In this document: positions 1 to 64,000 of the stretch, in pieces
Position numbering within the stretch: position 1 is the first letter of the stretch
Layout of the letters: each line of letters begins with the position of its first letter
Assembly (NCBI RefSeq): GCF_030651995.1
Contig: NZ_JAUSBN010000037.1
Span: 1 to 64,000 of the forward strand
Length of the DNA: 64,000 bases
DNA from: Reyranella sp.
GTDB lineage: Bacteria; Pseudomonadota; Alphaproteobacteria; Reyranellales; Reyranellaceae
Reading direction: 5' to 3'
The notes under the pieces: model-generated
The model's input: the letters and a program-made list of their open reading frames with translations, nothing else
Told to the model about the DNA's origin: nothing
Databases searched by the model: none
Program-made: the position numbers and the translations under genes

Positions 1-151
1 GTGGGCGACAGTGGTGTCGATTGCGTCCAAGATCGGGTGCACGGCGCAGACCCTGAACGAGTGGGTGAAGAAGGCGGAACGCGAGAGCGGGAAGCCTGGC
101 CTGACCAGCGATATGGCAGCCAAGCTCAAGGCGCTCGAGCGGGAAAACCGT
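1..151 (+). pseudogene. IS3-family transposase OrfA fragment
   Basis: The frame is open from the left edge (reading W-A-T-V-V-S from base 2) and encodes the helix-turn-helix region of an IS3-family OrfA: SKIGCTAQTLNEWVKKAERE followed by LKALERENR. In intact OrfA this last motif runs on into the leucine zipper. Here it stops at ENR, and the reading frame continues into an unrelated resolvase tail. The 5' part lies outside the window. It is a deletion remnant, not a functional transposase. Confident for the family. Confidence 0.8.
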
Positions 152-310
152 GATCCGACCACCAGCGTAGATGATGTGGCGCGGCGGCTCGATGTGTCGC
201 CGGCAACGTTGTACCGACATCTGCCGGCGGCAAGATCGACGCTCCAGGACGAAATTGCGAACAAGGGGATGCCCGGTCCCAGCTCCATGTCGGATGCCGG
301 GCATCGATAG
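152..310 (+). pseudogene. serine resolvase/invertase C-terminal HTH remnant
   Basis: In frame with the OrfA fragment, this stretch encodes TTSVDDVARRLDVSPATLYR and then HLPAARS, the Hin-type helix-turn-helix that ends small Tn3/DNA-invertase serine recombinases. The catalytic domain is missing. A deletion or recombination joined it to the IS3 fragment at about base 152. The chimeric ORF of about 99 codons is unlikely to be functional, although it has two DNA-binding-like segments. Confidence 0.75.
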
Positions 311-315
311 CAGTG

Positions 316-1302
316 CTACTTTTTCTGCGGCCCGGCCAATTCGTCTTCGCCTATGGCGAGACGGTTGAGCCAGTTGAGGTGATGGCGTTCACGAACGGTC
401 ACCGGATAGAGCGGCGTAAAAGCATTCCTGAACGATTGGTGGTCGAAATCGTGGGAGATTTTGGCACCGGTCGCTGCCGCCACCTGCCTCGCCTGCGCCT
501 CATACTCGTCCATCAGCGCACGCTGTTTCTTCACCGAAGAATTCGCCGCTTCGCGAAGCAAATCCCGATCCGCCTTGGACAATGACCGCCATCTCTGCTG
601 CGACATGATCAGCACCGAAGGTGGCTGGGCATGCTCGCTGATCGTGAAATATGGCGCAACGTGGAAGTAGTTGAACGCCAGATACTCGGACAGGCTTCCC
701 TCGACCACATCGATGATGCCGAACTGCAGCGCTCTAAAGATCTGTGACTGAGGCAAGGTGATGGGCTCTGCGCCGAGCATCCGGAACATCGCTTCCGAGG
801 TATCTCCTTTCTCGATACGGATACGCTTGCCCTTGAGGTCCCTAACCTTGTTGATGAAGCCGGCGCGGCTGAAAAACGAATAGGTGCCGCTGTCATAGAA
901 GGCCAGTCCGACAAGCCCCGCTGGTGCGAGTGATGCAAGCAGATCCCGTCCGAGCGCACCATCAAGAGCCTGGCGCTTCTTTGCCTTGGATTCAAAAGCA
1001 AAAGGCAGTGTCGGGATCACGGTAAGAGGCGCAATGCCATTCAGCGCATTTAGGTTCACCCGTGCGATGTCGAGCTGGCCTAGGCGGACCTGCGCGACCA
1101 GGAAGCTATCGGAGCTCATCACTCCCGCTCCCAAGTCACCGATATATAGCCGGCCGTTTGTCCGTTCCCGCAGGGTCTCGCTCATGCCGCTAACGCTCTG
1201 CACTGTCGGGTGATCAGACGGGAGCGTGTCCGCCGAGCGCAGCACCTGGCCGATGGCGGGCGCAGAGTGGAAAGCAAGAAGGACCGCGAGAAATATTCTC
1301 AC
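316..1302 (-). CDS. TRAP transporter solute-binding protein, DctP family
   Basis: This 328-residue exported protein has the DctP fold of TRAP (tripartite ATP-independent periplasmic) systems, which bind organic acids in the periplasm. It opens with a short basic and hydrophobic signal peptide (VRIFLAVLLAFHSAPAIG). The motif KGKRIRIEKGDTSEAMFRML and the following FGIIDVVEG match the family's ligand-binding hinge. I chose the GTG at 1302 over an upstream ATG at 1350 because a GGGAG Shine-Dalgarno lies just before it and the signal peptide then starts properly. No DctQ or DctM membrane subunit is nearby, so it is an orphan, either serving a distant system or stranded by rearrangement. The ligand is unknown. 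Confidence 0.8.
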   Translation of the reverse strand: MRIFLAVLLAFHSAPAIGQVLRSADTLPSDHPTVQSVSGMSETLRERTNGRLYIGDLGAGVMSSDSFLVAQVRLGQLDIARVNLNALNGIAPLTVIPTLPFAFESKAKKRQALDGALGRDLLASLAPAGLVGLAFYDSGTYSFFSRAGFINKVRDLKGKRIRIEKGDTSEAMFRMLGAEPITLPQSQIFRALQFGIIDVVEGSLSEYLAFNYFHVAPYFTISEHAQPPSVLIMSQQRWRSLSKADRDLLREAANSSVKKQRALMDEYEAQARQVAAATGAKISHDFDHQSFRNAFTPLYPVTVRERHHLNWLNRLAIGEDELAGPQKK

Positions 1303-1455
1303 ATCCCAACTCCCAATATACTTCGGTAAAATGCCGAATGTTATTCTCACCTCTAAACGTTGCTCTCAGTAGAAGGATGCGACGCCTCGGCGAAATAATT
1401 GAAGGAGGTTCGCCGCGTAACTCCTCAGGCCGCGGCCTTCACCGCATGCGTACAG

Positions 1456-1590
1456 AAGCGCAACCTCATCGAACGATGCATCGGAAAGCTCAAGCAGTTC
1501 AGGCACGTCTGCACACGCTTCGACCGCATCGCCTTGAACTACCTTGCCATGGCGAAGGTTGCTGCCGCACGACTTGCTGAGACATTATGA
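1456..1590 (+). pseudogene. IS5-family transposase C-terminal fragment
   Basis: The residues KRNLIERCIGKLKQFRHVCT and then RFDRIALNYLAM match the end of IS5-group DDE transposases, which carry the final catalytic Glu (in the R-N-x-I-E-R-C motif) and a conserved arginine-rich helix. Only about 45 residues remain. The earlier DD residues and N-terminal domain are absent upstream. With the IS3/resolvase remnant it marks a decayed insertion hot spot at the island's left side. Confidence 0.75.
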
Positions 1591-1691
1591 GTCTGCGGCC
1601 TAACCATCCAAAACACCGCCCGTCCGCGATCGACAGCTTCCGACAAAGCTGGGGCGATCCAAAAACTCTTCAAGATAAGGCGCTGCGAGGA

Positions 1692-2258
1692 CTACCTGGA
1701 CGAATCGCCGGTATTCTTCTCCCAAGTTTCTCTTGCGGCGTCGCCCGCCGCGCGCGCTGCGTCAGCGGCATCTCCTGCCGCCCTTGCCAACGCCTCCTTG
1801 GCTTCGATCGCCGCCTTCTTCACTGCCGCAACATTGGAACTGATGGAGGCCTCTGCCGATTTCTTCGCCTTGTCTGCCGCATCCCTCGTCGTAGCGACGG
1901 CCCTCCTGGCGGCACCCTCCGCCTTCAACATGAACTCATTCGCCGTGGTCGTGACAGTCTTGTTCGCCAACGCGATCTTTTCTTCAGCGCGCTTGACGGC
2001 AAGTTCCGCTTCGACAGCCAGGCGTTGCGTCACCTCGGCGGTCTGCTGCGACGCTTCGTTCGCTGCGGCTTCGGCCGCACTGACCGCCTGCCTTGTGGCC
2101 TCCTTGGCGTCGTTCGCTGCTTCCTGGGCAGCACGCCCCGCCTCCTGCATTTTCGTTTTTGCCATCTCCATGGACGACGGGGCCGGCGCCTGGGCATGGC
2201 CAGAAGTGGCAGTACTCAGTGCCACAAGGAATGAAATGATGACGTGTGTGATTTGCAT
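1692..2258 (-). CDS. alanine-rich exported coiled-coil protein
   Basis: This 188-residue protein has a clear signal peptide (residues 1-22, ending SGHAQA). The rest is almost wholly Ala/Lys/Glu/Thr-rich helix in near-heptad pattern, for example AKTKMQEAGRAAQEAANDAK and KAKKSAEASISSNVAAVKKA. That composition is typical of LEA-like or apolipophorin-like periplasmic helical proteins, and no catalytic motif is visible. A GGAG sits about ten bases before the ATG. Function unknown; a chaperone-like or desiccation-related role is only a guess from composition. It is isolated between IS remnants and an unassignable stretch. Confidence 0.6.
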   Translation of the reverse strand: MQITHVIISFLVALSTATSGHAQAPAPSSMEMAKTKMQEAGRAAQEAANDAKEATRQAVSAAEAAANEASQQTAEVTQRLAVEAELAVKRAEEKIALANKTVTTTANEFMLKAEGAARRAVATTRDAADKAKKSAEASISSNVAAVKKAAIEAKEALARAAGDAADAARAAGDAARETWEKNTGDSSR

Positions 2259-2852
2259 GTCGTGGCTCCGTCTCTTGTATTGCCTCGACCGCTTTCGTTA
2301 CCCGGCGCCTTGCGCCTGGGCAAGATTAGTCCGTTCCTCCACAGCAGCCAAGTGCCGGCGATCCGGATGTCGCTGACGCGCACGCGCCTCACAGCGATGT
2401 TGCCGTCGTCGAGCCGCCCGCCCAGCTGGTCGAGCCGGCGCAACGTTTCGGGTTTCAGGCCGCCGTATGGCAAGGCTCGCTTCGGCCCGTCACGCCAACC
2501 CGCCAGATGCTTGGCAGGCTGCCCATTTTGATGTGGCCTTGCGCGCCAAGCTTCTGCATCGTCGCCGGCTGCAGTCCGCCTTTGTACATCGAGGAGGCGC
2601 ACGCCCCGGACGCATACTTCGACTGAATACCGACATTGGGATGGGGCCCAGGCGAAGGGGCTCCGACCTTGCTCTCGCCGTGAGCCTCGGAAAATAGTGC
2701 CCCAGAAGAAGCCCACATGGTCCGAGCGGCGTTGCTCCCAGTCACGCAAATATTTCAGCCCAATAGCGATGATAGAAACTATCAGGTTCGGGATTTCCAA
2801 TGCGATAGCCGTACGGATGACCTGCCGTTTGGGGAGGCCGAATCGTCATCCG
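2259..2852. other. stretch without a recognisable gene
   Basis: The 594 bases between the Ala-rich protein and the HTH gene carry overlapping open frames on the minus strand. One (2455-2745) encodes a 96-residue peptide containing KYASGACASSMYKGGLQPAT. Another (2216-2800) continues similar-looking text (GGLKPETLRRLDQLGGRLDD). The two frames meet near 2460, which could mean one gene broken by a frameshift, but I recognise neither part. I see no RNA gene, repeat or promoter here. Confidence 0.3.
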
Positions 2853-3263
2853 TCACTTATTGGAATCCGCGTTCAGGATCTTTTGAATAACAGCCAGCAA
2901 GCCAAGCAAGCGGTCGCGGGCCTCGAGCAGATGACTCCGTGCCAGGTCTGGGCGCTGCGCACGATCAAGGAACGCCGTTAGGACAGCATCTGAATGGCGC
3001 GCCAGCGCTATGAGGTGGTCGCCACTCGGACCACGCGCACCATTGAACCAGTATTTGACAGTTCGCTCGCTGGCTCCTGTCCATCGTCTCGCCGACTTGA
3101 TCGCATGTCGAGAGTTTCCAAGCTCACTGCGAAGCGCAGCAGCGATCACAGCTGCGTACTCGCTCCCGGACTCATGCTCAACCGAGGAAAGGTGCACAAT
3201 TGTGCCCTTCCTCGAGACATTTGCTCTCTTGTTTGGAACAACTGTGCCCTTCTTTCTCGCCAC
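2853..3263 (-). CDS. small HTH DNA-binding protein of mobile elements
   Basis: This 136-residue protein contains NSRHAIKSARRWTGASERTV followed by KYWFNGARGPSGDHLIALAR, a helix-turn-helix with the WTGASERTxKxWxxGxxGPSG signature common in small regulators of rhizobial islands and prophages. The start is a GTG with AGGAG seven bases upstream. The basic N-terminus holds an internal repeat (RKKGTVVP / SRKGTIVH), and the DNA encoding it includes the perfect 12-bp palindrome GCACAATTGTGC at 3194-3205. The gene is divergent from the recombinase, with about 70 bp between starts, so it is a candidate regulator of the recombinase operon. That role is inferred. Confidence 0.65.
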   Translation of the reverse strand: MARKKGTVVPNKRANVSRKGTIVHLSSVEHESGSEYAAVIAAALRSELGNSRHAIKSARRWTGASERTVKYWFNGARGPSGDHLIALARHSDAVLTAFLDRAQRPDLARSHLLEARDRLLGLLAVIQKILNADSNK

Positions 3264-3336
3264 GATGCGCTCCTATGCGTCTACACTGACGTAGGAAAAG
3301 ACGCCGTGGACCACTGCACCGCATCGACCGGCGCTG

Positions 3337-4956
3337 GTGTCGCCCCGGCAACTCCAGATGCCGATTGAATGGGAGCAGGCGGTGGCGCGTGGTCCGAGGC
3401 GGCCCCCTAGTGACGAGCAGCCGCAACTGCCGGCACCAGTTCGTGCCGCGCAGTATGTCCGCATGTCGACCGAGCACCAGCAGTACTCCACCGAGAACCA
3501 GGCTGATGCCATCCGCCAGTATGCCGAGCTGCGTGGCTTTCAAATCGTGCGAACGTATGCCGACGAAGGCCGTAGCGGTCTGAGCCTAGATGGCCGGGAT
3601 GCCTTCAAGCGTCTCATCGACGATGTCGAGAAGGGCGAAACGGACTTCAAGGCAATCTTGGTCTACGACGTCAGCCGCTGGGGCCGCTTTCAGGATACGG
3701 ACGAAGGCGGTTACTACGAGCACGTGTGCAAACGTGCTGGTATTACAGTGCACTTCTGTGCCGAGCAGTTCGAGAACGACGGGAGTTCTCTGGCTGGCAT
3801 TGTGAAGGCCGTGAAACGCTCGATGGCCGGAGAGTACAGCCGCGAGCTTTCTGTGAAGGTCTTCGCCGGGCAACGACGCCTTATCGAACTAGGATATCGG
3901 CAGGGCGGCGCACCTGGGCTCGGGCTCCGTCGCTCTCTTGTCGACCAAGCCGGTTCCACAAAGGGTTCGCTCTCCCGCGGTGAGCAGAAGAGCATCCAGA
4001 CCGATCGCGTCGTCCTAGTGCCTGGACCGCCTGAGGAAATCGAGGTGATCCAGTGGATCTACCACGCGTTCGTGGAGAGTAGAATGTCGGAGAAAGCCAT
4101 TGCCGATGATTTGAATGCTCGCGGTATTCTGACTGATCTGAACAGGCCGTGGACCCGGGGCAGCGTGCACCAAGTGCTGATCAACGAAAAGTATATTGGC
4201 AACAACGTGTGGAACCGGACCTCTTTCAAGCTGAAGAAGCGGCACGTCCGTAATGCTCCTGAACACTGGGTCCGGGCCGATGCTGTCTTCCCGGCAATCG
4301 TGAGCCCCGTGCTGTACCGCGCCGCACAGACCTTTATCCTCGATCGTGCACGGCGTGTTTCGAACGACGACATGCTTAACGGGCTTCAGCATCTCTACAA
4401 AGAGCGGGGCTACCTATCCGGTCTGATCATCGACGAGACCGAAAACCTGCCATCTAGCAGCACGTACCAAAGTCGGTTCGGGAGTTTACTGCGCGCGTAC
4501 CAGCTTGTTGGATACACGCCTCCTCAAGACTACAGCTATATCGTCATCAACAAGGTCCTGCGCGATCTGCATCCCGAGATCGTCTCGGCAACGATACACG
4601 ACATCGCAAAGGCCGGAGGCAAGGTAACGCAGGACGCCCGGACCGGACTTATCACGGTGAACGACGAGTTCACTGCGTCGGTCGTAGTCGCTCGATGCAA
4701 GCAGACTGTGGCTGGCTCGCTCCGTTGGCACGTCCTTCTCGACACTGGCCTTCAACCCGATTTGACGGTCGCTGTTCGCATGGACCAGCAGAACGCTGCT
4801 CCACTGGACTACTACATCCTGCCACGGCTCGACATGACCGAGACGCGCCTGCGGCTGGCGATGCACAATCCCATATTTCTGGATGCGTATCGCTTCGAAA
4901 CGCTCGACGCACTCTACGGCATGGCGGCTCGTGCCCGGCTTCCGGAGGTCGCATGA
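3337..4956 (+). CDS. large serine recombinase
   Basis: This 539-residue protein belongs to the recombinase family that cuts and rejoins DNA through a serine nucleophile. The resolvase-type catalytic domain spans about residues 37-185, with the nucleophile S44 in YVRMSTEHQQYS and the conserved DVSRWGRF at 111-118. The recombinase DNA-binding domain follows (about 190-330: GGAPGLGLRR, then RGSVHQVLINEKYIGNNVW). No zinc-ribbon cysteines are apparent, and the last 200 residues are family-specific. The start may be the GTG at 3337 or the ATG at 3358; neither has a strong ribosome site. The stop overlaps the parB-like start (ATGA), so the genes are translationally coupled. It is the only integrase candidate in the island. 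Confidence 0.88.
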   Translation: MSPRQLQMPIEWEQAVARGPRRPPSDEQPQLPAPVRAAQYVRMSTEHQQYSTENQADAIRQYAELRGFQIVRTYADEGRSGLSLDGRDAFKRLIDDVEKGETDFKAILVYDVSRWGRFQDTDEGGYYEHVCKRAGITVHFCAEQFENDGSSLAGIVKAVKRSMAGEYSRELSVKVFAGQRRLIELGYRQGGAPGLGLRRSLVDQAGSTKGSLSRGEQKSIQTDRVVLVPGPPEEIEVIQWIYHAFVESRMSEKAIADDLNARGILTDLNRPWTRGSVHQVLINEKYIGNNVWNRTSFKLKKRHVRNAPEHWVRADAVFPAIVSPVLYRAAQTFILDRARRVSNDDMLNGLQHLYKERGYLSGLIIDETENLPSSSTYQSRFGSLLRAYQLVGYTPPQDYSYIVINKVLRDLHPEIVSATIHDIAKAGGKVTQDARTGLITVNDEFTASVVVARCKQTVAGSLRWHVLLDTGLQPDLTVAVRMDQQNAAPLDYYILPRLDMTETRLRLAMHNPIFLDAYRFETLDALYGMAARARLPEVA

Positions 4957-5843
4957 AAAGATCGGCGAACGCTCCTCTTATCGAGCATATCGACACGGAC
5001 TTGATCAACGTCGTCAATCCGCGCGTTCGCAACAAACGGGGATTCCGGGACATCGTGGAGAATATTGGTGACATCGGGCTGAAGCGGCCAATTACGGTCG
5101 CCCGCCGAGTCCACGCTGGCGGCACACGCTACGATCTCGTCTGTGGGCAAGGCCGGCTGGAAGCCTTCAGAGCGTTGGGCCAGCAATCAATCCCGGCAAT
5201 TGTAATCGACGCCGACAGCGACGATTGCCTCGTCATGAGCCTCGTGGAGAATTGCGCTCGCCGCAAGCATCAGGCCATCGATCTCCTGAGGGATATCCAG
5301 GGCTTGAAGAAGCGCGGCTACAGGGAGTCCGAGGTTGCTCAGAAGACAGGGCTATCTATCGACTACGTCCGGGGTGTGATTCAACTGCTCGAGAAGGGTG
5401 AGCATCGCCTGATTCGCTCCGTCGAGTCCTCCCAGATTCCGCTCAGTGTGGCCATCGACATCGCAGAGGCAGACGATGCCGGCGTCCAGCACGCTCTCCA
5501 ACAAGCTTACGAGAAAAAGCTGTTGCGGGGGAGGAAGCTCCTAGCAGCGAAGCGGATCGTCGAACAGCGCCGCCGACGCGGCAAGGGCCGGCAGGCTGCG
5601 AAAACAAAGCGCGATGGCCTTGTCTCGTCGGCCACGTTGCTTCGCGCCTATCGCGACGATGCCGACAAGCGCCGGCTCCTCGTCAAGAAGGCCAGCGCGA
5701 CCAGGGACTGCCTGATCTTCGTTACCGAAGCACTGAGAACGCTATTTGCAGACAGGCACTTCGCGACGCTCCTTCGTACGGAAGGTCTCGACAGTATGCC
5801 CCGGAACCTTGCCAACCGGCTTCAGGCCGGGAAACCGGCCTGA
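4953..5843 (+). CDS. ParB-like partition/nuclease-fold protein
   Basis: This 296-residue ParB-family protein is the middle gene of the recombinase trio. The ParB N-terminal domain spans about residues 10-105, with CGQGRLEAF (64-72, the GxxR box) and LVENCARR (97-104). A helix-turn-helix follows (about 122-146: YRESEVAQKTGLSIDYVRGV). The C-terminal third is basic (RIVEQRRRRGKGRQAAK). I placed the start at the ATG overlapping the recombinase stop because GGAGG lies right before it. The open frame extends further upstream only as a shadow of the recombinase. Such proteins bind centromere-like sites; here it probably serves the element's maintenance or guides the recombinase. Confidence 0.85.
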   Translation: MKRSANAPLIEHIDTDLINVVNPRVRNKRGFRDIVENIGDIGLKRPITVARRVHAGGTRYDLVCGQGRLEAFRALGQQSIPAIVIDADSDDCLVMSLVENCARRKHQAIDLLRDIQGLKKRGYRESEVAQKTGLSIDYVRGVIQLLEKGEHRLIRSVESSQIPLSVAIDIAEADDAGVQHALQQAYEKKLLRGRKLLAAKRIVEQRRRRGKGRQAAKTKRDGLVSSATLLRAYRDDADKRRLLVKKASATRDCLIFVTEALRTLFADRHFATLLRTEGLDSMPRNLANRLQAGKPA

Positions 5844-5845
5844 CA

Positions 5846-6742
5846 ATGCGTGCAAAAGAAAAAGGCACGGTCGGGATTGGTTTCGAAGAGACGAGCCAGC
5901 GCATAGCGATTGACCTGATTCAGCCGCTTCGCCTCGTCGGACTCGGCACGAAGAAGACTGCGAAGTACGCCCAGATCGCCGCTTCGGTGCAGGAGGTTGG
6001 CTTGGTCGAGCCGCCGGTGGTGGCAAGAGACAGGAATGAACCCGAGAAGTTTCTCCTCCTCGACGGACATCTCAGAGTCGAGATTCTCAAGGACATGGGT
6101 GTCACGGCGGTCGATTGTCTGGTGTCGACAGACGACGAGGCATTCACTTACAACCGGCGCGTCAGCCGTATCGCCATTATTCAGGAACACAAGATGATCC
6201 TGAAGGCGCTTGAGCGAGGGGTCTCGGAAGAGCGCCTTGCCCGGGCGTTGAATGTGAATGTCGATGCCATCAAGCGAAAGAAAAGGCTTCTCGACGGTAT
6301 CTGCGCCGAGGCCGCAGAGCTACTCAAAGACAAGGATATCCCGATAAACTCATTCGCAGAGCTCAAGAGGATGGCGCCACTGCGTCAGATCGAGGCGGCC
6401 GAACTGATGATTGCGATGAACAAGTTCACCATCAGCTATGCCAAGTCTCTGTTCGCGGCAACGCCACAGGACCAGCTCGCTGACTCAACCCGAAAGAAGT
6501 CGCTGAAAGGCCTGACCGACGAGCAGGTGTTGCTCATGGAGCGCGAGTCCGCCAGGCTCGACCGTGAATTCAAGATGGCCGAGCAATCCTACGGTACTGA
6601 CCACTTGGACCTGGTTCTGGCCAGGGGCTTTCTCGCCAAGCTCTTGGCAAACGCTCGGGTCATTCGTTATCTGTCCCAGCATCATCAGGAACTTTTGTCG
6701 GAGTTTCACAAGGTCGCCACTCTCGAATCGTCGGCGGCCTAA
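5846..6742 (+). CDS. RepB-type ParB-like protein
   Basis: This 298-residue protein follows the ParB-like gene after two bases. Its ParB-like N-domain (about 20-110) contains LLDGHLRVEIL (71-81). A helix-turn-helix spans about 125-148 (SEERLARALNVNVDAIKRKK). The C-terminal half resembles the RepB C-terminal domain of plasmid partition proteins (SFAELKRMAPLRQIEAAELM and a basic helical end). Two different ParB-like proteins plus a large serine recombinase in one operon is a recurrent gene set of alphaproteobacterial mobile elements. There is no parA ATPase beside them, so classical ABC-type partition is unlikely without an ATPase supplied from elsewhere. Confidence 0.82.
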   Translation: MRAKEKGTVGIGFEETSQRIAIDLIQPLRLVGLGTKKTAKYAQIAASVQEVGLVEPPVVARDRNEPEKFLLLDGHLRVEILKDMGVTAVDCLVSTDDEAFTYNRRVSRIAIIQEHKMILKALERGVSEERLARALNVNVDAIKRKKRLLDGICAEAAELLKDKDIPINSFAELKRMAPLRQIEAAELMIAMNKFTISYAKSLFAATPQDQLADSTRKKSLKGLTDEQVLLMERESARLDREFKMAEQSYGTDHLDLVLARGFLAKLLANARVIRYLSQHHQELLSEFHKVATLESSAA

Positions 6743-7059
6743 GCAACCGAAACCCAGGCCGCGCAGCCGGCTACGTGCGGCCACCATTGGGGACCCGGAC
6801 CCACAAGCGCGGGGACCACGGGAGACGCCGCACGGTGGGGCGGATCAATCGTGGCGATGGGAATGACGGCGAACCCGTTCGGAGCCCATCAAGCTGCCCG
6901 TCATATCGGCAGCCGGGTACCCGGTTGGCTCTCAGCCGGGTGTCCTTGAAGGGCGTGTTGCAGGTCTCGCCGAGCCGGCCCTACGCGGCGACTGCAGCAC
7001 GTCCTTATGGGGTTGGCTCAGCCTCTCCGGTTGGATCTTCACCGAGAGCAGACATCCGC
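6743..7059. other. convergent intergenic region with palindromes
   Basis: These 317 bases separate the convergent ends of the recombinase operon and the phage late operon. They hold a perfect 12-bp palindrome, CCGGGTACCCGG (6913-6924), and an overlapping hairpin in which ACCCGG pairs with CCGGGT at about 6918-6941. The octamer AGCCGGGT occurs at 6911 and 6934. The site could be a transcription terminator for either operon, a ParB-binding site or a recombination site. The sequence alone does not decide. The frame open across it has no recognisable protein. Confidence 0.35.
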
Positions 7060-7596
7060 TCACCTTTGCCCCAGTACCCTTTCCAGAGCGGCGTTCTTTT
7101 GCATCGAACCGCTGGAAGAGCCCACCCAATACGCGACGACGCTCGACGCCATTCCGGCCAGCGTGCCCAGCAGCAGCGTGACCATGTCGCGCTGGTTAGC
7201 GGGCACCTCCTCCCGGATGACGAGCCACAGCATGACGGCGAATCCTACCAGCACGATGGCCGATACCATGACGGCCCCATAGGCGATCGGGCTCCGCACC
7301 TCGGCCAGCTTGACCGTCTGACTGCGGGCGCTCTGGACGTCAGCCAGCTGAGCCTGGAGCGCCCCAAATTCCTGTCGGCGTGCGTCCGCCTCGGCCTGGA
7401 TGACGGCCATCTTGAACTGCAACGCGAGATTCGGATCTGCGGCAATCGCCCGCTCGATGCCGCTGGCATCGTCGGTGCCGAGGATTTCACGGGCGATGCC
7501 AGTCACCTTGGAGACGGCGGCACCGGTCTTGTCGCCCATTATCCATGACACGACCGTGGGCGCGATGCCGAGCAGCAACGGAACAAGGGGCATCAT
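7060..7596 (-). CDS. phage holin, GTA-type 3TM family
   Basis: This 178-residue membrane protein is the last gene of the late operon. Its hydrophobic segments are the N-terminus (PLVPLLLGIAPTVVSWIMG), about 103-125 (YGAVMVSAIVLVGFAVMLWL) and about 142-162 (TLLLGTLAGMASSVVAYWVG), with a charged helical domain between the first and second. This layout matches the three-TM holin family first seen in gene transfer agents. Its ATG overlaps the endolysin stop (ATGA), the standard holin-endolysin pairing. It would form the membrane lesion that releases the endolysin. Confidence 0.8.
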   Translation of the reverse strand: MMPLVPLLLGIAPTVVSWIMGDKTGAAVSKVTGIAREILGTDDASGIERAIAADPNLALQFKMAVIQAEADARRQEFGALQAQLADVQSARSQTVKLAEVRSPIAYGAVMVSAIVLVGFAVMLWLVIREEVPANQRDMVTLLLGTLAGMASSVVAYWVGSSSGSMQKNAALERVLGQR

Positions 7597-8309
7597 GCGG
7601 CCTCCAGGGTGATGCCGAGCGCGGCGAGGGTCTTCGGGCCAGCGACGCCATCCGCCGCCAGTCCTCTCGCCTTCTGGAAGGCGATGACGGCCCGCTCGGT
7701 GGCGGGCCCGAAGTCGCCGTCAGCGACGAGACCAAGAGCGGCCTGCAGCTTCTTGATGGCACTGCCCTTCTCGCCCCTGACGAGGATGCCATCGGCGTCC
7801 GCTGGGATGAGATGCGAGAATTCTGCGACCGGCGTGCCCGCTGGCCTCCACCACTCGGTGATGCGATTGGCCCAGCCCGTCGCGAAGATGGCCTGAGAAT
7901 GGTCATTACCGATGATGCGGAGGAAGTTGTCCAGGCGCTCGCAGATCAGCGGCCAGAACAGCTTAGCCTGGTCGACCGTGCCAAGCTTCTGCGCCCCCAG
8001 TACGACCATCAGCGCCTTGACTGCGCGGCCGGTACCGCTGTTGACCGCATAGTCGAACAGGAACTCGAGCACCTTGGGATCCGTCACTCCCTCCAGACCG
8101 CGGAAGAACACGGCGCGGTAGATCTGCCTCGCCTCCGGAATCGTCAGGGCCTCTACATCGGCCGGGGTCACGGCATACCCACGCCACGAGGAGAGGGTGG
8201 CCTGGGTGATGCCGTACTTCGTCGGTCCGCCCCGGTCGGCCGGATGGTTCGAGTATCCTGCCTCGCGGCGGATCACGTCCGTGATGAGATTGTCGATTGC
8301 GTCGCTCAT
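7593..8309 (-). CDS. endolysin, glycoside hydrolase 108 with peptidoglycan-binding domain
   Basis: This 238-residue muramidase begins IRREAGYSNHPADRGGPTKY, the GH108 signature whose Glu (E16) is the expected catalytic acid. The fold continues through FDYAVNSGTGRAVKALMVVL. Residues about 175-235 are a PG_binding_1 repeat domain (KLQAALGLVADGDFGPATER, then DGVAGPKTLAALG). No signal peptide is present, so it needs a holin. I start at the ATG at 8309, with GGAGG about six bases upstream and overlap with the preceding stop; a longer frame upstream is only the shadow of that gene. It cleaves host peptidoglycan at lysis. Confidence 0.9.
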   Translation of the reverse strand: MSDAIDNLITDVIRREAGYSNHPADRGGPTKYGITQATLSSWRGYAVTPADVEALTIPEARQIYRAVFFRGLEGVTDPKVLEFLFDYAVNSGTGRAVKALMVVLGAQKLGTVDQAKLFWPLICERLDNFLRIIGNDHSQAIFATGWANRITEWWRPAGTPVAEFSHLIPADADGILVRGEKGSAIKKLQAALGLVADGDFGPATERAVIAFQKARGLAADGVAGPKTLAALGITLEAA

Positions 8310-8533
8310 GGTGTGCCTCCGATCTTGTGCAGCTTGTCGAACAGCGCCCAGAGCGCGGCGACCGCTATTGCCATGACGCCGCCGACCTTGAGCGATAGCC
8401 ACAAGGCGCCCTTGCCCATGTCGGCAATGCTCGTGAGGTGATCGAGCTTGCGCTCGATGGACTTCAGGGACTCCTGCTGGGCGGCCACGATCTGCTCGAC
8501 CTTCACCAGCCGATCGCGCTCTTCGGGGCTCAT
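8306..8533 (-). CDS. small coiled-coil/TM lysis-associated protein
   Basis: This 75-residue protein has a charged helix (MSPEERDRLVKVEQIVAAQQ, with heptad-like SLKSIERKLDHL) followed by one transmembrane segment (about 45-65: LSLKVGGVMAIAVAALWALF). Such an N-in, single-TM arrangement resembles XhlA-type haemolysin/holin helper proteins. Its stop overlaps the endolysin start by ATGA. With the 3TM holin on the other side of the endolysin, the cassette has two candidate membrane-permeabilising proteins. Confidence 0.65.
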   Translation of the reverse strand: MSPEERDRLVKVEQIVAAQQESLKSIERKLDHLTSIADMGKGALWLSLKVGGVMAIAVAALWALFDKLHKIGGTP

Positions 8534-8589
8534 GGCTTTCCGTTCCTTTGGTACTTACCGGGCAGGGTCTCAGGACTGAGCGACATCGA

Positions 8590-10236
8590 TCAGCCCCAGC
8601 CGCGATCGGCGACGAAGGCGTATTTCCAGTTTCCGGCGGTTACGGCCGCGGTGGTGATGCCAGAGGTGCGGACGGTCACGACATAGCCAGCGCTCTGGCC
8701 CAGCTGAATGCCGATGAGCTTCGACGTCGTGACGACGGGCATCGGGATGTAGAGCGTGCTGTAGGCCGAAGCGTGCCCCTCGGTGATCTGGTCGCCGGCG
8801 GAATAGCCATGCTCCGGGGTGACGTTCTCGACGATGAACTTGGCCACGTTCGGCTTGATGCCGAGGTTGTGGTTCGCCGAGGTGAATGTGGCGGCTCCCG
8901 GAAGCGTTGTGGTGAAGGCCGAGACGAAGCGGCCGTTGTAGGCATAGGCCACGGTGCTGATCACGCCACTGCCATCCGTGGCGGCCTCGCCGACCATGAC
9001 GACGAAGGCCTCCGGCGCCGTGCTGCCGTTGCCCAGGTAGCCCTTCATCTCGCCGATGTTGAAGGTGAACTGGCCGTTGGCTGTGCCGGGGGTGCCGCCC
9101 TCCTGGTAGACCGGCGCGAGGATGGTGCTGCCGGGCGTCAGCGCGCCATCGGCGCCGACGGCCACATAAAGGAAGTTCGGCGTCGCAGCGGCGCGGCTGG
9201 CGGTGAGACCGGTCCATTGCAGGTTCGCCAGGCTGACGCCGACGCGATCGTTCGGCCGCCCCTGCCAGTCCCAGCCATTGGCCGCCGTGGCGACGAAGCG
9301 TGCTGTGGCAGTCACATTCTGCATCGTCAGGCTGAGCGCACCGTTGGTCGAGGGCAGGAACGTCGGCAGCCCCGCGCTCGAGACCGGGCCCGCGGCGACA
9401 GTCTGGCGCCGGCCGGTGCGCAGTGCTGGCACTGAGTTGAGGTAGGAAACCCGCCAGGTGTCGCCAGGCTCATCCCATTCCACATCGAAGCGGACGCTGC
9501 CCGGGATCCTTTTGGTCGCACCATCGGCGCCACCGTCGATGCCGTCACCGGCTGCCGGGGTCAGCACGATGCCATACTGGCCGGAGCTGAGGCCGAGTCC
9601 GCCGACCTTGAAGCCATGTCCCACACCGGCGGCGTCATGCGCCGGCAGCGTTAAGGTGCGATCGGCGGCGGCATTGTTCTGGGTGAAGACGCCGCCGATG
9701 TCGGCTGCGGCGATCGTCTTGTTCGAGGCACCAATGGCGGCCCACGGCCGGCGTCCGTCGGCAAAATACGCGTCCTTCACGACATCGTAGACGCCGATGC
9801 GGGTGTTCGTGGCGGTGCCGGTGGCCAGCCGGTCGATCCACGAGACGGCAAGGCCGGCGGCATGGTCCCACCAGCGCGCGCCGGTGCGGCCCCACCACGG
9901 GCGGGTTGCACCCAGGTTGCCCGCGATCAGCCCCGACAATACGTCGGCCGAGGCGATCGAAAAGACGTAGTAGACGTCGGACGCCTGCCAATCGATCGCC
10001 GCACCCGCGTTGCTGCTCTTCCTGACCGTGCGCGTGAGCGTGCGTGGTGGCCCGATGGTGAGCGTCCCGGTGCAGAACTCCCACCTGGTCTTGGCGAGGT
10101 TCGACACGAAATAGGCAACCGTGTCGCCGTCGGCAAAATCCTGCGCGAAAGTGCGCGAGTAGCCCACGGCGCCGACAAGCGTGTAGCTGCCGGTCCCCGT
10201 GGTCGACGAGGACTCCATGACTGAATCGGCAAACAT
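8590..10236 (-). CDS. phage tail fibre / receptor-binding protein candidate
   Basis: This 548-residue protein probably forms a side fibre or distal tail appendage. Residues about 8-95 (SSSTTGTGSYTLVGAVGYSR, then DGDTVAYFVSNLAKTRWEF) are a module also found at the N-terminus of the 214-residue product at 12208-12852 and typical of tail-fibre attachment ends. The centre carries beta-rich Gly/Thr/Ala repeats. The C-terminal part (VVMVGEAATDGSGVISTVAY, FTSANHNLGIKPNVAKFIVE) is like beta-sandwich tips of fibres. Start supported by GAGG before the ATG, which overlaps the upstream stop. Receptor specificity cannot be read from sequence. Confidence 0.65.
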   Translation of the reverse strand: MFADSVMESSSTTGTGSYTLVGAVGYSRTFAQDFADGDTVAYFVSNLAKTRWEFCTGTLTIGPPRTLTRTVRKSSNAGAAIDWQASDVYYVFSIASADVLSGLIAGNLGATRPWWGRTGARWWDHAAGLAVSWIDRLATGTATNTRIGVYDVVKDAYFADGRRPWAAIGASNKTIAAADIGGVFTQNNAAADRTLTLPAHDAAGVGHGFKVGGLGLSSGQYGIVLTPAAGDGIDGGADGATKRIPGSVRFDVEWDEPGDTWRVSYLNSVPALRTGRRQTVAAGPVSSAGLPTFLPSTNGALSLTMQNVTATARFVATAANGWDWQGRPNDRVGVSLANLQWTGLTASRAAATPNFLYVAVGADGALTPGSTILAPVYQEGGTPGTANGQFTFNIGEMKGYLGNGSTAPEAFVVMVGEAATDGSGVISTVAYAYNGRFVSAFTTTLPGAATFTSANHNLGIKPNVAKFIVENVTPEHGYSAGDQITEGHASAYSTLYIPMPVVTTSKLIGIQLGQSAGYVVTVRTSGITTAAVTAGNWKYAFVADRGWG

Positions 10237-10243
10237 CGGTACC

Positions 10244-11140
10244 TCAGAGTTTTTCGACGAGGGTGAAGGTAAAGCCCCACATCATCCGGCCGTTCAGGAA
10301 CAGCGGCCGTGGAGTGAAGTCGTGGCTGCCAGTGACCAGGAGCCCCTGCATCGACCAGGTATGGAAGCGGGCAAGCTCCCCGGGGTCGAGGCAGCAGATC
10401 AGATCGCCGGCGAGCCCATGGAGCCGGGCGAACTGCATCGCGCCCTCATGGGCCTCGTCCTGATCCATCGAACCGAAAGGCAATACGAAGCGCCGCTTCC
10501 GATAGGGCCGGGGGTCGGTGAAGGTTTGCCCGTAGGGCGTCGGCTCCTGGACATCGTCCGACATCCAGCCGACCGTGCCGCTAAAATCGCAGTTAAGCGA
10601 AGGCTGGAAGGCGACCCCCAGTACGAGCCGCCCGGCTTCGAGCCAGGTCGTGGTCGGCGCAGGATCGGCGAACTCGATACGCCACCAGCGATGATCTCCA
10701 CTGGAAGTCCAGCGGACCAGGGCCAGGTGATGCGCCCAGGAGGCATCAATCGGCTTCACGCCACCCGCCCACACGCTCTGCCAGCCGGTATCCGACACCG
10801 CCGTGACCCCCACATCGGCCAGGGCCGCGTATCCCCTCACCCGCCACAGGCCGGCGCCACTCAGATTATGGCCGACGAGGGCCGCCGCGTTGCACCCCAG
10901 CCCCGACGCCAGGGCGATGTCGATGTATTGTCCGATGGTCGAGGTCGAGCGCCATTTCTTGGTGGGCTCCGGGCTCTGCAGATTGGTCACCGGGAGCGTC
11001 GTGACGGCGGTGCTGGCGGACAGGGTGCCGAGGTCGCTGTCGCGCGGCGACAGCAGCAGGACGCGCTCGGCCATGCCCAAAGGCAGGACATAGGGGGCCA
11101 CGGCGATCGGCAGCGCACCGTGGGGATACGGGAATGTCAT
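10244..11140 (-). CDS. phage tail-associated protein of unknown function
   Basis: This 298-residue protein lies among the fibre genes. It contains PVTNLQSPEPTKKWRST (about 51-67), the discoidin-like or head of a carbohydrate-binding beta sandwich, and later WRIEFADPAPTTTWLEAGRL and FLNGRMMWGFTFTLVEKL. Such proteins are common in tail regions of rhizobial prophages and are probably structural. Weak AAGGCGG ribosome site; eight bases separate it from the upstream gene. I do not recognise a specific family, so the tail-fibre assignment rests on position and beta-rich composition. Confidence 0.55.
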   Translation of the reverse strand: MTFPYPHGALPIAVAPYVLPLGMAERVLLLSPRDSDLGTLSASTAVTTLPVTNLQSPEPTKKWRSTSTIGQYIDIALASGLGCNAAALVGHNLSGAGLWRVRGYAALADVGVTAVSDTGWQSVWAGGVKPIDASWAHHLALVRWTSSGDHRWWRIEFADPAPTTTWLEAGRLVLGVAFQPSLNCDFSGTVGWMSDDVQEPTPYGQTFTDPRPYRKRRFVLPFGSMDQDEAHEGAMQFARLHGLAGDLICCLDPGELARFHTWSMQGLLVTGSHDFTPRPLFLNGRMMWGFTFTLVEKL

Positions 11141-11148
11141 GGGCCGCC

Positions 11149-11379
11149 TTAGTCTTCGGAAGGCTCCAGTGCGGCCGGAAAGGATGGATCGGCGCTATCC
11201 AGACGAGGGAGCACCGCCAGGAATTCCGCGTGCATCTGATAGGCCGGATGATCCAGCACGCCGGCCGGCAGGATGAACACACCACCCGGCCGTTCGATGG
11301 GCTCCAGCGCATACGGCGGCGACGCCGGACCGCGCACATGGGCTGCCTGGTCGGCGGTGAGGACGATGAACACCGGCAT
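11149..11379 (-). CDS. small phage protein, translationally coupled
   Basis: This 76-residue product (MPVFIVLTADQAAHVRGPAS, then PPYALEPIERPGGVFILPAG) starts at an ATG overlapping the stop of the upstream gene by one base (TGATG). A much longer open frame, running upstream to 12135, covers it but is a shadow of the 271-residue gene. The composition is normal for a folded small protein, with an Asp/Pro-rich acidic end. It resembles nothing I can name. Its place between two fibre-region genes suggests a structural or assembly role. Confidence 0.6.
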   Translation of the reverse strand: MPVFIVLTADQAAHVRGPASPPYALEPIERPGGVFILPAGVLDHPAYQMHAEFLAVLPRLDSADPSFPAALEPSED

Positions 11380-12194
11380 CAGACGTTTGCTCCCAGGGCA
11401 GTGGCCCACACCTGCACGGCGTTGTACTGCGCCAGCTCCTGCGCCGCGCTGAGGGTGGCGCCCACCGCCATGAAGCCGATCGAAGTGGCGCGGGACGCTG
11501 TGAAAACGCCCGCGTTGTTGTATCCACCGACAAAGATCGGGACGACGGGCAGACTTGCCGAGCCGAACGCCGTCGGAGCGACGGTCTGCACCAAGGCAAC
11601 CCCGTTCTTGTAGCCGTAGCTGCTGGCAGCTGACGCCGCATCGCGCGAGCCGGCCGTATATCCGGCGCTGGTCGCCGCGGGGAGCGTGTAGGTGCCGGAA
11701 GAGGAGTTGGCGTCGAGATAGGCCACGCTGCCATTGCGCGGACGCACACGGAGGTTTCTGTTCGAGCTCGAGACGGCACCTGCCGCGTACGTGTTGCCCG
11801 ACAGATTGTCGCGCAGATAGACCGCGAGACGAATATTGTGCCTGCTGGCCGCGATCTTGTGCGTCGAGGGAATGAAGCCGGTGTTGAGATATCTGGAGGT
11901 GCCGTCGGTCGCAAAATGCCGGCGTGCCGTGAAGACCGGTGCGTTGACCAGTGTCACGGTGCGCCGCTGCTTGAGCGACACGGTCGCCTGGATCAGGTTC
12001 TCGCCCCAGAACGGCCAGTAGTCGTCGGTCAGCGGCCACGCGCCACTCGCCTTCTCGTCCGCCACGAAGCGCGACGCGATGGACAGGATGGCAACGGAGA
12101 CACTGCCGCCGGCGACGACGATGGTGTCGCGCCACGACAGCACGTCCGCATCCACCCGCCCCATGACGCCGAGGCGGCGGGCAATCGAACTCAT
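11379..12194 (-). CDS. phage tail protein with LamG-like C-terminal region
   Basis: This 271-residue protein ends FVGGYNNAGVFTASRATSIG, then LSAAQELAQYNAVQVWATAL. That pattern, a small beta sandwich followed by an amphipathic helix, is typical of LamG/concanavalin-like domains appended to phage tail and fibre proteins. The N-terminus (RLGVMGRVDADVLSWRDTIV) is not recognised. It sits in the fibre block and is coupled to the 76-residue gene downstream. Likely role: carbohydrate or surface binding. Family-level confidence is moderate. Confidence 0.6.
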   Translation of the reverse strand: MSSIARRLGVMGRVDADVLSWRDTIVVAGGSVSVAILSIASRFVADEKASGAWPLTDDYWPFWGENLIQATVSLKQRRTVTLVNAPVFTARRHFATDGTSRYLNTGFIPSTHKIAASRHNIRLAVYLRDNLSGNTYAAGAVSSSNRNLRVRPRNGSVAYLDANSSSGTYTLPAATSAGYTAGSRDAASAASSYGYKNGVALVQTVAPTAFGSASLPVVPIFVGGYNNAGVFTASRATSIGFMAVGATLSAAQELAQYNAVQVWATALGANV

Positions 12195-12207
12195 CGTGGC
12201 CCCTCGC

Positions 12208-12852
12208 CTAGTAATTCTGCGCGACGATCGACATCAGCCACGTCGTGCCGCCGTCGAAGGTCACGAAGTTGAGCAGATCGCGTGTGCCGTCGGTGCTGGA
12301 CGGCGTGTAGGTGCCGTTCAAGGTGGTGACGCTGCCTGGCATCGTCACGGTGCGGGCAGTGCCGTCCGCGGTAAACTCCACCGTGAAACCCGAGGCAAAG
12401 CCTGTTAGCGCGTTGGCGATGGTGACGCCCGTCACGTCGGCGTTGAGTGTCACCTTGTGCACGGTACCCAGCAGAAGATCGACGGTGAGCGCGCCTGCAA
12501 AAATGGTCGGCGCATTGACGGCTTCGAGCGAGCCCAGGAGGGTGAGCACGGCTGCCGGCGCCACGAGCGAGATCGTCTTGGTGCCGGCCGAGAAGGACAC
12601 GGCGGCACCGGTGCTGGATTTGAGCGGGGCGGCGCGCGCGATGCTACCGGCGCCGGCGCTGGCGTAGGTGCAGAGCGCGATCTCCCATTCGGCAGCCGTC
12701 GAATGCTCGATCAGGCCCCAGAAGGTATCGCCGTTGGCGAAGCCGGCGCCGGACAGGGACAACATCTTCGATGTAGCCCCTGCGAGCGTGAGCCCGCCCG
12801 TTCCGGTGCTGGTCGTCGTCTCCTGCACGCGGTCGAGTATCTTGTGCGCCAT
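12208..12852 (-). CDS. phage tail protein sharing the fibre N-terminal module
   Basis: This 214-residue protein opens VQETTTSTGTGGLTLAGATS, then FANGDTFWGLIEHSTAAEWE, the same module as residues 8-95 of the 548-residue fibre. The shared positions include S-T-G-T-G, L-x-G-A, F-A-x-G-D-T, W-E and S-S-x-x-G-A-A. The C-terminal half (NADVTGVTIANALTGFASGF, TVEFTADGTARTVTMPGSVT) is a beta-rich region resembling short fibre tips. It may compete or pair with the larger fibre on the same baseplate site. Product is small for a fibre, so it may be a trimeric tail spike cap. Confidence 0.6.
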   Translation of the reverse strand: MAHKILDRVQETTTSTGTGGLTLAGATSKMLSLSGAGFANGDTFWGLIEHSTAAEWEIALCTYASAGAGSIARAAPLKSSTGAAVSFSAGTKTISLVAPAAVLTLLGSLEAVNAPTIFAGALTVDLLLGTVHKVTLNADVTGVTIANALTGFASGFTVEFTADGTARTVTMPGSVTTLNGTYTPSSTDGTRDLLNFVTFDGGTTWLMSIVAQNY

Positions 12853-12855
12853 TGG

Positions 12856-14592
12856 CTATCCCCATAGATCGAGCGCGACAGACTTCGACGAGGCGAAGCT
12901 CATGCCGACACAAATGAACTTGCGTGCGCCGGCCCAGCCGTAGCGCGGAAAGCCGTAGATCTGGATCACCTTGCCCAGCAGGTTGGCAAAGGGATCGCAG
13001 GGTACCGTGACCCGCCACCGCTCCCGGCGGACGCCCATGACGCGCTGCTGCCGCGCCGCCTCGGCATGGGCTGACGCCTCCAGCGAGAAGCCGCCGCTCA
13101 CATAGACCGCGGCCGCCGTGGGCCAGAGGCTGGCCTGGAAGCCGTCGGACGAGCTGGCAAAGCGTTCGATGCCCCGATAGAGGAGCACCGCCGCCGCATC
13201 GATGGAGCCCGCCAGCCGGCTGGGATCCTGCGGCGTGTAATTGCGCTGCCAGCCGACATAGGTCGCCCGTCGCGGTGCCTGGTAGGTCTGCATCATCTGC
13301 GGCTCGGAGGAGCCGAAGTCCTCGGGGTAATGGATGGTCAGCGCCGGCGAGCGTGTCGGCTCCTCCAGGAAACCCATGGCGAGGAGGCCGTTTGCCCGTA
13401 CAGCCCACCAACCCAGGCATCCGGCCATGACCTCAGTCAGGGCCTCGGCCTTGCTGATCGCGTCCTTGAAGTAGAAGCCAACGATGCCGGCCTGCTCCTG
13501 CTCCATGTAGTTCAGCGCTGCAAAGTCGATCTGGGCGTCGCCGAGCACGATTGTGCCGCGCCCGGTGGCGATCCGCCGGGCGATCTGGCCGCGCGTAAAA
13601 GGATAGGTCTGACCGTTTATGGTGTCGTTGTCGCCGCGGAGGTCGACGGTCAACGTATAGACCACCGCCGAGCCCAGCCGGATCAGGCCCTGCGCCAGGC
13701 AGGTGGCGTACTTCCCGGCGGGCACCGCAGCATCAGCCAGCGCCGCCCAGTCCGCATAGTCGGCATCGAAGGCAAGAGGCACGCCGCCATCCCGCACGGC
13801 GTCCACCGCCAGGATCGAACTGCAGGACAGCTGGAAGATCAGCAGCGCGGCACTGACTTGTGTCGGCTCGCAATTGTAGACCGGGCCCACCGCGTAGGGC
13901 TTCATCTGACCGGCGATGGAGGCATCGCCGTCGGCGCCGCCGGTGCCGCCGTAGCGCAGGCCGTGCAGCTCGGCGGCGGCCAGTTGCCAGCCGAGGTCGC
14001 GCAGCCTGAACTCCTTGCGGCGCTGGTCGTAGAGCAGGCCGTTGGTCGTTAGCCGGCCCACCACCTCGAAGGTTGAGAACGCCGCCAGCGGATTGCCGCG
14101 CAGGATATCGAGGCGGGCGCCGTCCCACGCGAGGGCGATCAACCCGTCCAGCTCGCCGTCCGGGTCGATCAGGGTGATGGCCCCGACGCCGCCCTTGCCG
14201 CCGGTGGTCGGCTCGATGCCGTCGAACAGGCTGATGCCGTAGTTGATGGGACCATTCAGTTTGCCCGGGACGTAGGTATTGGCCGGCGTATCGTCGGGTG
14301 CCGTGGAGCGGCCGAGCGAGGCGGCCGGATAGATGACGGTGCGGGCACCAGGCCACTCGACCTGGAAGGGCGTCGGCCAATCAGTCATGCCAGAGGGATA
14401 AGGCGCGCCACCGGAGAGCGCGATGTTGGTGCCGGGATCAGGTGGCGCGGCGCGCAGCAGATACGACAGGCCCCGCGCCGACTGCAGGTCGACGGCATCG
14501 GCGCCGACATCGACCGGGAACTGCGCCAGCGCGGGATATTCGACCGTGCCCGATGGACCGGGGAAGCCCGTCAGGTAGATCGTGCTGGCCAT
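12856..14592 (-). CDS. phage tail tip / hub protein candidate
   Basis: This 578-residue protein lies immediately after the tape measure in transcription order, the place of distal-tail, hub or baseplate proteins in long-tailed phages. It begins MASTIYLTGFPGPSGTVEYP. A central section (YGISLFDGIEPTTGGKGGVG, LIDPDGELDGLIALAWDGAR) and a late section (TVPCDPFANLLGKVIQIYGF, then YGWAGARKFICVGMSF) recall tail-hub proteins that line the tail tube opening. I recognise no enzyme motif. The assignment is from synteny more than from sequence. Confidence 0.6.
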   Translation of the reverse strand: MASTIYLTGFPGPSGTVEYPALAQFPVDVGADAVDLQSARGLSYLLRAAPPDPGTNIALSGGAPYPSGMTDWPTPFQVEWPGARTVIYPAASLGRSTAPDDTPANTYVPGKLNGPINYGISLFDGIEPTTGGKGGVGAITLIDPDGELDGLIALAWDGARLDILRGNPLAAFSTFEVVGRLTTNGLLYDQRRKEFRLRDLGWQLAAAELHGLRYGGTGGADGDASIAGQMKPYAVGPVYNCEPTQVSAALLIFQLSCSSILAVDAVRDGGVPLAFDADYADWAALADAAVPAGKYATCLAQGLIRLGSAVVYTLTVDLRGDNDTINGQTYPFTRGQIARRIATGRGTIVLGDAQIDFAALNYMEQEQAGIVGFYFKDAISKAEALTEVMAGCLGWWAVRANGLLAMGFLEEPTRSPALTIHYPEDFGSSEPQMMQTYQAPRRATYVGWQRNYTPQDPSRLAGSIDAAAVLLYRGIERFASSSDGFQASLWPTAAAVYVSGGFSLEASAHAEAARQQRVMGVRRERWRVTVPCDPFANLLGKVIQIYGFPRYGWAGARKFICVGMSFASSKSVALDLWG

Positions 14593-14605
14593 GTGGCCGT
14601 CCCTC

Positions 14606-17600
14606 TCAGCCGTTCACCACGCGGCGCAGCAGCAGGTCGTTGGTCTCGGAGAGCTTGGCCATCAGGGCTGCAATCTGCCGGCTCTGTTCGGAGACGACGG
14701 TCTGAAGCTGGACCACCTGGGCGACGGCCACTTGCGTGGCGCCGTTGTTGTCGTTCGGCGCCGGGTTGTTTGCACTGCCGCCGCTGCCCTGCAGTTGCGA
14801 CTGGATAGTCAGAAGGTCGTCGAGGATCTGCTGTTTGAGGGCCTCGTAGTCCGGGCCGCTCGCATAGTAGGACTGGGCCGCCTGCGCGAAGGTCGTGCCT
14901 TCGGCCGCTACGCGCGCGATGGCGCTGCTGTCGCCTGAACGGGCCTGCGCGACGGTGGCCTGGTAGGCCGCCCGCACGCCCGTCAGCATGGTGGTGGGCG
15001 AGAGGTTGGCGAGGTCGCCCAGGCTGAGACGCCTGATCGCATCCTCGAGCTGTGAGATCGCACCGCCGTAAAGTTGCTCTTTGAGCGCGGCTTCTCGGCG
15101 CAGCAGGGCTTCGGTGATGCGCGCGTTATCGACGACGACGTCAGTGTGCTGCTTGATGTAATCGATATTCGCCAGGATCGACTGCTTCTCGTCTTCCCAG
15201 GCGCGCAGGCTGGCCGCGATCGGATCAATCAGGTTGTCGACATAGTCCTGGCCGAGGCGTTCGGTGGCCTTCTTCTGCTCGGCCTCGATCGGCGCCAGGG
15301 CGAGCCCAAGCCTGGTCGCCTTGTCGGTCATGTCGTCGAACTGCTTCTCGAGCTCGCGGAACTGCGTCCGGACAGTCAGCGCGCCCTTGCCGAGCAGCTC
15401 ATAGACGTCATCGACGAAGACGATGCTTTCGGCGGTCTCCTTGATGCCCATGGAAGCGGCGCGCATGGACTCCAGCGCGGTCTTCATCGTGGCACTGGTC
15501 TCGCCGACAGCGCCCGACAGGATCGACCGGATCGCGACCTGGGCGGCGCCGGTGTCCATCATGTCGTCCATGTTCATCCGCCAGGCTTCCTGGCTACCCG
15601 TCTCCGGGTCGACGAGGTGCGTGGCGTTGCTGGTATAGCTCCAGTCCTTGCCCTGGGCGGTCCAGGACGAGGCGTTGAGCCCCCAGACCTTCGATGGGTC
15701 CTTCACCCCGCCCAGGATGCCCAGCACTGAATCGATGCCGCCCGTCAGACCGCGCAGCGCGCTTTCCGACTGGCCGCTATTGGCGTTCGGGCCATATGCA
15801 CCGCCGGTCGTGTACCAGTTGCCGTTGCCGTAGTGCAGCGAGGCGTTCGTGCTGCTGTGCGTGCGCGCGTTGGGCTCGCCAATAAGGCTGGGAAGGATCG
15901 CGGACAGAGCAGTGACGATCATCCCGGGGATTTGCATGCCCGGGATCAGCATCATGCCAGAACCGATCATCGATCCGATGCCGCCGAGCGTCCCGCCCAG
16001 CGACTTGGACGTGATGGCTTGATAGGCTCCCATGCCGATACCAAGGGCAGAGCCCAAGCCAGCGCCGATTGACATGCCGCCGATGCCGCCGATGCCGGAT
16101 GCCGAAGCACTCGCCCCCGTGCTGCCGCTCGACAAGAGCGCGCCGACGTCAGCATAGCCTCCAGCCGGCGCGGCCGATGAGAACAGAGAAGCCATCGGCC
16201 TCTGCAAGAAGCTGCTCGCGCCGGAAAACATATTGCTGAGGCCGCCGCCAATGAGTCCGCCGCTGCTGCTGCTACTGCTACTGCTTTCCAACACTTCGCC
16301 GTAGCGACCGAGGCCACCACCTGTTGACGGCATAGAAAACCCACTGCCGCCGAAGAGACCGCCACCGCTGCCGCCGCCTAGTCCCGGCATTGACGTGCCG
16401 CCACCGAGGCCCATGACAGAAGCCATGTTGGGCGAGACTGCGTTCACAAGTACAGACATGACAGGCCTGACAGTCGCAAGCGCCAGGAACTCAGCGGCCA
16501 TACGGATGACCATCTTCTTGAAGACCTGGCCTAGCTCTTCGAAGTGAAGCTTGCCGCTGTTGAGCATGTTCTCGAAAGCATCAGCCGCCGTCGTCTGGAT
16601 CGACGAGAGCGCTGTTTTCAGTGGCTCCATCCAAAGCTCGTTCGAGCGCTTGATTTCTTCCGCCTGCGTCTTCAGATGCTCATTCGTTTCCATCAAGGCG
16701 ATGCGGTCGTCGATGTCCTGCTTGTTGTCGGACAGCCCCTTCGCACGGACCTCCTGCATGACCTTGAGGGTCGCCAACTCCCTCTCACGGATAGCGGGCA
16801 ATTCGCCAGCAAGGCGGAGCTCCGCTTCGAGCAACTCATTCTGGTCGCGAAGCGTCTGAGTACCGATGCGGAAGTCGCCGAGGTTCTTTAGCTTCTGCGT
16901 GACGAGGGCCTGACCCTCCAACTTTGCAGTCAGGTCTGCAACGCCCTTTGTATTGTCGTCAGCCGTCTTACCGAAAACATCCTGCGCCGCTTTCAGCGCC
17001 CTGAAGTGTATCTCCAGTCGAGCAACAGCGTCGGCTCCCTGGTTGGCGGCACCTGCAAATGCCCGCGCCTGCTCGAGTTCCCGGGCCGCGTCACCCAGAG
17101 CCTTTCGCATGCGATCGGCCTCCGCGTCGCCGGATCCTTTCACGGTCGAGAAGCCGCCTCCCGTCGTCTTGGGTGGCACATAGCCGGTTGCGCCGGCCTC
17201 CTGTTTGGCAAACCAATCGTCGAAGTCGATCTTTCGCTGCGCTTCGCGATCGGCCTTGTATTCGCGGCCATACCCACGGCCCCGCATATCCGCCTCGGCC
17301 TTGTCCTCGGCTGCGCGGATGCCGGCATTACGATCTGCGGTGCTGGCGCCGCCACCATCGAGTCGACCGAACTTGACTGGATCGGGCGTGATGCCGAGCT
17401 TCTTACTCGTCCACGGTGCCTGCTCAACCATCGTCCGATTGATGATGTTTAGGCCCTTCTCGATCGCCTCGATGGCATCGTTCATACCATCGATGAACGC
17501 CTTCTTGAGAAAGCCCGGGATCGAGCGGATCGCCTCGCCGAAGCCGGCCGCAAAGCGAGCACCCGCAATGATGACACTGTCGAATGCGGACTTCGTAACG

Positions 17601-18508
17601 TCGATCCAGTCGCCAGCCTTACGGATCGCAGCGTCATAGGCGTCGCCGATCGCCCCAGTGATTTTCTGCGGATCCTTGGCGATCAGTTCGACCATGCCGG
17701 CCAGGCCGAGCGTAACCAGGTTAACGAGCGTCCTGTTGCGTTCGTACCAGTCAGCCACAGCACTGATCATGTTCGCGAAAGCCGCCCGCCAGCGGAAAGA
17801 TGCACGCTCGGCGGCATCCGCCATCTCGTCCAGGCGCTTGGACGTCTCCGGGCCGATGTAGGCGCCGGCCTTGATCATCTTGGCCGCCATGGCATCGGCG
17901 CCGTTGCCAATCTCTGCCATCATTGGCAGCAGCTTGGTCCCGGACTTGCCGAAGAATTCGACCGCAGCCGCCGCGCGCCGCGCCGGGTCGTCGATGCCAG
18001 CAATTGCGGCGGCGACGTCTTCCATGATGTCTTCGGTCGGCCGCAGCTTGCCGGCGAGATCGAGGTTCTTGACGCCGAGCTTCTGCAGCGCCTCGACCAT
18101 CTCCTTCGAACCGTCGGCCGCCTCACCCATCTTCTGGTTAAACTTACCGTAGGCAGTTTCCAGCTGCTCAAGCTTGACGCCGTTTTGAGCGGCCAAAAAT
18201 TGCGAAGCCTGCAGGAACTTGTTGCTGACGCCGATCTGATCCGCCAGCTCGTCCAGGCCGGCCGCGGCGTCAAATGCGTGCTTGCCCATCTGCACCAAGC
18301 GGGCGCCGATGTCTGCGATCGCCAGCGCCAGGTGGGCCTTAAGCAGTCCGCCGATCTTGCCGAGCCCGCGCTCCATGCGATCCAGCGACGAGACGGCGGA
18401 ACCTTGAGCCCTCTCCATGCGCTCCAGCGCGCGCGTCGCCGCGGCCGAACCATCGACCGCCTTGGACGAATCGACGACGATTCGGATTATTTTGGTTTCG
18501 TCGGCCAT
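14606..18508 (-). CDS. phage tail tape measure protein
   Basis: This 1300-residue protein is the longest ORF of the prophage and follows the tail-chaperone genes, as expected for a tape measure. The N-terminal 400 residues are helical (RALERMERAQGSAVSSLDRM, EFFGKSGTKLLPMMAEIGNG), resembling the phage minor-tail family. Gly/Ala/Ser-rich hydrophobic stretches follow near 780-880 (GIGGIGGMSIGAGLGSALGI), and charged coiled coil near the end. Tape measure length scales with tail length at roughly 0.15 nm per residue, which would suggest a tail near 195 nm; this is inference. The run SSSSSSSS at about 735-745 is a low-complexity linker. Confidence 0.9.
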   Translation of the reverse strand: MADETKIIRIVVDSSKAVDGSAAATRALERMERAQGSAVSSLDRMERGLGKIGGLLKAHLALAIADIGARLVQMGKHAFDAAAGLDELADQIGVSNKFLQASQFLAAQNGVKLEQLETAYGKFNQKMGEAADGSKEMVEALQKLGVKNLDLAGKLRPTEDIMEDVAAAIAGIDDPARRAAAAVEFFGKSGTKLLPMMAEIGNGADAMAAKMIKAGAYIGPETSKRLDEMADAAERASFRWRAAFANMISAVADWYERNRTLVNLVTLGLAGMVELIAKDPQKITGAIGDAYDAAIRKAGDWIDVTKSAFDSVIIAGARFAAGFGEAIRSIPGFLKKAFIDGMNDAIEAIEKGLNIINRTMVEQAPWTSKKLGITPDPVKFGRLDGGGASTADRNAGIRAAEDKAEADMRGRGYGREYKADREAQRKIDFDDWFAKQEAGATGYVPPKTTGGGFSTVKGSGDAEADRMRKALGDAARELEQARAFAGAANQGADAVARLEIHFRALKAAQDVFGKTADDNTKGVADLTAKLEGQALVTQKLKNLGDFRIGTQTLRDQNELLEAELRLAGELPAIRERELATLKVMQEVRAKGLSDNKQDIDDRIALMETNEHLKTQAEEIKRSNELWMEPLKTALSSIQTTAADAFENMLNSGKLHFEELGQVFKKMVIRMAAEFLALATVRPVMSVLVNAVSPNMASVMGLGGGTSMPGLGGGSGGGLFGGSGFSMPSTGGGLGRYGEVLESSSSSSSSGGLIGGGLSNMFSGASSFLQRPMASLFSSAAPAGGYADVGALLSSGSTGASASASGIGGIGGMSIGAGLGSALGIGMGAYQAITSKSLGGTLGGIGSMIGSGMMLIPGMQIPGMIVTALSAILPSLIGEPNARTHSSTNASLHYGNGNWYTTGGAYGPNANSGQSESALRGLTGGIDSVLGILGGVKDPSKVWGLNASSWTAQGKDWSYTSNATHLVDPETGSQEAWRMNMDDMMDTGAAQVAIRSILSGAVGETSATMKTALESMRAASMGIKETAESIVFVDDVYELLGKGALTVRTQFRELEKQFDDMTDKATRLGLALAPIEAEQKKATERLGQDYVDNLIDPIAASLRAWEDEKQSILANIDYIKQHTDVVVDNARITEALLRREAALKEQLYGGAISQLEDAIRRLSLGDLANLSPTTMLTGVRAAYQATVAQARSGDSSAIARVAAEGTTFAQAAQSYYASGPDYEALKQQILDDLLTIQSQLQGSGGSANNPAPNDNNGATQVAVAQVVQLQTVVSEQSRQIAALMAKLSETNDLLLRRVVNG

Positions 18509-18511
18509 GAA

Positions 18512-18907
18512 TCACCGCTTTTGCGACCGAGAAGCCGCCGCCTTATACTCGGCAGCGATGCGGAGCGAGTTCACGCGAACGAACTCGTCGTCGATGCCGC
18601 GAAGCACGGCAACGAAGTCTTCTAGGCCATCGCCCTCGTAGCCTTGGCGAGCACCCTCGGCACGTATCCTATCGAGGTCTATGCAATCGGGAAGATCGAC
18701 CGAGCCGACCATCCCGCCGCCGATCGTGTTCCTGCGGCGATCACGATCGAGATCGAGGAATGCCGCCCAGTATGGTTCAGCTTCGTCAGGAAGGTCTGGC
18801 CGGGACAGCAGCCGCTCCGTCGCGAACCCGGCGTTGGGGCCGCCGGCCTCCGCCATGAGCTGCCATGCCGCGACATGGCCGGCGTTCTCGCTGTCCCAGC
18901 GGATCAG
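18512..18907 (-). CDS. tail assembly chaperone, -1 frameshift extension (gpT-like)
   Basis: This frame has no independent start at its 5' end. It is read only if ribosomes slip -1 at GGGAAAC (18907-18913), just before the stop of the upstream chaperone gene, giving 131 extra residues (starting LIRWDSENAGHVAAWQLMAE) and a fusion of about 270 residues. An internal ATG at 18856 could give a shorter free product. The order (short chaperone, frameshift, extension, then tape measure) is the classical G/GT arrangement of long-tailed phages. GT-type proteins load the tape measure during tail assembly. Confidence 0.82.
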   Translation of the reverse strand: MIRWDSENAGHVAAWQLMAEAGGPNAGFATERLLSRPDLPDEAEPYWAAFLDLDRDRRRNTIGGGMVGSVDLPDCIDLDRIRAEGARQGYEGDGLEDFVAVLRGIDDEFVRVNSLRIAAEYKAAASRSQKR

Positions 18908-19323
18908 TTTCCCGCGTGTTCGATGATGGCGCCGACTCGGGCGCTGCGAAAGTTCAGGGTGTCGTAAACGATCTCGTCGACGGCTGTGTAAGCGTCGTCA
19001 GCAGCCAGAAGAAATGCCGTGCAGGCTTCAACGCTGTACGGCACCTCGACGCCCTTGATCCTCACGCCCCGCCAACCCTTGACCAGGTGACGGGCATACT
19101 GCGGCGCCAGGTAACTCCGGAGCTGCTCGTTGGTGGCGCGGGCGTTCCGCAGCCGCCGCAGTTCCTTGCCGATCGCGACGCTGGCCGTCCTCCACAAAGG
19201 ATTTGCATCCGTGGCCGCCCGAACGACCAACGTGATGTCGCCGGGCAGGCCAAGCTCGGTGCCCTCTGCCTCGATGTCGCGCTTCCTCTGCAGTTCCTCG
19301 ATGTTATCGAATTCGTAATCCAT
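18904..19323 (-). CDS. tail assembly chaperone (gpG-like)
   Basis: This 139-residue protein (MDYEFDNIEELQRKRDIEAE, then LVKGWRGVRIKGVEVPYSVE) contains the YARHLVKGWRGV section typical of alphaproteobacterial phage tail-assembly proteins. I start at the ATG at 19323 with GGAGAG upstream; an earlier in-frame ATG at 19392 lacks such a site. The last three codons, GCG-GGA-AAC, form the slippery heptamer and are followed at once by the stop TGA. Located between the tail tube gene and the tape measure. Confidence 0.85.
   Translation of the reverse strand: MDYEFDNIEELQRKRDIEAEGTELGLPGDITLVVRAATDANPLWRTASVAIGKELRRLRNARATNEQLRSYLAPQYARHLVKGWRGVRIKGVEVPYSVEACTAFLLAADDAYTAVDEIVYDTLNFRSARVGAIIEHAGN
18907..18913 (-). 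promoter_or_regulatory. -1 programmed frameshift slippery heptamer
   Basis: On the minus strand the bases are G GGA AAC, the X-XXY-YYZ pattern, in the exact phase of the chaperone reading frame and followed directly by TGA. Slipping one base back keeps codon-anticodon pairing at both sites (GGA to GGG and AAC to AAA) and opens the 131-codon extension. The heptamer GGGAAAC is known as an efficient -1 site in other tail genes. No stimulatory stem was modelled. Confidence 0.85.
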
Positions 19324-19412
19324 TGATCTCTCCGGTCGGGTGTCAGGTGGGCCGCCGGCCACCACGGCGGGCCCGTATCGCACCGCCGTCACCGGCGGCG
19401 CAGGCGGCCACG

Positions 19413-19601
19413 CTAGGCCGCCGTGGCGAGTCCCTTGGACACCCAGTCGTCGGCGGTGTGCCCCTCGGGGATCTCGGAAGCCTCGATCACCATGCCCTTG
19501 GCGAAGGTTGCTCTCCGCGCCGGCTTGTCGGTGCCGTCTGCGTTCTGCCCCTGCCCGACAAACAGGTGGAAGGTGGCCGCAATGATCAGTTTGTCGTCCA
19601 T
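19413..19601 (-). CDS. small phage tail-region protein
   Basis: This 62-residue product (MDDKLIIAATFHLFVGQGQN, ending DDWVSKGLATAA) lies between tail tube and chaperone genes. I start at the ATG at 19601, which has CGGAG about eight bases upstream; a TTG two codons earlier is less likely. Motifs such as FAKGMVIEASEIPEGHTADD resemble small proteins found in the same place in other long-tailed phages. No known family is evident. Confidence 0.6.
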   Translation of the reverse strand: MDDKLIIAATFHLFVGQGQNADGTDKPARRATFAKGMVIEASEIPEGHTADDWVSKGLATAA

Positions 19602-19619
19602 CGTCAAACTCCGTGATCG

Positions 19620-20543
19620 TTAGGTTGTGTTGCGGGTGATCTTGATGGCGGCCGCCTCACCGGTGTCATAGCGGGCCATGAAGTTCAGGGTGACCATGTG
19701 GTCGCCGGTCGCGCCGGGATCATCGACGTCCGGGTTCCACACGTCGCAGTAGGGCAGTAACAGCGCATCCTTCTGGGCGTTGGTGTTTCCGATGAGCAGC
19801 GAGAGGTCCAGCCCCGTCTGCCTGTTCATGAACGTCGAATAGTCCGTGGACGCGCTGAAGTAGAGTTGCACGCGCCCGCTGACATCAAACAAGCCTTGCC
19901 CGATGCCGAAGGGCGAGTTGGACCCCCACGAATGCTGAGGCCGCATGTTGTTCGCGATGGTCATGTCGAGGCTGACGACCTTCGCACCGGAGATGGAGAA
20001 GCAATCAGTGACCACGATGTCCGCTGGCGTCGAGGGATCGAGGCCCGGCGTCGGCGCCGCGTAGGTCGCACCCACAATCGCAGTTGTGGCGGCAGTCTCG
20101 GCCAGCGCCTGGATGCCGAAGGTGATGGTGCCCGGCTGGCCGGTGCGGAAGGAGATGGTTGTGGTATCAACCTTGCAGCCGGTGAGACGGCGGTATGGAT
20201 CTGTGATGCCGCCTTCATAGCGCTCTTCAAGCGTGAAGAAAGTTTCCGCGCTTCCGTTCTTGAGGACATTAGTCTGCCAAGTGCCGCAAAGCGCGTTGCT
20301 CAGAAGGATGTCTGTGCCGGCATCGCGCGCCCACGGCAACTCGATGCTCTTGGGGAACGTGTAAAGACCGGACGTCATGTTCGCGGCCATGCGGTCGCTG
20401 CGGCGTTCCGGGGAACGGGTAGCAGGACGATCCGGCGAACCACTCACTCGAATATCGCGAAGTAGTTTGAAGCCGGGCGTCGCCGGTGTCGATCCCTGCG
20501 TCACCTCCGCGACGATCGCGGTCTGCTTGTTTGCGCTGTCCAT
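19620..20543 (-). CDS. phage tail tube protein
   Basis: This 307-residue protein has features of siphovirus major tail proteins: an N-terminal strand region followed by KLLRDIRVSGSPDRPATRSP, and later VTDCFSISGAKVVSLDMTIA and MVTLNFMARYDTGEAAAIKI. It precedes the chaperone and tape-measure genes in transcription order, the usual place of the tube gene. It should polymerise into the tail tube around the tape measure. Strong assignment by position and length (about 300 residues), with moderate sequence recognition. Confidence 0.78.
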   Translation of the reverse strand: MDSANKQTAIVAEVTQGSTPATPGFKLLRDIRVSGSPDRPATRSPERRSDRMAANMTSGLYTFPKSIELPWARDAGTDILLSNALCGTWQTNVLKNGSAETFFTLEERYEGGITDPYRRLTGCKVDTTTISFRTGQPGTITFGIQALAETAATTAIVGATYAAPTPGLDPSTPADIVVTDCFSISGAKVVSLDMTIANNMRPQHSWGSNSPFGIGQGLFDVSGRVQLYFSASTDYSTFMNRQTGLDLSLLIGNTNAQKDALLLPYCDVWNPDVDDPGATGDHMVTLNFMARYDTGEAAAIKITRNTT

Positions 20544-20565
20544 CGCGGGACTCCTCTATTGCAAC

Positions 20566-20589
20566 ACAGAAAGCCGCCCGTCAGGCGGC
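20566..20589 (-). terminator. probable rho-independent terminator after the tail terminator gene
   Basis: On the minus strand GCCGCC-TGACG-GGCGGC forms a 6-bp GC stem with a 5-base loop, followed by TTTCTGTGTT. It lies between the gene ending at 20608 and the tail tube gene starting at 20543. It may attenuate rather than stop late transcription, allowing tail tube levels to differ from those of upstream genes. Confidence 0.6.
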
Positions 20590-20607
20590 CGTACACACGC
20601 GGGCGGA

Positions 20608-21069
20608 CTAGCCGACGTTGTAGGTTTCGTAAGCGAGGGCCAGGCTCTCGACCCACATGCCGCCTTCGTCGAAGCCGCCGCCCATCGGAGCCACGGCAGT
20701 GATGCGGATCGTGCGGGCGCCGGCGGCGAAGCGGTCCATGCGGAAGAGGTTGCGCAGCGCGGCGGCGTAGGTTTCGGCGTAGTCGCGCACGGTGGTGCCC
20801 GCACGCAGGCGGGTCACAATGCGGACCGTGACCTGCCCTTGCTCGCGGTGGAGGTTCGAGGCCGGGGCGCCGAACGTGTACTGAGCCTCGCTGCCGCCGG
20901 AAAAGTCGAGCTCGAGGTGACCTTGCGTGGTGCTCGCCGCATTGGCCGCCGCGGGCGCCGGCTGCTCGGCAGTGTTGAGCACGTCGACGATCGGCCACGG
21001 GATGCTCGCGGTGGTGCGGTGCGCTGCCAGCCTGGTGCGGAAGGCGTCGCGGAGGGTGTCGCCGGCCAT
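20608..21069 (-). CDS. phage tail terminator-like protein
   Basis: This 153-residue protein (MAGDTLRDAFRTRLAAHRTT, HLELDFSGGSEAQYTFGAPA) lies just before the tail tube gene. Its length, neighbours and the segment NLHREQGQVTVRIVTRLRAG fit tail-terminator or tail-completion proteins (gpU-like), which cap the growing tube. The ATG at 21069 has GAGG upstream and was preferred to an upstream ATG at 21156 that would overlap the previous gene by 80 bases. Confidence 0.65.
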   Translation of the reverse strand: MAGDTLRDAFRTRLAAHRTTASIPWPIVDVLNTAEQPAPAAANAASTTQGHLELDFSGGSEAQYTFGAPASNLHREQGQVTVRIVTRLRAGTTVRDYAETYAAALRNLFRMDRFAAGARTIRITAVAPMGGGFDEGGMWVESLALAYETYNVG

Positions 21070-21076
21070 GAGTACC

Positions 21077-21781
21077 TCAGTTCGGCAAGCCGGTCGGCTT
21101 GATGAAGAAATGCAGCGACGGATAGACGTGGTCGCGCAGGATCCGCTTGCGAGCACCGCCCCCGCCCTGCCAGCCCTTCACCTTCACGCCGGTGTCGAGC
21201 TTCACGTACTTGAAGTCGAAGAACATCGACCGGCCGTAGCGCTGCACCAGCATCGGCAGCACGACGCGCTCATAGACGCCGCGCGGTGCTTGGCGGCTCA
21301 AGCCGGGGACCGCGGCTGTCTTCGTCTTGGCAGCACCGCGGCCCTTAGATCGGGAGCGACGGCCCTCGATCTTTTTGGCGTAGGGCTGCGGATTGACGAT
21401 CTGGACGCGGTCCGTTTCCTTCACGGACTGCAGGGCGGCACGCAGGTCGCCCGAGATCTCGACCTTGTTTAACAGCACGACGTGCGACTGCGCGTAGCGG
21501 CCCGTTCGGACCGGCGACCGCTTTCGCAGCATGTCGAGCGCCCAAAGCACGGCCTCGGCCATCTGCGGCCGGCGGATGAATTCGATCCTGCCGAATGGCT
21601 TTACCTGGTCGTAATGGCGGCGCGGCATGCCGTCGGTGACGACGACGGGCTGGTTGTCGAAGCCCTTGCCGACCTCCTCACGAAGCGCGGTCTCGGCGAC
21701 GCGGATCGTGACTTCCTTGACCCACTGGCCGATCGTCTGGCCGTCCGTGGGCTTCCCTATCTGCTGGATGGTGACCGGCAT
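21077..21781 (-). CDS. HK97 gp10-like tail/neck component
   Basis: This 234-residue basic protein contains ALDMLRKRSPVRTGRYAQSH (about 80-99), the pattern R-S-P-V-R-T-G-x-x common in HK97-gp10-like neck and tail proteins, and a positively charged middle (RRSRSKGRGAAKTKTA). It sits between the connector genes and the tail terminator-like gene, as in HK97-type late operons. The ATG shares one base with the stop of the upstream gene (TGATG). Confidence 0.7.
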   Translation of the reverse strand: MPVTIQQIGKPTDGQTIGQWVKEVTIRVAETALREEVGKGFDNQPVVVTDGMPRRHYDQVKPFGRIEFIRRPQMAEAVLWALDMLRKRSPVRTGRYAQSHVVLLNKVEISGDLRAALQSVKETDRVQIVNPQPYAKKIEGRRSRSKGRGAAKTKTAAVPGLSRQAPRGVYERVVLPMLVQRYGRSMFFDFKYVKLDTGVKVKGWQGGGGARKRILRDHVYPSLHFFIKPTGLPN

Positions 21782-22116
21782 CAGCCCACCACCTCGAGTT
21801 CGTAGAGCGCGACCGTGTCGCCGTCACCCATGGGCTTCCAGTCGACGACTGTACGGGCGCGACCGCCGACGGTCAGGGTGTCCGTGCCGGAGCTTGGAAC
21901 CTTCGACGTCCAGGCCGACGCCAGCATCTCGGTCGGCGCGATCTTGACGCGGAACCGCTGCTGTTCGGCGCTGCCGCCGACGTCGTCGGTGCCGCCCGGG
22001 ATCCTCTTGCCCTGCAGGCCAATCGTTGTGGCCTCGCCCTCGCGGGATAGAATCATGGTCTCGCCGTGAAGACGGATCAGGCGGGCGGCGTTGCGATGGA
22101 TGGCGCCGCCCGGCAC
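21781..22116 (-). CDS. phage head-tail joining protein candidate
   Basis: This 111-residue product begins VPGGAIHRNAARLIRLHGET and contains AATTIGLQGKRIPGGTDD-like text near its centre and YELEVVG at its end. The GTG start at 22116 is one base after the upstream stop, which fits tight packing better than the ATG at 22158. Position two genes after the major capsid suggests a neck or joining protein. The family is not clearly recognised. Confidence 0.55.
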   Translation of the reverse strand: MPGGAIHRNAARLIRLHGETMILSREGEATTIGLQGKRIPGGTDDVGGSAEQQRFRVKIAPTEMLASAWTSKVPSSGTDTLTVGGRARTVVDWKPMGDGDTVALYELEVVG

Positions 22117-22117
22117 G

Positions 22118-22780
22118 TCAGAGCGCCCAGGACCTGAATGGAGCCAGCGCACCTTCAAGGGCGGTCAGCAGCCCGCTCTTACCTATGCTGTCACCTCCGG
22201 CGACGGCATACGAGCCGGACCAGACGTCAGGCGTATTCTCGGACCTGAGCGCGGGGTCCCGATCGGTGGCCAGGTACTTCATTTTAACCTGCTCGATCAC
22301 CTGTCCCTCGAGTTCGGCCGGTACCTCCGCGGGCAGTGACCAGCCGGCCGTCCAGGACACCACGATCTTGCCGGGCGACCAGCAGACCGGGGCGTCGTCG
22401 GCCATTCTTTCCAGCATGCCCCCGCCAACGAGGCGGAAGTCGGTGTTCAAGGCGAGACTGGTCCCATCCTCCACGACACTGCTCACGGCAGTAACGGGCG
22501 TGCGCCAAGGCAAGACCAGGATTGAACTACGGCTCATGTCGGTGCCCAGCCAGGTGGCACGGACGACTTCCAGGCCGAACGTAGGCACGGGACCGGCCGC
22601 GCCGCGGGCCAGATTGCAGAACCGGACACACTCCCCGCTGACGGCATCGATGATGCTTTCGATGAGGGTCGTATCGACGGCACCAAGCCTCAGCGCCGCC
22701 TGGACCTTTGCCGCCGTGGTCAGTCGGCAGGCCACCGCGGAGACTGCCGGCGTCACCACCTCGAACAGCGGCGAGTTCAC
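22118..22780 (-). CDS. phage head-tail connector protein
   Basis: This 220-residue protein resembles HK97 gp6-type connectors: helical start (TTAAKVQAALRLGAVDTTLI), then VVRATWLGTDMSRSSILVLP and VVSWTAGWSLPAEVPAELEG, a pattern common to Phage_connect proteins. I use the GTG at 22780, which overlaps the upstream stop as GTGA, rather than an upstream ATG at 22846. It should form a ring under the portal. Confidence 0.7.
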   Translation of the reverse strand: MNSPLFEVVTPAVSAVACRLTTAAKVQAALRLGAVDTTLIESIIDAVSGECVRFCNLARGAAGPVPTFGLEVVRATWLGTDMSRSSILVLPWRTPVTAVSSVVEDGTSLALNTDFRLVGGGMLERMADDAPVCWSPGKIVVSWTAGWSLPAEVPAELEGQVIEQVKMKYLATDRDPALRSENTPDVWSGSYAVAGGDSIGKSGLLTALEGALAPFRSWAL

Positions 22781-22965
22781 CGGCTCGCCGATCGCCGCCG
22801 CAGAGGTTCTTGCGCCATCGGAGCAGCGCCCAGCGCCTCTGCCCACCCCTCGGCAACAGCGACCCTCGCGAGATCTCCCTCGACCAGCTCCGACACCTCG
22901 AACTGCCGCGGATGGAGGGCGCCATCGGGCGCCCCCATGAATGCCTTGATGACCTTCGCCTTCAT
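22777..22965 (-). CDS. small phage protein of the connector region
   Basis: This 62-residue product (MKAKVIKAFMGAPDGALHPR, then FEVSELVEGDLARVAVAEGW) resembles small proteins found downstream of phage capsid genes. The ATG at 22965 opens the unit; its stop overlaps the connector's GTG. It is short but its codon use and spacing match neighbours. Function unknown. Confidence 0.6.
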   Translation of the reverse strand: MKAKVIKAFMGAPDGALHPRQFEVSELVEGDLARVAVAEGWAEALGAAPMAQEPLRRRSASR

Positions 22966-22993
22966 GACTGGCTCCTCATGCGATCAGAGCCGA

Positions 22994-23419
22994 TCAGGCC
23001 GGGGGGTTCGAGGTCGGCCGGTTGCGCGGACAGCCAAGCACCCACACGCCCGCGACGAAGGCGTTGCCGGTGTTGGCCGCCGGCGTGATTGTGACGCGGG
23101 CGTACCGCTTGCTGGTGCGCAAGCCGATCTTGAAAACCTTGTCATCGTCGCTGAACAGGAAGCTCGCCTGTGTCTCCAGGCCGATCAGCTGATCATCGGG
23201 AACGGCTGTGGCATCCGACAGGTTAGCCGCGTCCCCGTGCTCGACCAGGGTCGTGAACGTGGCATCGGCATCGGCCAGCGCGCCGGTCAGGATCACGAAC
23301 TCGGCAGCCTCATACCCGGCAAGATCCGCGATCTGCGATACGAACGGCGTGTTGTCCGCAACGGCTGCCGCAGGGCTGATGCCGCGCTTCAAATGAATGT
23401 TGTTGTGCAGGTCTTGCAT
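22994..23419 (-). CDS. phage structural protein of unknown function
   Basis: This 141-residue protein (MQDLHNNIHLKRGISPAAAV, then EFVILTGALADADATFTTLV) is typical of small proteins encoded right after the major capsid gene of siphoviruses; such proteins often decorate or cement the head. It is beta-rich (KVFKIGLRTSKRYARVTITP). It lies downstream of a terminator hairpin, so it may be expressed at lower level than capsid. Confidence 0.6.
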   Translation of the reverse strand: MQDLHNNIHLKRGISPAAAVADNTPFVSQIADLAGYEAAEFVILTGALADADATFTTLVEHGDAANLSDATAVPDDQLIGLETQASFLFSDDDKVFKIGLRTSKRYARVTITPAANTGNAFVAGVWVLGCPRNRPTSNPPA

Positions 23420-23441
23420 GGTGACAGTCCTTTGAGGGCAG

Positions 23442-23477
23442 AATAAGAAAAGGCGCGCCTCATGAAAGCGCGCCTTC
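23442..23477 (-). terminator. rho-independent terminator after the major capsid gene
   Basis: On the minus strand AAGGCGCGC pairs with GCGCGCCTT around a 9-base loop, and the run TTTTCTTATT follows at 23442-23452. It is the clearest intrinsic terminator in the late operon. Partial readthrough could supply the downstream genes at lower level. Confidence 0.75.
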
Positions 23478-23504
23478 GATGTTTGTCCGGTCCGTGCCGA
23501 CCGA

Positions 23505-24851
23505 TCAGGTCGAGCACTTCAGCTTGCGAATGGCCTCGGCCAGCGTCACCGCACCGCCAACACGCTTCCAGAACAGGAAGCGGACATTGCCGCTGGTCGC
23601 CTGGGTGAGGTTGTCGCGCTGGAGCGACATGGCGAGGCGATCGACCAGCGTATAAGCCCGGGCGAAGTCGCCGTAGGCGATCGGGTAGGTATTCGCCCCC
23701 TCGCTCGGCATGTCGGGCACTTCTACATACGGGTCGCCATCGATGGTGTTGGGCTTGCCGAGCGCAATCCCGGGCATCCAGATGTACTGCTTGTTGCCAT
23801 CTTTCAGCTTGCGGACCGAGCCCAGCGTGGTGCGGTTCAGCGCCCAGGTGGCATTGCGCGTATAAGCCGTCTTGATCGCGTGTTTCAGGGTGAGGATGCC
23901 GTCCGCCTGGCCGTTGGCGTCCGCCACGGTGGCCGCGGACCCCGAGACAGTCGAGCCCACGTCGGTGTTGGTCAAAAACCCCTCGCACTGGTTGACGCCC
24001 GTGCCCGACACGACCTCGGCGCCTTCCTTGACCGCGAACTGCTCGTCGGCCTCCAGCCGCAGCTCGGCTTCCAGATCAAAAGCCGAATCTTCCAGGTTCT
24101 GCCGGCTGATATCGATCAGCGCACACATCTCCGGGGCCACGATCTCGATCATGCCCCAGGTGAGACCGGTGGTCTCAGTGCGGGTCTCCTGCTCGCCGAC
24201 GCGGCGCGCGGCAAACTGGCCGGTGCGCTTAGGCAGCATGATCGACTTGGCCCCGGTCGAGCGGACCCGGACCAGGGAGCGAACCGGCGACATCTCGGTG
24301 ATGCCCTTGATGATCTCTTTCACATACTCCGGAGGCGCCAGGTAGCCGCCGGTCGTGTCGTTCTGGATCGAGAGCGACTTGCATTCGGTCTCGACGTCGG
24401 CCAGCACCTTGCGGTGCTCGTCCGAGAGCGGCGTTCCCCCCATCGAAGACAGGACCGCCGCGCGTGCCCAGGTCGCGTGTGTGACCTTGCGCTGCAGTTT
24501 GAGGTCTTCGCCGCCCATCAAGGGCCGCTTGAGCTTGAGTTCCAGCCTGTCGATGGTCTCGCGCAGCTCCTGCTCGCGCTCGATCGCGGCCTTGGCCTCC
24601 CGCTCGATGGCGACCAGCTTCTGGTTCACCTCTTCGGTCCGGGCGAGGTCGGCCTCGATCCTGTTGAGCTTTTCCAACGTCAGGGGATCGGCCGCCCCCT
24701 TCTTCTCGATCTCGGCCAGGCGCTGATCGTTCGTCTTCTTGAACTCCTCGAAGCCCGTCATCAGCGGGTCGACGACCTTCTTGACCTCGGCGGCGACATT
24801 GGCGCCGCCGTCATCCTTGCGCTCGATGCGGCGCAGATTGCCTAAATTCAT
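23505..24851 (-). CDS. phage major capsid protein, HK97 fold
   Basis: This 448-residue protein starts MNLGNLRRIERKDDGGANVA and carries a charged coiled-coil scaffolding (delta) domain up to about residue 105 (TNDQRLAEIEKKGAADPLTL). The HK97-type shell domain follows, including TTGGYLAPPEYVKEIIKGIT and SPVRSLVRVRSTGAKSIMLP. Family members use the N-terminal domain as internal scaffold that the protease removes. Start at the ATG at 24851 (AGGACAGGACA upstream) rather than the upstream ATG at 24935 inside the protease gene. Lies directly after the prohead protease. Confidence 0.9.
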   Translation of the reverse strand: MNLGNLRRIERKDDGGANVAAEVKKVVDPLMTGFEEFKKTNDQRLAEIEKKGAADPLTLEKLNRIEADLARTEEVNQKLVAIEREAKAAIEREQELRETIDRLELKLKRPLMGGEDLKLQRKVTHATWARAAVLSSMGGTPLSDEHRKVLADVETECKSLSIQNDTTGGYLAPPEYVKEIIKGITEMSPVRSLVRVRSTGAKSIMLPKRTGQFAARRVGEQETRTETTGLTWGMIEIVAPEMCALIDISRQNLEDSAFDLEAELRLEADEQFAVKEGAEVVSGTGVNQCEGFLTNTDVGSTVSGSAATVADANGQADGILTLKHAIKTAYTRNATWALNRTTLGSVRKLKDGNKQYIWMPGIALGKPNTIDGDPYVEVPDMPSEGANTYPIAYGDFARAYTLVDRLAMSLQRDNLTQATSGNVRFLFWKRVGGAVTLAEAIRKLKCST

Positions 24852-24867
24852 TGTCCTGTCCTTCGGT

Positions 24868-25551
24868 TCAGGGGGAGAAAACGCTGGTGGCACGGTCGCG
24901 CAGTGCCTCCAGCTCCTTCGCCGTCCCGCCCTCATCCCGAGGGGTCGGATTGGCCTTGTAACCGCCGCTGGCTATCGCCTTGGCGGCAGCAATCGAAAAC
25001 CCGCCTGCATCCCGCAGGAAGCTTTCGAAATCTCGGATGGTCTTGATGTTCTTCGACGCCTTGGCGCCCTCGATCCCAGCCTGCTCGTTCATGCCCCACA
25101 GCACGGGGCCCACCTCGTAAAGGTCGAGCTTGCTGATGGAGCGGAAGGTCTCGCCCGCGAGCTTCCCGTAGGAGCTCTCCACGACCGAGTAGGTGATCGA
25201 CATGGCGTCGATCGCCTCGGCCATCATGCCTTCGTGCAGGGTGCGGCCGCGGTCGGTATCCAGGGCGATGAGCTGGCCCTCGACCCTCAGGCCGTGGTCG
25301 TCCTCCTCCATGCCGGTCCAGTAGCCGATCGGCAGCAGGTCCTCCGACGACATGCCAAGACCGTGATGCCACAGCATCTTCGGCATCTTGCCCTTGGCCT
25401 TCCACTCGGCGAGCGTGTCCCTGAAAGCGCCTTTGACGATCATGTCGCCGCCGTCGTCGATGTTGTCGAACACCGCGCCGTAACCGGAGAAAGACCCCGG
25501 CTTCGTGTCGCTCGCGAACTTCAGCTCGAACGGCCGGGTGGTACGCAGCAT
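24868..25551 (-). CDS. HK97-family prohead protease
   Basis: This 227-residue serine protease starts MLRTTRPFELKFASDTKPGS, with the family's GSFSGYGAVFDNIDDGGDMI region. The expected catalytic residues are H62 or H63 in MLWHHGLGM and S118 in DAMSITYSV. It matures the prohead by cleaving the scaffold domain of the capsid protein encoded next. Sixteen bases separate it from the capsid gene and one base from the portal gene. Confidence 0.9.
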   Translation of the reverse strand: MLRTTRPFELKFASDTKPGSFSGYGAVFDNIDDGGDMIVKGAFRDTLAEWKAKGKMPKMLWHHGLGMSSEDLLPIGYWTGMEEDDHGLRVEGQLIALDTDRGRTLHEGMMAEAIDAMSITYSVVESSYGKLAGETFRSISKLDLYEVGPVLWGMNEQAGIEGAKASKNIKTIRDFESFLRDAGGFSIAAAKAIASGGYKANPTPRDEGGTAKELEALRDRATSVFSP

Positions 25552-25552
25552 G

Positions 25553-26782
25553 TCAGTTGCCTCCAGGCGGTAGCGGCCGGGCGCGCTCGCCCTGTGTGCT
25601 CATGTTGAGGGGCAGCAGCGGCTCGCCCAGCCCCTCGATCGGGTTCAGATCTTCCAACCGCCGCGCCTCGTTGCGTGTGAGCCAGCCATTGGTGATGCCG
25701 CTGGCATAGAAGGTGGCACGCGCCGCGTTGTCGCCGCGCAGGAGGCCCTGCATGGAAAACTTCGCGACGATGTCGTCCTCGTCGGGGAAGAGGTCGCGGG
25801 CCAGCGACTGCTCCCAGTTCTCGATCCATGGATTGAGCGTGTGGATGACGTGGGCCAGAAAGAACGCCTCCGCCGAGGCGAAGGTCGCCGTCTTGTCGGC
25901 GTAGCCCACCATCTGCGGGAACACTTTTAGGTCACGGCAGATCTCCTCGATCTGGAAGCGCCGCGTGTCGAGATGCTCGGCATCGACTCCCTTCATGCCA
26001 AGCGGCGTCCAGGTGCTGTCCATGTCGAGCACGGCCGTCTTGAACTTGTTCTGCATCCCACCCTGATACTGTGACCACGCCTCCTTCAGACGGGCGCGGG
26101 CCGCATCGTCCAACGCCCCCTTGATCGACAGCACACCGCCCGGCTGCGTGCCGTTGGCATGAAGGGCGGCGTGAGTTTCCTCAGTGGCGATGGCAAGCCC
26201 CACCGCCTCGCGCGCGACCTGCAGGGCGTCGAGGCCGGCGACGCCGGTCCAACTGGGGCCCCGCAGATGGAACACATCCTCGCGTGGCAGGACCGTCGCC
26301 TGTCCATTCAGGCCGGTTAGCCGGTAGGTCAGCGTGTAGTCGCTGGCCTGCTCGATCGTATAACTGCCCGGCACCAGCGGGATCAGCTCGCGCGGCACGC
26401 CGCGGACGCGGCCTATATAGGCGCAGCCGTTCCCAAGCAGAACAGCATGAAACATCATGACCTGCCGGAACTCGAAGGACGTCATCCACTCGTTCGGGCG
26501 GCGCGACAGCAGCCGGTAGGCCGGATGGTCCTTCGCCAGCTCCTTCGAGCCGTCGGCCTTCTCCCGGTAAACTTTTAACGGCACCTGCGCGATGCCGTCG
26601 GCCAGCACCCGCAGGCAGGCAAACACCGTCGAGACTTTCAGCGCGCTGTCGACGTTGACCGACACGCCGGCACGCGAGTTCTGCTGGCCGAACAGCGCCG
26701 CCCAGCTGAGGTTTCCGGCGTCGGTCGCTTTCAGCTCGCGGCGTCGCAGGCTGGACGCCAGGGAGCCGAACAATCCTGCCAT
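25553..26782 (-). CDS. phage portal protein, HK97 family
   Basis: This 409-residue protein contains SALKVSTVFACLRVLADGIA, then LLSRRPNEWMTSFEFRQVMM and WIENWEQSLARDLFPDEDDI, conserved in HK97-type portals. The portal ring forms the DNA entry vertex and joins the terminase. Ends QGERARPLPPGGN. Its ATG overlaps the stop of a small membrane protein gene by one base, and it precedes the protease in the canonical order terS-terL-portal-protease-capsid. Confidence 0.9.
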   Translation of the reverse strand: MAGLFGSLASSLRRRELKATDAGNLSWAALFGQQNSRAGVSVNVDSALKVSTVFACLRVLADGIAQVPLKVYREKADGSKELAKDHPAYRLLSRRPNEWMTSFEFRQVMMFHAVLLGNGCAYIGRVRGVPRELIPLVPGSYTIEQASDYTLTYRLTGLNGQATVLPREDVFHLRGPSWTGVAGLDALQVAREAVGLAIATEETHAALHANGTQPGGVLSIKGALDDAARARLKEAWSQYQGGMQNKFKTAVLDMDSTWTPLGMKGVDAEHLDTRRFQIEEICRDLKVFPQMVGYADKTATFASAEAFFLAHVIHTLNPWIENWEQSLARDLFPDEDDIVAKFSMQGLLRGDNAARATFYASGITNGWLTRNEARRLEDLNPIEGLGEPLLPLNMSTQGERARPLPPGGN

Positions 26783-26985
26783 CAGTCCGCCGCGCGATTG
26801 CCGAGCGCAATCATCAGGGTGCCGACAATCAGCAGAATGCCCGCGGTGATGAAACCGGCGGGCGGGTAGATCATCCAGGCCCCGTAGGACACGAGGCCGA
26901 CACCGCAGAGGCCGGCCAGATCGCGGGCAAGACCGGGCACCGCCCCTGCAATTGTGCGCACGGCGGTGGCGAGCAGCTTCATCAT
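26782..26985 (-). CDS. small two-TM membrane protein
   Basis: This 67-residue product, MMKLLATAVRTIAGAVPGLA, has two hydrophobic segments (about 24-40, GLCGVGLVSYGAWMIY, and about 44-62, GFITAGILLIVGTLMIALG). A GAGGG ribosome site precedes the double ATG. Small membrane proteins between terL and portal are frequent in alphaproteobacterial prophages; their role is unknown. The longer upstream frame to 27261 is a shadow of terL. Confidence 0.6.
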   Translation of the reverse strand: MMKLLATAVRTIAGAVPGLARDLAGLCGVGLVSYGAWMIYPPAGFITAGILLIVGTLMIALGNRAAD

Positions 26986-26993
26986 GCTTCCCT

Positions 26994-28721
26994 CTAAAGA
27001 ACGAGCATCTCGCTCGACCGCAGATATGACCGTCCGGCGGCCTGAGGATTCATGGCCATCAGGGCAACCGCGTTGAACGCCGCCATCAGCGGATCGATCT
27101 TGGCCGTTCCCGAAGCCTGTTTCGTGATCACGATGGCATTGCCCTTGGGCTCGACCTTCGCGTTGCCCACCGCCCAGGCCATCAGTCCCATCCCGCCATG
27201 AACCAGCGTGCCATCGGCCAGCTTGCGCTCTGCCGTCTTGATCGCGCCGGTGAGCTTCCAACCCTGCGTGATACCGACCACCCGGTCGTTGCCGGCAATC
27301 CCCACTTCGGCCAAGGCGTCCACGATGGCGCCGACGCCGAACGGATCGAGGCCGACGGATCCCAGCTTGCCAGTCTCGTCGACCCGCTCGGCCAAGGTAG
27401 CTATCTCGGCGATGTCGTCGCCCAGGTTGGCGACAATTCGCAATTCGCCGGCGGTTTCGAAGTCACGGAGCACCGAGGCCTCACTTTTGCGCCGTTCCAG
27501 CACCGAACCGTGGGCCCACGCCCGCGACCACAGCAGCCAGTGGCGGGTGACCCTGTCTCGACCGAGTACTGCCAGGCCCAGCAGATCGTCCAGGCCGCCT
27601 CCGTCGATGCCGATCACCACCACCTCGCTCCGCTCGATCAGGGCGTCCAGGGTGAGGGTCCTGTCCGCCGCCCGCTGCCAGAGGTCGGCACCGACCCAGC
27701 GATCGGAGCGAAGCGCCAACCCGATCTCGATGTTGAGATGCTGGGAGGCCCAGCGAATGATCTCGCCCTGCCCCTTGGCCTTCGCCTGGGCCCAGTCGTC
27801 TTCCAGCCGCTTGATCGTGACCGACCGGTCGCGGTTCGGCGTCACCATCCACCACTTGCTGGAATCCTGCCACGCCGGCGGGTCAGCGGTGTCGTTGGCG
27901 ATGTCCTCGGGGAACTCGTAGAGCACCGGGAGCATCGCTCCCCGGGTCTTACCGTCCCGGATGGCGCGCGCCACCATCAGCTCGGCTCGAAACGCCCCTC
28001 GTGGCGGCTCGTCGGACTGGGTCGTGATGAACACCAGGAAGCCCTCGGGGTTGGGCAGCAGCCCGCCCCGCAACTGGCCGATGATCCGCTCGGCCGCCGC
28101 GACCTTGGCGATCTCGTGCAGTTCGTCGAGCAGTACGCCGGTAGGCTTCACGCCCGTGAGCACCGTGGTGTCGAACGCCTTGATCTCCAGGGTAGCTTTG
28201 GTCCGACGATCGGTGATCTTCCGCAAATGCTCCTGCACGTGCAGGCGCTTCCTGAGGAACCCGTCGGGATCCTTGTCGACCATGCCCAGCGCCTGGCTGA
28301 AGGCTATGTGGGCCAGCGACACCGTTGGCGCCACCAGCAGGAATTCTGCCCTCGGCCGCTCGTTCATCAGCAGCGTCGTCACCATCAGAGCCGCGGCGTA
28401 CGACGTCTTCGAACTCTTCTTCGGCGCCAGCAGAAAGATCTCGCGGATCATCCGCTCCCGGGCGACCGGGTCGAACGACCCGTGCAGCGCGCCGACGATC
28501 TCGCGGAACCAGTCCGCCCCCGCCTCCGCCAGCGCCGGCGTGCCGATCACGTCGGGCAGCCGCAGCTTGTTGAAGATCGCGATCGCCCGGTTGGCCTGGG
28601 CCCGGTTGAGGTGCGGCAAATCAGGCAGCAGCGATCGACCCGCCCGGATGCGAGATGCGATCTCGCCAATCCGGTACGGCCAGCGACCACGGCTCCATCT
28701 CAGTTGACCAAGCGGCCCCAC
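26994..28721 (-). CDS. phage terminase large subunit
   Basis: This 575-residue packaging motor has a degenerate Walker A (APKKSSKTSY, about 99-108), Walker B GVLLDE (about 195-200) and a nuclease domain with VVIGIDGGGLDDLLG (about 368-382) and SVGLDPFG later. It is close to the HK97/P22-like Terminase_1 group. It uses ATP to move DNA into the prohead and cuts concatemers. The ATG overlaps the terS end by 22 bases; a start further in cannot be excluded. Confidence 0.9.
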   Translation of the reverse strand: MGPLGQLRWSRGRWPYRIGEIASRIRAGRSLLPDLPHLNRAQANRAIAIFNKLRLPDVIGTPALAEAGADWFREIVGALHGSFDPVARERMIREIFLLAPKKSSKTSYAAALMVTTLLMNERPRAEFLLVAPTVSLAHIAFSQALGMVDKDPDGFLRKRLHVQEHLRKITDRRTKATLEIKAFDTTVLTGVKPTGVLLDELHEIAKVAAAERIIGQLRGGLLPNPEGFLVFITTQSDEPPRGAFRAELMVARAIRDGKTRGAMLPVLYEFPEDIANDTADPPAWQDSSKWWMVTPNRDRSVTIKRLEDDWAQAKAKGQGEIIRWASQHLNIEIGLALRSDRWVGADLWQRAADRTLTLDALIERSEVVVIGIDGGGLDDLLGLAVLGRDRVTRHWLLWSRAWAHGSVLERRKSEASVLRDFETAGELRIVANLGDDIAEIATLAERVDETGKLGSVGLDPFGVGAIVDALAEVGIAGNDRVVGITQGWKLTGAIKTAERKLADGTLVHGGMGLMAWAVGNAKVEPKGNAIVITKQASGTAKIDPLMAAFNAVALMAMNPQAAGRSYLRSSEMLVL

Positions 28722-29089
28722 TCGGTGCCGTCGCCTGCCGTCAGCGCATCACGTTCGGCCGCCTCCTTCTTGCCCAGAGGCTCTTCCACGCGCTTCGGCG
28801 CGTACTCCGACCAGCCCGCCCGCACTTTCAGCCAGAAGATCGCCGCCGACAGGCCTTCCCGCGTCGGCTTGCACGCCATGGTGAACAGGTTCTGCGCCAC
28901 CTTGGCCGTAGCCTTGATGCTCCCCAGCTCGATCTGGTCGGCGTAGTGGAAGCGCAGCGTCTTCGGGTCGATGCCGACCAGGCGGGCGATCTCGCCCTGG
29001 GGGATGCCGAAGCCGGACAGGGATTCGACCAGGTTGCGGGTCTCGTCGGTCGGTACATGCGGGGGCCGTCCGCGTCCAGGGCGGGTCAC
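28700..29089 (-). CDS. phage terminase small subunit
   Basis: This 129-residue DNA-recognition subunit starts MTRPGRGRPPHVPTDETRNL and carries a helix-turn-helix (ETRNLVESLSGFGIPQGEIA, then RLVGIDPKTLRFHYADQIEL). The region LSAAIFWLKVRAGWSEY near residue 85-100 is common in these small subunits. It recognises the packaging site and loads the large subunit. It opens the packaging gene block in transcription order. Confidence 0.82.
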   Translation of the reverse strand: MTRPGRGRPPHVPTDETRNLVESLSGFGIPQGEIARLVGIDPKTLRFHYADQIELGSIKATAKVAQNLFTMACKPTREGLSAAIFWLKVRAGWSEYAPKRVEEPLGKKEAAERDALTAGDGTEWGRLVN

Positions 29090-29145
29090 TTGGAAATCCT
29101 ATGGTTGGGTGCCATCCGGCGCACTGTTGCATCTGTAATCTGCAG

Positions 29146-29178
29146 TTGACGCCTCACCGCCAGTAACCTAGAGGTTAC
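29146..29178 (+). promoter_or_regulatory. candidate promoter and operator of the toxin-antitoxin pair
   Basis: TTGACG (29146-29151) is followed after 17 bases by TAGAGG (29169-29174), a weak -10. The -10 is buried in the inverted repeat GTAACCT-AG-AGGTTAC (29163-29178). This is what a self-repressing antitoxin operator looks like, but the promoter hexamers are only partly consensus. Confidence 0.55.
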
Positions 29179-29180
29179 AC

Positions 29181-29477
29181 GTGTTCGAGGTACGCCAGAC
29201 TGTTGTCTTCAGCCGCTGGCTGGAACGACTTGCCGACCAGCGCGCTGCTGAGCGTATTGCCCAGCGTATCGTGCGCTTGCAGTCGGGGCTCCTCGGAGAC
29301 GTCAAGCCAGTTGGAGAGGGCGTCTCCGAGTTGCGGATCGACTACGGCCCCGGTTACCGAGTGTACTTCGTACAACGGGGGAAGATCATGATTGTCCTGC
29401 TGTGTGGCGGAGACAAACGTACGCAGTCTCGCGACATCAGGGCGGCAAAAGCTTTGGCGGCGGACCTGGAGGATTGA
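29181..29477 (+). CDS. RelE/ParE-superfamily toxin (HigB/Gp49-like)
   Basis: This 98-residue protein reads MFEVRQTVVFSRWLERLADQ, then LQSGLLGDVKPVGEGVSELR and IDYGPGYRVYFVQRGKIMIV, the phage Gp49-like/HigB toxin pattern of ribosome-dependent mRNA interferases. Key residues R and Y of the GYRVYF box are present. It starts with GTG and precedes the antitoxin by two bases, toxin-first order as in higBA. It is a plus-strand insertion in the minus-strand packaging region, a likely moron. Confidence 0.85.
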   Translation: MFEVRQTVVFSRWLERLADQRAAERIAQRIVRLQSGLLGDVKPVGEGVSELRIDYGPGYRVYFVQRGKIMIVLLCGGDKRTQSRDIRAAKALAADLED

Positions 29478-29479
29478 AG

Positions 29480-29809
29480 ATGGCTACGAAGACGATCGCC
29501 TTTGATGCGGCGCGCTACCTTGGTTCTGCCAAGGCTCAGGCTGAGCTGCTGACCGACGCCCTGGAGTCGGGCGATGCCGGGTACATCGCCAACGCCCTTG
29601 GCGTCATTGCACGAGCGCGGGGGATGGCCAAGGTCGCCCGCGGCGCAGGTGTGACGCGCGAGGCGCTCTACAAGACACTGAGCCCCACTGGCGACCCCAA
29701 GCTGACGACTCTGCTCGGCGTTATCCGGTCGCTTGGCTTCTCCCTTGCCGTCCAACCACCGGCCCGGCGGGCCACGAAGACCGTGGAACGCAAGCGGAAG
29801 GCTGCTTAG
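29480..29809 (+). CDS. HigA-like addiction-module antidote
   Basis: This 109-residue partner begins MATKTIAFDAARYLGSAKAQ, then LTDALESGDAGYIANALGVI and an HTH, KVARGAGVTREALYKTLSPT, typical of putative addiction-module antidote proteins. It should bind and neutralise the toxin and repress the operon at the upstream inverted repeat. GGAGG lies eight bases before the ATG. The basic tail (RRATKTVERKRKAA) is longer than usual. The stop overlaps the end of the convergent methyltransferase gene by four bases. Confidence 0.85.
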   Translation: MATKTIAFDAARYLGSAKAQAELLTDALESGDAGYIANALGVIARARGMAKVARGAGVTREALYKTLSPTGDPKLTTLLGVIRSLGFSLAVQPPARRATKTVERKRKAA

Positions 29810-31059
29810 GTCGTTGGAAATTGGTCACCCGTGAGGGCGTGACAGGCACGAGCACCAGTCGTCCCCTGCCACCGCTGCACAATCACATCGACGTACCGCG
29901 GATCGAGTTCCAGCAGCCGCGCCCGCCGCCCCGTTCGCTCCGCAGCAATCATCGTCGTGCCTGACCCGCCGAAGGGATCGAGCACGATATCCCGGCTCTT
30001 CGAAGAGTTCCTGATGGCACGCTCAACCAGCGCCACCGGCTTCATCGTCGGATGCAGGTCGTTCTTCACAGGCTTGTCGAAGAACCAGACGTCGCCCTGA
30101 TCGCGCGCGCCGCACCAGTAGTGATCGGCGCCGTCCTTCCAGCCGTAGAGGATCGGCTCGTACTGGCGCTGGTAGTCAGCGCGGCCGAGCGTAAACGTGT
30201 TCTTGGCCCAGATCACGAAGGTCGACCACTTGCCGCCGGCTTCGCGGAACGCCTTCTGCAGCGTGTCGAGTTCTGACGACGACATGCAGATGTAGATCGC
30301 GCCCTTGGTGACGGCGAGCATGTTGACGCTGGCGGCGTGGAGAAGGGCTTCGAACCCCTCGCCCAGCGCATCGTTCAGGATCGGCCGGTTCTTGCCGCGC
30401 AGCTTGTCCTTGGCCGAGTTGGCGTAGTTCACGTTGTACGGCGGATCGGTGAACGCCATGTCCGCCAGTTCGCCGTCGAGCAGCCGATCGACGTCGGCGC
30501 GGACCGTCGCGTCGCCGCACAGCACACGGTGCTCGCCGCAGATCCAGAGGTCGCCGGGCTTGCTGATGGGGTCGGCAGGCAGCTCGGGCGCCTCGTCCAG
30601 GTCGCCATCGCTATCGGTGCCGAGCAGCAGCTTGCCCAACTCGAGTTCGCCGAAGCCGGTCAACCCGAGGTCGAAGCCCATCGCCTTGAGGTCGCCGAGC
30701 TCGACAGGCAGCAGTTCGGCGTCCCAGCCCGCATTCAGCGCCAGCTTGTTGTCGGCGATGACGTAGGCGCGCCGCTGCGCCTCTGACCAGCCGGTCGCCA
30801 CCATCACCGGCACCTCGGAGATGCCGAGGCTCTGCGCCGCCAGAATGCGTCCGTGGCCGGCGATGATCGTGCCTTGCTCGTCCACAAGCGCCGGAATCGT
30901 CCATCCAAATTCCCGGATCGACGCCGCGATCTGCGCGATCTGCTCGGCGCTGTGGGTACGTGCGTTGCGCGCTGAGGGCACCAAGCCGGCCACCGGCCGA
31001 CGCTCCACGCGATCTGCCGGCCACAGCTGAGTTGGCTGGGCCTCCTTCACGTGCGCCAT
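29806..31059 (-). CDS. ParB-domain DNA methyltransferase
   Basis: This 417-residue protein fuses a ParB/sulfiredoxin-fold N-domain (about 20-110: NARTHSAEQIAQIAASIREF, then GHGR at 68-71) to a DNA adenine/cytosine N-methyltransferase of the beta class. DPPY is at 205-208 and the AdoMet box FGGSGTT at 363-369, in that order; HPTMKP at 336-341. Such fusions are common in siphoviruses of this type and probably modify phage DNA against host restriction or regulate packaging. It lies upstream of terS and overlaps a nuclease gene by 13 bases. Target sequence unknown. Confidence 0.88.
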   Translation of the reverse strand: MAHVKEAQPTQLWPADRVERRPVAGLVPSARNARTHSAEQIAQIAASIREFGWTIPALVDEQGTIIAGHGRILAAQSLGISEVPVMVATGWSEAQRRAYVIADNKLALNAGWDAELLPVELGDLKAMGFDLGLTGFGELELGKLLLGTDSDGDLDEAPELPADPISKPGDLWICGEHRVLCGDATVRADVDRLLDGELADMAFTDPPYNVNYANSAKDKLRGKNRPILNDALGEGFEALLHAASVNMLAVTKGAIYICMSSSELDTLQKAFREAGGKWSTFVIWAKNTFTLGRADYQRQYEPILYGWKDGADHYWCGARDQGDVWFFDKPVKNDLHPTMKPVALVERAIRNSSKSRDIVLDPFGGSGTTMIAAERTGRRARLLELDPRYVDVIVQRWQGTTGARACHALTGDQFPTT

Positions 31060-31679
31060 TTCAACACCCCGTACGCGCCTGATTTGCTCATGCCGAAATC
31101 TGCGGCGATCATCGCGAATGTCGCGCCTTCACTTCGGCGCTTGAGTATCGCGTCGGCCTGAGGGTGGCGCGATCGCGGAGGTCCGCGCTTCTTCTGGCCA
31201 GGTTTGAAGAAGTTGATCGGCCTCGCATAGGTGCCGTGCCGCCGCTTATCCTGCTCGTTCTCCGCCCGTGTGGCCCACCTGATGTTGCTCGCTCGATTGT
31301 TGAGCGTATTGCCGTCCCAGTGCGCAGCCTCATGCTTCGACGATGGCGGGAGTCCGAAGAAGGCCAGCGCCACAACGCGGTGGACGCCGCGCTTCGCCGA
31401 CTTTCCAAGGGACACGTACAGGTAGGCGTTTGCCTTGAACAGCTTGAGGACGCGTCCCCTCAGCCGCCGACCGTCGGGAATCAATCGGTCAATCGACCGC
31501 ACGCGACCATGGTCGCTGGCCTCGTAGCCGGGGTGACCGGGGATCGGGCGCCAATCTTCCAGTACCTCCCTCGCCGCGAATCGGTGCTCTCCGCTTTCTG
31601 CCGGCCACACCAGGCCGGCCGGGGGCGCAAGCGCGGGCTTCCAGCCCGTACCTGGCAGTACGGCCGTCTCAGCGGTCAT
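31047..31679 (-). CDS. NUMOD4-HNH homing-type endonuclease
   Basis: This 210-residue protein has a NUMOD4 DNA-binding segment (EDWRPIPGHPGYEASDHGRV at about 40-60), an HNH_3 nuclease core (VHRVVALAFFGLPPSSKHEA, then HWDGNTLNNRASNIRWATRA) and a C-terminal helix-turn-helix (GATFAMIAADFGMSKSGAYG). Free-standing enzymes of this kind are selfish in phage genomes and often sit near packaging genes. Start at ATG 31679; its end overlaps the methyltransferase start. Confidence 0.82.
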   Translation of the reverse strand: MTAETAVLPGTGWKPALAPPAGLVWPAESGEHRFAAREVLEDWRPIPGHPGYEASDHGRVRSIDRLIPDGRRLRGRVLKLFKANAYLYVSLGKSAKRGVHRVVALAFFGLPPSSKHEAAHWDGNTLNNRASNIRWATRAENEQDKRRHGTYARPINFFKPGQKKRGPPRSRHPQADAILKRRSEGATFAMIAADFGMSKSGAYGVLKWRT

Positions 31680-31792
31680 CGTTCCCCTTCAGGTAGAGGC
31701 CCGGGAAGGGCCGATTCTTGGAGGTATTGGCGGACGGGAAAAATTCTCTGCGTGCGCCCCCGTCCGGCAGCGCGCCCCAAAAGCCCCAAGGA

Positions 31793-32119
31793 TCAAGGTC
31801 CCCCCGGCCTCCGCGCCGTGCGCTTCGCGCGCTCTGCCACGGTCTTGAGGCTGTGGTGCGACGCGCAGAGCAGCCAGACGTTCGTGCGCTCCAGCGGCGC
31901 GCCACCGTCTTTCAGTTCGACGATGTGGTCGACGAACATGCGACGCTCAACGCGACCGCATCCGTCCACCTGACAACGTCCACCTGCTTCACGTCGAACA
32001 CGATCGCGCAGCGCGATCCATGCCGGCGACGAGTAGAACGGTTCCGCCACCTTCGGCGGCAGTGCCGCCGTGCGCAGATCTGCCAGCCCGACGCGAGGCT
32101 GCAGCGCTTGTAATCCCAT
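31793..32119 (-). CDS. phage HNH endonuclease
   Basis: This 108-residue protein has the HNH pattern RRMFVDHIVELKDGGAPLER followed by TNVWLLCASHHSLKT, and a pair C-x4-C before it (CQVDGC) for zinc. Small HNH proteins beside terminase act in genome packaging in several HK97-like phages. The start at ATG 32119 has GGGAG upstream; an upstream ATG would overlap the divergent DUF3489 promoter. Divergent from the DUF3489 genes. Confidence 0.82.
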   Translation of the reverse strand: MGLQALQPRVGLADLRTAALPPKVAEPFYSSPAWIALRDRVRREAGGRCQVDGCGRVERRMFVDHIVELKDGGAPLERTNVWLLCASHHSLKTVAERAKRTARRPGGP

Positions 32120-32245
32120 GATCGTGTTGCTCCCAATAAAGCAATCGAATGATCCGCTTGTGTGCTTGGCTCGTGCCGCGATTGAAGCGGTCATGATCAC
32201 CGGGCCGCGATGGTCGTGGCCCGTTTCATCGAAAGGGTCCACGTC

Positions 32246-32545
32246 ATGTCGAAAGCTTCAACCAGCACGCGCGCCAAGCGCACGACCAAGCACGCAACTG
32301 CCAAGAATGCCAAGGGCGCAGCCAAGACCGCCAGTGCGCCTCGCGCCGAGAGCAAGCAGTCGCAGCTCATCGCCATGCTCAAGCAGCCGGACGGCGCGAC
32401 CATCGCCGAGATCGCCAAGGCGCTGCACTGGCAGTCACACACGGTACGTGGAGCCATTGCCGGGGCACTGAAAAAGAAGCTCGAGCTCAATGTCGAGTCC
32501 GAGAAGGTCGACGACCGCGGTCGCGTGTACCGCATAGCCGAGTAG
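32246..32545 (+). CDS. DUF3489-domain protein
   Basis: This 99-residue protein has a basic N-terminal tail (MSKASTSTRAKRTTKHATAK) and a C-terminal DUF3489 domain: QLIAMLKQPDGATIAEIAKA, then LHWQSHTVRGAIAGALKKKL and RVYRIAE. The domain is a small winged-helix-like fold common on alphaproteobacterial mobile elements. An earlier ATG at 32210 lacks a ribosome site. Function unknown; DNA binding is likely from the basic tail. Confidence 0.75.
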   Translation: MSKASTSTRAKRTTKHATAKNAKGAAKTASAPRAESKQSQLIAMLKQPDGATIAEIAKALHWQSHTVRGAIAGALKKKLELNVESEKVDDRGRVYRIAE

Positions 32546-32551
32546 CGGCTG

Positions 32552-33115
32552 ATGTACCGCATCATCCTGCGCTCGGTCGGCAACCCGGACTTCGGCCAAG
32601 ACCCGTATCAGCCGATGTCCCCGACCGAGGAGATCATGGTCGATACGCTGCAGCAGGCAGCAGCAGCCGCGCGCGCTTACATCGTGCGCCATAACCTCGG
32701 TGGCGGGAACTTCCCATCACCGCACGTGTTCAAGGGCAATCAGGTAGTCGCCCGGATCTCCTACAACGGTCGCATCTGGCTGCCGCCGGAGGGCGGCTGG
32801 AGCGACAACGACCCCGACGACTGGAGACGGTGGCGGGAGGCGCCGGGATATGCCCAAGCCTATGACATCCCCTCAATCTCTGCCACCCGGCCTCCCTTGA
32901 ATCCAACTTCCAGCAAGCGGCCGGCAAAGCACGACAGGCTGGAAGCGATGCTACGTCGTCCAGAGGGGGCAACACTCGATCAACTATGCCGGGCGTTGGA
33001 CTGGCAACCACAAAGCGTAATGGTCGCATTGTCTCGGATAATCAGGAAAGAGCGCGGACTGAAGATATCGAGTACTGTCGTGCGCCCCGTCCGGACATAT
33101 CGAATAGTCGATTAG
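32552..33115 (+). CDS. protein with unknown N-domain and DUF3489 C-terminus
   Basis: This 187-residue protein follows the first DUF3489 gene after six bases. The N-terminal 110 residues (MYRIILRSVGNPDFGQDPYQ, then AYIVRHNLGGGNFPSPHVFK) form a domain I do not recognise, with aromatic and glycine-rich beta segments. The last 65 residues repeat the DUF3489 theme (RLEAMLRRPEGATLDQLCRA, then LDWQPQSVMVALSRIIRKER and RTYRIVD). The pair is a tandem duplication of the domain with different partners. Confidence 0.65.
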   Translation: MYRIILRSVGNPDFGQDPYQPMSPTEEIMVDTLQQAAAAARAYIVRHNLGGGNFPSPHVFKGNQVVARISYNGRIWLPPEGGWSDNDPDDWRRWREAPGYAQAYDIPSISATRPPLNPTSSKRPAKHDRLEAMLRRPEGATLDQLCRALDWQPQSVMVALSRIIRKERGLKISSTVVRPVRTYRIVD

Positions 33116-33141
33116 CCGAGCACCACCCGCTCGATCAATCA

Positions 33142-33178
33142 GCCGGTGGTCGCACCAATGCGTGGTCGCCGGCTTTTT
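33142..33178 (+). terminator. rho-independent terminator after the DUF3489 genes
   Basis: A long hairpin with GCCGG pairing with CCGGC and a mixed, wobble-containing 12-bp stem is followed by TTTTT (33174-33178). It lies 27 bases past the stop at 33115. A related hairpin sits at 34522-34554. Confidence 0.7.
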
Positions 33179-33213
33179 CGTTCGTATTGTGGGTGATGCC
33201 CGCCGCGCGCGCC

Positions 33214-33279
33214 TCTCGCGATCATAGCAAGAAATCTACCTTGTCTGACCGAATCCGTCTGCGCGAAAAGTGTCTGCAA
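33214..33279 (+). repeat. 66-bp direct repeat, copy 1
   Basis: Bases 33214-33279 match 34218-34283 in 64 of 66 positions (two differences near the centre, at ACCTTG versus AACTTT). Both copies are on the same strand, with starts 1004 bases apart. The repeat begins TCTCGCGATCATAGCAAG and ends AAAAGTGTCTGCAA. It is AT-richer than the surroundings. It could be an att-like or IS-derived repeat. Confidence 0.85.
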
Positions 33280-33580
33280 GTGCCGTTTTCTGAACGACCG
33301 CCTCGAGAGTGATTCGGCCTCCACATACCCTTCAAGGGCTGCGTGAGTTCGCGGCCCCTTGCGATGATCCGACGGGCGCCGCTCGCGGCGGGCAAGGCGA
33401 TCGTTTCGCTCACCGATAAGTCTTGGGTGGGCCGCCGATGGCTTCACACAATTCACACTTGATGATAATTTCTCAGACAGCTTCAGGTTGTCGATATCAG
33501 AATGTCACGCAGTCGATCAAAGGGCGCAAGATCCTTACCGCGAGACGCGGAAACCCGCCCGCTTGGACTGTAATCCAGGT

Positions 33581-34105
33581 ATGGAGCCGCTTGTGAAGAG
33601 CGTCGTTCTTCTCTACCCGCTCGCCGCGGTGATGCTGGCGGCACTTGGTTTGTATTCGATCCGCCACGAGCTCAGCGAAAAAGCCACCATGCGCCTCGAA
33701 TGGGTGGCAACGCCCGCTCTAGCTATCGCCGTAGCGGCGGTGTTACTGATCGTGTCACCAGTCCAGCGCATTGAGTTTTGGATCCTCGCCCTCGCCGTCG
33801 GCTTCTTCCTGGGCGCGCTTGCGGGCTCATTGCTGAAGATCAACCAAGATGTTGGGCAGCAGTTACTGCGCGTTGCCCGCACCTGGGATGGCGCAATCGC
33901 GGCGGCGCTGCTTCTATTGCTTGCCCTGGTCAGGCTGGTGATATCACCCAAACCGGGCGAGCTCGGATTCGGTGCCGGCATCGCTGCATTCCTCGCGGCC
34001 TACCTCACCGGCCGCTACATCATCGCGCGCTTTTATAAAGTGCCGCGGGCGATCCACCTCGACATGGTCCGCGGCCGCAACCCACGACGGACACTGATTG
34101 CCTGA
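33581..34105 (+). CDS. multispanning membrane protein of unknown function
   Basis: This 174-residue protein has about five hydrophobic helices: near 7-25 (VVLLYPLAAVMLAALGLYSI), 45-62, 68-90 (FWILALAVGFFLGALAGSLL), 105-120 and 125-145. It ends with a basic tail (HLDMVRGRNPRRTLIA). I chose the ATG at 33581 because it opens at the first helix; an earlier ATG gives a hydrophilic leader with no family resemblance. The gene lies between the two copies of the direct repeat, so it may be cargo. No family recognised. Confidence 0.55.
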   Translation: MEPLVKSVVLLYPLAAVMLAALGLYSIRHELSEKATMRLEWVATPALAIAVAAVLLIVSPVQRIEFWILALAVGFFLGALAGSLLKINQDVGQQLLRVARTWDGAIAAALLLLLALVRLVISPKPGELGFGAGIAAFLAAYLTGRYIIARFYKVPRAIHLDMVRGRNPRRTLIA

Positions 34106-34217
34106 CAAGGCCGCGGCGTGACGACATACGCAAGCGAGCGATCAAGAGCGGCCTGCCGATGTGCCCTTCACCGGTCCTTGCCGTTCTCGTGTTGATGGCG
34201 ATGCTCCCGCGCGCTCT

Positions 34218-34283
34218 TCTCGCGATCATAGCAAGAAATCTAACTTTTCTGACCGAATCCGTCTGCGCGAAAAGTGTCTGCAA
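34218..34283 (+). repeat. 66-bp direct repeat, copy 2
   Basis: Second copy of the repeat at 33214-33279, in the same orientation. It starts TCTCGCGATCATAGCAAG and ends AAAAGTGTCTGCAA. The segment between the two copies is about 940 bp and contains the membrane protein gene. Confidence 0.85.
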
Positions 34284-34460
34284 TCAGGGAACTCGCCGAG
34301 ATGGCCGCTTAGCAAAACTTGGGGGCGGCGTGAAAACGGCTCCCGGTTTCGAATCCTGTTGAGCGTCTCTCGGCAGGCTGGTAACCGGCTCCGATCGAAC
34401 ACTCACCCAATTCGACATACTAAGAGCCTCGTCCCAAACCCACCCTGAGGCTCCCGAGTA

Positions 34461-34558
34461 GCGATGGCCGGTGTCCCCAAGCACCGGTCATCGCATTCTC
34501 CTTCAGTCATATTTGACGCCCGCCGGCGGTCACGACAATAGCGTGGCCGCCGGCTTTC
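34461..34558. other. tandem strong hairpins
   Basis: Two hairpins lie within 100 bases. One (34461-34494) has a 13-bp stem, GCGATGGCCGGTG with CACCGGTCATCGC, one wobble, and an 8-base loop. The other (34522-34554) has a 13-bp stem, GCCGGCGGTCACG with CGTGGCCGCCGGC, one wobble, followed by TTTCG. The second resembles the terminator at 33142-33173. The plus-strand tract after the second could terminate transcription, but no gene ends close upstream. Confidence 0.55.
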
Positions 34559-34593
34559 GTCGTCCGTCCAAGACGCGCGGACGGATCATGGGG

Positions 34594-34866
34594 CTATGCT
34601 TGCCTTGCCTGCACAGCTCGCAGGCGGCCAATCAGTTCCCGGCGCCCCAATCCCTTCGGAGCGGCACGGCCATTCAGCCGCCACGCCATGACGCAGAGCG
34701 CATAGAGCAAGTGCTCGTGCGCCGTGGCCCGCGCCAGGCCGACCGACCAGCAGATCGACTTCCAGCGCATTTCGCTGGCTCGTAGCCACGTGATCTTTGC
34801 GTCGACGGGCTTGAGCCAGGGCATCCAGCCGTGCGTGCCCTCCATCCGGCAGATAGCTGCGGCTGT
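34594..34866 (-). pseudogene. truncated DUF6362-family gene
   Basis: The encoded residues WMPWLKPVDAKITWLRASEM, then RWKSICWSVGLARATAHEHL and CVMAWRLNGR match the second half of DUF6362 proteins and of the full-length gene at 36985-37425. The usual N-terminal third (LRRLPAQRGQGYFSTWP in the other copy) is missing. The two copies differ by about a fifth of bases, so this is an old paralogue, not a fresh duplication. The preserved frame to the stop suggests a fairly recent truncation. Confidence 0.65.
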
Positions 34867-34897
34867 TCGCTCAAGACATTGATGCGAACCCATGTGC

Positions 34898-35374
34898 TTA
34901 ACGTGTTGCTGTTTCGGCAATTGTGGCCATCAAGGCCTCTGTGCGAACAGCTTGTTCCTTTGCCTGATCGCTGCTCTGCAGGCCATGTCGCTGAGCCACG
35001 CTGAGCATATGGCTCGCTGTGTTGTAGGTTACGCTTACGGTGCCAGTTGCGTCCTGCCAAACGAGGATCTTCAGCGGCAGGTCGATTGCCAGGGTCGGAT
35101 AACGAATAAACCGCTCGGTCCCTATCCGGGGGTTGCCGATGACGAGCACCGTGGACGGCGGCATCGTTTGCCCGACGGATGCCGCCGCAGCCGCGTGGTC
35201 GAGGCGCCCAAAGACCTGAAACCCCTTCTCCCGCGCTGCAGTCTCTACTCGTTCGACCGTTGCCGTATATGAGTGGACGCTGCGCATGCTGGCGACGCCC
35301 TCGGCAGCCAGGCATGCCTGTCCGTAGATTAGTATGGATCCAACGAACGCGATGACGCCCTTAATGGAAATCAT
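34898..35374 (-). CDS. DUF302 domain exported protein
   Basis: This 158-residue protein has a signal peptide (MISIKGVIAFVGSILIYGQA, cut after CLA) and a DUF302 domain: TAAREKGFQVFGRLDHAAAA, then PPSTVLVIGNPRIGTERFIR and LPLKILVWQDATGTVSVTYN. DUF302 proteins are small periplasmic or membrane-linked proteins of unknown role, often near thiosulfate or metal functions. Strong ribosome site GGGAGGAG before the ATG at 35374. Divergent from the MarR gene and sharing its regulatory region. Confidence 0.85.
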   Translation of the reverse strand: MISIKGVIAFVGSILIYGQACLAAEGVASMRSVHSYTATVERVETAAREKGFQVFGRLDHAAAAASVGQTMPPSTVLVIGNPRIGTERFIRYPTLAIDLPLKILVWQDATGTVSVTYNTASHMLSVAQRHGLQSSDQAKEQAVRTEALMATIAETATR

Positions 35375-35414
35375 GATCTCCTCCCAATTTTCTCGAACAT
35401 TGACACCCATTTAT

Positions 35415-35430
35415 GATCAGTTTACTGATC
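35415..35430. promoter_or_regulatory. palindromic operator between DUF302 and marR genes
   Basis: The sequence GATCAGT-TT-ACTGATC is a perfect 7-2-7 inverted repeat in the 72-bp divergent intergenic region. Its length and spacing match MarR-family binding sites. It lies 17 bases before the marR ATG, so binding would block both promoters. Autoregulation is inferred. Confidence 0.6.
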
Positions 35431-35446
35431 GTCAGGATATTGATCA

Positions 35447-35962
35447 ATGACAAAGCGCCCCGAAGTGAAGACATCCGCCAAGCACCCGATCCCAGAACGG
35501 CATCGGAAGATCGGCCCGCTCTCGCGTCGGTTCTTTCAGGTCTATCTCGGTCTAATTTCCGAGGTGCTTGAGCCGTTCGACCTTGATCCAGCCTTCTACA
35601 GCGTGTTGGTAGAACTCCATGACAATCCTGGTGTCGATCAAAGACGCCTCGGCGACGCCTTGGGCATTGATCGCACCACCATCGGCGAGATGGTCGATGA
35701 GTTGGAGCGTCGCCGGCTGCTTGAACGAAAGGTGGCCGCAGAAGATCGTCGCGCCCGGTCGCTCCGGCTTACCAAACAGGGCGATGCCCTGCGGCTGAAG
35801 ATCCGCCCGCACATGCTTGCCGCCCAAGAGCGGTTCGAGGCACCCCTGTCGGCATCAGAGCGCCCCGTGTTCCTCGACCTCTTATATCGCGTTGTCACAG
35901 GTAGCCTCGACCACGAGCAGACCGGTGGATTTCGCCGTCGAAAGCGCAAAAAAGCCAACTGA
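35447..35962 (+). CDS. MarR-family transcriptional regulator
   Basis: This 171-residue winged-helix regulator reads YSVLVELHDNPGVDQRRLGD, then ALGIDRTTIGEMVDELERRR and LLERKVAAEDRRARSLRLTK, the standard MarR recognition helix and wing. It has a basic C-terminal tail (GGFRRRKRKKAN). It probably binds the palindrome at 35415-35430 and controls the divergent DUF302 gene and the downstream Bug gene. The inducer is unknown, perhaps an aromatic or carboxylate ligand. Confidence 0.88.
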   Translation: MTKRPEVKTSAKHPIPERHRKIGPLSRRFFQVYLGLISEVLEPFDLDPAFYSVLVELHDNPGVDQRRLGDALGIDRTTIGEMVDELERRRLLERKVAAEDRRARSLRLTKQGDALRLKIRPHMLAAQERFEAPLSASERPVFLDLLYRVVTGSLDHEQTGGFRRRKRKKAN

Positions 35963-35975
35963 CCTAAAGGACTGG

Positions 35976-36932
35976 ATGATGATCAGCCGAAGAGCGTTGT
36001 TTCTCGCCGCCACACCAGGCTTCTTCATTGCTGCGCGGGCTGAGGCCTTCCTGCCGGAAGGCAATGTTCGCATCCTCACCCCAGTACCGCCGGGCGGTTC
36101 ACCCGATCTCGCGGCCAGATTGCTGGCCGACAAGCTCAGCGCTAAATGGAACAGAGTGGTGCTTGTCGACAACCGGCCTGGCGCCGACGGGATCATTGCC
36201 GTCACAGCACTCCTCGAATCCAAGGATCAATTCACGCTGCTTCTCGCACCATCCGGCATGCTAACTGTAACGCCGCTGCTTCGCGATGTGCCGTTTGACC
36301 CGCAAAAAGATCTCCGCCCGATTTCTATGATCGCAGCCGACTATCTTGCGATTGTTGTCCCTGAAGCTTCCCCCATCCGGTCCCTCAAGGCATTATCAGA
36401 GGCCGCGAAGCTCAACCCTGGCTCGCTCAACTGGTTTGCGGCAGCTGGTGCCCCGATGCTGGCGTTCGAAGCCTTCGTGCGGCGCAATCAACTGCAGTCA
36501 ACATATGTGCCTTACAAGGGCGGGCCCGATGCCTTACGCGACCTGGTAGAGAGTCGAATAGGCGCGGCGGTGGTTCCGCTGGCGGTCGCGAGGCCGTTCG
36601 TGGCCGCTGGCCGGCTCCGTATAGTGGCTGTGACGAACCAAGAGCGTGCACCGGGATTCGCCGAGGTCCCCACCGCTGCTGAGTCGGGCTATCCCGAACT
36701 GGCGGTCGAAGGCATGCTCGGTCTTCTCGGTTCCAAATCGATGTCAAAGGTGCTGGCGCAACGCATTTCAGAGGATGTGCTTTCGGTCTTGAGTGATCCT
36801 GTTGTTAGAGCTGGGTTACTTAACAGCGGATTGCGAGCCAAGGGGAGCACGCCCGACGACTACGAGCATTATCTAACCGGGCAACGCGCCTACTGGAACT
36901 CCGAGGCGGCGATGCAACGGACAAAGAACTAG
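35976..36932 (+). CDS. tripartite tricarboxylate transporter (Bug/TctC) binding protein
   Basis: This 318-residue periplasmic protein starts MMISRRALFLAATPGFFIAA with a Sec or Tat-like leader, then VRILTPVPPGGSPDLAARLL and VVLVDNRPGADGIIAVTALL, the Bug-family pattern. A second ATG follows at 35979. It lies 13 bases after marR with AAAGGA before the start, so the two are one operon. No TctA/TctB membrane subunits are in the window. The ligand is unknown; Bug proteins bind carboxylates or aromatic acids. Confidence 0.85.
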   Translation: MMISRRALFLAATPGFFIAARAEAFLPEGNVRILTPVPPGGSPDLAARLLADKLSAKWNRVVLVDNRPGADGIIAVTALLESKDQFTLLLAPSGMLTVTPLLRDVPFDPQKDLRPISMIAADYLAIVVPEASPIRSLKALSEAAKLNPGSLNWFAAAGAPMLAFEAFVRRNQLQSTYVPYKGGPDALRDLVESRIGAAVVPLAVARPFVAAGRLRIVAVTNQERAPGFAEVPTAAESGYPELAVEGMLGLLGSKSMSKVLAQRISEDVLSVLSDPVVRAGLLNSGLRAKGSTPDDYEHYLTGQRAYWNSEAAMQRTKN

Positions 36933-36984
36933 GACTAACTGAATTCATATTGCCATTATCCGAAACGATTAATGGCGTACCCGG

Positions 36985-37425
36985 TCACGCGCCTTGCCGA
37001 GGTGTGGACGCTATCAGCCGCCGCTTGCCGATGCGCTTCACCCGGCCCCTGCCGTTCAACCGCCACGCGATGACGCAAAGCGCGTAGAGCCAGTGCTCGT
37101 GGGCGGCGGCGCGTGCCAGGCCGACTTCCCAGCAGATTTCTTTCCAGCGCGTCCCACTGGCCCGTAGCCACGCGATCTTCGCGTCGATCGGCTCGAGCCA
37201 GGGCATCCAGCCGAGCGTCGCCTCCATCCGGCTGATGGCCGCGGCCGACGGCGGTGGCAGTCGCATCGGTTCGGGCGTCTGACCCACGAGGTCGCTGAAC
37301 TCCACGAACATCGTTGGCCAGGTGCTGAAGTAACCCTGACCCCGTTGCGCGGGAAGCCGCCGCAGGACTGCAGCCGCCTCGATCAACCGCTCCTCGACCA
37401 AGCGTAATTCGCTGCCGGTTTCCAC
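36985..37425 (-). CDS. DUF6362-family protein
   Basis: This 146-residue protein, using a GTG start at 37425, reads VETGSELRLVEERLIEAAAV, then LRRLPAQRGQGYFSTWPTMF and AAAISRMEATLGWMPWLEPI. DUF6362 proteins occur on phage and island DNA of alphaproteobacteria, sometimes near terminase. The frame is open to an upstream ATG at 37587 but the family match begins later. A truncated relative lies at 34594-34866. Function unknown. Confidence 0.72.
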   Translation of the reverse strand: METGSELRLVEERLIEAAAVLRRLPAQRGQGYFSTWPTMFVEFSDLVGQTPEPMRLPPPSAAAISRMEATLGWMPWLEPIDAKIAWLRASGTRWKEICWEVGLARAAAHEHWLYALCVIAWRLNGRGRVKRIGKRRLIASTPRQGA

Positions 37426-37669
37426 CGCCCGACCACAAGCACATTCGAAATGCGCAGAACCACGCTCCCGATCCGCCAATAATTTCAAAGATTTACACGA
37501 TGGGTACCGAATTCCGAAGTCATCAGCTTCGGAGAGAATGGGCCGTAGAGAGAGCCAAACGGGGCCCGATGCGGCAAAGCCAGTCAACAGGTCCAGCGGG
37601 CAATGTCCGCAGCTATTGGGCTTTAGGTAGCCCCGCCAAGGCGGGAGAGACTATCAGTCCAAGGACGAA

Positions 37670-37759
37670 TGGCGGAGGGGGTGGGATTCGAACCCACGGT
37701 ACGCTTGCACGCACAACAGTTTTCGAGACTGTCCTAATCGACCACTCTAGCACCCCTCC
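37670..37759 (-). tRNA. tRNA-Ser(CGA)
   Basis: The minus strand folds into a class II tRNA of 90 bases including CCA. Acceptor GGAGGGG pairs with CCCCTCC, discriminator G. The anticodon stem ACAGT/ACTGT closes the loop CTCGAAA with anticodon CGA at 37723-37725 (codon UCG). A long variable arm and T-arm GTGGG-TTCGAAT-CCCAC follow. The 3' end at 37670 faces the mobile region, so this is the probable integration target of the island. Confidence 0.93.
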
Positions 37760-37768
37760 GGGCGCGGG

Positions 37769-37797
37769 TTTATAGGCGGGCGTCTTTGGAGGAGCAA
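37769..37797 (-). promoter_or_regulatory. promoter of tRNA-Ser(CGA)
   Basis: On the minus strand TTGCTC (37797-37792) is followed after 17 bases by TATAAA (37774-37769), nine bases before the tRNA 5' end. Good sigma-70 spacing and a close match to the -10 consensus. Confidence 0.7.
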
Positions 37798-37991
37798 CAG
37801 CTTCCCGCAAGGTGCGGTGCGGAGGGCGAAAAAGAGGCTCGAATCGTGCCCCTTGGCGAATCAAAAGCGGGCCGCAGGGACGAGGGCGGCGGGTGTCGCG
37901 AGGGCCGGTCCCGGCCCAGGACCTTGAAACGACTGGCTTTTCGGCCTCCCGGCGCGGTCCGGGCGGCGGATCGGCCCCTAAGTCTCCGACA
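37798..37991. other. intergenic spacer between tRNA-Ser and rplU promoter
   Basis: GC-rich spacer between the divergent tRNA and rplU promoters. Frames crossing it (37770-38354 on the minus strand and several on the plus) have no recognisable protein and look like shadows. I see no further RNA gene or repeat. Confidence 0.4.
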
Positions 37992-38019
37992 TTGACTCAA
38001 GGGCGGGCGTGCGTATATT
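37992..38019 (+). promoter_or_regulatory. promoter of the rplU-rpmA operon
   Basis: TTGACT (37992-37997) and TATATT (38014-38019) are 16 bases apart, close to the sigma-70 consensus. Transcription would start near 38026, leaving an 80-base leader before rplU. Confidence 0.72.
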
Positions 38020-38031
38020 CCGCGCTTCTTC

Positions 38032-38052
38032 GGCGGGCCCTGCGGGTCCGCC
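38032..38052 (+). promoter_or_regulatory. leader hairpin before rplU
   Basis: GGCGGGCC and GGTCCGCC pair over a 5-base loop (CTGCG) with one G-U wobble, about 6 bases into the predicted transcript and 57 bases before rplU. Leaders with hairpins upstream of rplU are known in several bacteria as ribosomal-protein autoregulation elements. Function here is inferred. Confidence 0.4.
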
Positions 38053-38109
38053 GCGTTCTTTCGTGTTTTTCGGCATTTCTGGCCGGGGAACCTCAAGCCG
38101 GGTGTCATC

Positions 38110-38409
38110 ATGATCGCCGTTATCCGCACGGGTGGTAAGCAATACACGGTCGCCGCCGACGACCAGCTCACGGTCGAGAAGATCGACGGCGAGGCCGGCG
38201 CCAGGGTCGAATTCACCGACGTGCTGATGGTCGGCGACAAGATCGGCGCGCCGGTCGTCGAAGGCGCCAAGGTCGTGGGCTCGATCGTCAAGCAGGCCCG
38301 CGGCGAGCACGTGATCATCTTCAAGAAGCGCCGTCGCCAGAACTCGCGGCGCAAGAACGGTCACCGTCAGGACCTGACGGTGGTCAAGATCGAACAGATC
38401 GTCGCCTGA
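38110..38409 (+). CDS. rplU: 50S ribosomal protein L21
   Basis: This 99-residue protein begins [20 protein letters not shown] and contains the L21 signature [20 protein letters not shown]. It binds 23S rRNA in the large subunit, with L20 as neighbour. Normal length for alphaproteobacteria. It heads the rplU-rpmA-obgE arrangement, which is conserved across bacteria. Followed after 22 bases by rpmA. Confidence 0.97.
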
Positions 38410-38431
38410 GCAGAGCGACCGGAGTAGGACG

Positions 38432-38704
38432 ATGGCACATAAAAAGGCAGGCGGCTCTTCGCGTAACGGCCGCGACTCGGACGGCAAGCGCCTGGGCGTG
38501 AAGCGCTTCGGCGGCCAGAAGGTCATCTCGGGCAACATCCTGGTCCGCCAGCGCGGCACCAAGATGAACCCGGGCGAGAATGTCGGCCTCGGCCGCGACC
38601 ACACCCTCTTCGCCACCGCCGACGGCGTCGTGTCGTTCCGCACCCGCGCGGGCGGCAAGGTCGAAGTGAACGTTCTCCCGGTACCGGCGCTCGCCGCCGA
38701 GTAA
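38432..38704 (+). CDS. rpmA: 50S ribosomal protein L27
   Basis: This 90-residue protein reads [20 protein letters not shown], then [20 protein letters not shown], the invariant L27 sequence whose N-terminus reaches the peptidyl-transferase centre. Normal length, no cleavable N-extension of the Firmicutes type. A terminator hairpin follows 24 bases after the stop. Confidence 0.97.
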
Positions 38705-38728
38705 CGCCGTTCATCCCATTGGATTGTG

Positions 38729-38758
38729 AAGGGGGAGCGGCTCGCCGTTCCCCCTTTT
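38729..38758 (+). terminator. rho-independent terminator after rpmA
   Basis: AAGGGGGAGCGG and the complementary CCGTTCCCCCTT form a 12-bp stem (one wobble) around a CTCG-type loop, followed by TTTT at 38755-38758. It may attenuate readthrough into obgE, whose start is 20 bases further on. Confidence 0.75.
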
Positions 38759-38777
38759 CGTTTCTGGACCCCATCTC

Positions 38778-39815
38778 ATGAAGTTCCTCGACCAGGCCAA
38801 GATCTACGTCCGCTCCGGCAACGGCGGCGCCGGATGCGCGGGCTTTCGCCGTGAGAAGTTCATCGAGTTCGGCGGACCGGACGGCGGCGACGGCGGCCGC
38901 GGCGGCGACGTGATCGCCGAATGCGTCGACGGCCTCAACACGCTGATCGACTACCGCTACGCCCAGCACTTCAAGGCCGAGACCGGCCATCACGGCATGG
39001 GCAGCCAGCGCACCGGCGGCAAGGGCAAGGACATCGTGCTGCGCCTGCCGCGCGGCACCCAGATCTTCGCCGAGGACAACGAGACCCTGCTGGCCGACAT
39101 GACCGAGATCGGCCAGCGCGTGATCATCGCCAAGGGCGGCGACGGCGGCTACGGCAACCTGCACTACAAGAGCTCGACCAACCGTGCGCCGCGCCGCGCC
39201 GATCCAGGCTGGCCGGGCGAGGAGCTCGCGCTGTGGCTGCGGCTCAAGCTGATCGCCGACATCGGCCTGATCGGACTGCCCAACGCCGGCAAGTCGACCT
39301 TCCTCTCCATCAACACCAATGCGCGGCCCAAGATCGCCGACTATCCGTTCACGACGCTCCATCCCGGCCTCGGCGTGGTCAAGGTGGGCGACGGCACCGA
39401 TGCGCGCGAGTTCGTGATGGCCGACATTCCGGGCCTGATCGAGGGCGCTCATGAAGGCGCCGGCCTCGGCACGCGCTTCCTGGGCCATGTCGAACGCTGC
39501 CGCGCGCTGCTGCATCTGGTCGACGGCACGCAGGACGACGTGGCCGACGCCTACCGCACGGTGCGCCGCGAGCTCAAGGCCTATGGCGGCAACCTCGCGC
39601 GCAAGAAGGAGATCGTGGCGCTGAACAAGACCGACGCCATGACTCCCGAGGACATCGAGGCCAAGCGCGCCCAGCTCGCCAAGGTCAGCCGCAAGACCGT
39701 GCACGTCATCTCCGCGGTCTCCCGCCAGGGCGTGACGCCGCTGCTGCACGAGCTGATGAAGCTGGTCGACAAGCAGCGTTCGCCCTCCCGGGACGCGGCC
39801 ATGAGCGCGGCATGA
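38778..39815 (+). CDS. obgE: Obg GTPase
   Basis: This 345-residue GTPase acts in late 50S assembly and stress control. Residues 1-157 form the Gly-rich Obg fold ([20 protein letters not shown], then [16 protein letters not shown]). The G-domain has P-loop GLPNAGKST (166-174), switch [16 protein letters not shown] and NKTD later. The alphaproteobacterial Obg ends shortly after the G domain. Its TGA overlaps the proB ATG, linking translation. Confidence 0.96.
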
Positions 39816-40927
39816 CCCTGCTCGCCGGCGCACGGCGGCTGGTCGTCAAGATCGGCTCCTCGATCCTGGTCGACGAGACCAAGGGCGAGGTCCGGCGCGA
39901 CTGGCTCGAAGCCCTGACCAACGACGTCGCCCGCCTGCACAGAGGCGGCTGCGAGGTCGTGCTGGTCTCGTCCGGCGCCATTCGCCTCGGCCGCACGCAT
40001 CTCAAGCTCGCCGCCGGCCCGCTGCGCCTCGAGGAGAGCCAGGCGGCGGCGGCCACCGGCCAGATCCGCCTCGCCCAGGCCTATCAGGAGGCGCTGGCAC
40101 GGCACGGCATCACGGTCGCGCAGATCCTGCTGACCCTGAACGATTCGGAGGAGCGCCGCCGCTACCTCAACGCGCGCCAGACCATGGCCACCCTGCTGGG
40201 GCTCGGCGCCATCCCGGTGATCAACGAAAACGATACGGTCGCCACCGACGAGATCCGCTTCGGCGACAACGACCGCCTGGGCGCGCGCGTCGCCGAGATG
40301 ATCTCGGCCGACACGCTGGTGCTGCTTTCCGACATCGACGGGCTCTATACCGGCGACCCGCGCAGCGACGCCTCGGCGACCTTCATCCCCGAGATTCGCG
40401 AGATCACGCCCGGGATCGAGGCGATGGCGGGCGTCGCCGCGTCGGAGATGTCGAACGGCGGCATGGTGACCAAGCTGATGGCCGGCCGCATCGCCATGGC
40501 CGCGGGCTGCCGGATGGCCATCGCCGACGGCCGCACGGTGGGCGCGCTGGGCGCGCTGATCGACGGCACCGCGCGCTGCAGCTGGTTCCTGCCCGAGGGC
40601 TCGCCCCTGTCGGCACGCAAGAAGTGGATCAAGGGCTCGCTCAAGACCGCCGGCACGCTGGTCGTCGACGACGGCGCGGTGCGTGCGCTGTCGACCGGCA
40701 AGAGCCTGCTGCCGGCCGGCGTCACCGCGGTGGCGGGCGAGTTCCGGCGTGGCGACGTGGTCGACGTGAAGGATCGCGGCGGCCGCGTGCTGGCGCGCGG
40801 CCTGGTCGCCTATGCCGCCGAGGATGCGCGCCGCATCGCCGGCCGCAAGAGCGTCGAGATCGAGCGGCTGCTGGGCTTCCGCGGCCGCGACGAGATCGTC
40901 CATCGCGACGACCTCGTGGTCGAGTGA
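39812..40927 (+). CDS. proB: glutamate 5-kinase
   Basis: This 371-residue kinase makes gamma-glutamyl phosphate, the first step of proline synthesis. The amino-acid kinase domain (about 1-255) has KIGSSILVD near the N-terminus, VSSGAIRLG and [24 protein letters not shown] domain follows (about 280-365; [20 protein letters not shown]). It overlaps obgE by four bases and is followed after 16 bases by proA. Feedback inhibition by proline is the family norm. Confidence 0.96.
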
Positions 40928-40943
40928 ACTGACGGAGCGTCGC

Positions 40944-42227
40944 ATGAACGTCCAGAGCAAGCCCGTCGCCGAAGACGTCGTGGCCCTCGTCGCGGAGCTC
41001 GGCCGCCGCGCCAAGGCCGCCGCCGCTTCCCTGCGCAACGCATCGACCACAGCCAAGAACGCGGCGCTGCTCGAGGCCGCGCGTCTGATCCGCGCCGAGA
41101 AGGCCGCGATCCTCGCCGCCAATGCGCGCGACATCGAGGCGGCCAAGGCCGCCGGCATGACCAGCGCGCTTCAGGACCGGCTGCTGCTGAACGAGGCGCG
41201 CATCGAGGCGATGGCCAAGGGACTCGACGACATCGCCGCCCTGCCCGATCCGGTCGGCGCAATCATCGAGGAATGGCGGCGTCCCAACGGCCTGGCACTC
41301 AGCCGCGTGCGCGTGCCCATCGGCATCATCGGCGTGATCTACGAGGCACGGCCCAACGTCACCGCCGATGCCGGCGCGCTGTGCATCAAGTCGGGCAATG
41401 TGGTGGTGCTGCGCGGCGGCTCCGACAGTTTCCATTCCTCGCGCACCATCGTCGAGCTCTTGCGTCGTGCGCTGTCCGGCGCCGGCCTGCCCGAGGATTG
41501 CGTGGCCCTGGTGCCGACCACCGACCGCGCCGCCGTGGGCGAGATGCTGCGCGCGATGGACTGGCTCGACCTGATCGTGCCGCGCGGCGGGCGCTCGCTG
41601 ATCGACCGCGTGACCGAGGAGAGCCGCGTGCCGGTGCTGCGCCACTATGACGGCATCTGCCACGTCTATGTCGATCGCGACGCCGACGTCGACATGGCGC
41701 GCGATCTCGTGGCCAACGCCAAGATGCGCCGGGTCAGCGTCTGCGGCGCCGCCGAGACCCTGCTGATCGACCGCGCCGCGCTCGACACGCACCTGAAGCC
41801 GGTGCTCGACAGGCTGCACGAGCTGGGCTGCGAAGTGCGCGGCGACGCCGAGGTGCAGAAGCGCGATCCCAGGGCGCTGGCCGCCACCGAGAAGGACTGG
41901 CGCACGGAATATCTCGAACCGATCATCTCGGTCGCCACGGTCGACGGCGTCGCCGGCGCGATCGGGCACATTGCGCGCTACGGCAGCCAGCACACCGAAT
42001 CGATCGTTACCGACAACGAGGCGACGGCGCAGCGTTTCCTGGGCGAGGTCGACAGCGCCATCGTGATGCACAATGCCAGCACGCAGTTCGCCGACGGCGG
42101 CGAGTTCGGCCTGGGTGCCGAGATCGGCATCTCGACCAACCGCATGCACGCGCGCGGCCCCGTGGGCCTGGTCGAGCTGACCACCTACAAGAACATCGTG
42201 CGCGGCAAGGGCACGCTCAGGCCGTGA
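40944..42227 (+). CDS. proA: glutamate-5-semialdehyde dehydrogenase
   Basis: This 427-residue enzyme reduces gamma-glutamyl phosphate with NADPH, the second step of proline synthesis. It begins MNVQSKPVAEDVVALVAELG. The catalytic cysteine is in SVCGAAETLL (about 260-270), and LRGGSDSFHSSRTIVELLRR lines the cofactor site. GGAG precedes the ATG at 40944; an earlier open frame is a shadow of proB. Ends GKGTLRP. Confidence 0.96.
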   Translation: MNVQSKPVAEDVVALVAELGRRAKAAAASLRNASTTAKNAALLEAARLIRAEKAAILAANARDIEAAKAAGMTSALQDRLLLNEARIEAMAKGLDDIAALPDPVGAIIEEWRRPNGLALSRVRVPIGIIGVIYEARPNVTADAGALCIKSGNVVVLRGGSDSFHSSRTIVELLRRALSGAGLPEDCVALVPTTDRAAVGEMLRAMDWLDLIVPRGGRSLIDRVTEESRVPVLRHYDGICHVYVDRDADVDMARDLVANAKMRRVSVCGAAETLLIDRAALDTHLKPVLDRLHELGCEVRGDAEVQKRDPRALAATEKDWRTEYLEPIISVATVDGVAGAIGHIARYGSQHTESIVTDNEATAQRFLGEVDSAIVMHNASTQFADGGEFGLGAEIGISTNRMHARGPVGLVELTTYKNIVRGKGTLRP

Positions 42228-42251
42228 GCAGACTCTCGTGAGTACCTGGCG

Positions 42252-43355
42252 ATGAGCCTGCACCCGATGCCGAACGTGCCGCGCGCCACGGCGCGGCGCA
42301 TCGGCCTGCTGGGCGGCTCGTTCAATCCCGCTCATGCCGGCCACCGGCATATCAGCCTGGAAGCGCTGAAGCGCCTCGGCCTCGACGAGGTGTGGTGGCT
42401 GGTGTCGCCACAGAATCCGCTGAAGAGCGGCGACGGCATGGAGCCGCTGCCCACGCGCGTGGCCCGTGCCCGCCAGGTCGCCCGCCATCCGCGCATCCGC
42501 GTCGGCGCGCCCGAGCTGCTGCTGGGCACGCGCTACACGCTCGACACGGTCCGGGCGCTGAAGCGCGTCTATCCTCATGCGAAGTTCGTCTGGCTGATGG
42601 GCGCCGACATCCTGCCCCAGCTCGTCGACTGGGCAGGCTGGCGCGACCTGTTCGCCGCCGTGCCGATCGCTGCCTTCGCCCGCCCCGGCTGGGGCTATAC
42701 GGCGCTGGCCGCCCCGGCGCCGCGCACCTTCGAGCGTTTCCGGCTGCAGGCCACCGAGGCGCGCCGGCTGGCCACTTGCGAGCCGCCGGCCTGGTGCTTT
42801 ATCCCGAGCAGGTTGGACAGCCATTCCGCGACGGCCATCCGCGCCGAGCGGCCCCGACGGACCAGATCGAAAGGAAAGACCATCCCCGACCAGACCCGCA
42901 CGCTTCCCGATCGAAGCAAAGACTCCGACGCGCTCCTCGAACTGGTGCGCCAGTCACTGGACGACAACAAGGCCGAGGGCATCGTCGTCATCGACCTCAA
43001 GGGCAAGTCGGCCTTCGCCGACTACATGGTGATCGCCTCCGGCCGCTCGACCCGCCAGGTCGTGGCCATCGCCGAGAACCTCGCCGACAAGCTCAAGCAG
43101 TCCGGCCGCGGCTACATTCCCGTCGAAGGCAAGCAGACCGGCGACTGGGTGCTGGTCGATGCCGGCGACGTGATCGTCCATGTCTTCCGCCCCGAAGCGC
43201 GCACTTTCTACGCGCTCGAGAAGATGTGGGCGCTCGAGGACGAGGCCGCCGCCAAGCCGGTCAAGAAGGCTGCCGTCAAGAAAGCCGTCGTCAAGAAGGC
43301 GGTCGTCAAGAAGGCGGCCGCCAAGCCCGCGGCCCGACGCAAGCGCGAGTCGTGA
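42252..43355 (+). CDS. nadD-rsfS: NadD-RsfS fusion: nicotinate-mononucleotide adenylyltransferase and ribosome silencing factor
   Basis: One uninterrupted 367-codon frame encodes two complete proteins. Residues about 15-200 are NadD (NaMN adenylyltransferase of NAD synthesis), with GGSFNPAHAGH (21-31) and SATAIR (192-197). Residues about 225-330 are RsfS, the factor binding L14 and blocking 70S assembly in starvation (GIVVIDLKGKSAFADYMVIA). A charged linker joins them, and a Lys/Ala tail (331-367) follows. The usual state is two adjacent genes. No ATG, GTG or TTG opens RsfS separately before its first helix; an ATC at 42882 has AAGGAAAG four bases upstream and could be a rare start. Lies between proA and rlmH, the normal place for both genes. 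Confidence 0.9.
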   Translation: MSLHPMPNVPRATARRIGLLGGSFNPAHAGHRHISLEALKRLGLDEVWWLVSPQNPLKSGDGMEPLPTRVARARQVARHPRIRVGAPELLLGTRYTLDTVRALKRVYPHAKFVWLMGADILPQLVDWAGWRDLFAAVPIAAFARPGWGYTALAAPAPRTFERFRLQATEARRLATCEPPAWCFIPSRLDSHSATAIRAERPRRTRSKGKTIPDQTRTLPDRSKDSDALLELVRQSLDDNKAEGIVVIDLKGKSAFADYMVIASGRSTRQVVAIAENLADKLKQSGRGYIPVEGKQTGDWVLVDAGDVIVHVFRPEARTFYALEKMWALEDEAAAKPVKKAAVKKAVVKKAVVKKAAAKPAARRKRES

Positions 43356-43406
43356 GCCAGCGGTCGTTCCGAACGGCAACGAACGACTTCGGCCTTCCCG
43401 ACAATA

Positions 43407-43519
43407 CCCTCACCCTGAGGAGCGGTCCGCAGGGCCGCGTCTCGAAGGGTGGGCACGAACATCACGCCTGTTTCCCATCCTTCGAGACGGCCGCTGAGCG
43501 GCCTCCTCGGGATGAGGGA
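43407..43519. repeat. palindromic intergenic repeat, copy A
   Basis: The spacer between the nadD-rsfS gene and rlmH holds an imperfect palindrome: CCCTCACCCTGAGGAGCGG at one end, CTTCGAGACGGCCGC near the other, closing with CCTCCTCGGGATGAGGG. The same pattern is at 63682-63792. Such repeats with CTTCGAGACG and CCTCA...TGAGG arms are frequent in alphaproteobacterial intergenic space. Confidence 0.7.
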
Positions 43520-43551
43520 CGTGGGTCAACCCGAAGCGGAAAGCTTCCGGC

Positions 43552-44010
43552 TTGAAGATCACCATCGCCGCCATCGGCCGCGCCTCGCGTGGGCCGGAGC
43601 GGGACCTGTACGAACACTATGCCGGCCGCATCCGCTGGCCGCTCGTGCTGCGCGAACTCGAGGAGAAGCGGAAGCTGCCCGCGCCCCAGCTCATGCAGCG
43701 CGAAGGTGAACTGCTGCTCGACGCGGCACCGGCCGGAGCGACGCTGGTGATGCTCGACCGCCGGGGCAAGGTGCTGGACAGCGAGGGCTTCGCGGCCCGC
43801 CTGGCCGGCTGGCGCGACACGTCGGTCTCGGACGTGGCTTTCCTGATCGGCGGGGCCGACGGGCATACCGAGGCGATGCTGAAGAATGCCACGCTCATCC
43901 TGTCATTTGGCGCCATGACCTGGCCCCATCTGCTGGCCCGCGGGATGCTGGCCGAGCAGATCTACCGCGCCCAGCAACTCCTCGCCGGTCATCCCTACCA
44001 CCGGGCCTGA
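43552..44010 (+). CDS. rlmH: 23S rRNA pseudouridine-1915 N3-methyltransferase
   Basis: This 152-residue SPOUT methyltransferase methylates pseudouridine 1915 of 23S rRNA. It starts at a TTG (MKITIAAIGRASRGPERDLY) and contains VAFLIGGADGHTEAMLKNAT and LSFGAMTWPHLLARGMLAEQ, then QIYRAQQLLAGHPYHRA, the C-terminal knot. Length is normal. The palindromic repeat lies directly upstream. Confidence 0.95.
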   Translation: MKITIAAIGRASRGPERDLYEHYAGRIRWPLVLRELEEKRKLPAPQLMQREGELLLDAAPAGATLVMLDRRGKVLDSEGFAARLAGWRDTSVSDVAFLIGGADGHTEAMLKNATLILSFGAMTWPHLLARGMLAEQIYRAQQLLAGHPYHRA

Positions 44011-44074
44011 CGAACCCTTCGGAAAAGGCGATTTTGCCTCTGTTCTGACGAAAAACCGGGGCTACATTGCTTCC

Positions 44075-44674
44075 ATGCACCCCTTCCCCCGGTGGCTCCT
44101 GGCCACTTCGTCCGCCCTTCTCCTGGCAGCCGCTTCGAGCGCCGCAATGGCCCAGTCGACGAACCCGACGACGCCCGTCCAGACGCCCGCTGCAAAGCCC
44201 GTGCGGAGCATCCCCTACGTTTCGATCACCGGCGAAGACGGCAAGCAGCGCCACTACGAGACCAACGCCATTCCGCTGCTGTTCCACCGCGCCTGCTTCG
44301 GCTGGCGCATGTATCTCGGCGGCCCCAACCGGGTGGTGTCGCTGAAGGAGGTCCTCACGACCTCGCAGCCGGCCGAGCAGGTGATCGCCGGCCCCGAGAC
44401 TGAAGTCAGCGACGACAAGACCAAGGCCACGACGCGCATGCTCGAGAGGGTGCAGGACGGCGTGCTGCAGCGCTCCTGGTGCATCATCCCCGGGGATCCG
44501 CCCGGCACCTACACCTACGATGTCAGCATCGACGGAGAGCCGCGCGGCGAGTTCGTGTTCTGCGCCATCGAGGTACCGGACCAGAATCCCAACACCGACC
44601 CGCGCGACCTGAGCTGCCCCAACAAGTTCAACGCCGTCGAACGCGCCCACCCCCAGATCCGGAAGGCCTCGTGA
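44075..44674 (+). CDS. periplasmic hypothetical protein
   Basis: This 199-residue exported protein has a signal peptide (MHPFPRWLLATSSALLLAAA, cut near AMAQ) and a soluble domain with three cysteines (ACFGWRMYLGG, SWCIIPGD, FCAIEVPD, LSCPNKF). No family recognised. Its stop overlaps the gpmI ATG (TGATG), so it is translated with it. A role in the envelope is likely from the leader; the function is unknown. Confidence 0.7.
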   Translation: MHPFPRWLLATSSALLLAAASSAAMAQSTNPTTPVQTPAAKPVRSIPYVSITGEDGKQRHYETNAIPLLFHRACFGWRMYLGGPNRVVSLKEVLTTSQPAEQVIAGPETEVSDDKTKATTRMLERVQDGVLQRSWCIIPGDPPGTYTYDVSIDGEPRGEFVFCAIEVPDQNPNTDPRDLSCPNKFNAVERAHPQIRKAS

Positions 44675-46266
44675 TGGCTGCCAGTGCTCCGCGCCCCGTC
44701 ATGCTCTGCATCCTCGACGGCTGGGGCCATCGCACCGACCTGTCGAACAATGCGATCCTGGGCGCCCGCACGCCGAACTTCGACCAGCTGGTCAAAACCT
44801 GCCCGCAGGGACTGATCGACGCCTCCGAGAGCTTCGTCGGCCTGCCCAAGGGGCAGATGGGCAATTCGGAAGTAGGCCACATGAATCTCGGCGCCGGCCG
44901 GGTCGCCGTGCCCGACCTGCCGCGCATCGACAATGCCATCGAGGACGGTTCGCTCGCGAAGAACCCGATCCTCGCCGAGACGATCGCCCGGCTGAAGCAG
45001 AGCGGCGCGGCGCTTCATCTGTTGGGCCTCGCCTCTCCAGGCGGCGTGCATGCCCATCAGGACCATCTCGTCTTCCTCGCCAACCTGATCGCGGGCCACG
45101 GCGTGCCGGTCTGGATCCATGCGTTTCTCGACGGCCGGGACATGCCGCCGCGCAGCGCGCTGGAGTGCCTCGACCACATCCAGGCGGGCCTCAAGGCCGG
45201 CCTGCCGATCCGCTTCGCGACCGTGACCGGCCGCTTCTATGCCATGGACCGCGACAAGCGCTGGGAACGCGTGACCCTCGCCTATGACGCGATGGTCGAT
45301 GCCAAAGGCGAAGGTGCGACCACGCCGAAGGAGGCCGTCGAGAAAGCCTATGCCGCCAAGCTCGACGACGAGTTCGTCCTGCCGACGGTGATCGACGGCT
45401 ATGCCGGCATGAAGGACGGCGACACCCTCCTGATGTTCAACTACCGCTCCGACCGCGCGCGCGAGATCCTGACGGCGCTGCTCGATCCGCGGTTCGACGG
45501 CTTCAACCGCACCCGGGTCGCAGCCTTCGGCGCGGCGGTCGGCATGGTCGAGTATTCGGCCGCCCTCAACCCGTTCCTGAAGACGCTGTTCCCGCCCGCC
45601 ATCATCAAGATGGGCCTCGGCGAGACGGTGTCGCGCGCCGGCCTGAAGCAGCTGCGCATCGCCGAGACCGAGAAGTACGCGCACGTCACCTTCTTCTTCA
45701 ACGGCGGCGAGGAGCGCGTGTTCGAGGGCGAGGAGCGCATCCTCGTGCCGTCGCCCAAGGTGAAGACCTACGACATGAAGCCGGAGATGAGCGCGCCGGA
45801 AGTGACCGACAAGCTCGTCGAGGCGATCGGATCGGGCAAGTTCGACCTGATCGTGGTCAACTACGCCAACACCGACATGGTGGGCCATACCGGCGACCTC
45901 GCGGCGGCGACCCGGGCGGTCGAGGCCGTCGATGGCTGCCTCGGACGGCTGATGCCGGCCATCCGGGCGGCCGGCGGCGTCATGTTCGTCACCGCCGACC
46001 ATGGCAATGCCGAGCAGATGTACGACGAGCAGTCGCACCAGAAGCACACCCAGCACACGTTGCATCGCGTGCCCGCGCTGCTGTTCAACGGCCCGGCATC
46101 GGTCCATTCTCTGTCGGACGGAAAACTGGCCGACGTCGCGCCCACGATGCTGGCCCTGATGGGCGTTCCGCAGCCCGTGGAAATGACCGGCAGATCGATG
46201 CTCTCGACCGTCTCCCGACCGACCGTCCTGGAGGTTCCGCGCCCAGCGGCCGCAGCCTCTGCCTGA
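44674..46266 (+). CDS. gpmI: 2,3-bisphosphoglycerate-independent phosphoglycerate mutase
   Basis: This 530-residue Mn-dependent enzyme interconverts 3- and 2-phosphoglycerate. Metal and phosphoserine sites are visible: DGWGHR at 15-20, and S65 in GQMGNSEVGHMNLGAGR. The phosphatase-like half ends with VTADHGNAEQM and QHTLHRVPALLFNG, the metal-binding His and Asp motifs. Length matches the family. Start at the ATG overlapping the upstream stop; the longer upstream frame is a shadow. Confidence 0.95.
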   Translation: MAASAPRPVMLCILDGWGHRTDLSNNAILGARTPNFDQLVKTCPQGLIDASESFVGLPKGQMGNSEVGHMNLGAGRVAVPDLPRIDNAIEDGSLAKNPILAETIARLKQSGAALHLLGLASPGGVHAHQDHLVFLANLIAGHGVPVWIHAFLDGRDMPPRSALECLDHIQAGLKAGLPIRFATVTGRFYAMDRDKRWERVTLAYDAMVDAKGEGATTPKEAVEKAYAAKLDDEFVLPTVIDGYAGMKDGDTLLMFNYRSDRAREILTALLDPRFDGFNRTRVAAFGAAVGMVEYSAALNPFLKTLFPPAIIKMGLGETVSRAGLKQLRIAETEKYAHVTFFFNGGEERVFEGEERILVPSPKVKTYDMKPEMSAPEVTDKLVEAIGSGKFDLIVVNYANTDMVGHTGDLAAATRAVEAVDGCLGRLMPAIRAAGGVMFVTADHGNAEQMYDEQSHQKHTQHTLHRVPALLFNGPASVHSLSDGKLADVAPTMLALMGVPQPVEMTGRSMLSTVSRPTVLEVPRPAAAASA

Positions 46267-46276
46267 TTTGTGAAGC

Positions 46277-46295
46277 GGCGCCGGGCCCCGGCGCC
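46277..46295 (+). terminator. strong GC hairpin after gpmI
   Basis: GGCGCCGGG and CCCCGGCGCC form a near-perfect palindrome eleven bases past the gpmI stop. There is no T run, so it may be an RNA-stabilising hairpin or a rho-dependent site rather than an intrinsic terminator. Confidence 0.4.
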
Positions 46296-46396
46296 TTGAT
46301 CCTGCCAAAGACGCCCCTGTATCTTCCAACCCACGCTGAAACACCGGATCGCCGGGCCCTCAAAGCCCCTGGCGACTCCCTCCTGAAGGCACCCAA

Positions 46397-47803
46397 ATGA
46401 CCTTTCTGCGCTTCGCCTCCCTCGCCACGGCCGTCGCTTTCCTGGCTGCTCCCGCCCTCGCGCAGACCAAGGCCGCCGACCCGAAGGCCGCCGGCGGCGA
46501 CAAGAGTGAACTCTACCAGCAGCTCAACCTGTTCGGTGACGTGCTGGAGCGCATCCGCCGCGACTACGTCGAGCCGGTCGAGGAGAAGCAGCTTATCGAG
46601 AATGCCATCAACGGCATGCTGAGCGCGCTCGATCCGCATTCGAGCTACATGAACCCCAAGTCCTACAAGGACATGCAGGTCCAGACGAAGGGCGAGTTCG
46701 GCGGCCTCGGCATCGAAGTGACGATGGACAACGGCGTCATCAAGGTCGTGTCACCGATCGACGACACGCCGGCTTCACGGGCCGGCATCCAGCCGGGCGA
46801 CCTGATCTTCGCGCTGGACGGCGAGCCGGTGCAGGGCCTCACCCTGCAGGAAGCGGTCGAGAGGATGCGCGGCAAGGTCGGCACGCCGATCAAGGTCTCG
46901 ATCCGCCGCGGCACCAAGGATCCGTTCGACGTCTCGCTGACCCGCGAGACCATCAAGGTGAAGCCGGTCAAGTTCCGCCTCGAGGGCGGCGACATCGGCT
47001 ACATCCGGGTCACCTCCTTCACCGAGCAGACCACGCCGGGCGTGCTCGACGCCGTCGAGAAGCTGAAGAAGGAAGCCGGCAACAAGCTCAAGGGCTACAT
47101 CATCGACCTTCGCAACAACCCGGGCGGCCTGCTCGACCAGGCCATCGCCATGTCGGACGCCTTCCTCGACAAGGGCGAGATCGTCTCGGTCAAGGCGCGC
47201 AAGAACGACGAGGTCCAGCGCTGGAACGCCAAGCCGGGCGATGTCGCGGGCGGCCTGCCGATCGTCGTGCTGATGAACGGCGGCTCGGCCTCGGCCTCGG
47301 AGATCGTGGCGGGCGCGCTGCAGGACCACCGCCGGGCCATCGTTCTCGGTACCCGGTCGTTCGGCAAGGGCTCGGTCCAGACCATCATGCAGGTGACCGG
47401 CGGCGGCGCGATCCGCCTGACCACGGCGCTCTACTTCACGCCGTCGGGCCGCTCGATCCAGAAGGAAGGCATCAAGCCGGACATCGAGGTCGAGCCCGCG
47501 AAGATCGAGAACATCCAGCAGCGTTCGAACTTCCGCGAAGAGAACCTGCGCCGCTCGATCACCAACCCGAACGAAAAGCCGGTGGCGCCGCCGGCACCGC
47601 AGGCCAAGCCGGGCGATGCCAAGCCGGAAGCCGCCAAGCCGGGTGACAAGACCGACGACAAGGCGGCCGGCCAGACCACGCCCCAGGCGACGCCGTCGGG
47701 CGATCCGGATGAGCCGCCGAAGGAGCAGGCGGCCGACTACCAGCTGCTGCGCGCGGCCGACCTGATCCGCGGCATCTCGCTCTACAGCAGCAAGGCCAAC
47801 TGA
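46397..47803 (+). CDS. ctpA: S41-family C-terminal processing protease
   Basis: This 468-residue periplasmic serine protease has a signal peptide (1-22, MTFLRFASLATAVAFLAAPA), a PDZ domain (about 95-185, with GGLGIEVTMDNGVIKVVSPI) and the S41 domain. The expected catalytic pair is S299 in GGSASASEIV and K324 in SFGKGSVQ. It trims or degrades proteins from their C-termini, often with an outer-membrane adaptor. A Pro/Ala/Asp/Glu-rich extension (about 395-440) is low complexity. Followed after 21 bases by the YibQ-like gene. Confidence 0.93.
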   Translation: MTFLRFASLATAVAFLAAPALAQTKAADPKAAGGDKSELYQQLNLFGDVLERIRRDYVEPVEEKQLIENAINGMLSALDPHSSYMNPKSYKDMQVQTKGEFGGLGIEVTMDNGVIKVVSPIDDTPASRAGIQPGDLIFALDGEPVQGLTLQEAVERMRGKVGTPIKVSIRRGTKDPFDVSLTRETIKVKPVKFRLEGGDIGYIRVTSFTEQTTPGVLDAVEKLKKEAGNKLKGYIIDLRNNPGGLLDQAIAMSDAFLDKGEIVSVKARKNDEVQRWNAKPGDVAGGLPIVVLMNGGSASASEIVAGALQDHRRAIVLGTRSFGKGSVQTIMQVTGGGAIRLTTALYFTPSGRSIQKEGIKPDIEVEPAKIENIQQRSNFREENLRRSITNPNEKPVAPPAPQAKPGDAKPEAAKPGDKTDDKAAGQTTPQATPSGDPDEPPKEQAADYQLLRAADLIRGISLYSSKAN

Positions 47804-47824
47804 CCGGCCTTCGGAGATGACGGC

Positions 47825-48982
47825 GTGACCATGTCCGCCGCCAGGTCCAGCCGGCGCGTCGCGATCGTCGCAAAGAAGCGGCCAGACCCTCGCGGTCTGG
47901 TCGCGGCTTACCTTCTGGTCTTCGGCCTGATCGCGGCCTCCGCCGGCATCGCCTTCGGCGACTTCGACGGGAAGACGCCGCAGATCGTCGACAGCGCCGT
48001 GGCGGCCTCGGCGCCGCTGCCCGCTGTCGAAGATGCCGCCCCGACAGCCCCCGCACCGGCGGAAATCCAGTCCCTGCCGCTGCCGCAGCGCCCGCCAAAG
48101 CCGTCGGGCTTCCGAAACCTGCCCGCCGAAGACCTCGCCGCAATGATCGAGACGACCGCAGACGGGCTTCGCCTGCCGCGCATAGCGCCCTCGGGCTGGA
48201 TGCCGTGGATCGCCCATGCCCGGCGCTTCGATCCGGCCGGCCCGCCGGCGCGCCTCGGCCTGCTTGTGATCAATGTCGGCCTCAACGAGGCCACGATGCG
48301 TCGTGCCATAGAGGACCTGCCGCCCGAAGTCAGCCTGGCCTTCCTGCCCAGCACGCCCGACCTGCCGCGCTGGCTGGCGCAGGCCCGCGCGTTCGGCCAT
48401 GAGAGCTACCTGATGCTCCCAATGGACGATCACGCCGTCGCCGAGCGCGGTGTCCGGCCGATCGAAGCCACCGCCGACGTGCCGGAGAACCTGCGCAGGT
48501 TGCGCGCCACCTTGGCGCGTGGCGAAGGCTATGTCGGCCTCGTGATCTCCCCGCCCGGGCGCGCCGCGCAATCGGAGGGGGTTATGCGACCGCTGGTCAT
48601 GGAAATCGCCGAGCGAGGCCTTGCGCTGATCGAGGTCAATCCGGCGCCGGGGGTGACCCCGATCCAGCGCCTGACCGAGGAGCTGGGCGTGGGCTATGCC
48701 CGCAGCACGGACGTACTGGACTACAAGCTCGCGGGCGACGGCGTTGCGGGCAATCTCGACCGGCTCGGCGCATGGGTGGGTGAGACCACTCCCGGCCGCA
48801 CACCGCGCCATGCCTTTGGCGTCATGCAGCCCGACGACGAGGCGATCACCGCCATCGCCGCCTGGCACAAGGGCCACGAGGGTCAGACCGCGGTATCTTT
48901 CGTGCCGATCATCGGGCATTTCGAATGCCGCGACGCCTGCATGACCCGCTTGCGGGCACAACCTGTGCAGCTCCGCCCCTGA
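47825..48982 (+). CDS. divergent polysaccharide deacetylase family protein (YibQ-like)
   Basis: This 385-residue protein has an N-terminal TM anchor (about 25-45, LVAAYLLVFGLIAASAGIAF), a proline-rich linker and a divergent polysaccharide-deacetylase domain: RLGLLVINVGLNEATMRRAI, then SLAFLPSTPDLPRWLAQARA and YLMLPMDDHA. Family members usually carry the YibQ name. A GTG start at 47825 has GGAG at good spacing. It follows ctpA as in many alphaproteobacteria. Substrate unknown; key metal ligands are altered in this family. Confidence 0.85.
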   Translation: MTMSAARSSRRVAIVAKKRPDPRGLVAAYLLVFGLIAASAGIAFGDFDGKTPQIVDSAVAASAPLPAVEDAAPTAPAPAEIQSLPLPQRPPKPSGFRNLPAEDLAAMIETTADGLRLPRIAPSGWMPWIAHARRFDPAGPPARLGLLVINVGLNEATMRRAIEDLPPEVSLAFLPSTPDLPRWLAQARAFGHESYLMLPMDDHAVAERGVRPIEATADVPENLRRLRATLARGEGYVGLVISPPGRAAQSEGVMRPLVMEIAERGLALIEVNPAPGVTPIQRLTEELGVGYARSTDVLDYKLAGDGVAGNLDRLGAWVGETTPGRTPRHAFGVMQPDDEAITAIAAWHKGHEGQTAVSFVPIIGHFECRDACMTRLRAQPVQLRP

Positions 48983-48987
48983 GGTTC

Positions 48988-49455
48988 ATGACCACCGCCA
49001 TCGCACCCGAATATCGACGGAACGTCGGCCTGATGCTGATCGCGCCGGACCGCCGCGTCTTCGTCGGCTGCCGCGTCAACCAGCCCGATGCCTGGCAGAT
49101 GCCCCAGGGCGGCATCGACAAGGGCGAGACGCCGGTGGAGGCCGCCTGCCGCGAGCTGCACGAGGAGGTCGGCACGACCAAGGCGCTGCTGCTGCGCGAG
49201 AGCACCGCCTGGATCTCCTACGAGGTGCCGGAGGAGCGGCGGCCCGCCTACTGGAAGGGCCGCTGGCGCGGCCAGGCGCAGAAGTGGTTCGCGCTGGCCT
49301 TCACGGGCACGGATGCCGACATCGACATCGACGCGCACGACCAGGAATTCGCCTCCTGGCGCTGGATCGCGCCCGGCGAACTGTCGACGCTGATCGTGCC
49401 CTTCAAGCGCGCCGTCTACGACGCCGTGTTCGAGGAATTCGCCGACCTGATTTGA
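48988..49455 (+). CDS. rppH: RNA pyrophosphohydrolase
   Basis: This 155-residue Nudix hydrolase removes pyrophosphate from mRNA 5' ends, starting decay. The Nudix box is GGIDKGETPVEAACRELHEE followed by VG (41-62), and EYRRNVGLMLIAPDRRVFVG is its N-terminal strand. GAGG precedes the ATG. It follows the YibQ-like gene after five bases, as in related genomes. Confidence 0.93.
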   Translation: MTTAIAPEYRRNVGLMLIAPDRRVFVGCRVNQPDAWQMPQGGIDKGETPVEAACRELHEEVGTTKALLLRESTAWISYEVPEERRPAYWKGRWRGQAQKWFALAFTGTDADIDIDAHDQEFASWRWIAPGELSTLIVPFKRAVYDAVFEEFADLI

Positions 49456-49473
49456 GGTTAAGAAATCGAAAGG

Positions 49474-49547
49474 TCCCTCGCTTACGCTCGGGATGACAGC
49501 AGGTGGCGCTACCAAAACCTCTTGTCATCCCGAGCGTAAGCGAGGGA
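49474..49547. repeat. perfect 25-bp inverted repeat between rppH and the ferritin-like gene
   Basis: Left arm 49474-49498 (TCCCTCGCTTACGCTCGGGA plus TGACA) and right arm 49523-49547 are exact inverted copies, with a 24-base spacer. Flanks extend the pairing with one mismatch. It lies between convergent genes rppH (plus) and the ferritin-like gene (minus) and could terminate both. It looks like a dispersed extragenic palindrome. Confidence 0.85.
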
Positions 49548-49557
49548 TCTTTGCGCT

Positions 49558-50376
49558 CTAAGCCCCCTGCGACGCCAGCTTGGCGGCGTTGCGGCGCAGG
49601 AACCACAAGCCCGCGCGGGTCATCAGATTGTTGAGCCGGCCCTGCGGCTCCAGCCCGACCGCCTTCAGCACCATGGCCATGGCGCGCTGCACGTGGGTCT
49701 GGCGGTACAGTGGATAGGCGCGCCTTGCATAGGCCTGCATGTTGCGCTTGCGGTCGTACACCGCTCCCGTCGGCTCGTTGGCGGCGAAATAGGCGTAAGC
49801 CAGCTCGTCGTCCTCGCTCTCGGCGAGGCGCCCCCAGCCGATGCGCAGCCGGGACCAGCGGTTCAGCCGGTCGCGCTCGAGGCAGCGATTGAGGTGCTCG
49901 TAGAAGAGCTTGTAGTGCCGGAACTCGTCGGCCGCGATCTTCTGGCAGATCTGCTTCAGCACCGGCTCCTCGGTCGCATCCTTGAGGGCGCTGTAATAGG
50001 AGCTGGTGCCGGTCTCGACGATGCAGCGGGCGATCATCTCGCCGGCCTGGCTGCCGCGCACCGATTCGCTGACATGGAGCGGCACCTGGTAGCCGATCCG
50101 GAACCGTTCGAAGGCCGCGTCGAAATCCCAGGATGGGTCGGCAAGCCGGGCCCAGCGGCCCAGCGCCATGCCGTGCTGGACCTCTTCGACCACCCAGTTT
50201 TCCACGGCGTCCAGGAAGGCGGGATCGTCGGCGAAGACCCGGCAGAGATAGATGCCGTAGTCGCCGCCGTTCCGCTCCACCAGGGCTGCGGCCTTGATGT
50301 TGCGGACAATCTCCGGATCCACCTTCGACGCATCGAAGCGATCCCAGGCGATCGTCTCGAGTGTCCAGTTACCCAT
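49558..50376 (-). CDS. ferritin-like di-iron protein
   Basis: This 272-residue protein shows two helical carboxylate motifs: VEEVQHGMALGRW (about 63-75) and KIAADEFRHYKLFYEHLNRC (about 146-165), with ETGTSSYYSALKDA between them. The E-x-x-x-H and E-x-x-H patterns are di-iron ligands of the ferritin-like/rubrerythrin/acyl-ACP desaturase-like superfamily. Substrate unknown; it may oxidise or store, or act as an oxygenase. It is downstream of atpC but has its own spacer with a terminator hairpin before it. Confidence 0.82.
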   Translation of the reverse strand: MGNWTLETIAWDRFDASKVDPEIVRNIKAAALVERNGGDYGIYLCRVFADDPAFLDAVENWVVEEVQHGMALGRWARLADPSWDFDAAFERFRIGYQVPLHVSESVRGSQAGEMIARCIVETGTSSYYSALKDATEEPVLKQICQKIAADEFRHYKLFYEHLNRCLERDRLNRWSRLRIGWGRLAESEDDELAYAYFAANEPTGAVYDRKRNMQAYARRAYPLYRQTHVQRAMAMVLKAVGLEPQGRLNNLMTRAGLWFLRRNAAKLASQGA

Positions 50377-50414
50377 GCACGAGCACCCTCGGCGCGTTGT
50401 CCTACCAGCGTAAT

Positions 50415-50454
50415 AAAGCCACCTCCGGCCCGCCTTTCAATGGCGGACCGGAGG
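50415..50454 (-). terminator. terminator of the atp operon
   Basis: CCTCCGGtCCGCC pairs with GGCGGgCCGGAGG (minus strand, one mismatch; 50422-50454) around a 7-base loop, followed by the T-rich TGGCTTTATT. It lies 35 bases after the atpC stop. TTTT also follows on the plus strand, so the hairpin could work in both directions. Confidence 0.7.
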
Positions 50455-50489
50455 ACTTTTCGACCGAAAATTGCGCAGTAGAGCTGAAA

Positions 50490-50903
50490 TCAGCGGCTGG
50501 CGTAGAAGGCCTGCGCACGCTTGAGATCCTGGGCGATCCCCAGATTCTTCTCGGCGGCGGCCTTCTCGGCGGGCGTAGCGGCGTCAGTGATATCGTTGCG
50601 GGCGGAGCGCTCGCGCTCGTCGAGCTGCGCGACGGTGACCTGTTCGAACGGCACCGCCTCGTCGGCCAGTACCGTGCAACGCTCCGGCGTGACCTCGGCA
50701 AAGCCGCCGGCCACGAGGAAGCGCCGCTCGACCTTGCTGCCCTGATAGACCTCGAGGACGCCGGGCCGAACCGTCGAGACCAGCGGAGCGTGGCCCGGCA
50801 GCACGCCGAAGTCGCCTTCGCTGCCCGGGACGACCACCATGTCGGCCTCGGTCGCGAGCAGCTCGCGCTCGGGCATCACCAGACGGAAGGAGACCTTGGC
50901 CAT
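50490..50903 (-). CDS. atpC: ATP synthase F1 epsilon subunit
   Basis: This 137-residue subunit links the rotor and gates hydrolysis. It reads MAKVSFRLVMPERELLATEA, then VVPGSEGDFGVLPGHAPLVS and RRFLVAGGFAEVTPERCTVL, with a short C-terminal helix (AEKNLGIAQDLKRAQAFYAS). Last gene of the atpHAGDC operon; four bases separate it from atpD. Confidence 0.96.
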   Translation of the reverse strand: MAKVSFRLVMPERELLATEADMVVVPGSEGDFGVLPGHAPLVSTVRPGVLEVYQGSKVERRFLVAGGFAEVTPERCTVLADEAVPFEQVTVAQLDERERSARNDITDAATPAEKAAAEKNLGIAQDLKRAQAFYASR

Positions 50904-50907
50904 GTGC

Positions 50908-53266
<2,359 letters not shown>

Positions 53267-53281
53267 CGAAACCTTCGGGAG

Positions 53282-54808
<1,527 letters not shown>

Positions 54809-55372
54809 TTAGGCAACTCCCTTCATGGCAAGCTGCAGGCGCTGCAGCTTGCTTCGGACGGACGAATCGAACAGGCGCGAGCCAACCTTCACGACGAGGC
54901 CGCCGAGAATGTCGGGTTCGACGCGCGCGTCGATGGAAACCTTGTTACTGCCCAGCACCGAGCGCAGCGAGTCGCCGAGCTGTTGCAGTTGGGCAGGAGA
55001 AAGCGGAACGGCCGTGGTGACCGTCGCGGTGGTCTCGCCGCGGCGGCGAGCCAGCTCGGCGAGGAAGGCTGATGACATCGCCGGCAGATCGCGGGCGCGA
55101 CCGTTGGCTGCCACGGTGCCGATGAAGTTGCGCGTCAGTCCGGAAATGCCCGCGGCATCGAGTACGGCGAGCAAAGCCTTGCCCTGCAGGGCGCGCGAGA
55201 TGACCGGACTGGCGACGAGGCGGTTGAGGTCCGCGCTCTCCTCGAGAAGCCTGCGAAAGGTGGCGAGATCCTGTGCGACCTTGTCGAGGGACTTGGTTTC
55301 ATCTGCCAGATCAAAAAGAGCACTGGCATAGCGTCCGGCGACGCCAGATACGGCCGAGGATGCGGTGGTCAC
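54809..55372 (-). CDS. atpH: ATP synthase F1 delta subunit
   Basis: This 187-residue subunit (GTG start at 55372, VTTASSAVSGVAGRYASALF) joins F1 to the peripheral stalk. It ends KVGSRLFDSSVRSKLQRLQL, the family's C-terminal signature. An ATG at 55411 gives 13 extra unusual residues. A GAGAGG-like ribosome site lies upstream of the GTG. Confidence 0.95.
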   Translation of the reverse strand: MTTASSAVSGVAGRYASALFDLADETKSLDKVAQDLATFRRLLEESADLNRLVASPVISRALQGKALLAVLDAAGISGLTRNFIGTVAANGRARDLPAMSSAFLAELARRRGETTATVTTAVPLSPAQLQQLGDSLRSVLGSNKVSIDARVEPDILGGLVVKVGSRLFDSSVRSKLQRLQLAMKGVA

Positions 55373-55570
55373 GTCGAGAGCCTCTCCCCTGCCGCGGAAC
55401 GCGGCCGGCAAGCCATTGAATTCACACGCTTTTCGCTAGCAGAACGCCCCGCGTCGCTTGCCGCCCCACCCCGGAAAAGCGCGCGTTGCTACCATGCTGC
55501 ATTTCCCGACGCAACGTCCGCAAAGCACTGTTCTACAGCGGTTTTTCGGCGCGGGGGTCGCGGCGGGGTC

Positions 55571-57838
55571 TCAAAGGAAGGAATAGGGGTCGACATCGAC
55601 CTGCAGGCGAACTGAACCCGGCAGCCCGATTTTCTCCAGCCAGGCATGCAGCAAAGGCTGCACGGCGACGTCACGGGCGGCCTTGAGCAGGAAGCGCCGC
55701 CGGTGCCGGCCGCGCAGCAGGGCCAATGGTGCGACCGACGGCCCCAGGACCGTGACGCCCTCCTGCTGGGGCACCTGGCGCGCCAGTGCGGCGCAGACAT
55801 TGTCGACCGCGACGGGGTCCGGCCCGGAAATGATCAGCGAGGCCAGCCGTCCATAGGGAGGCATGCCCGCCGCTGCCCGATCGTGAAGCTCGACCTCGAC
55901 GAACCGGTCGCGATCCCCCGAGACCAGCGCCTGCATCACCGGATGCTCCGGATTGTGCGTCTGGATCAGCGCCCGGCCCGGCCGGCCGTCGCGTCCGGCG
56001 CGACCGGCGACCTGATAGAGCAGTTGGAAGGTCCGTTCGGCCGCGCGCAGATCCCCGCCGTTCAGGCCGAGATCGGCATCGATCACCGCCACCAGGGTCA
56101 GATTCGGGAAATGATGCCCTTTTGCCGCCATCTGCGTGCCGATAAGGATGTCGATCTCGCCCTTCTCCATGCGGTCGACGGCCGCCGACGCCTCGTCGCG
56201 GTTCATCAGGCTGTCCGAGGTGAAGAGTTCCAGCCGCGCCTCGGGAAAGAGCTCCAGCGCCTCCTCCGCCAGGCGTTCGACGCCGGGACCGCAGGCGACG
56301 AACTGGTCGACCGCCCCACAGTGCCGGCAGGTGTGGGCCGGCGGCTCGGAGTAGCCGCAATGATGGCAGACCAGGGTGCGACGAAACCGGTGCTCGACCA
56401 GCCAGGCCGAGCATTGCGGACATTCGAGGCCCGAGCCGCAGGCCCGGCAGAGCGTAATCGGCGCATAGCCACGGCGATTGAGGAACAGCAGCGTCTGCTC
56501 GCCGGCCGCCAGCGTCTCCTTCATGGCCTCGACGACCGGCTGCGACAGCCAGCGCGCGCGCGGCGGCGGCGTGCGCCGCAGATCGATCGCCGACAGGGTC
56601 GCGAGCCGATGCCCGCCGTGGCGGCCCGGCAGGTGCACTTCGCCGTAGCGGCCGCTCTTCACGTTGACGACGCTTTCGAGCGAGGGCGTCGCCGATGCCA
56701 GCACGATGGGTGCGGAGGCAAGACGCGCGCGCACCACGGCCATGTCGCGCGCGTTGTAGACGACACCCTCGTCCTGCTTGAACGAGCCGTCGTGCTCCTC
56801 GTCGACCACGATCAGGCCGAGTCTGGCGAAGGGCAGGAACAGCGCGGAGCGTGCACCGACCACGACCCCCACCCTTCCCTCGGCGATGGCGCGCCATGTC
56901 TCCCGGCGCTCCAGGCTGGTCAGGCCTGAATGCCAGGGCGAAGGCTGCGCGCCGAAACGATCCTCGAAGCGCTTCAGCCACTGCGCCGTGAGCGCAATCT
57001 CGGGCAGCAGCACCAGAACCTGCCGGCCGGCGGCCAGACAGGCGGCAATCGCTTCGAAATAGACCTCGGTCTTGCCAGCGCCCGGCACGCCATCGAGCAG
57101 GGTCGCCGAGAAGGCGTGAGCCGTCACTTTTCCGACGAGCCCGTCGGCGGCGATCTTCTGGGCCGGCGACAGGGTCGGACCCGCATGCAGCCCGTCCGGC
57201 TGCGGAAAGGATCGACGGACGATGCGCTCCTCGGCGTCCAGCAATCCAAGCGATGCCATGCTCTTCACAACCGACGCGCCGACGCCCGCGAGATGCGCCA
57301 GTTCCGAAGCGGTCATCGACGGCCCGTCCTTCAACTGCTCCAGCACGCGACGGCGCGCCGCGGTGAGCTTGAGCGCGGTGTCGCCAGTCGGCGCGGCCGG
57401 CCGATAGACGAGTTCGGTCTTGGGCGCCTCGAGCGCCGAGGGCACGCTCATCGCCATGCGCAGCACGGCACCTGCAGGCATCAGCGTATAGGCCGACACC
57501 CAGTCGACGAAGCGGCGCATCGCGTCGGCCATGGGCAAGGCGGGAAGGACGGCGATCACATCGCGCAACTTCTCCGGCGCGACGTCGCCCGTGCCCGCGC
57601 CCCAGACGACGCCGATCGTTTCGCGCTTGCCGAGCGGCACGACGACGAAATGTCCCGGCATCACCGGCATGCCCTCCGGGACTCGATAGTCGTAGGCATC
57701 GGCGAGCGGCAGCGGCAGCAGGACCTTGATCGTGTTTTCCACCGGTTCGAGACGCGACGACGCGATCCCCTTGGCTTGTGGCTCCGAAGGGGAATCGCTA
57801 GAAATTGTGGTAACAGGCGAGTCCGAACCACTGGCCAT
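55571..57838 (-). CDS. priA: primosomal replication restart helicase
   Basis: This 755-residue helicase reloads DnaB at stalled forks. It has a 3'-DNA-binding N-domain ([20 protein letters not shown]), helicase motif [21 protein letters not shown], and zinc cysteine pairs ([31 protein letters not shown]). The first 32 residues are Ser-rich and family-poor, so a GTG at 57742 is an alternative start. That would give the divergent tal gene more room for a promoter. Confidence 0.93.
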
Positions 57839-57851
57839 TGGGGTAGTTTAT

Positions 57852-58508
57852 ATGAAGTTCTTCGTCGATACCGCCGATGTTGCCGATATCACGGATCTCG
57901 CGGCCTCCGGCCTGCTCGACGGCGTGACGACCAACCCCTCGCTGATCGCCAAGTCCGGCCGGCAGATGCTCGACGTCATCAAGGAGATCTGCGCCATCGT
58001 CCCGGGCCCGGTCAGCGCCGAAACCGTCGCGACGGACCACAAGACGATGCTCGAAGAGGGTCGCAAGCTCGCCAAGCTGGCGAAGAACGTCGCCGTGAAG
58101 GTGCCGCTGACGCCGGACGGGCTCAAGACCTGCAAGGTGCTGACCTCCGAAGGCACGATGGTGAACGTCACCCTGTGCTTCTCGGCGGCCCAGGCCCTGC
58201 TCGCCGCCAAGGCCGGCGCCACCTTCGTCTCGCCCTTCGTCGGCCGTCTCGACGATATCGGCCAGGACGGCATGCACCTGATCGGCGAGATCATGACGAT
58301 CTACCGCCAGTATCCACACTTCAAGACCGAGGTGCTGGTGGCCTCGATCCGTCACACCCAGCACGTGATCGCGGCTGCCAAGCTCGGCGCCCATGTCGGC
58401 ACCCTGCCGCCCAACGTGCTGCGCCAGCTCTTCAAGCACACGCTGACCGACAACGGTCTCAAGGCCTTCCTCGACGACTGGGCCAAGACCGGCCAGTCGA
58501 TCCTTTGA
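57852..58508 (+). CDS. tal: transaldolase, small (fructose-6-phosphate aldolase-like) type
   Basis: This 218-residue enzyme of the pentose phosphate pathway begins [20 protein letters not shown], then [20 protein letters not shown]. The Schiff-base lysine is K83 in [11 protein letters not shown]. It is the short MipB/TalC-type transaldolase. It starts 13 bases from the divergent annotated priA start. Followed by a DUF484 gene after 15 bases. Confidence 0.94.
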
Positions 58509-58523
58509 CCCGGAGACGGGCGC

Positions 58524-59255
58524 ATGGCCAATGACGGGACGATTCCGGCGCCCGACGGCTCCGGCCGGCAGGTGAAGCTGATCACCGCCGACGACGTCGT
58601 GGCCTATCTCAAGGCCCATCCCGACTTCTTCGACAAGAACGGCGAACTGGCCGCCGAGATGGGCGTGACGCCGCGCGTCCAGGGGCCGGGCGTCATCGAC
58701 ATGCAGCAGGCGATCCTGAAGCGCCTGCGCGGCGAGATCGAGAAGCTCAAGGTCGAGCGCACCGAGATCATCGCCAACTCCAAGCAGAACCAGATCGTCC
58801 AGAACCGCATCCAGGCGGCGGTCATCAGCATCATCCAGGCGACGACCTTCGAGAAGATGATCCATGTCGTGACGCACGAGCTGCCCGAGCTGCTCGACGT
58901 CGACTTCATCACCCTCGCGATCGAGGCCAATGCCGACGCCCCCAAGCGCGTCCCGGTGCGCGGCGTCTACGTGCTGGCGCCGGGGGCCATCGACGCGGCC
59001 ATCGGCCCGGACAAACATGCCCGCCTGCGCTCCAGCATCGTGGGCGAGGAGGCGTTCTTCGGCGACGTCGCGCGCTTCGTGAAGTCCGACGTGCTGATGC
59101 GCCTGCAGGTCTCGTCGGGCTCGCCCGACGGCGTCATGTGCTTCGGCGCGCGAGATCCCGAAGCCTTCGGGCCCGAGATGGCGACCGAGCTGTTGTTCTT
59201 CCTGTCGAAGGTGCTGGAGAACACGATTCGCGCCTGGCTCGACCTGCCCGAGTAG
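58524..59255 (+). CDS. DUF484-family protein
   Basis: This 243-residue protein has an N-terminal coiled-coil segment (ITADDVVAYLKAHPDFFDKN, then RLRGEIEKLKVERTEIIANS) and a GAF-like C-domain (EKMIHVVTHELPELLDVDFI). DUF484 genes lie next to xerC in many proteobacteria, including here by seven bases, and their role in dimer resolution is unproven. The ATG at 58524 has GGAG nearby. Confidence 0.9.
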   Translation: MANDGTIPAPDGSGRQVKLITADDVVAYLKAHPDFFDKNGELAAEMGVTPRVQGPGVIDMQQAILKRLRGEIEKLKVERTEIIANSKQNQIVQNRIQAAVISIIQATTFEKMIHVVTHELPELLDVDFITLAIEANADAPKRVPVRGVYVLAPGAIDAAIGPDKHARLRSSIVGEEAFFGDVARFVKSDVLMRLQVSSGSPDGVMCFGARDPEAFGPEMATELLFFLSKVLENTIRAWLDLPE

Positions 59256-59262
59256 CATCGCC

Positions 59263-60195
59263 GTGAGGGTCGCAGACGCACTGGCGGCGTGGCGCGACTG
59301 GCTGAAGAGCGAGCGCCGGCTCGCCGACCATACGCTCATCGCCTACGAGCACGATGTCGCGACCTTCCTCGGCTTCATGGCGACCTATCTCGGCGAGACG
59401 CCGACGCTCGAGGCGCTCGCCCGGCTGAAGCCCGCCGAGTTCCGCGCCTGGCTGGCCGAGCGCTCGCGCCAGGGGATGGCGCGCTCCTCGACGGCCCGCG
59501 CCTTCTCCTCGGTGCGCTCCTTCTTCCGCTTCCTCGACAAGAACAAGCTCGCCCACAATGCGAGCATCGCCACCATCCAGACGCCCAAGCTGCCGCGCTC
59601 CGTGCCGAAGGCGCTGAGCGAGCGCGACATGGAGGATCTGCTCGCGGCCGAGCCCGAGCAGGAACGCGCGCCGTGGATCGACCTGCGCGACGCCGCCGTG
59701 CTGATCCTGCTCTACGGCGCCGGCCTGCGCATCGGCGAGGCGCTGGCGCTCACCAGGGCGGAGGTCGACGAGCTGCTGAAGAGCGGCCGCGATACGCTCG
59801 CCGTCACCGGCAAGGGCAACAAGACCCGGTTGGTGCCGCTGCTGCCGCAGGCGCTGCAGGCGCTGAGGAAGTATCGTGACGCCTGCCCGTGGCTCGCAGC
59901 GGCGAAACCCTCGGATCGCGTCTTCATGGGCGCCCGTGGCGGCGCGCTCGATCCCGCCATCGTGCAGAAGCGGGTACGCGAGATCCGGCGCGATCTCGGC
60001 CTTGCCGAAAGCGTGACGCCGCATGCGCTGCGCCACTCCTTCGCCACCCACCTGCTGGGTGCGGGCGGCGACCTGCGCACCATCCAGGAGCTGCTGGGCC
60101 ACGCCTCGCTGTCGACGACCCAGCGTTACACCGACGTCGACGCCGCGCGCCTCGCCGCGGTCTATCGCGCCGCCCATCCGCGCGCCAAGGGCTGA
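59263..60195 (+). CDS. xerC: tyrosine recombinase XerC
   Basis: This 310-residue recombinase resolves chromosome dimers at dif. The catalytic residues R156, H254, R257, H280 and Y289 are all present (GAGLRIGEAL, HALRHSFATHLL, LLGHASLSTTQRYTDV). GTG start at 59263. It follows DUF484 and precedes the racemase by two bases. Confidence 0.94.
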   Translation: MRVADALAAWRDWLKSERRLADHTLIAYEHDVATFLGFMATYLGETPTLEALARLKPAEFRAWLAERSRQGMARSSTARAFSSVRSFFRFLDKNKLAHNASIATIQTPKLPRSVPKALSERDMEDLLAAEPEQERAPWIDLRDAAVLILLYGAGLRIGEALALTRAEVDELLKSGRDTLAVTGKGNKTRLVPLLPQALQALRKYRDACPWLAAAKPSDRVFMGARGGALDPAIVQKRVREIRRDLGLAESVTPHALRHSFATHLLGAGGDLRTIQELLGHASLSTTQRYTDVDAARLAAVYRAAHPRAKG

Positions 60196-60197
60196 CC

Positions 60198-60902
60198 ATG
60201 CCTCAACACATCGGCATCGTCGCCTGCTCGGCCGAGGGCGCGGCGCTCTGCTACAAGACCATCTGTGTCGAGGGCGCGGGCTTCATGGGTTCGCACGCCC
60301 ATCCCGAAATCTCGCTGCACACGCATTCCCTGGCCGACTATGTCGAGCGGCTCGACCGCGGCGATCGCGCCGGCGTGGCCGAACTGATGCTGTCGTCGGC
60401 GCACAAGCTCGCGCGAGCGGGAGCTGATTTCCTGATCTGCCCCGACAACACCATCCACCACGCGATGAGCCACGTGCTGCCGCACTCGCCTTTGCCCTGG
60501 CTGCACATCGCCGAGGTGGTCGCCGCCGAAGCGTCGGCGCGCGGCTACCGGAAGCTCGGCATCACCGGCACGCGCTGGCTGGTCGACAGCGAGGTCTATC
60601 CGGAGAAGATCGACGCGCAAGGGCTTGCGTGGCTGCGGCCGACCGAGCCTGAGCGCGACGCCCTCAACCAGATCATCATGGATGAGCTGGTGCAGAGCCG
60701 CTTCACGCCGCAAGCCATCGCCACCTTCCAGCGCGTGATGGACCGCATGAAGGAAGAAGGCTGCGACGCCGTCGTGCTGGGCTGCACGGAAATCCCGCTG
60801 ATCATGAACGACGGCAACTCGCCGCTGCCGACGCTCGATTCGACGCGGCTTCTGGCGCGTGCAGCGCTGCGACGCGCCGTTACAGGGACTTCCGGAAGAT
60901 GA
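60198..60902 (+). CDS. aspartate/glutamate racemase family protein
   Basis: This 234-residue protein begins MPQHIGIVACSAEGAALCYK and has two catalytic cysteines, C81 (FLICPDNT) and C196 (VVLGCTEIPLI), as in Asp/Glu racemases. The substrate is not certain; hydantoin or malate-type racemases share the fold. The start at ATG 60198 follows xerC by two bases. It ends within the convergent GNAT gene by 23 bases. Confidence 0.9.
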   Translation: MPQHIGIVACSAEGAALCYKTICVEGAGFMGSHAHPEISLHTHSLADYVERLDRGDRAGVAELMLSSAHKLARAGADFLICPDNTIHHAMSHVLPHSPLPWLHIAEVVAAEASARGYRKLGITGTRWLVDSEVYPEKIDAQGLAWLRPTEPERDALNQIIMDELVQSRFTPQAIATFQRVMDRMKEEGCDAVVLGCTEIPLIMNDGNSPLPTLDSTRLLARAALRRAVTGTSGR

Positions 60903-61296
60903 TCTCGCCGTCGTCCTTGCGCCCGATCTCTTCCCAGCCGTTGGTCCGGTAGAAGCGCTCGGCCCGCGTGCCGGGGCCGGTGGTCAGCGTCGCCGCCGCG
61001 AAACCCGCCGCCCGCAGATCCTCGCAGGCCAGCGGCAGCAGGGCGCGGCCAAGACCGCGGCCCTCGAAGTCCGGATGGACGAAGAGCCCGAAGATCGTGC
61101 CGTCGCGCGGATCGGCGACGGAGAAGCCCTGCACCGTGCCCGCCTCCTCCCACACCCAGAAGGCCGCGTTCTCGAAAATCCAGTTGGCGGTCGTCTCGAC
61201 CTTGCTCACGGAGGCCGCACTGAGCTGGTTCTCGCGGACGGCGAGGCGAACCTCCGAAATTCGGGGGCGGTCGGCGCTGGTCGCTTTGCGGATCAT
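60880..61296 (-). CDS. GNAT-family N-acetyltransferase
   Basis: This 138-residue protein reads MIRKATSADRPRISEVRLAV, then VADPRDGTIFGLFVHPDFEG and RGLGRALLPLACEDLRAAGF, the acetyl-CoA motif A. It transfers acetyl groups to an unknown amine. Convergent with the racemase, overlapping it by 23 bases. Confidence 0.88.
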   Translation of the reverse strand: MIRKATSADRPRISEVRLAVRENQLSAASVSKVETTANWIFENAAFWVWEEAGTVQGFSVADPRDGTIFGLFVHPDFEGRGLGRALLPLACEDLRAAGFAAATLTTGPGTRAERFYRTNGWEEIGRKDDGEIIFRKSL

Positions 61297-61328
61297 GAAG
61301 GCCTCGGGAGTCGACGAAGCGCGCGACG

Positions 61329-62933
61329 TTACACGGCCCGTTGCAGAATTCCAGCGTCGCGCTCCTGCGGCCGAGATGGCGGTTCGCGCTCAAGCACGGA
61401 GATCTGCCGGTCGATTTCCGCAACGACCGTCTTCGAGAACGGCCCGAGGTGCAGGTAGAGCATGAGCTGGATCACCACGACCTCGAGGGCGGCGGGATTG
61501 TGCCGGGCGATGTCGACGAACGTCCGCCAGAAGTGCCGGGCGAGCAAGGGCCGCACCACGGTCATTCTCCACATCAGCCGCAGCAACGTGTTTCGATCGC
61601 GGGGCGTGACGACCGGTCGGGCCGTCACCGGATGGCTGGGCCGTCGCAGGTTGAGGCCCGATCGGCGGACGCGCTCGAAGTAGGCGCCCGGCCGGTAGAC
61701 GGCTTCGAGAATCGCCTTGTAGTCTTTCAGGATGTCGATGCGAGGCCGTCGGGTCACGAAATTGAGCCCTGCGGTGCATTGATCGCCGAGGCCCTGATCG
61801 GCGAAGGGCAGAAGGCGACCCTCCTTCTCCAGCCGGCGGGTCAGCTGCGTGGTGGGCAGGGCGGTCAGCAGGCCGACCATGCAAACCGGAATGTTGGTGG
61901 CCTCGATGCACTCGATCATCTCCGCGGCCACGCGAAGCTCCTCGGTGTCGAAGCCGACGATGAATCCTGCGATCACCATCATCCCCGCCGCATGGATCTT
62001 GTGTACACTCTCGGCCAGGCTGCGGCGCGTGTTCTGCTTCTTGCGCGTCGAGACGAGCGTTGCGGTATCGGGACTCTCGATGCCGACGAAGATGGCAAAG
62101 AAGTTGGCCCGCTTCAGCATGTCGAGGAGCTCGACGTCGTCGGCCAGGTTGATCGAGGCTTCGGTCGAGAACATGAAGGGATAGCCGGTGCTCTTCTGCC
62201 AGGCCTCGAGGGCGGGAAGGAACTGCTTCAGTGCCTTCTTGTTGCCGATGAGATTGTCGTCGACGAAGTCGACATGGCCGCGATAACCGGCATCGTGCAG
62301 CGCCTGCAGCTCCGCCAGCATCTGCGGCACCGTCTTGGATCGCGGCACGCGGCCGAACAGCTCGATAATGTCGCAGAATTCGCAGTTGAACGGACAGCCG
62401 CGCGAGAACTGCACGCCGACGAAGAGATAGTGGCTGAAATCGATCAGGTCGAAGCGCGGGATCGGACTCTTGGTGATGTCGGTCTTGAACTTCTCGGCCT
62501 CGAACCGCCCGGTCCTGGCGCCCGACTCCCACGCCTCGACGAACTGTCCGATCACGCCCTCGGCCTCGCCGACGACGAGGAAGTCGGCATGATCAAAGAG
62601 TTCGGGACTGGACATGGCGTCCGGCCCTCCGACGACCACCGGCTTGCCCTGCGCCTGAGCCATCCGGATGATCTCGAGCGAATCGACGCGCTGCGGCAAC
62701 ATCCCGCCGGTCATGATCAGGTCGGCCCAGGCGAGGTCGGCCGGGTCGAGCGCCTCGGCATTGCGGTTCACCAGCTTGATGTTCCAGTCGCGCGGCAGCA
62801 ACGCGGCCAGGGTGATGAGACCGAGCGGCGGCGCCGGGCACCGCACCCCGTGGAGATCACACGCCGCCTGCAGGCTCCAGAAGGAGTTCGGATTGAAGCG
62901 CGGGAAGATCATGAGAACATTCGGTGTCGTCAC
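61329..62933 (-). CDS. B12-binding radical SAM protein, DUF4070 type
   Basis: This 534-residue enzyme has a cobalamin-binding N-domain (VLMIFPRFNPNSFWSLQAAC, then VVVGGPDAMSSPELFDHADF) and a radical SAM core with C180, C184 and C187 (GCPFNCEFCDII). The C-terminal DUF4070 region (LGDQCTAGLNFVTRRPRIDI) recalls methylases such as the hopanoid methylases of alphaproteobacteria. The substrate is unknown. A GTG start at 62933 has AAGGAG upstream. Confidence 0.85.
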   Translation of the reverse strand: MTTPNVLMIFPRFNPNSFWSLQAACDLHGVRCPAPPLGLITLAALLPRDWNIKLVNRNAEALDPADLAWADLIMTGGMLPQRVDSLEIIRMAQAQGKPVVVGGPDAMSSPELFDHADFLVVGEAEGVIGQFVEAWESGARTGRFEAEKFKTDITKSPIPRFDLIDFSHYLFVGVQFSRGCPFNCEFCDIIELFGRVPRSKTVPQMLAELQALHDAGYRGHVDFVDDNLIGNKKALKQFLPALEAWQKSTGYPFMFSTEASINLADDVELLDMLKRANFFAIFVGIESPDTATLVSTRKKQNTRRSLAESVHKIHAAGMMVIAGFIVGFDTEELRVAAEMIECIEATNIPVCMVGLLTALPTTQLTRRLEKEGRLLPFADQGLGDQCTAGLNFVTRRPRIDILKDYKAILEAVYRPGAYFERVRRSGLNLRRPSHPVTARPVVTPRDRNTLLRLMWRMTVVRPLLARHFWRTFVDIARHNPAALEVVVIQLMLYLHLGPFSKTVVAEIDRQISVLEREPPSRPQERDAGILQRAV

Positions 62934-63102
62934 GGCCGCTCCTTCGCCTGGGATCAGGGAAAAGCATCAGCAATCGTCGATCGAATGGCGGTTCGTCAGC
63001 TTGCTTACATAAGTCGTAGCGTCGAACTCTCCGGAATTTGAACACACGGGGGCCAACGGCACAATCGCCGCGTCCGCCTGCCCTTACAGTCGTTACGAGG
63101 CG

Positions 63103-63630
63103 TTATCGGGCCGCTTCGTAGACGACATGCAGCGCGCCGCCGCTGCGCGGCTCGCAGGACTTCAAGGTCAGCTTGAGTTCCGGCGTGCCCGGCGCGATGA
63201 GCGGGATGCCGTTGCCCAGCACGATCGGCACGATCGCCATCTCCAGCACGTCCAGCTTGCCGGCCGCGATCATGCCGCGGATCACCTGTGCGCCACCTTC
63301 GACCCATACCCGGGCATAACCACGCGCTTCCAGCTCGGCCGCCACGACCGCGAGATCGCCCGAGCGCGCCTCGACGGCGCCCGGCGCCTCGACCAGCGGA
63401 CGATGGGTCATGACGATCGTCGGCTTTTCGCCGTACGGCCACTCGCCGAAGCCGCGCATGACCTCGTAGGTGTCGCGTCCCATCAGGATCGCATCGATGC
63501 CCGCCATCAGGGAGTCGAAGCCGAAGTCCTGCGGCGGGTAACTCTCCAGCCAGTCGAAGGAGCCATCGGCGCGCGCGATCTTGCCGTCGAGCGACATCGC
63601 GATATGACAGTGCCAGATCGTCCTTCCCAT
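63103..63630 (-). CDS. dihydrofolate reductase/RibD C-terminal family protein
   Basis: This 175-residue protein begins MGRTIWHCHIAMSLDGKIAR and contains VWVEGGAQVIRGMIAAGKLD and MAIVPIVLGNGIPLIAPG, the RibD C-terminal/DHFR-like fold. It may reduce a pteridine or similar substrate with NADPH; the exact one is unknown. The ATG at 63630 has GAGAGGG upstream. Confidence 0.85.
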   Translation of the reverse strand: MGRTIWHCHIAMSLDGKIARADGSFDWLESYPPQDFGFDSLMAGIDAILMGRDTYEVMRGFGEWPYGEKPTIVMTHRPLVEAPGAVEARSGDLAVVAAELEARGYARVWVEGGAQVIRGMIAAGKLDVLEMAIVPIVLGNGIPLIAPGTPELKLTLKSCEPRSGGALHVVYEAAR

Positions 63631-63681
63631 GTGCCCTCTCAAACTAGAGTCTTTCCGAGCGGGATGGAACATACCCCACAG

Positions 63682-63792
63682 CCTCATGCTGAGGAGCGCT
63701 CCAATAGGAGCGCGTCTCGAAGCATGGGCACGAGCACCGCGTCCGCTGCCCGCCCTTCGAGACGGCCGCGATGCGGCCTCCTCAGGGTGAGG
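63682..63792. repeat. palindromic intergenic repeat, copy B
   Basis: Matches copy A (43407-43519) in layout: CCTCATGCTGAGGAGCGCTC, then CGTCTCGAAGCATGGGCACG, then CTTCGAGACGGCCGC and CCTCCTCAGGGTGAGG. Both copies are imperfect palindromes of about 112 bp. Lies between the DHFR-like gene and the porin gene. Confidence 0.7.
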
Positions 63793-63822
63793 TAAGGGGG
63801 GACAACATGAGACGGAAAGACT

Positions 63823-64000
63823 CTAGAACAGCACCGTCAGGCGCAGCGAGAAGACCGCCGCCATCTGCTGCGTCGGCGCCAGGGCCGGCTGGAAGTAGAG
63901 CTGCACGTCGGGCGTGATCAAGAGGTGTCTCACCGACCACGACCAGTAGAGTTCGACCATCGTCTCGCTGGGGTTCACATAGGTGTCGGCATAGAGCGTC
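63823..64000 (-). CDS. outer-membrane porin, C-terminal end (partial)
   Basis: The last 58 residues of a gene running off the right edge are TLYADTYVNPSETMVELYWS, then WSVRHLLITPDVQLYFQPAL, ending SLRLTVLF before TAG. The alternating hydrophobic strands and the final phenylalanine mark an outer-membrane beta barrel. VELYWSWSVRHLLITPDVQL resembles carbohydrate-selective (OprB-like) porins. The upstream part is outside the window. Confidence 0.75.
   Translation of the reverse strand, partial: TLYADTYVNPSETMVELYWSWSVRHLLITPDVQLYFQPALAPTQQMAAVFSLRLTVLF

Follow-up and report, generated by a model that had tools for sequence, protein, structure and literature searches.

The nadD and rsfS genes of this Reyranella sp. 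are joined in a single reading frame that carries, between the two protein domains, a conserved Shine-Dalgarno (SD) sequence followed by an ATC codon. Judged from the sequence, this one gene probably gives two products, a 40.6 kDa NadD-RsfS protein and a free RsfS protein of 17 kDa that would start at AUC 42882, and we put the probability of this reading at roughly 0.74. The features concerned are listed here by their positions in the window, that is, the whole stretch of 64,000 nucleotides that was analysed.

42252..43355, + strand, fused nadD-rsfS open reading frame (367 aa, 40.6 kDa)
42306..42842, + strand, NadD domain (residues 19-197, GGSFNPAHAGH to SATAIR; Pfam PF01467, NCBIfam NF000843)
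42843..42944, + strand, interdomain linker with the internal start signal, stop-free in 62 fused loci
42870..42875, + strand, internal Shine-Dalgarno AAAGGA, 6 nt before ATC
42882..42884, + strand, candidate non-canonical rsfS start codon ATC, from conservation in fused loci and from unfused relatives
42882..43355, + strand, predicted free RsfS (157 aa, 17.2 kDa)
42945..43229, + strand, RsfS domain (residues 232-326; Pfam PF02410, TIGR00090)

One frame of 367 codons at 42252-43355(+) encodes NadD and RsfS, both complete, with no stop in between, and Pfam places CTP_transf_like at residues 19-197 and RsfS at residues 232-326 of it. The NadD half passes the curated cut-off of NCBIfam NF000843 (270.9 against 240 bits, residues 13-209) and the RsfS half that of TIGR00090 (120.3 against 56.9 bits). 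By these full-length profile matches the first half is NadD (nicotinate-nucleotide adenylyltransferase), with predicted enzyme activity, and the second is RsfS, for which uL14 binding and a block to subunit joining are predicted, also in the fused state. Two ATG codons, at 42252 and 42267, are candidate starts for nadD, and the second of them (residue 6) is almost unchanged across an alignment of 12 rows. AlphaFold, run on NadD-RsfS with a 12-row alignment, gave a mean pLDDT of 51.9 and was not used for any conclusion.

We searched 65 Reyranella genomes, of which 62 gave a match and 61 were readable over the junction; the four left out of the junction count comprised three without a match and one contig-end fragment, and one readable locus (L071) begins only inside NadD. 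NadD and RsfS share a single open frame in 61/61 of these loci and also in L072, from another genus of the same family, which together make up the 62 fused loci. The fused junction is likewise present in single-contig assemblies and in records named R. aquatilis, R. massiliensis and R. soli (30 of 80 named-record loci were inspected, and four gave no RsfS by motif). With both profiles above their cut-offs and the frame intact throughout these loci, the in-frame fusion put forward in the initial annotation is real and conserved. Comparison of related genomes for the state of the gene pair shows it to be fused in every readable Reyranella locus and separate in the g21 and g19 loci of the family.

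It can be seen that all 62 fused loci have an SD at working distance followed by a conserved ATC or ATT, which is the arrangement known from infC. The codon behind the internal SD is ATC in 56 loci and ATT in 6, and the SD with its spacing reads AAAGGA/6 nt in 60, AAAGGA/9 nt in one and AGAGGA/6 nt in one. At the SD site the Lys codon is AAA in 61/61 loci, compared with 231/1090 Lys codons in the same coding sequences, and the Gly codon is GGA in 62/62, compared with 107/1350 Gly codons (the site being included in both totals). The two SD codons have undergone one substitution on the tree, against many changes in the codon just ahead of the SD and in the first codon of the spacer; the start codon switched three times from ATC to ATT, with no change to ATG, GTG or TTG (in the alignment L022 is shifted by one codon). 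Measured from the first SATAIR codon, the sequence up to the SD comes in seven lengths, from 12 to 20 codons, and is always in phase. In 28/62 fused loci a GTG or ATG occurs after SATAIR and ahead of the internal start; the window has none in this interval, and its internal SD is of moderate strength (-5.6 kcal/mol). The 8-mer AAGGAAAG, which had been described as lying four bases before the ATC, in fact ends 3 nt before it.

Relatives in which the genes are separate indicate where this signal came from. In four g21 loci and four g19 loci nadD and rsfS are distinct, and their RsfS frames read AGGAGA-n6-ATT (g21) and GGAG-n6-ATT (g19). In L073 and L074 nadD has a TGA of its own, and from the TGA in the RsfS frame up to the domain no ATG, GTG or TTG occurs and the one start signal is AGGAGA-n6-ATT, so that a non-canonical rsfS start is unavoidable there. 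A TTG start is possible in the single g18 locus (L081), and the order outgroup (L075) has GAAGGA with ATC and, closer to the domain, a TTG. Since the unfused relatives already carry an SD with ATT or ATC, the AUH (AUA, AUU or AUC) start of rsfS most likely predates the fusion, the nadD stop having been lost later. The best reading of these sequences is that the rsfS start inside the fusion has not decayed, and represents the AUA/AUU/AUC codon behind an SD that is common in Alphaproteobacteria.

The 62 fused loci all preserve the internal SD and the ATC or ATT as nucleotide sequence, so production of free RsfS alongside the fusion is very probable. The ATC at 42882 had been offered as a rival to the fusion; as a start it holds up, given the SD with ATC or ATT in 62/62 loci, but not as a replacement for the fusion, and the evidence favours both products. 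There is no support for the further suggestion that the fusion couples NAD synthesis to ribosome silencing in fixed stoichiometry, since the conserved internal SD and ATC/ATT match the start of unfused rsfS. We propose that the nadD stop was lost in a shared ancestor of Reyranella and one related genus. Translation from the nadD start would then produce NadD-RsfS, the sole NadD possible from the fused frame, and the older rsfS start, retained in frame as AAAGGA, 6 nt and AUC or AUU, would allow separate initiation at AUC 42882 to give free RsfS. Free RsfS would be expected to increase when there is too little IF3 for the 30S subunits and to decrease when IF3 is in excess, and both NadD-RsfS and free RsfS would accumulate.

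An alternative, which we consider unlikely, is that RsfS exists solely as the C-terminal half of NadD-RsfS and that the SD and ATC inside the frame are vestiges of the former start. This would fit the frame being unbroken and stop-free in 61/61 Reyranella loci, and it would also fit the occurrence of fusions in three other families, one of which lacks an internal SD with a near-cognate codon. When 20 long-frame loci of the class were fetched, 6 proved to be fused, 13 had NadD in another frame and one was without the NadD motif. The in-frame NadD-RsfS fusions were in f70 (L393, L394), f103 (L395, L396) and f16 (L397, L398); we take them to be independent events because family membership differs and f70 and f16 also have unfused loci (L118, L183). 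Those of f70 have AGGAGA, then ATG and, two codons on, ATC, those of f16 have GGAG before ATC, and in L395 and L396 no internal SD with a near-cognate codon was found. A vestige should drift, however, yet in the fused loci of Reyranella and L072 Lys and Gly at the SD are encoded by AAA and GGA alone, contrary to codon bias, and the 6-nt spacing is kept in 61/62 loci while adjacent codons vary freely.

The converse alternative, that free RsfS is the only useful form and that read-through is tolerated, NadD working with a passenger tail, appears decidedly unlikely. The strong conservation of the internal start is what it would predict, long stop-free frames are common in the class, and the linker evolves fast, with a rough omega of 0.60 against 0.21 for NadD and 0.16 for RsfS. 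Parsimony over 9 aligned linker codons nevertheless counted 86 changes of amino acid, 74 synonymous ones and not a single stop, where 4.5 stops would be expected in the 62 loci if nonsense were tolerated like missense (Poisson P ~0.01, with 42/160 changes multi-nucleotide), and each of the seven linker lengths is in phase. The stop-free linker thus modestly favours upkeep of the fusion by selection.

That RsfS starts at the in-frame GTG 42945 is highly improbable: although this is the first ATG, GTG or TTG in frame past the NadD match, and a GTG stands there in 46/62 fused loci, no SD precedes it in the window, it coincides with residue 1 of the Pfam RsfS match, so that a start here would trim the domain right at its boundary, and the other 16/62 loci have GCC, GTC or GCG, GTG being the usual codon of this conserved Val. 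An assembly or sequencing error that conceals a nadD stop (a missing stop or a frameshift in the linker) would have the draft state of the assembly in its favour and is excluded for practical purposes, as 61 genomes have this junction, the single-contig assemblies and the three named species among them.

Returning to the reading in which free RsfS is initiated at a non-canonical codon, we surveyed rsfS starts across the class. PF02410 matched 273/289 genomes; DNA was read at 145 of the 273, these being the better-scoring hits, and removal of three from the same genus left 142 loci, counts of which treat species as independent, which they are not, no species tree being used. In a codon-blind test we located, ahead of the domain, the strongest SD of 5 nt or more and recorded the codons 3-9 nt behind it. 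Such an SD was present in 104/142 loci and absent from 38/142. Behind it, ATA, ATT, ATC or CTG occurred in the RsfS frame in 67/104 loci (four of them also with a canonical codon), as against 13/104 and 8/104 in the other two frames; among the remaining loci with an SD the RsfS frame had a canonical codon only in 10 and neither kind in 27. In the positive control, infC, near-cognate codons followed the SD in 18/25 loci with an SD (30 loci), and in the negative control, rlmH, in 2/10 (30 loci), a small number.

A second test compared in-frame with out-of-frame codons for an SD energy of at most -6 kcal/mol. Enrichment in frame was clear for ATA (30/63 in-frame, 11/110 out-of-frame; p 4e-8), ATC (34/98, 12/135; p 1e-6) and ATT (17/90, 4/88; p 0.003), and slight for TTG (10/73, 4/95; p 0.03). 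By this test GTG (12/72, 7/57; p 0.3), ATG (10/104, 16/82; p 0.98) and CTG (32/152, 18/103; p 0.3) were not enriched. CTG as an rsfS start, apparent in the codon-blind count and not significant by SD energy, is therefore doubtful; some CTG loci carry long SDs (L089, L096, L145).

Taken locus by locus, the 142 were judged to favour a near-cognate start in 83 cases and a canonical start in 13, with 22 ambiguous and 24 unresolved. In 26/142 the interval that begins at the upstream stop (or 45 codons back) and ends three codons before the domain contains no canonical codon, and 23 of these 26 have an SD with a near-cognate codon, namely 8 ATA, 7 ATC, 5 ATT and 3 CTG (the CTG of L147 being doubtful). 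Automatic SD scoring misassigns single loci (for example L119 and L143), and only totals with controls were used. Two of five further class loci beyond the 142 (L390, L391) have an ATG that lacks an SD. Outside the class, inspection by eye of rsfS at 18 loci gave ATG in 14, TTG in 2 and an unclear start in 2, and for E. coli rsfS a minor UUG start is reported in the accessible part of PMC10917681.

To our knowledge few bacterial genes start at AUU, AUC or AUA. The textbook case is infC, which encodes IF3, and by eye we found ATA, ATC or ATT at the SD in 27/28 class infC loci inspected (from the set L260-L289). The infC gene of the present genome (L269) reads GAGGAGAAGGAAGCC-ATA, with GAGGAG as SD; the codon-blind count scores it 'none', another SD-like stretch being closer. 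With ATA for infC and ATC for rsfS, both anti-association-factor genes of this organism have a non-canonical codon at the SD. According to the sections of PMC13009471 available to us, weak start codons are disfavoured by IF3, which is how infC comes to be autoregulated in E. coli; RsfS is described in the available part of PMC3400551 as binding L14 of the 50S subunit and blocking subunit joining. By analogy with infC, IF3 may keep rsfS initiation low, and the two anti-association factors, IF3 for the 30S and RsfS for the 50S subunit, may be tuned together. We regard it as quite possible, though short of probable, that in Alphaproteobacteria infC and rsfS are both held to AUA, AUU or AUC so that IF3 activity sets RsfS output, the codon being kept weak while its identity varies (lineages interchange ATA, ATT and ATC, and ATG is avoided). 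Reyranella would then be the extreme, with RsfS linked to an NAD enzyme at the nadD level and free RsfS at an IF3-gated level.

The likeness to the IF3-autoregulated infC lies in the AUH codon behind an SD; rsfS differs in that its product acts on the 50S side, its start is buried in another coding frame and its control by IF3 is putative. Internal in-frame starts that yield a shorter product are known, for example in infB, and such genes resemble what is proposed for nadD-rsfS, two products from one frame by internal initiation; here, unlike there, the shorter product would be a protein that was once separate, and its start codon is non-canonical. In E. coli, pcnB reportedly has an AUU start. 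S. aureus cvfC1 and ccpN are given AUU and AUA starts, respectively, in the accessible part of PMC13009471. These three share with rsfS a conserved weak start codon, which limits output in them and would do so in rsfS, and they are other genes; the term rsfS has no hits in the main text of PMC13009471. Compared with RsfS/YbeB/RsfA as presented in the accessible part of PMC3400551, the RsfS domain here is likewise complete, but it is fused to NadD and has a probable AUC start in front of it.

We found no report of an AUH start for rsfS or of a NadD-RsfS fusion in the open-access literature (titles and abstract openings, with subscription papers largely outside this scope), and neither is mentioned in the available parts of PMC10917681, PMC13009471, PMC3400551, PMC7549365 and PMC13414232. 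If the interpretation is right, rsfS would be a second gene with an AUU, AUC or AUA start across a class, and for another inhibitor of subunit joining, which would make the link between start-codon fidelity and ribosome silencing direct and testable. Gene callers restricted to ATG, GTG and TTG would be expected to misplace or lose the rsfS start, Reyranella being the extreme case in which it vanishes inside a fusion.

As for the surroundings of the gene, a conserved cluster of obg, proB, proA, nadD and rsfS is described for Negativicutes in the accessible part of PMC7549365, and the present locus resembles it in that nadD and rsfS adjoin, but here they form a single frame with no stop between. 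The open reading frame 5' of nadD-rsfS is read from its own sequence as putative proA. On the 3' side lies rlmH, with a PF02590 match at 43552 that opens with a TTG codon. The C-terminus of RsfS has a Lys/Ala-rich tail encoded by a 15-nt tandem repeat (window 43260-43334), and the GC-rich intergenic gap between rsfS and rlmH contains a 16-nt inverted repeat, 94% complementary with a 20-nt loop (window 43438-43489), which is perhaps a REP-like element.
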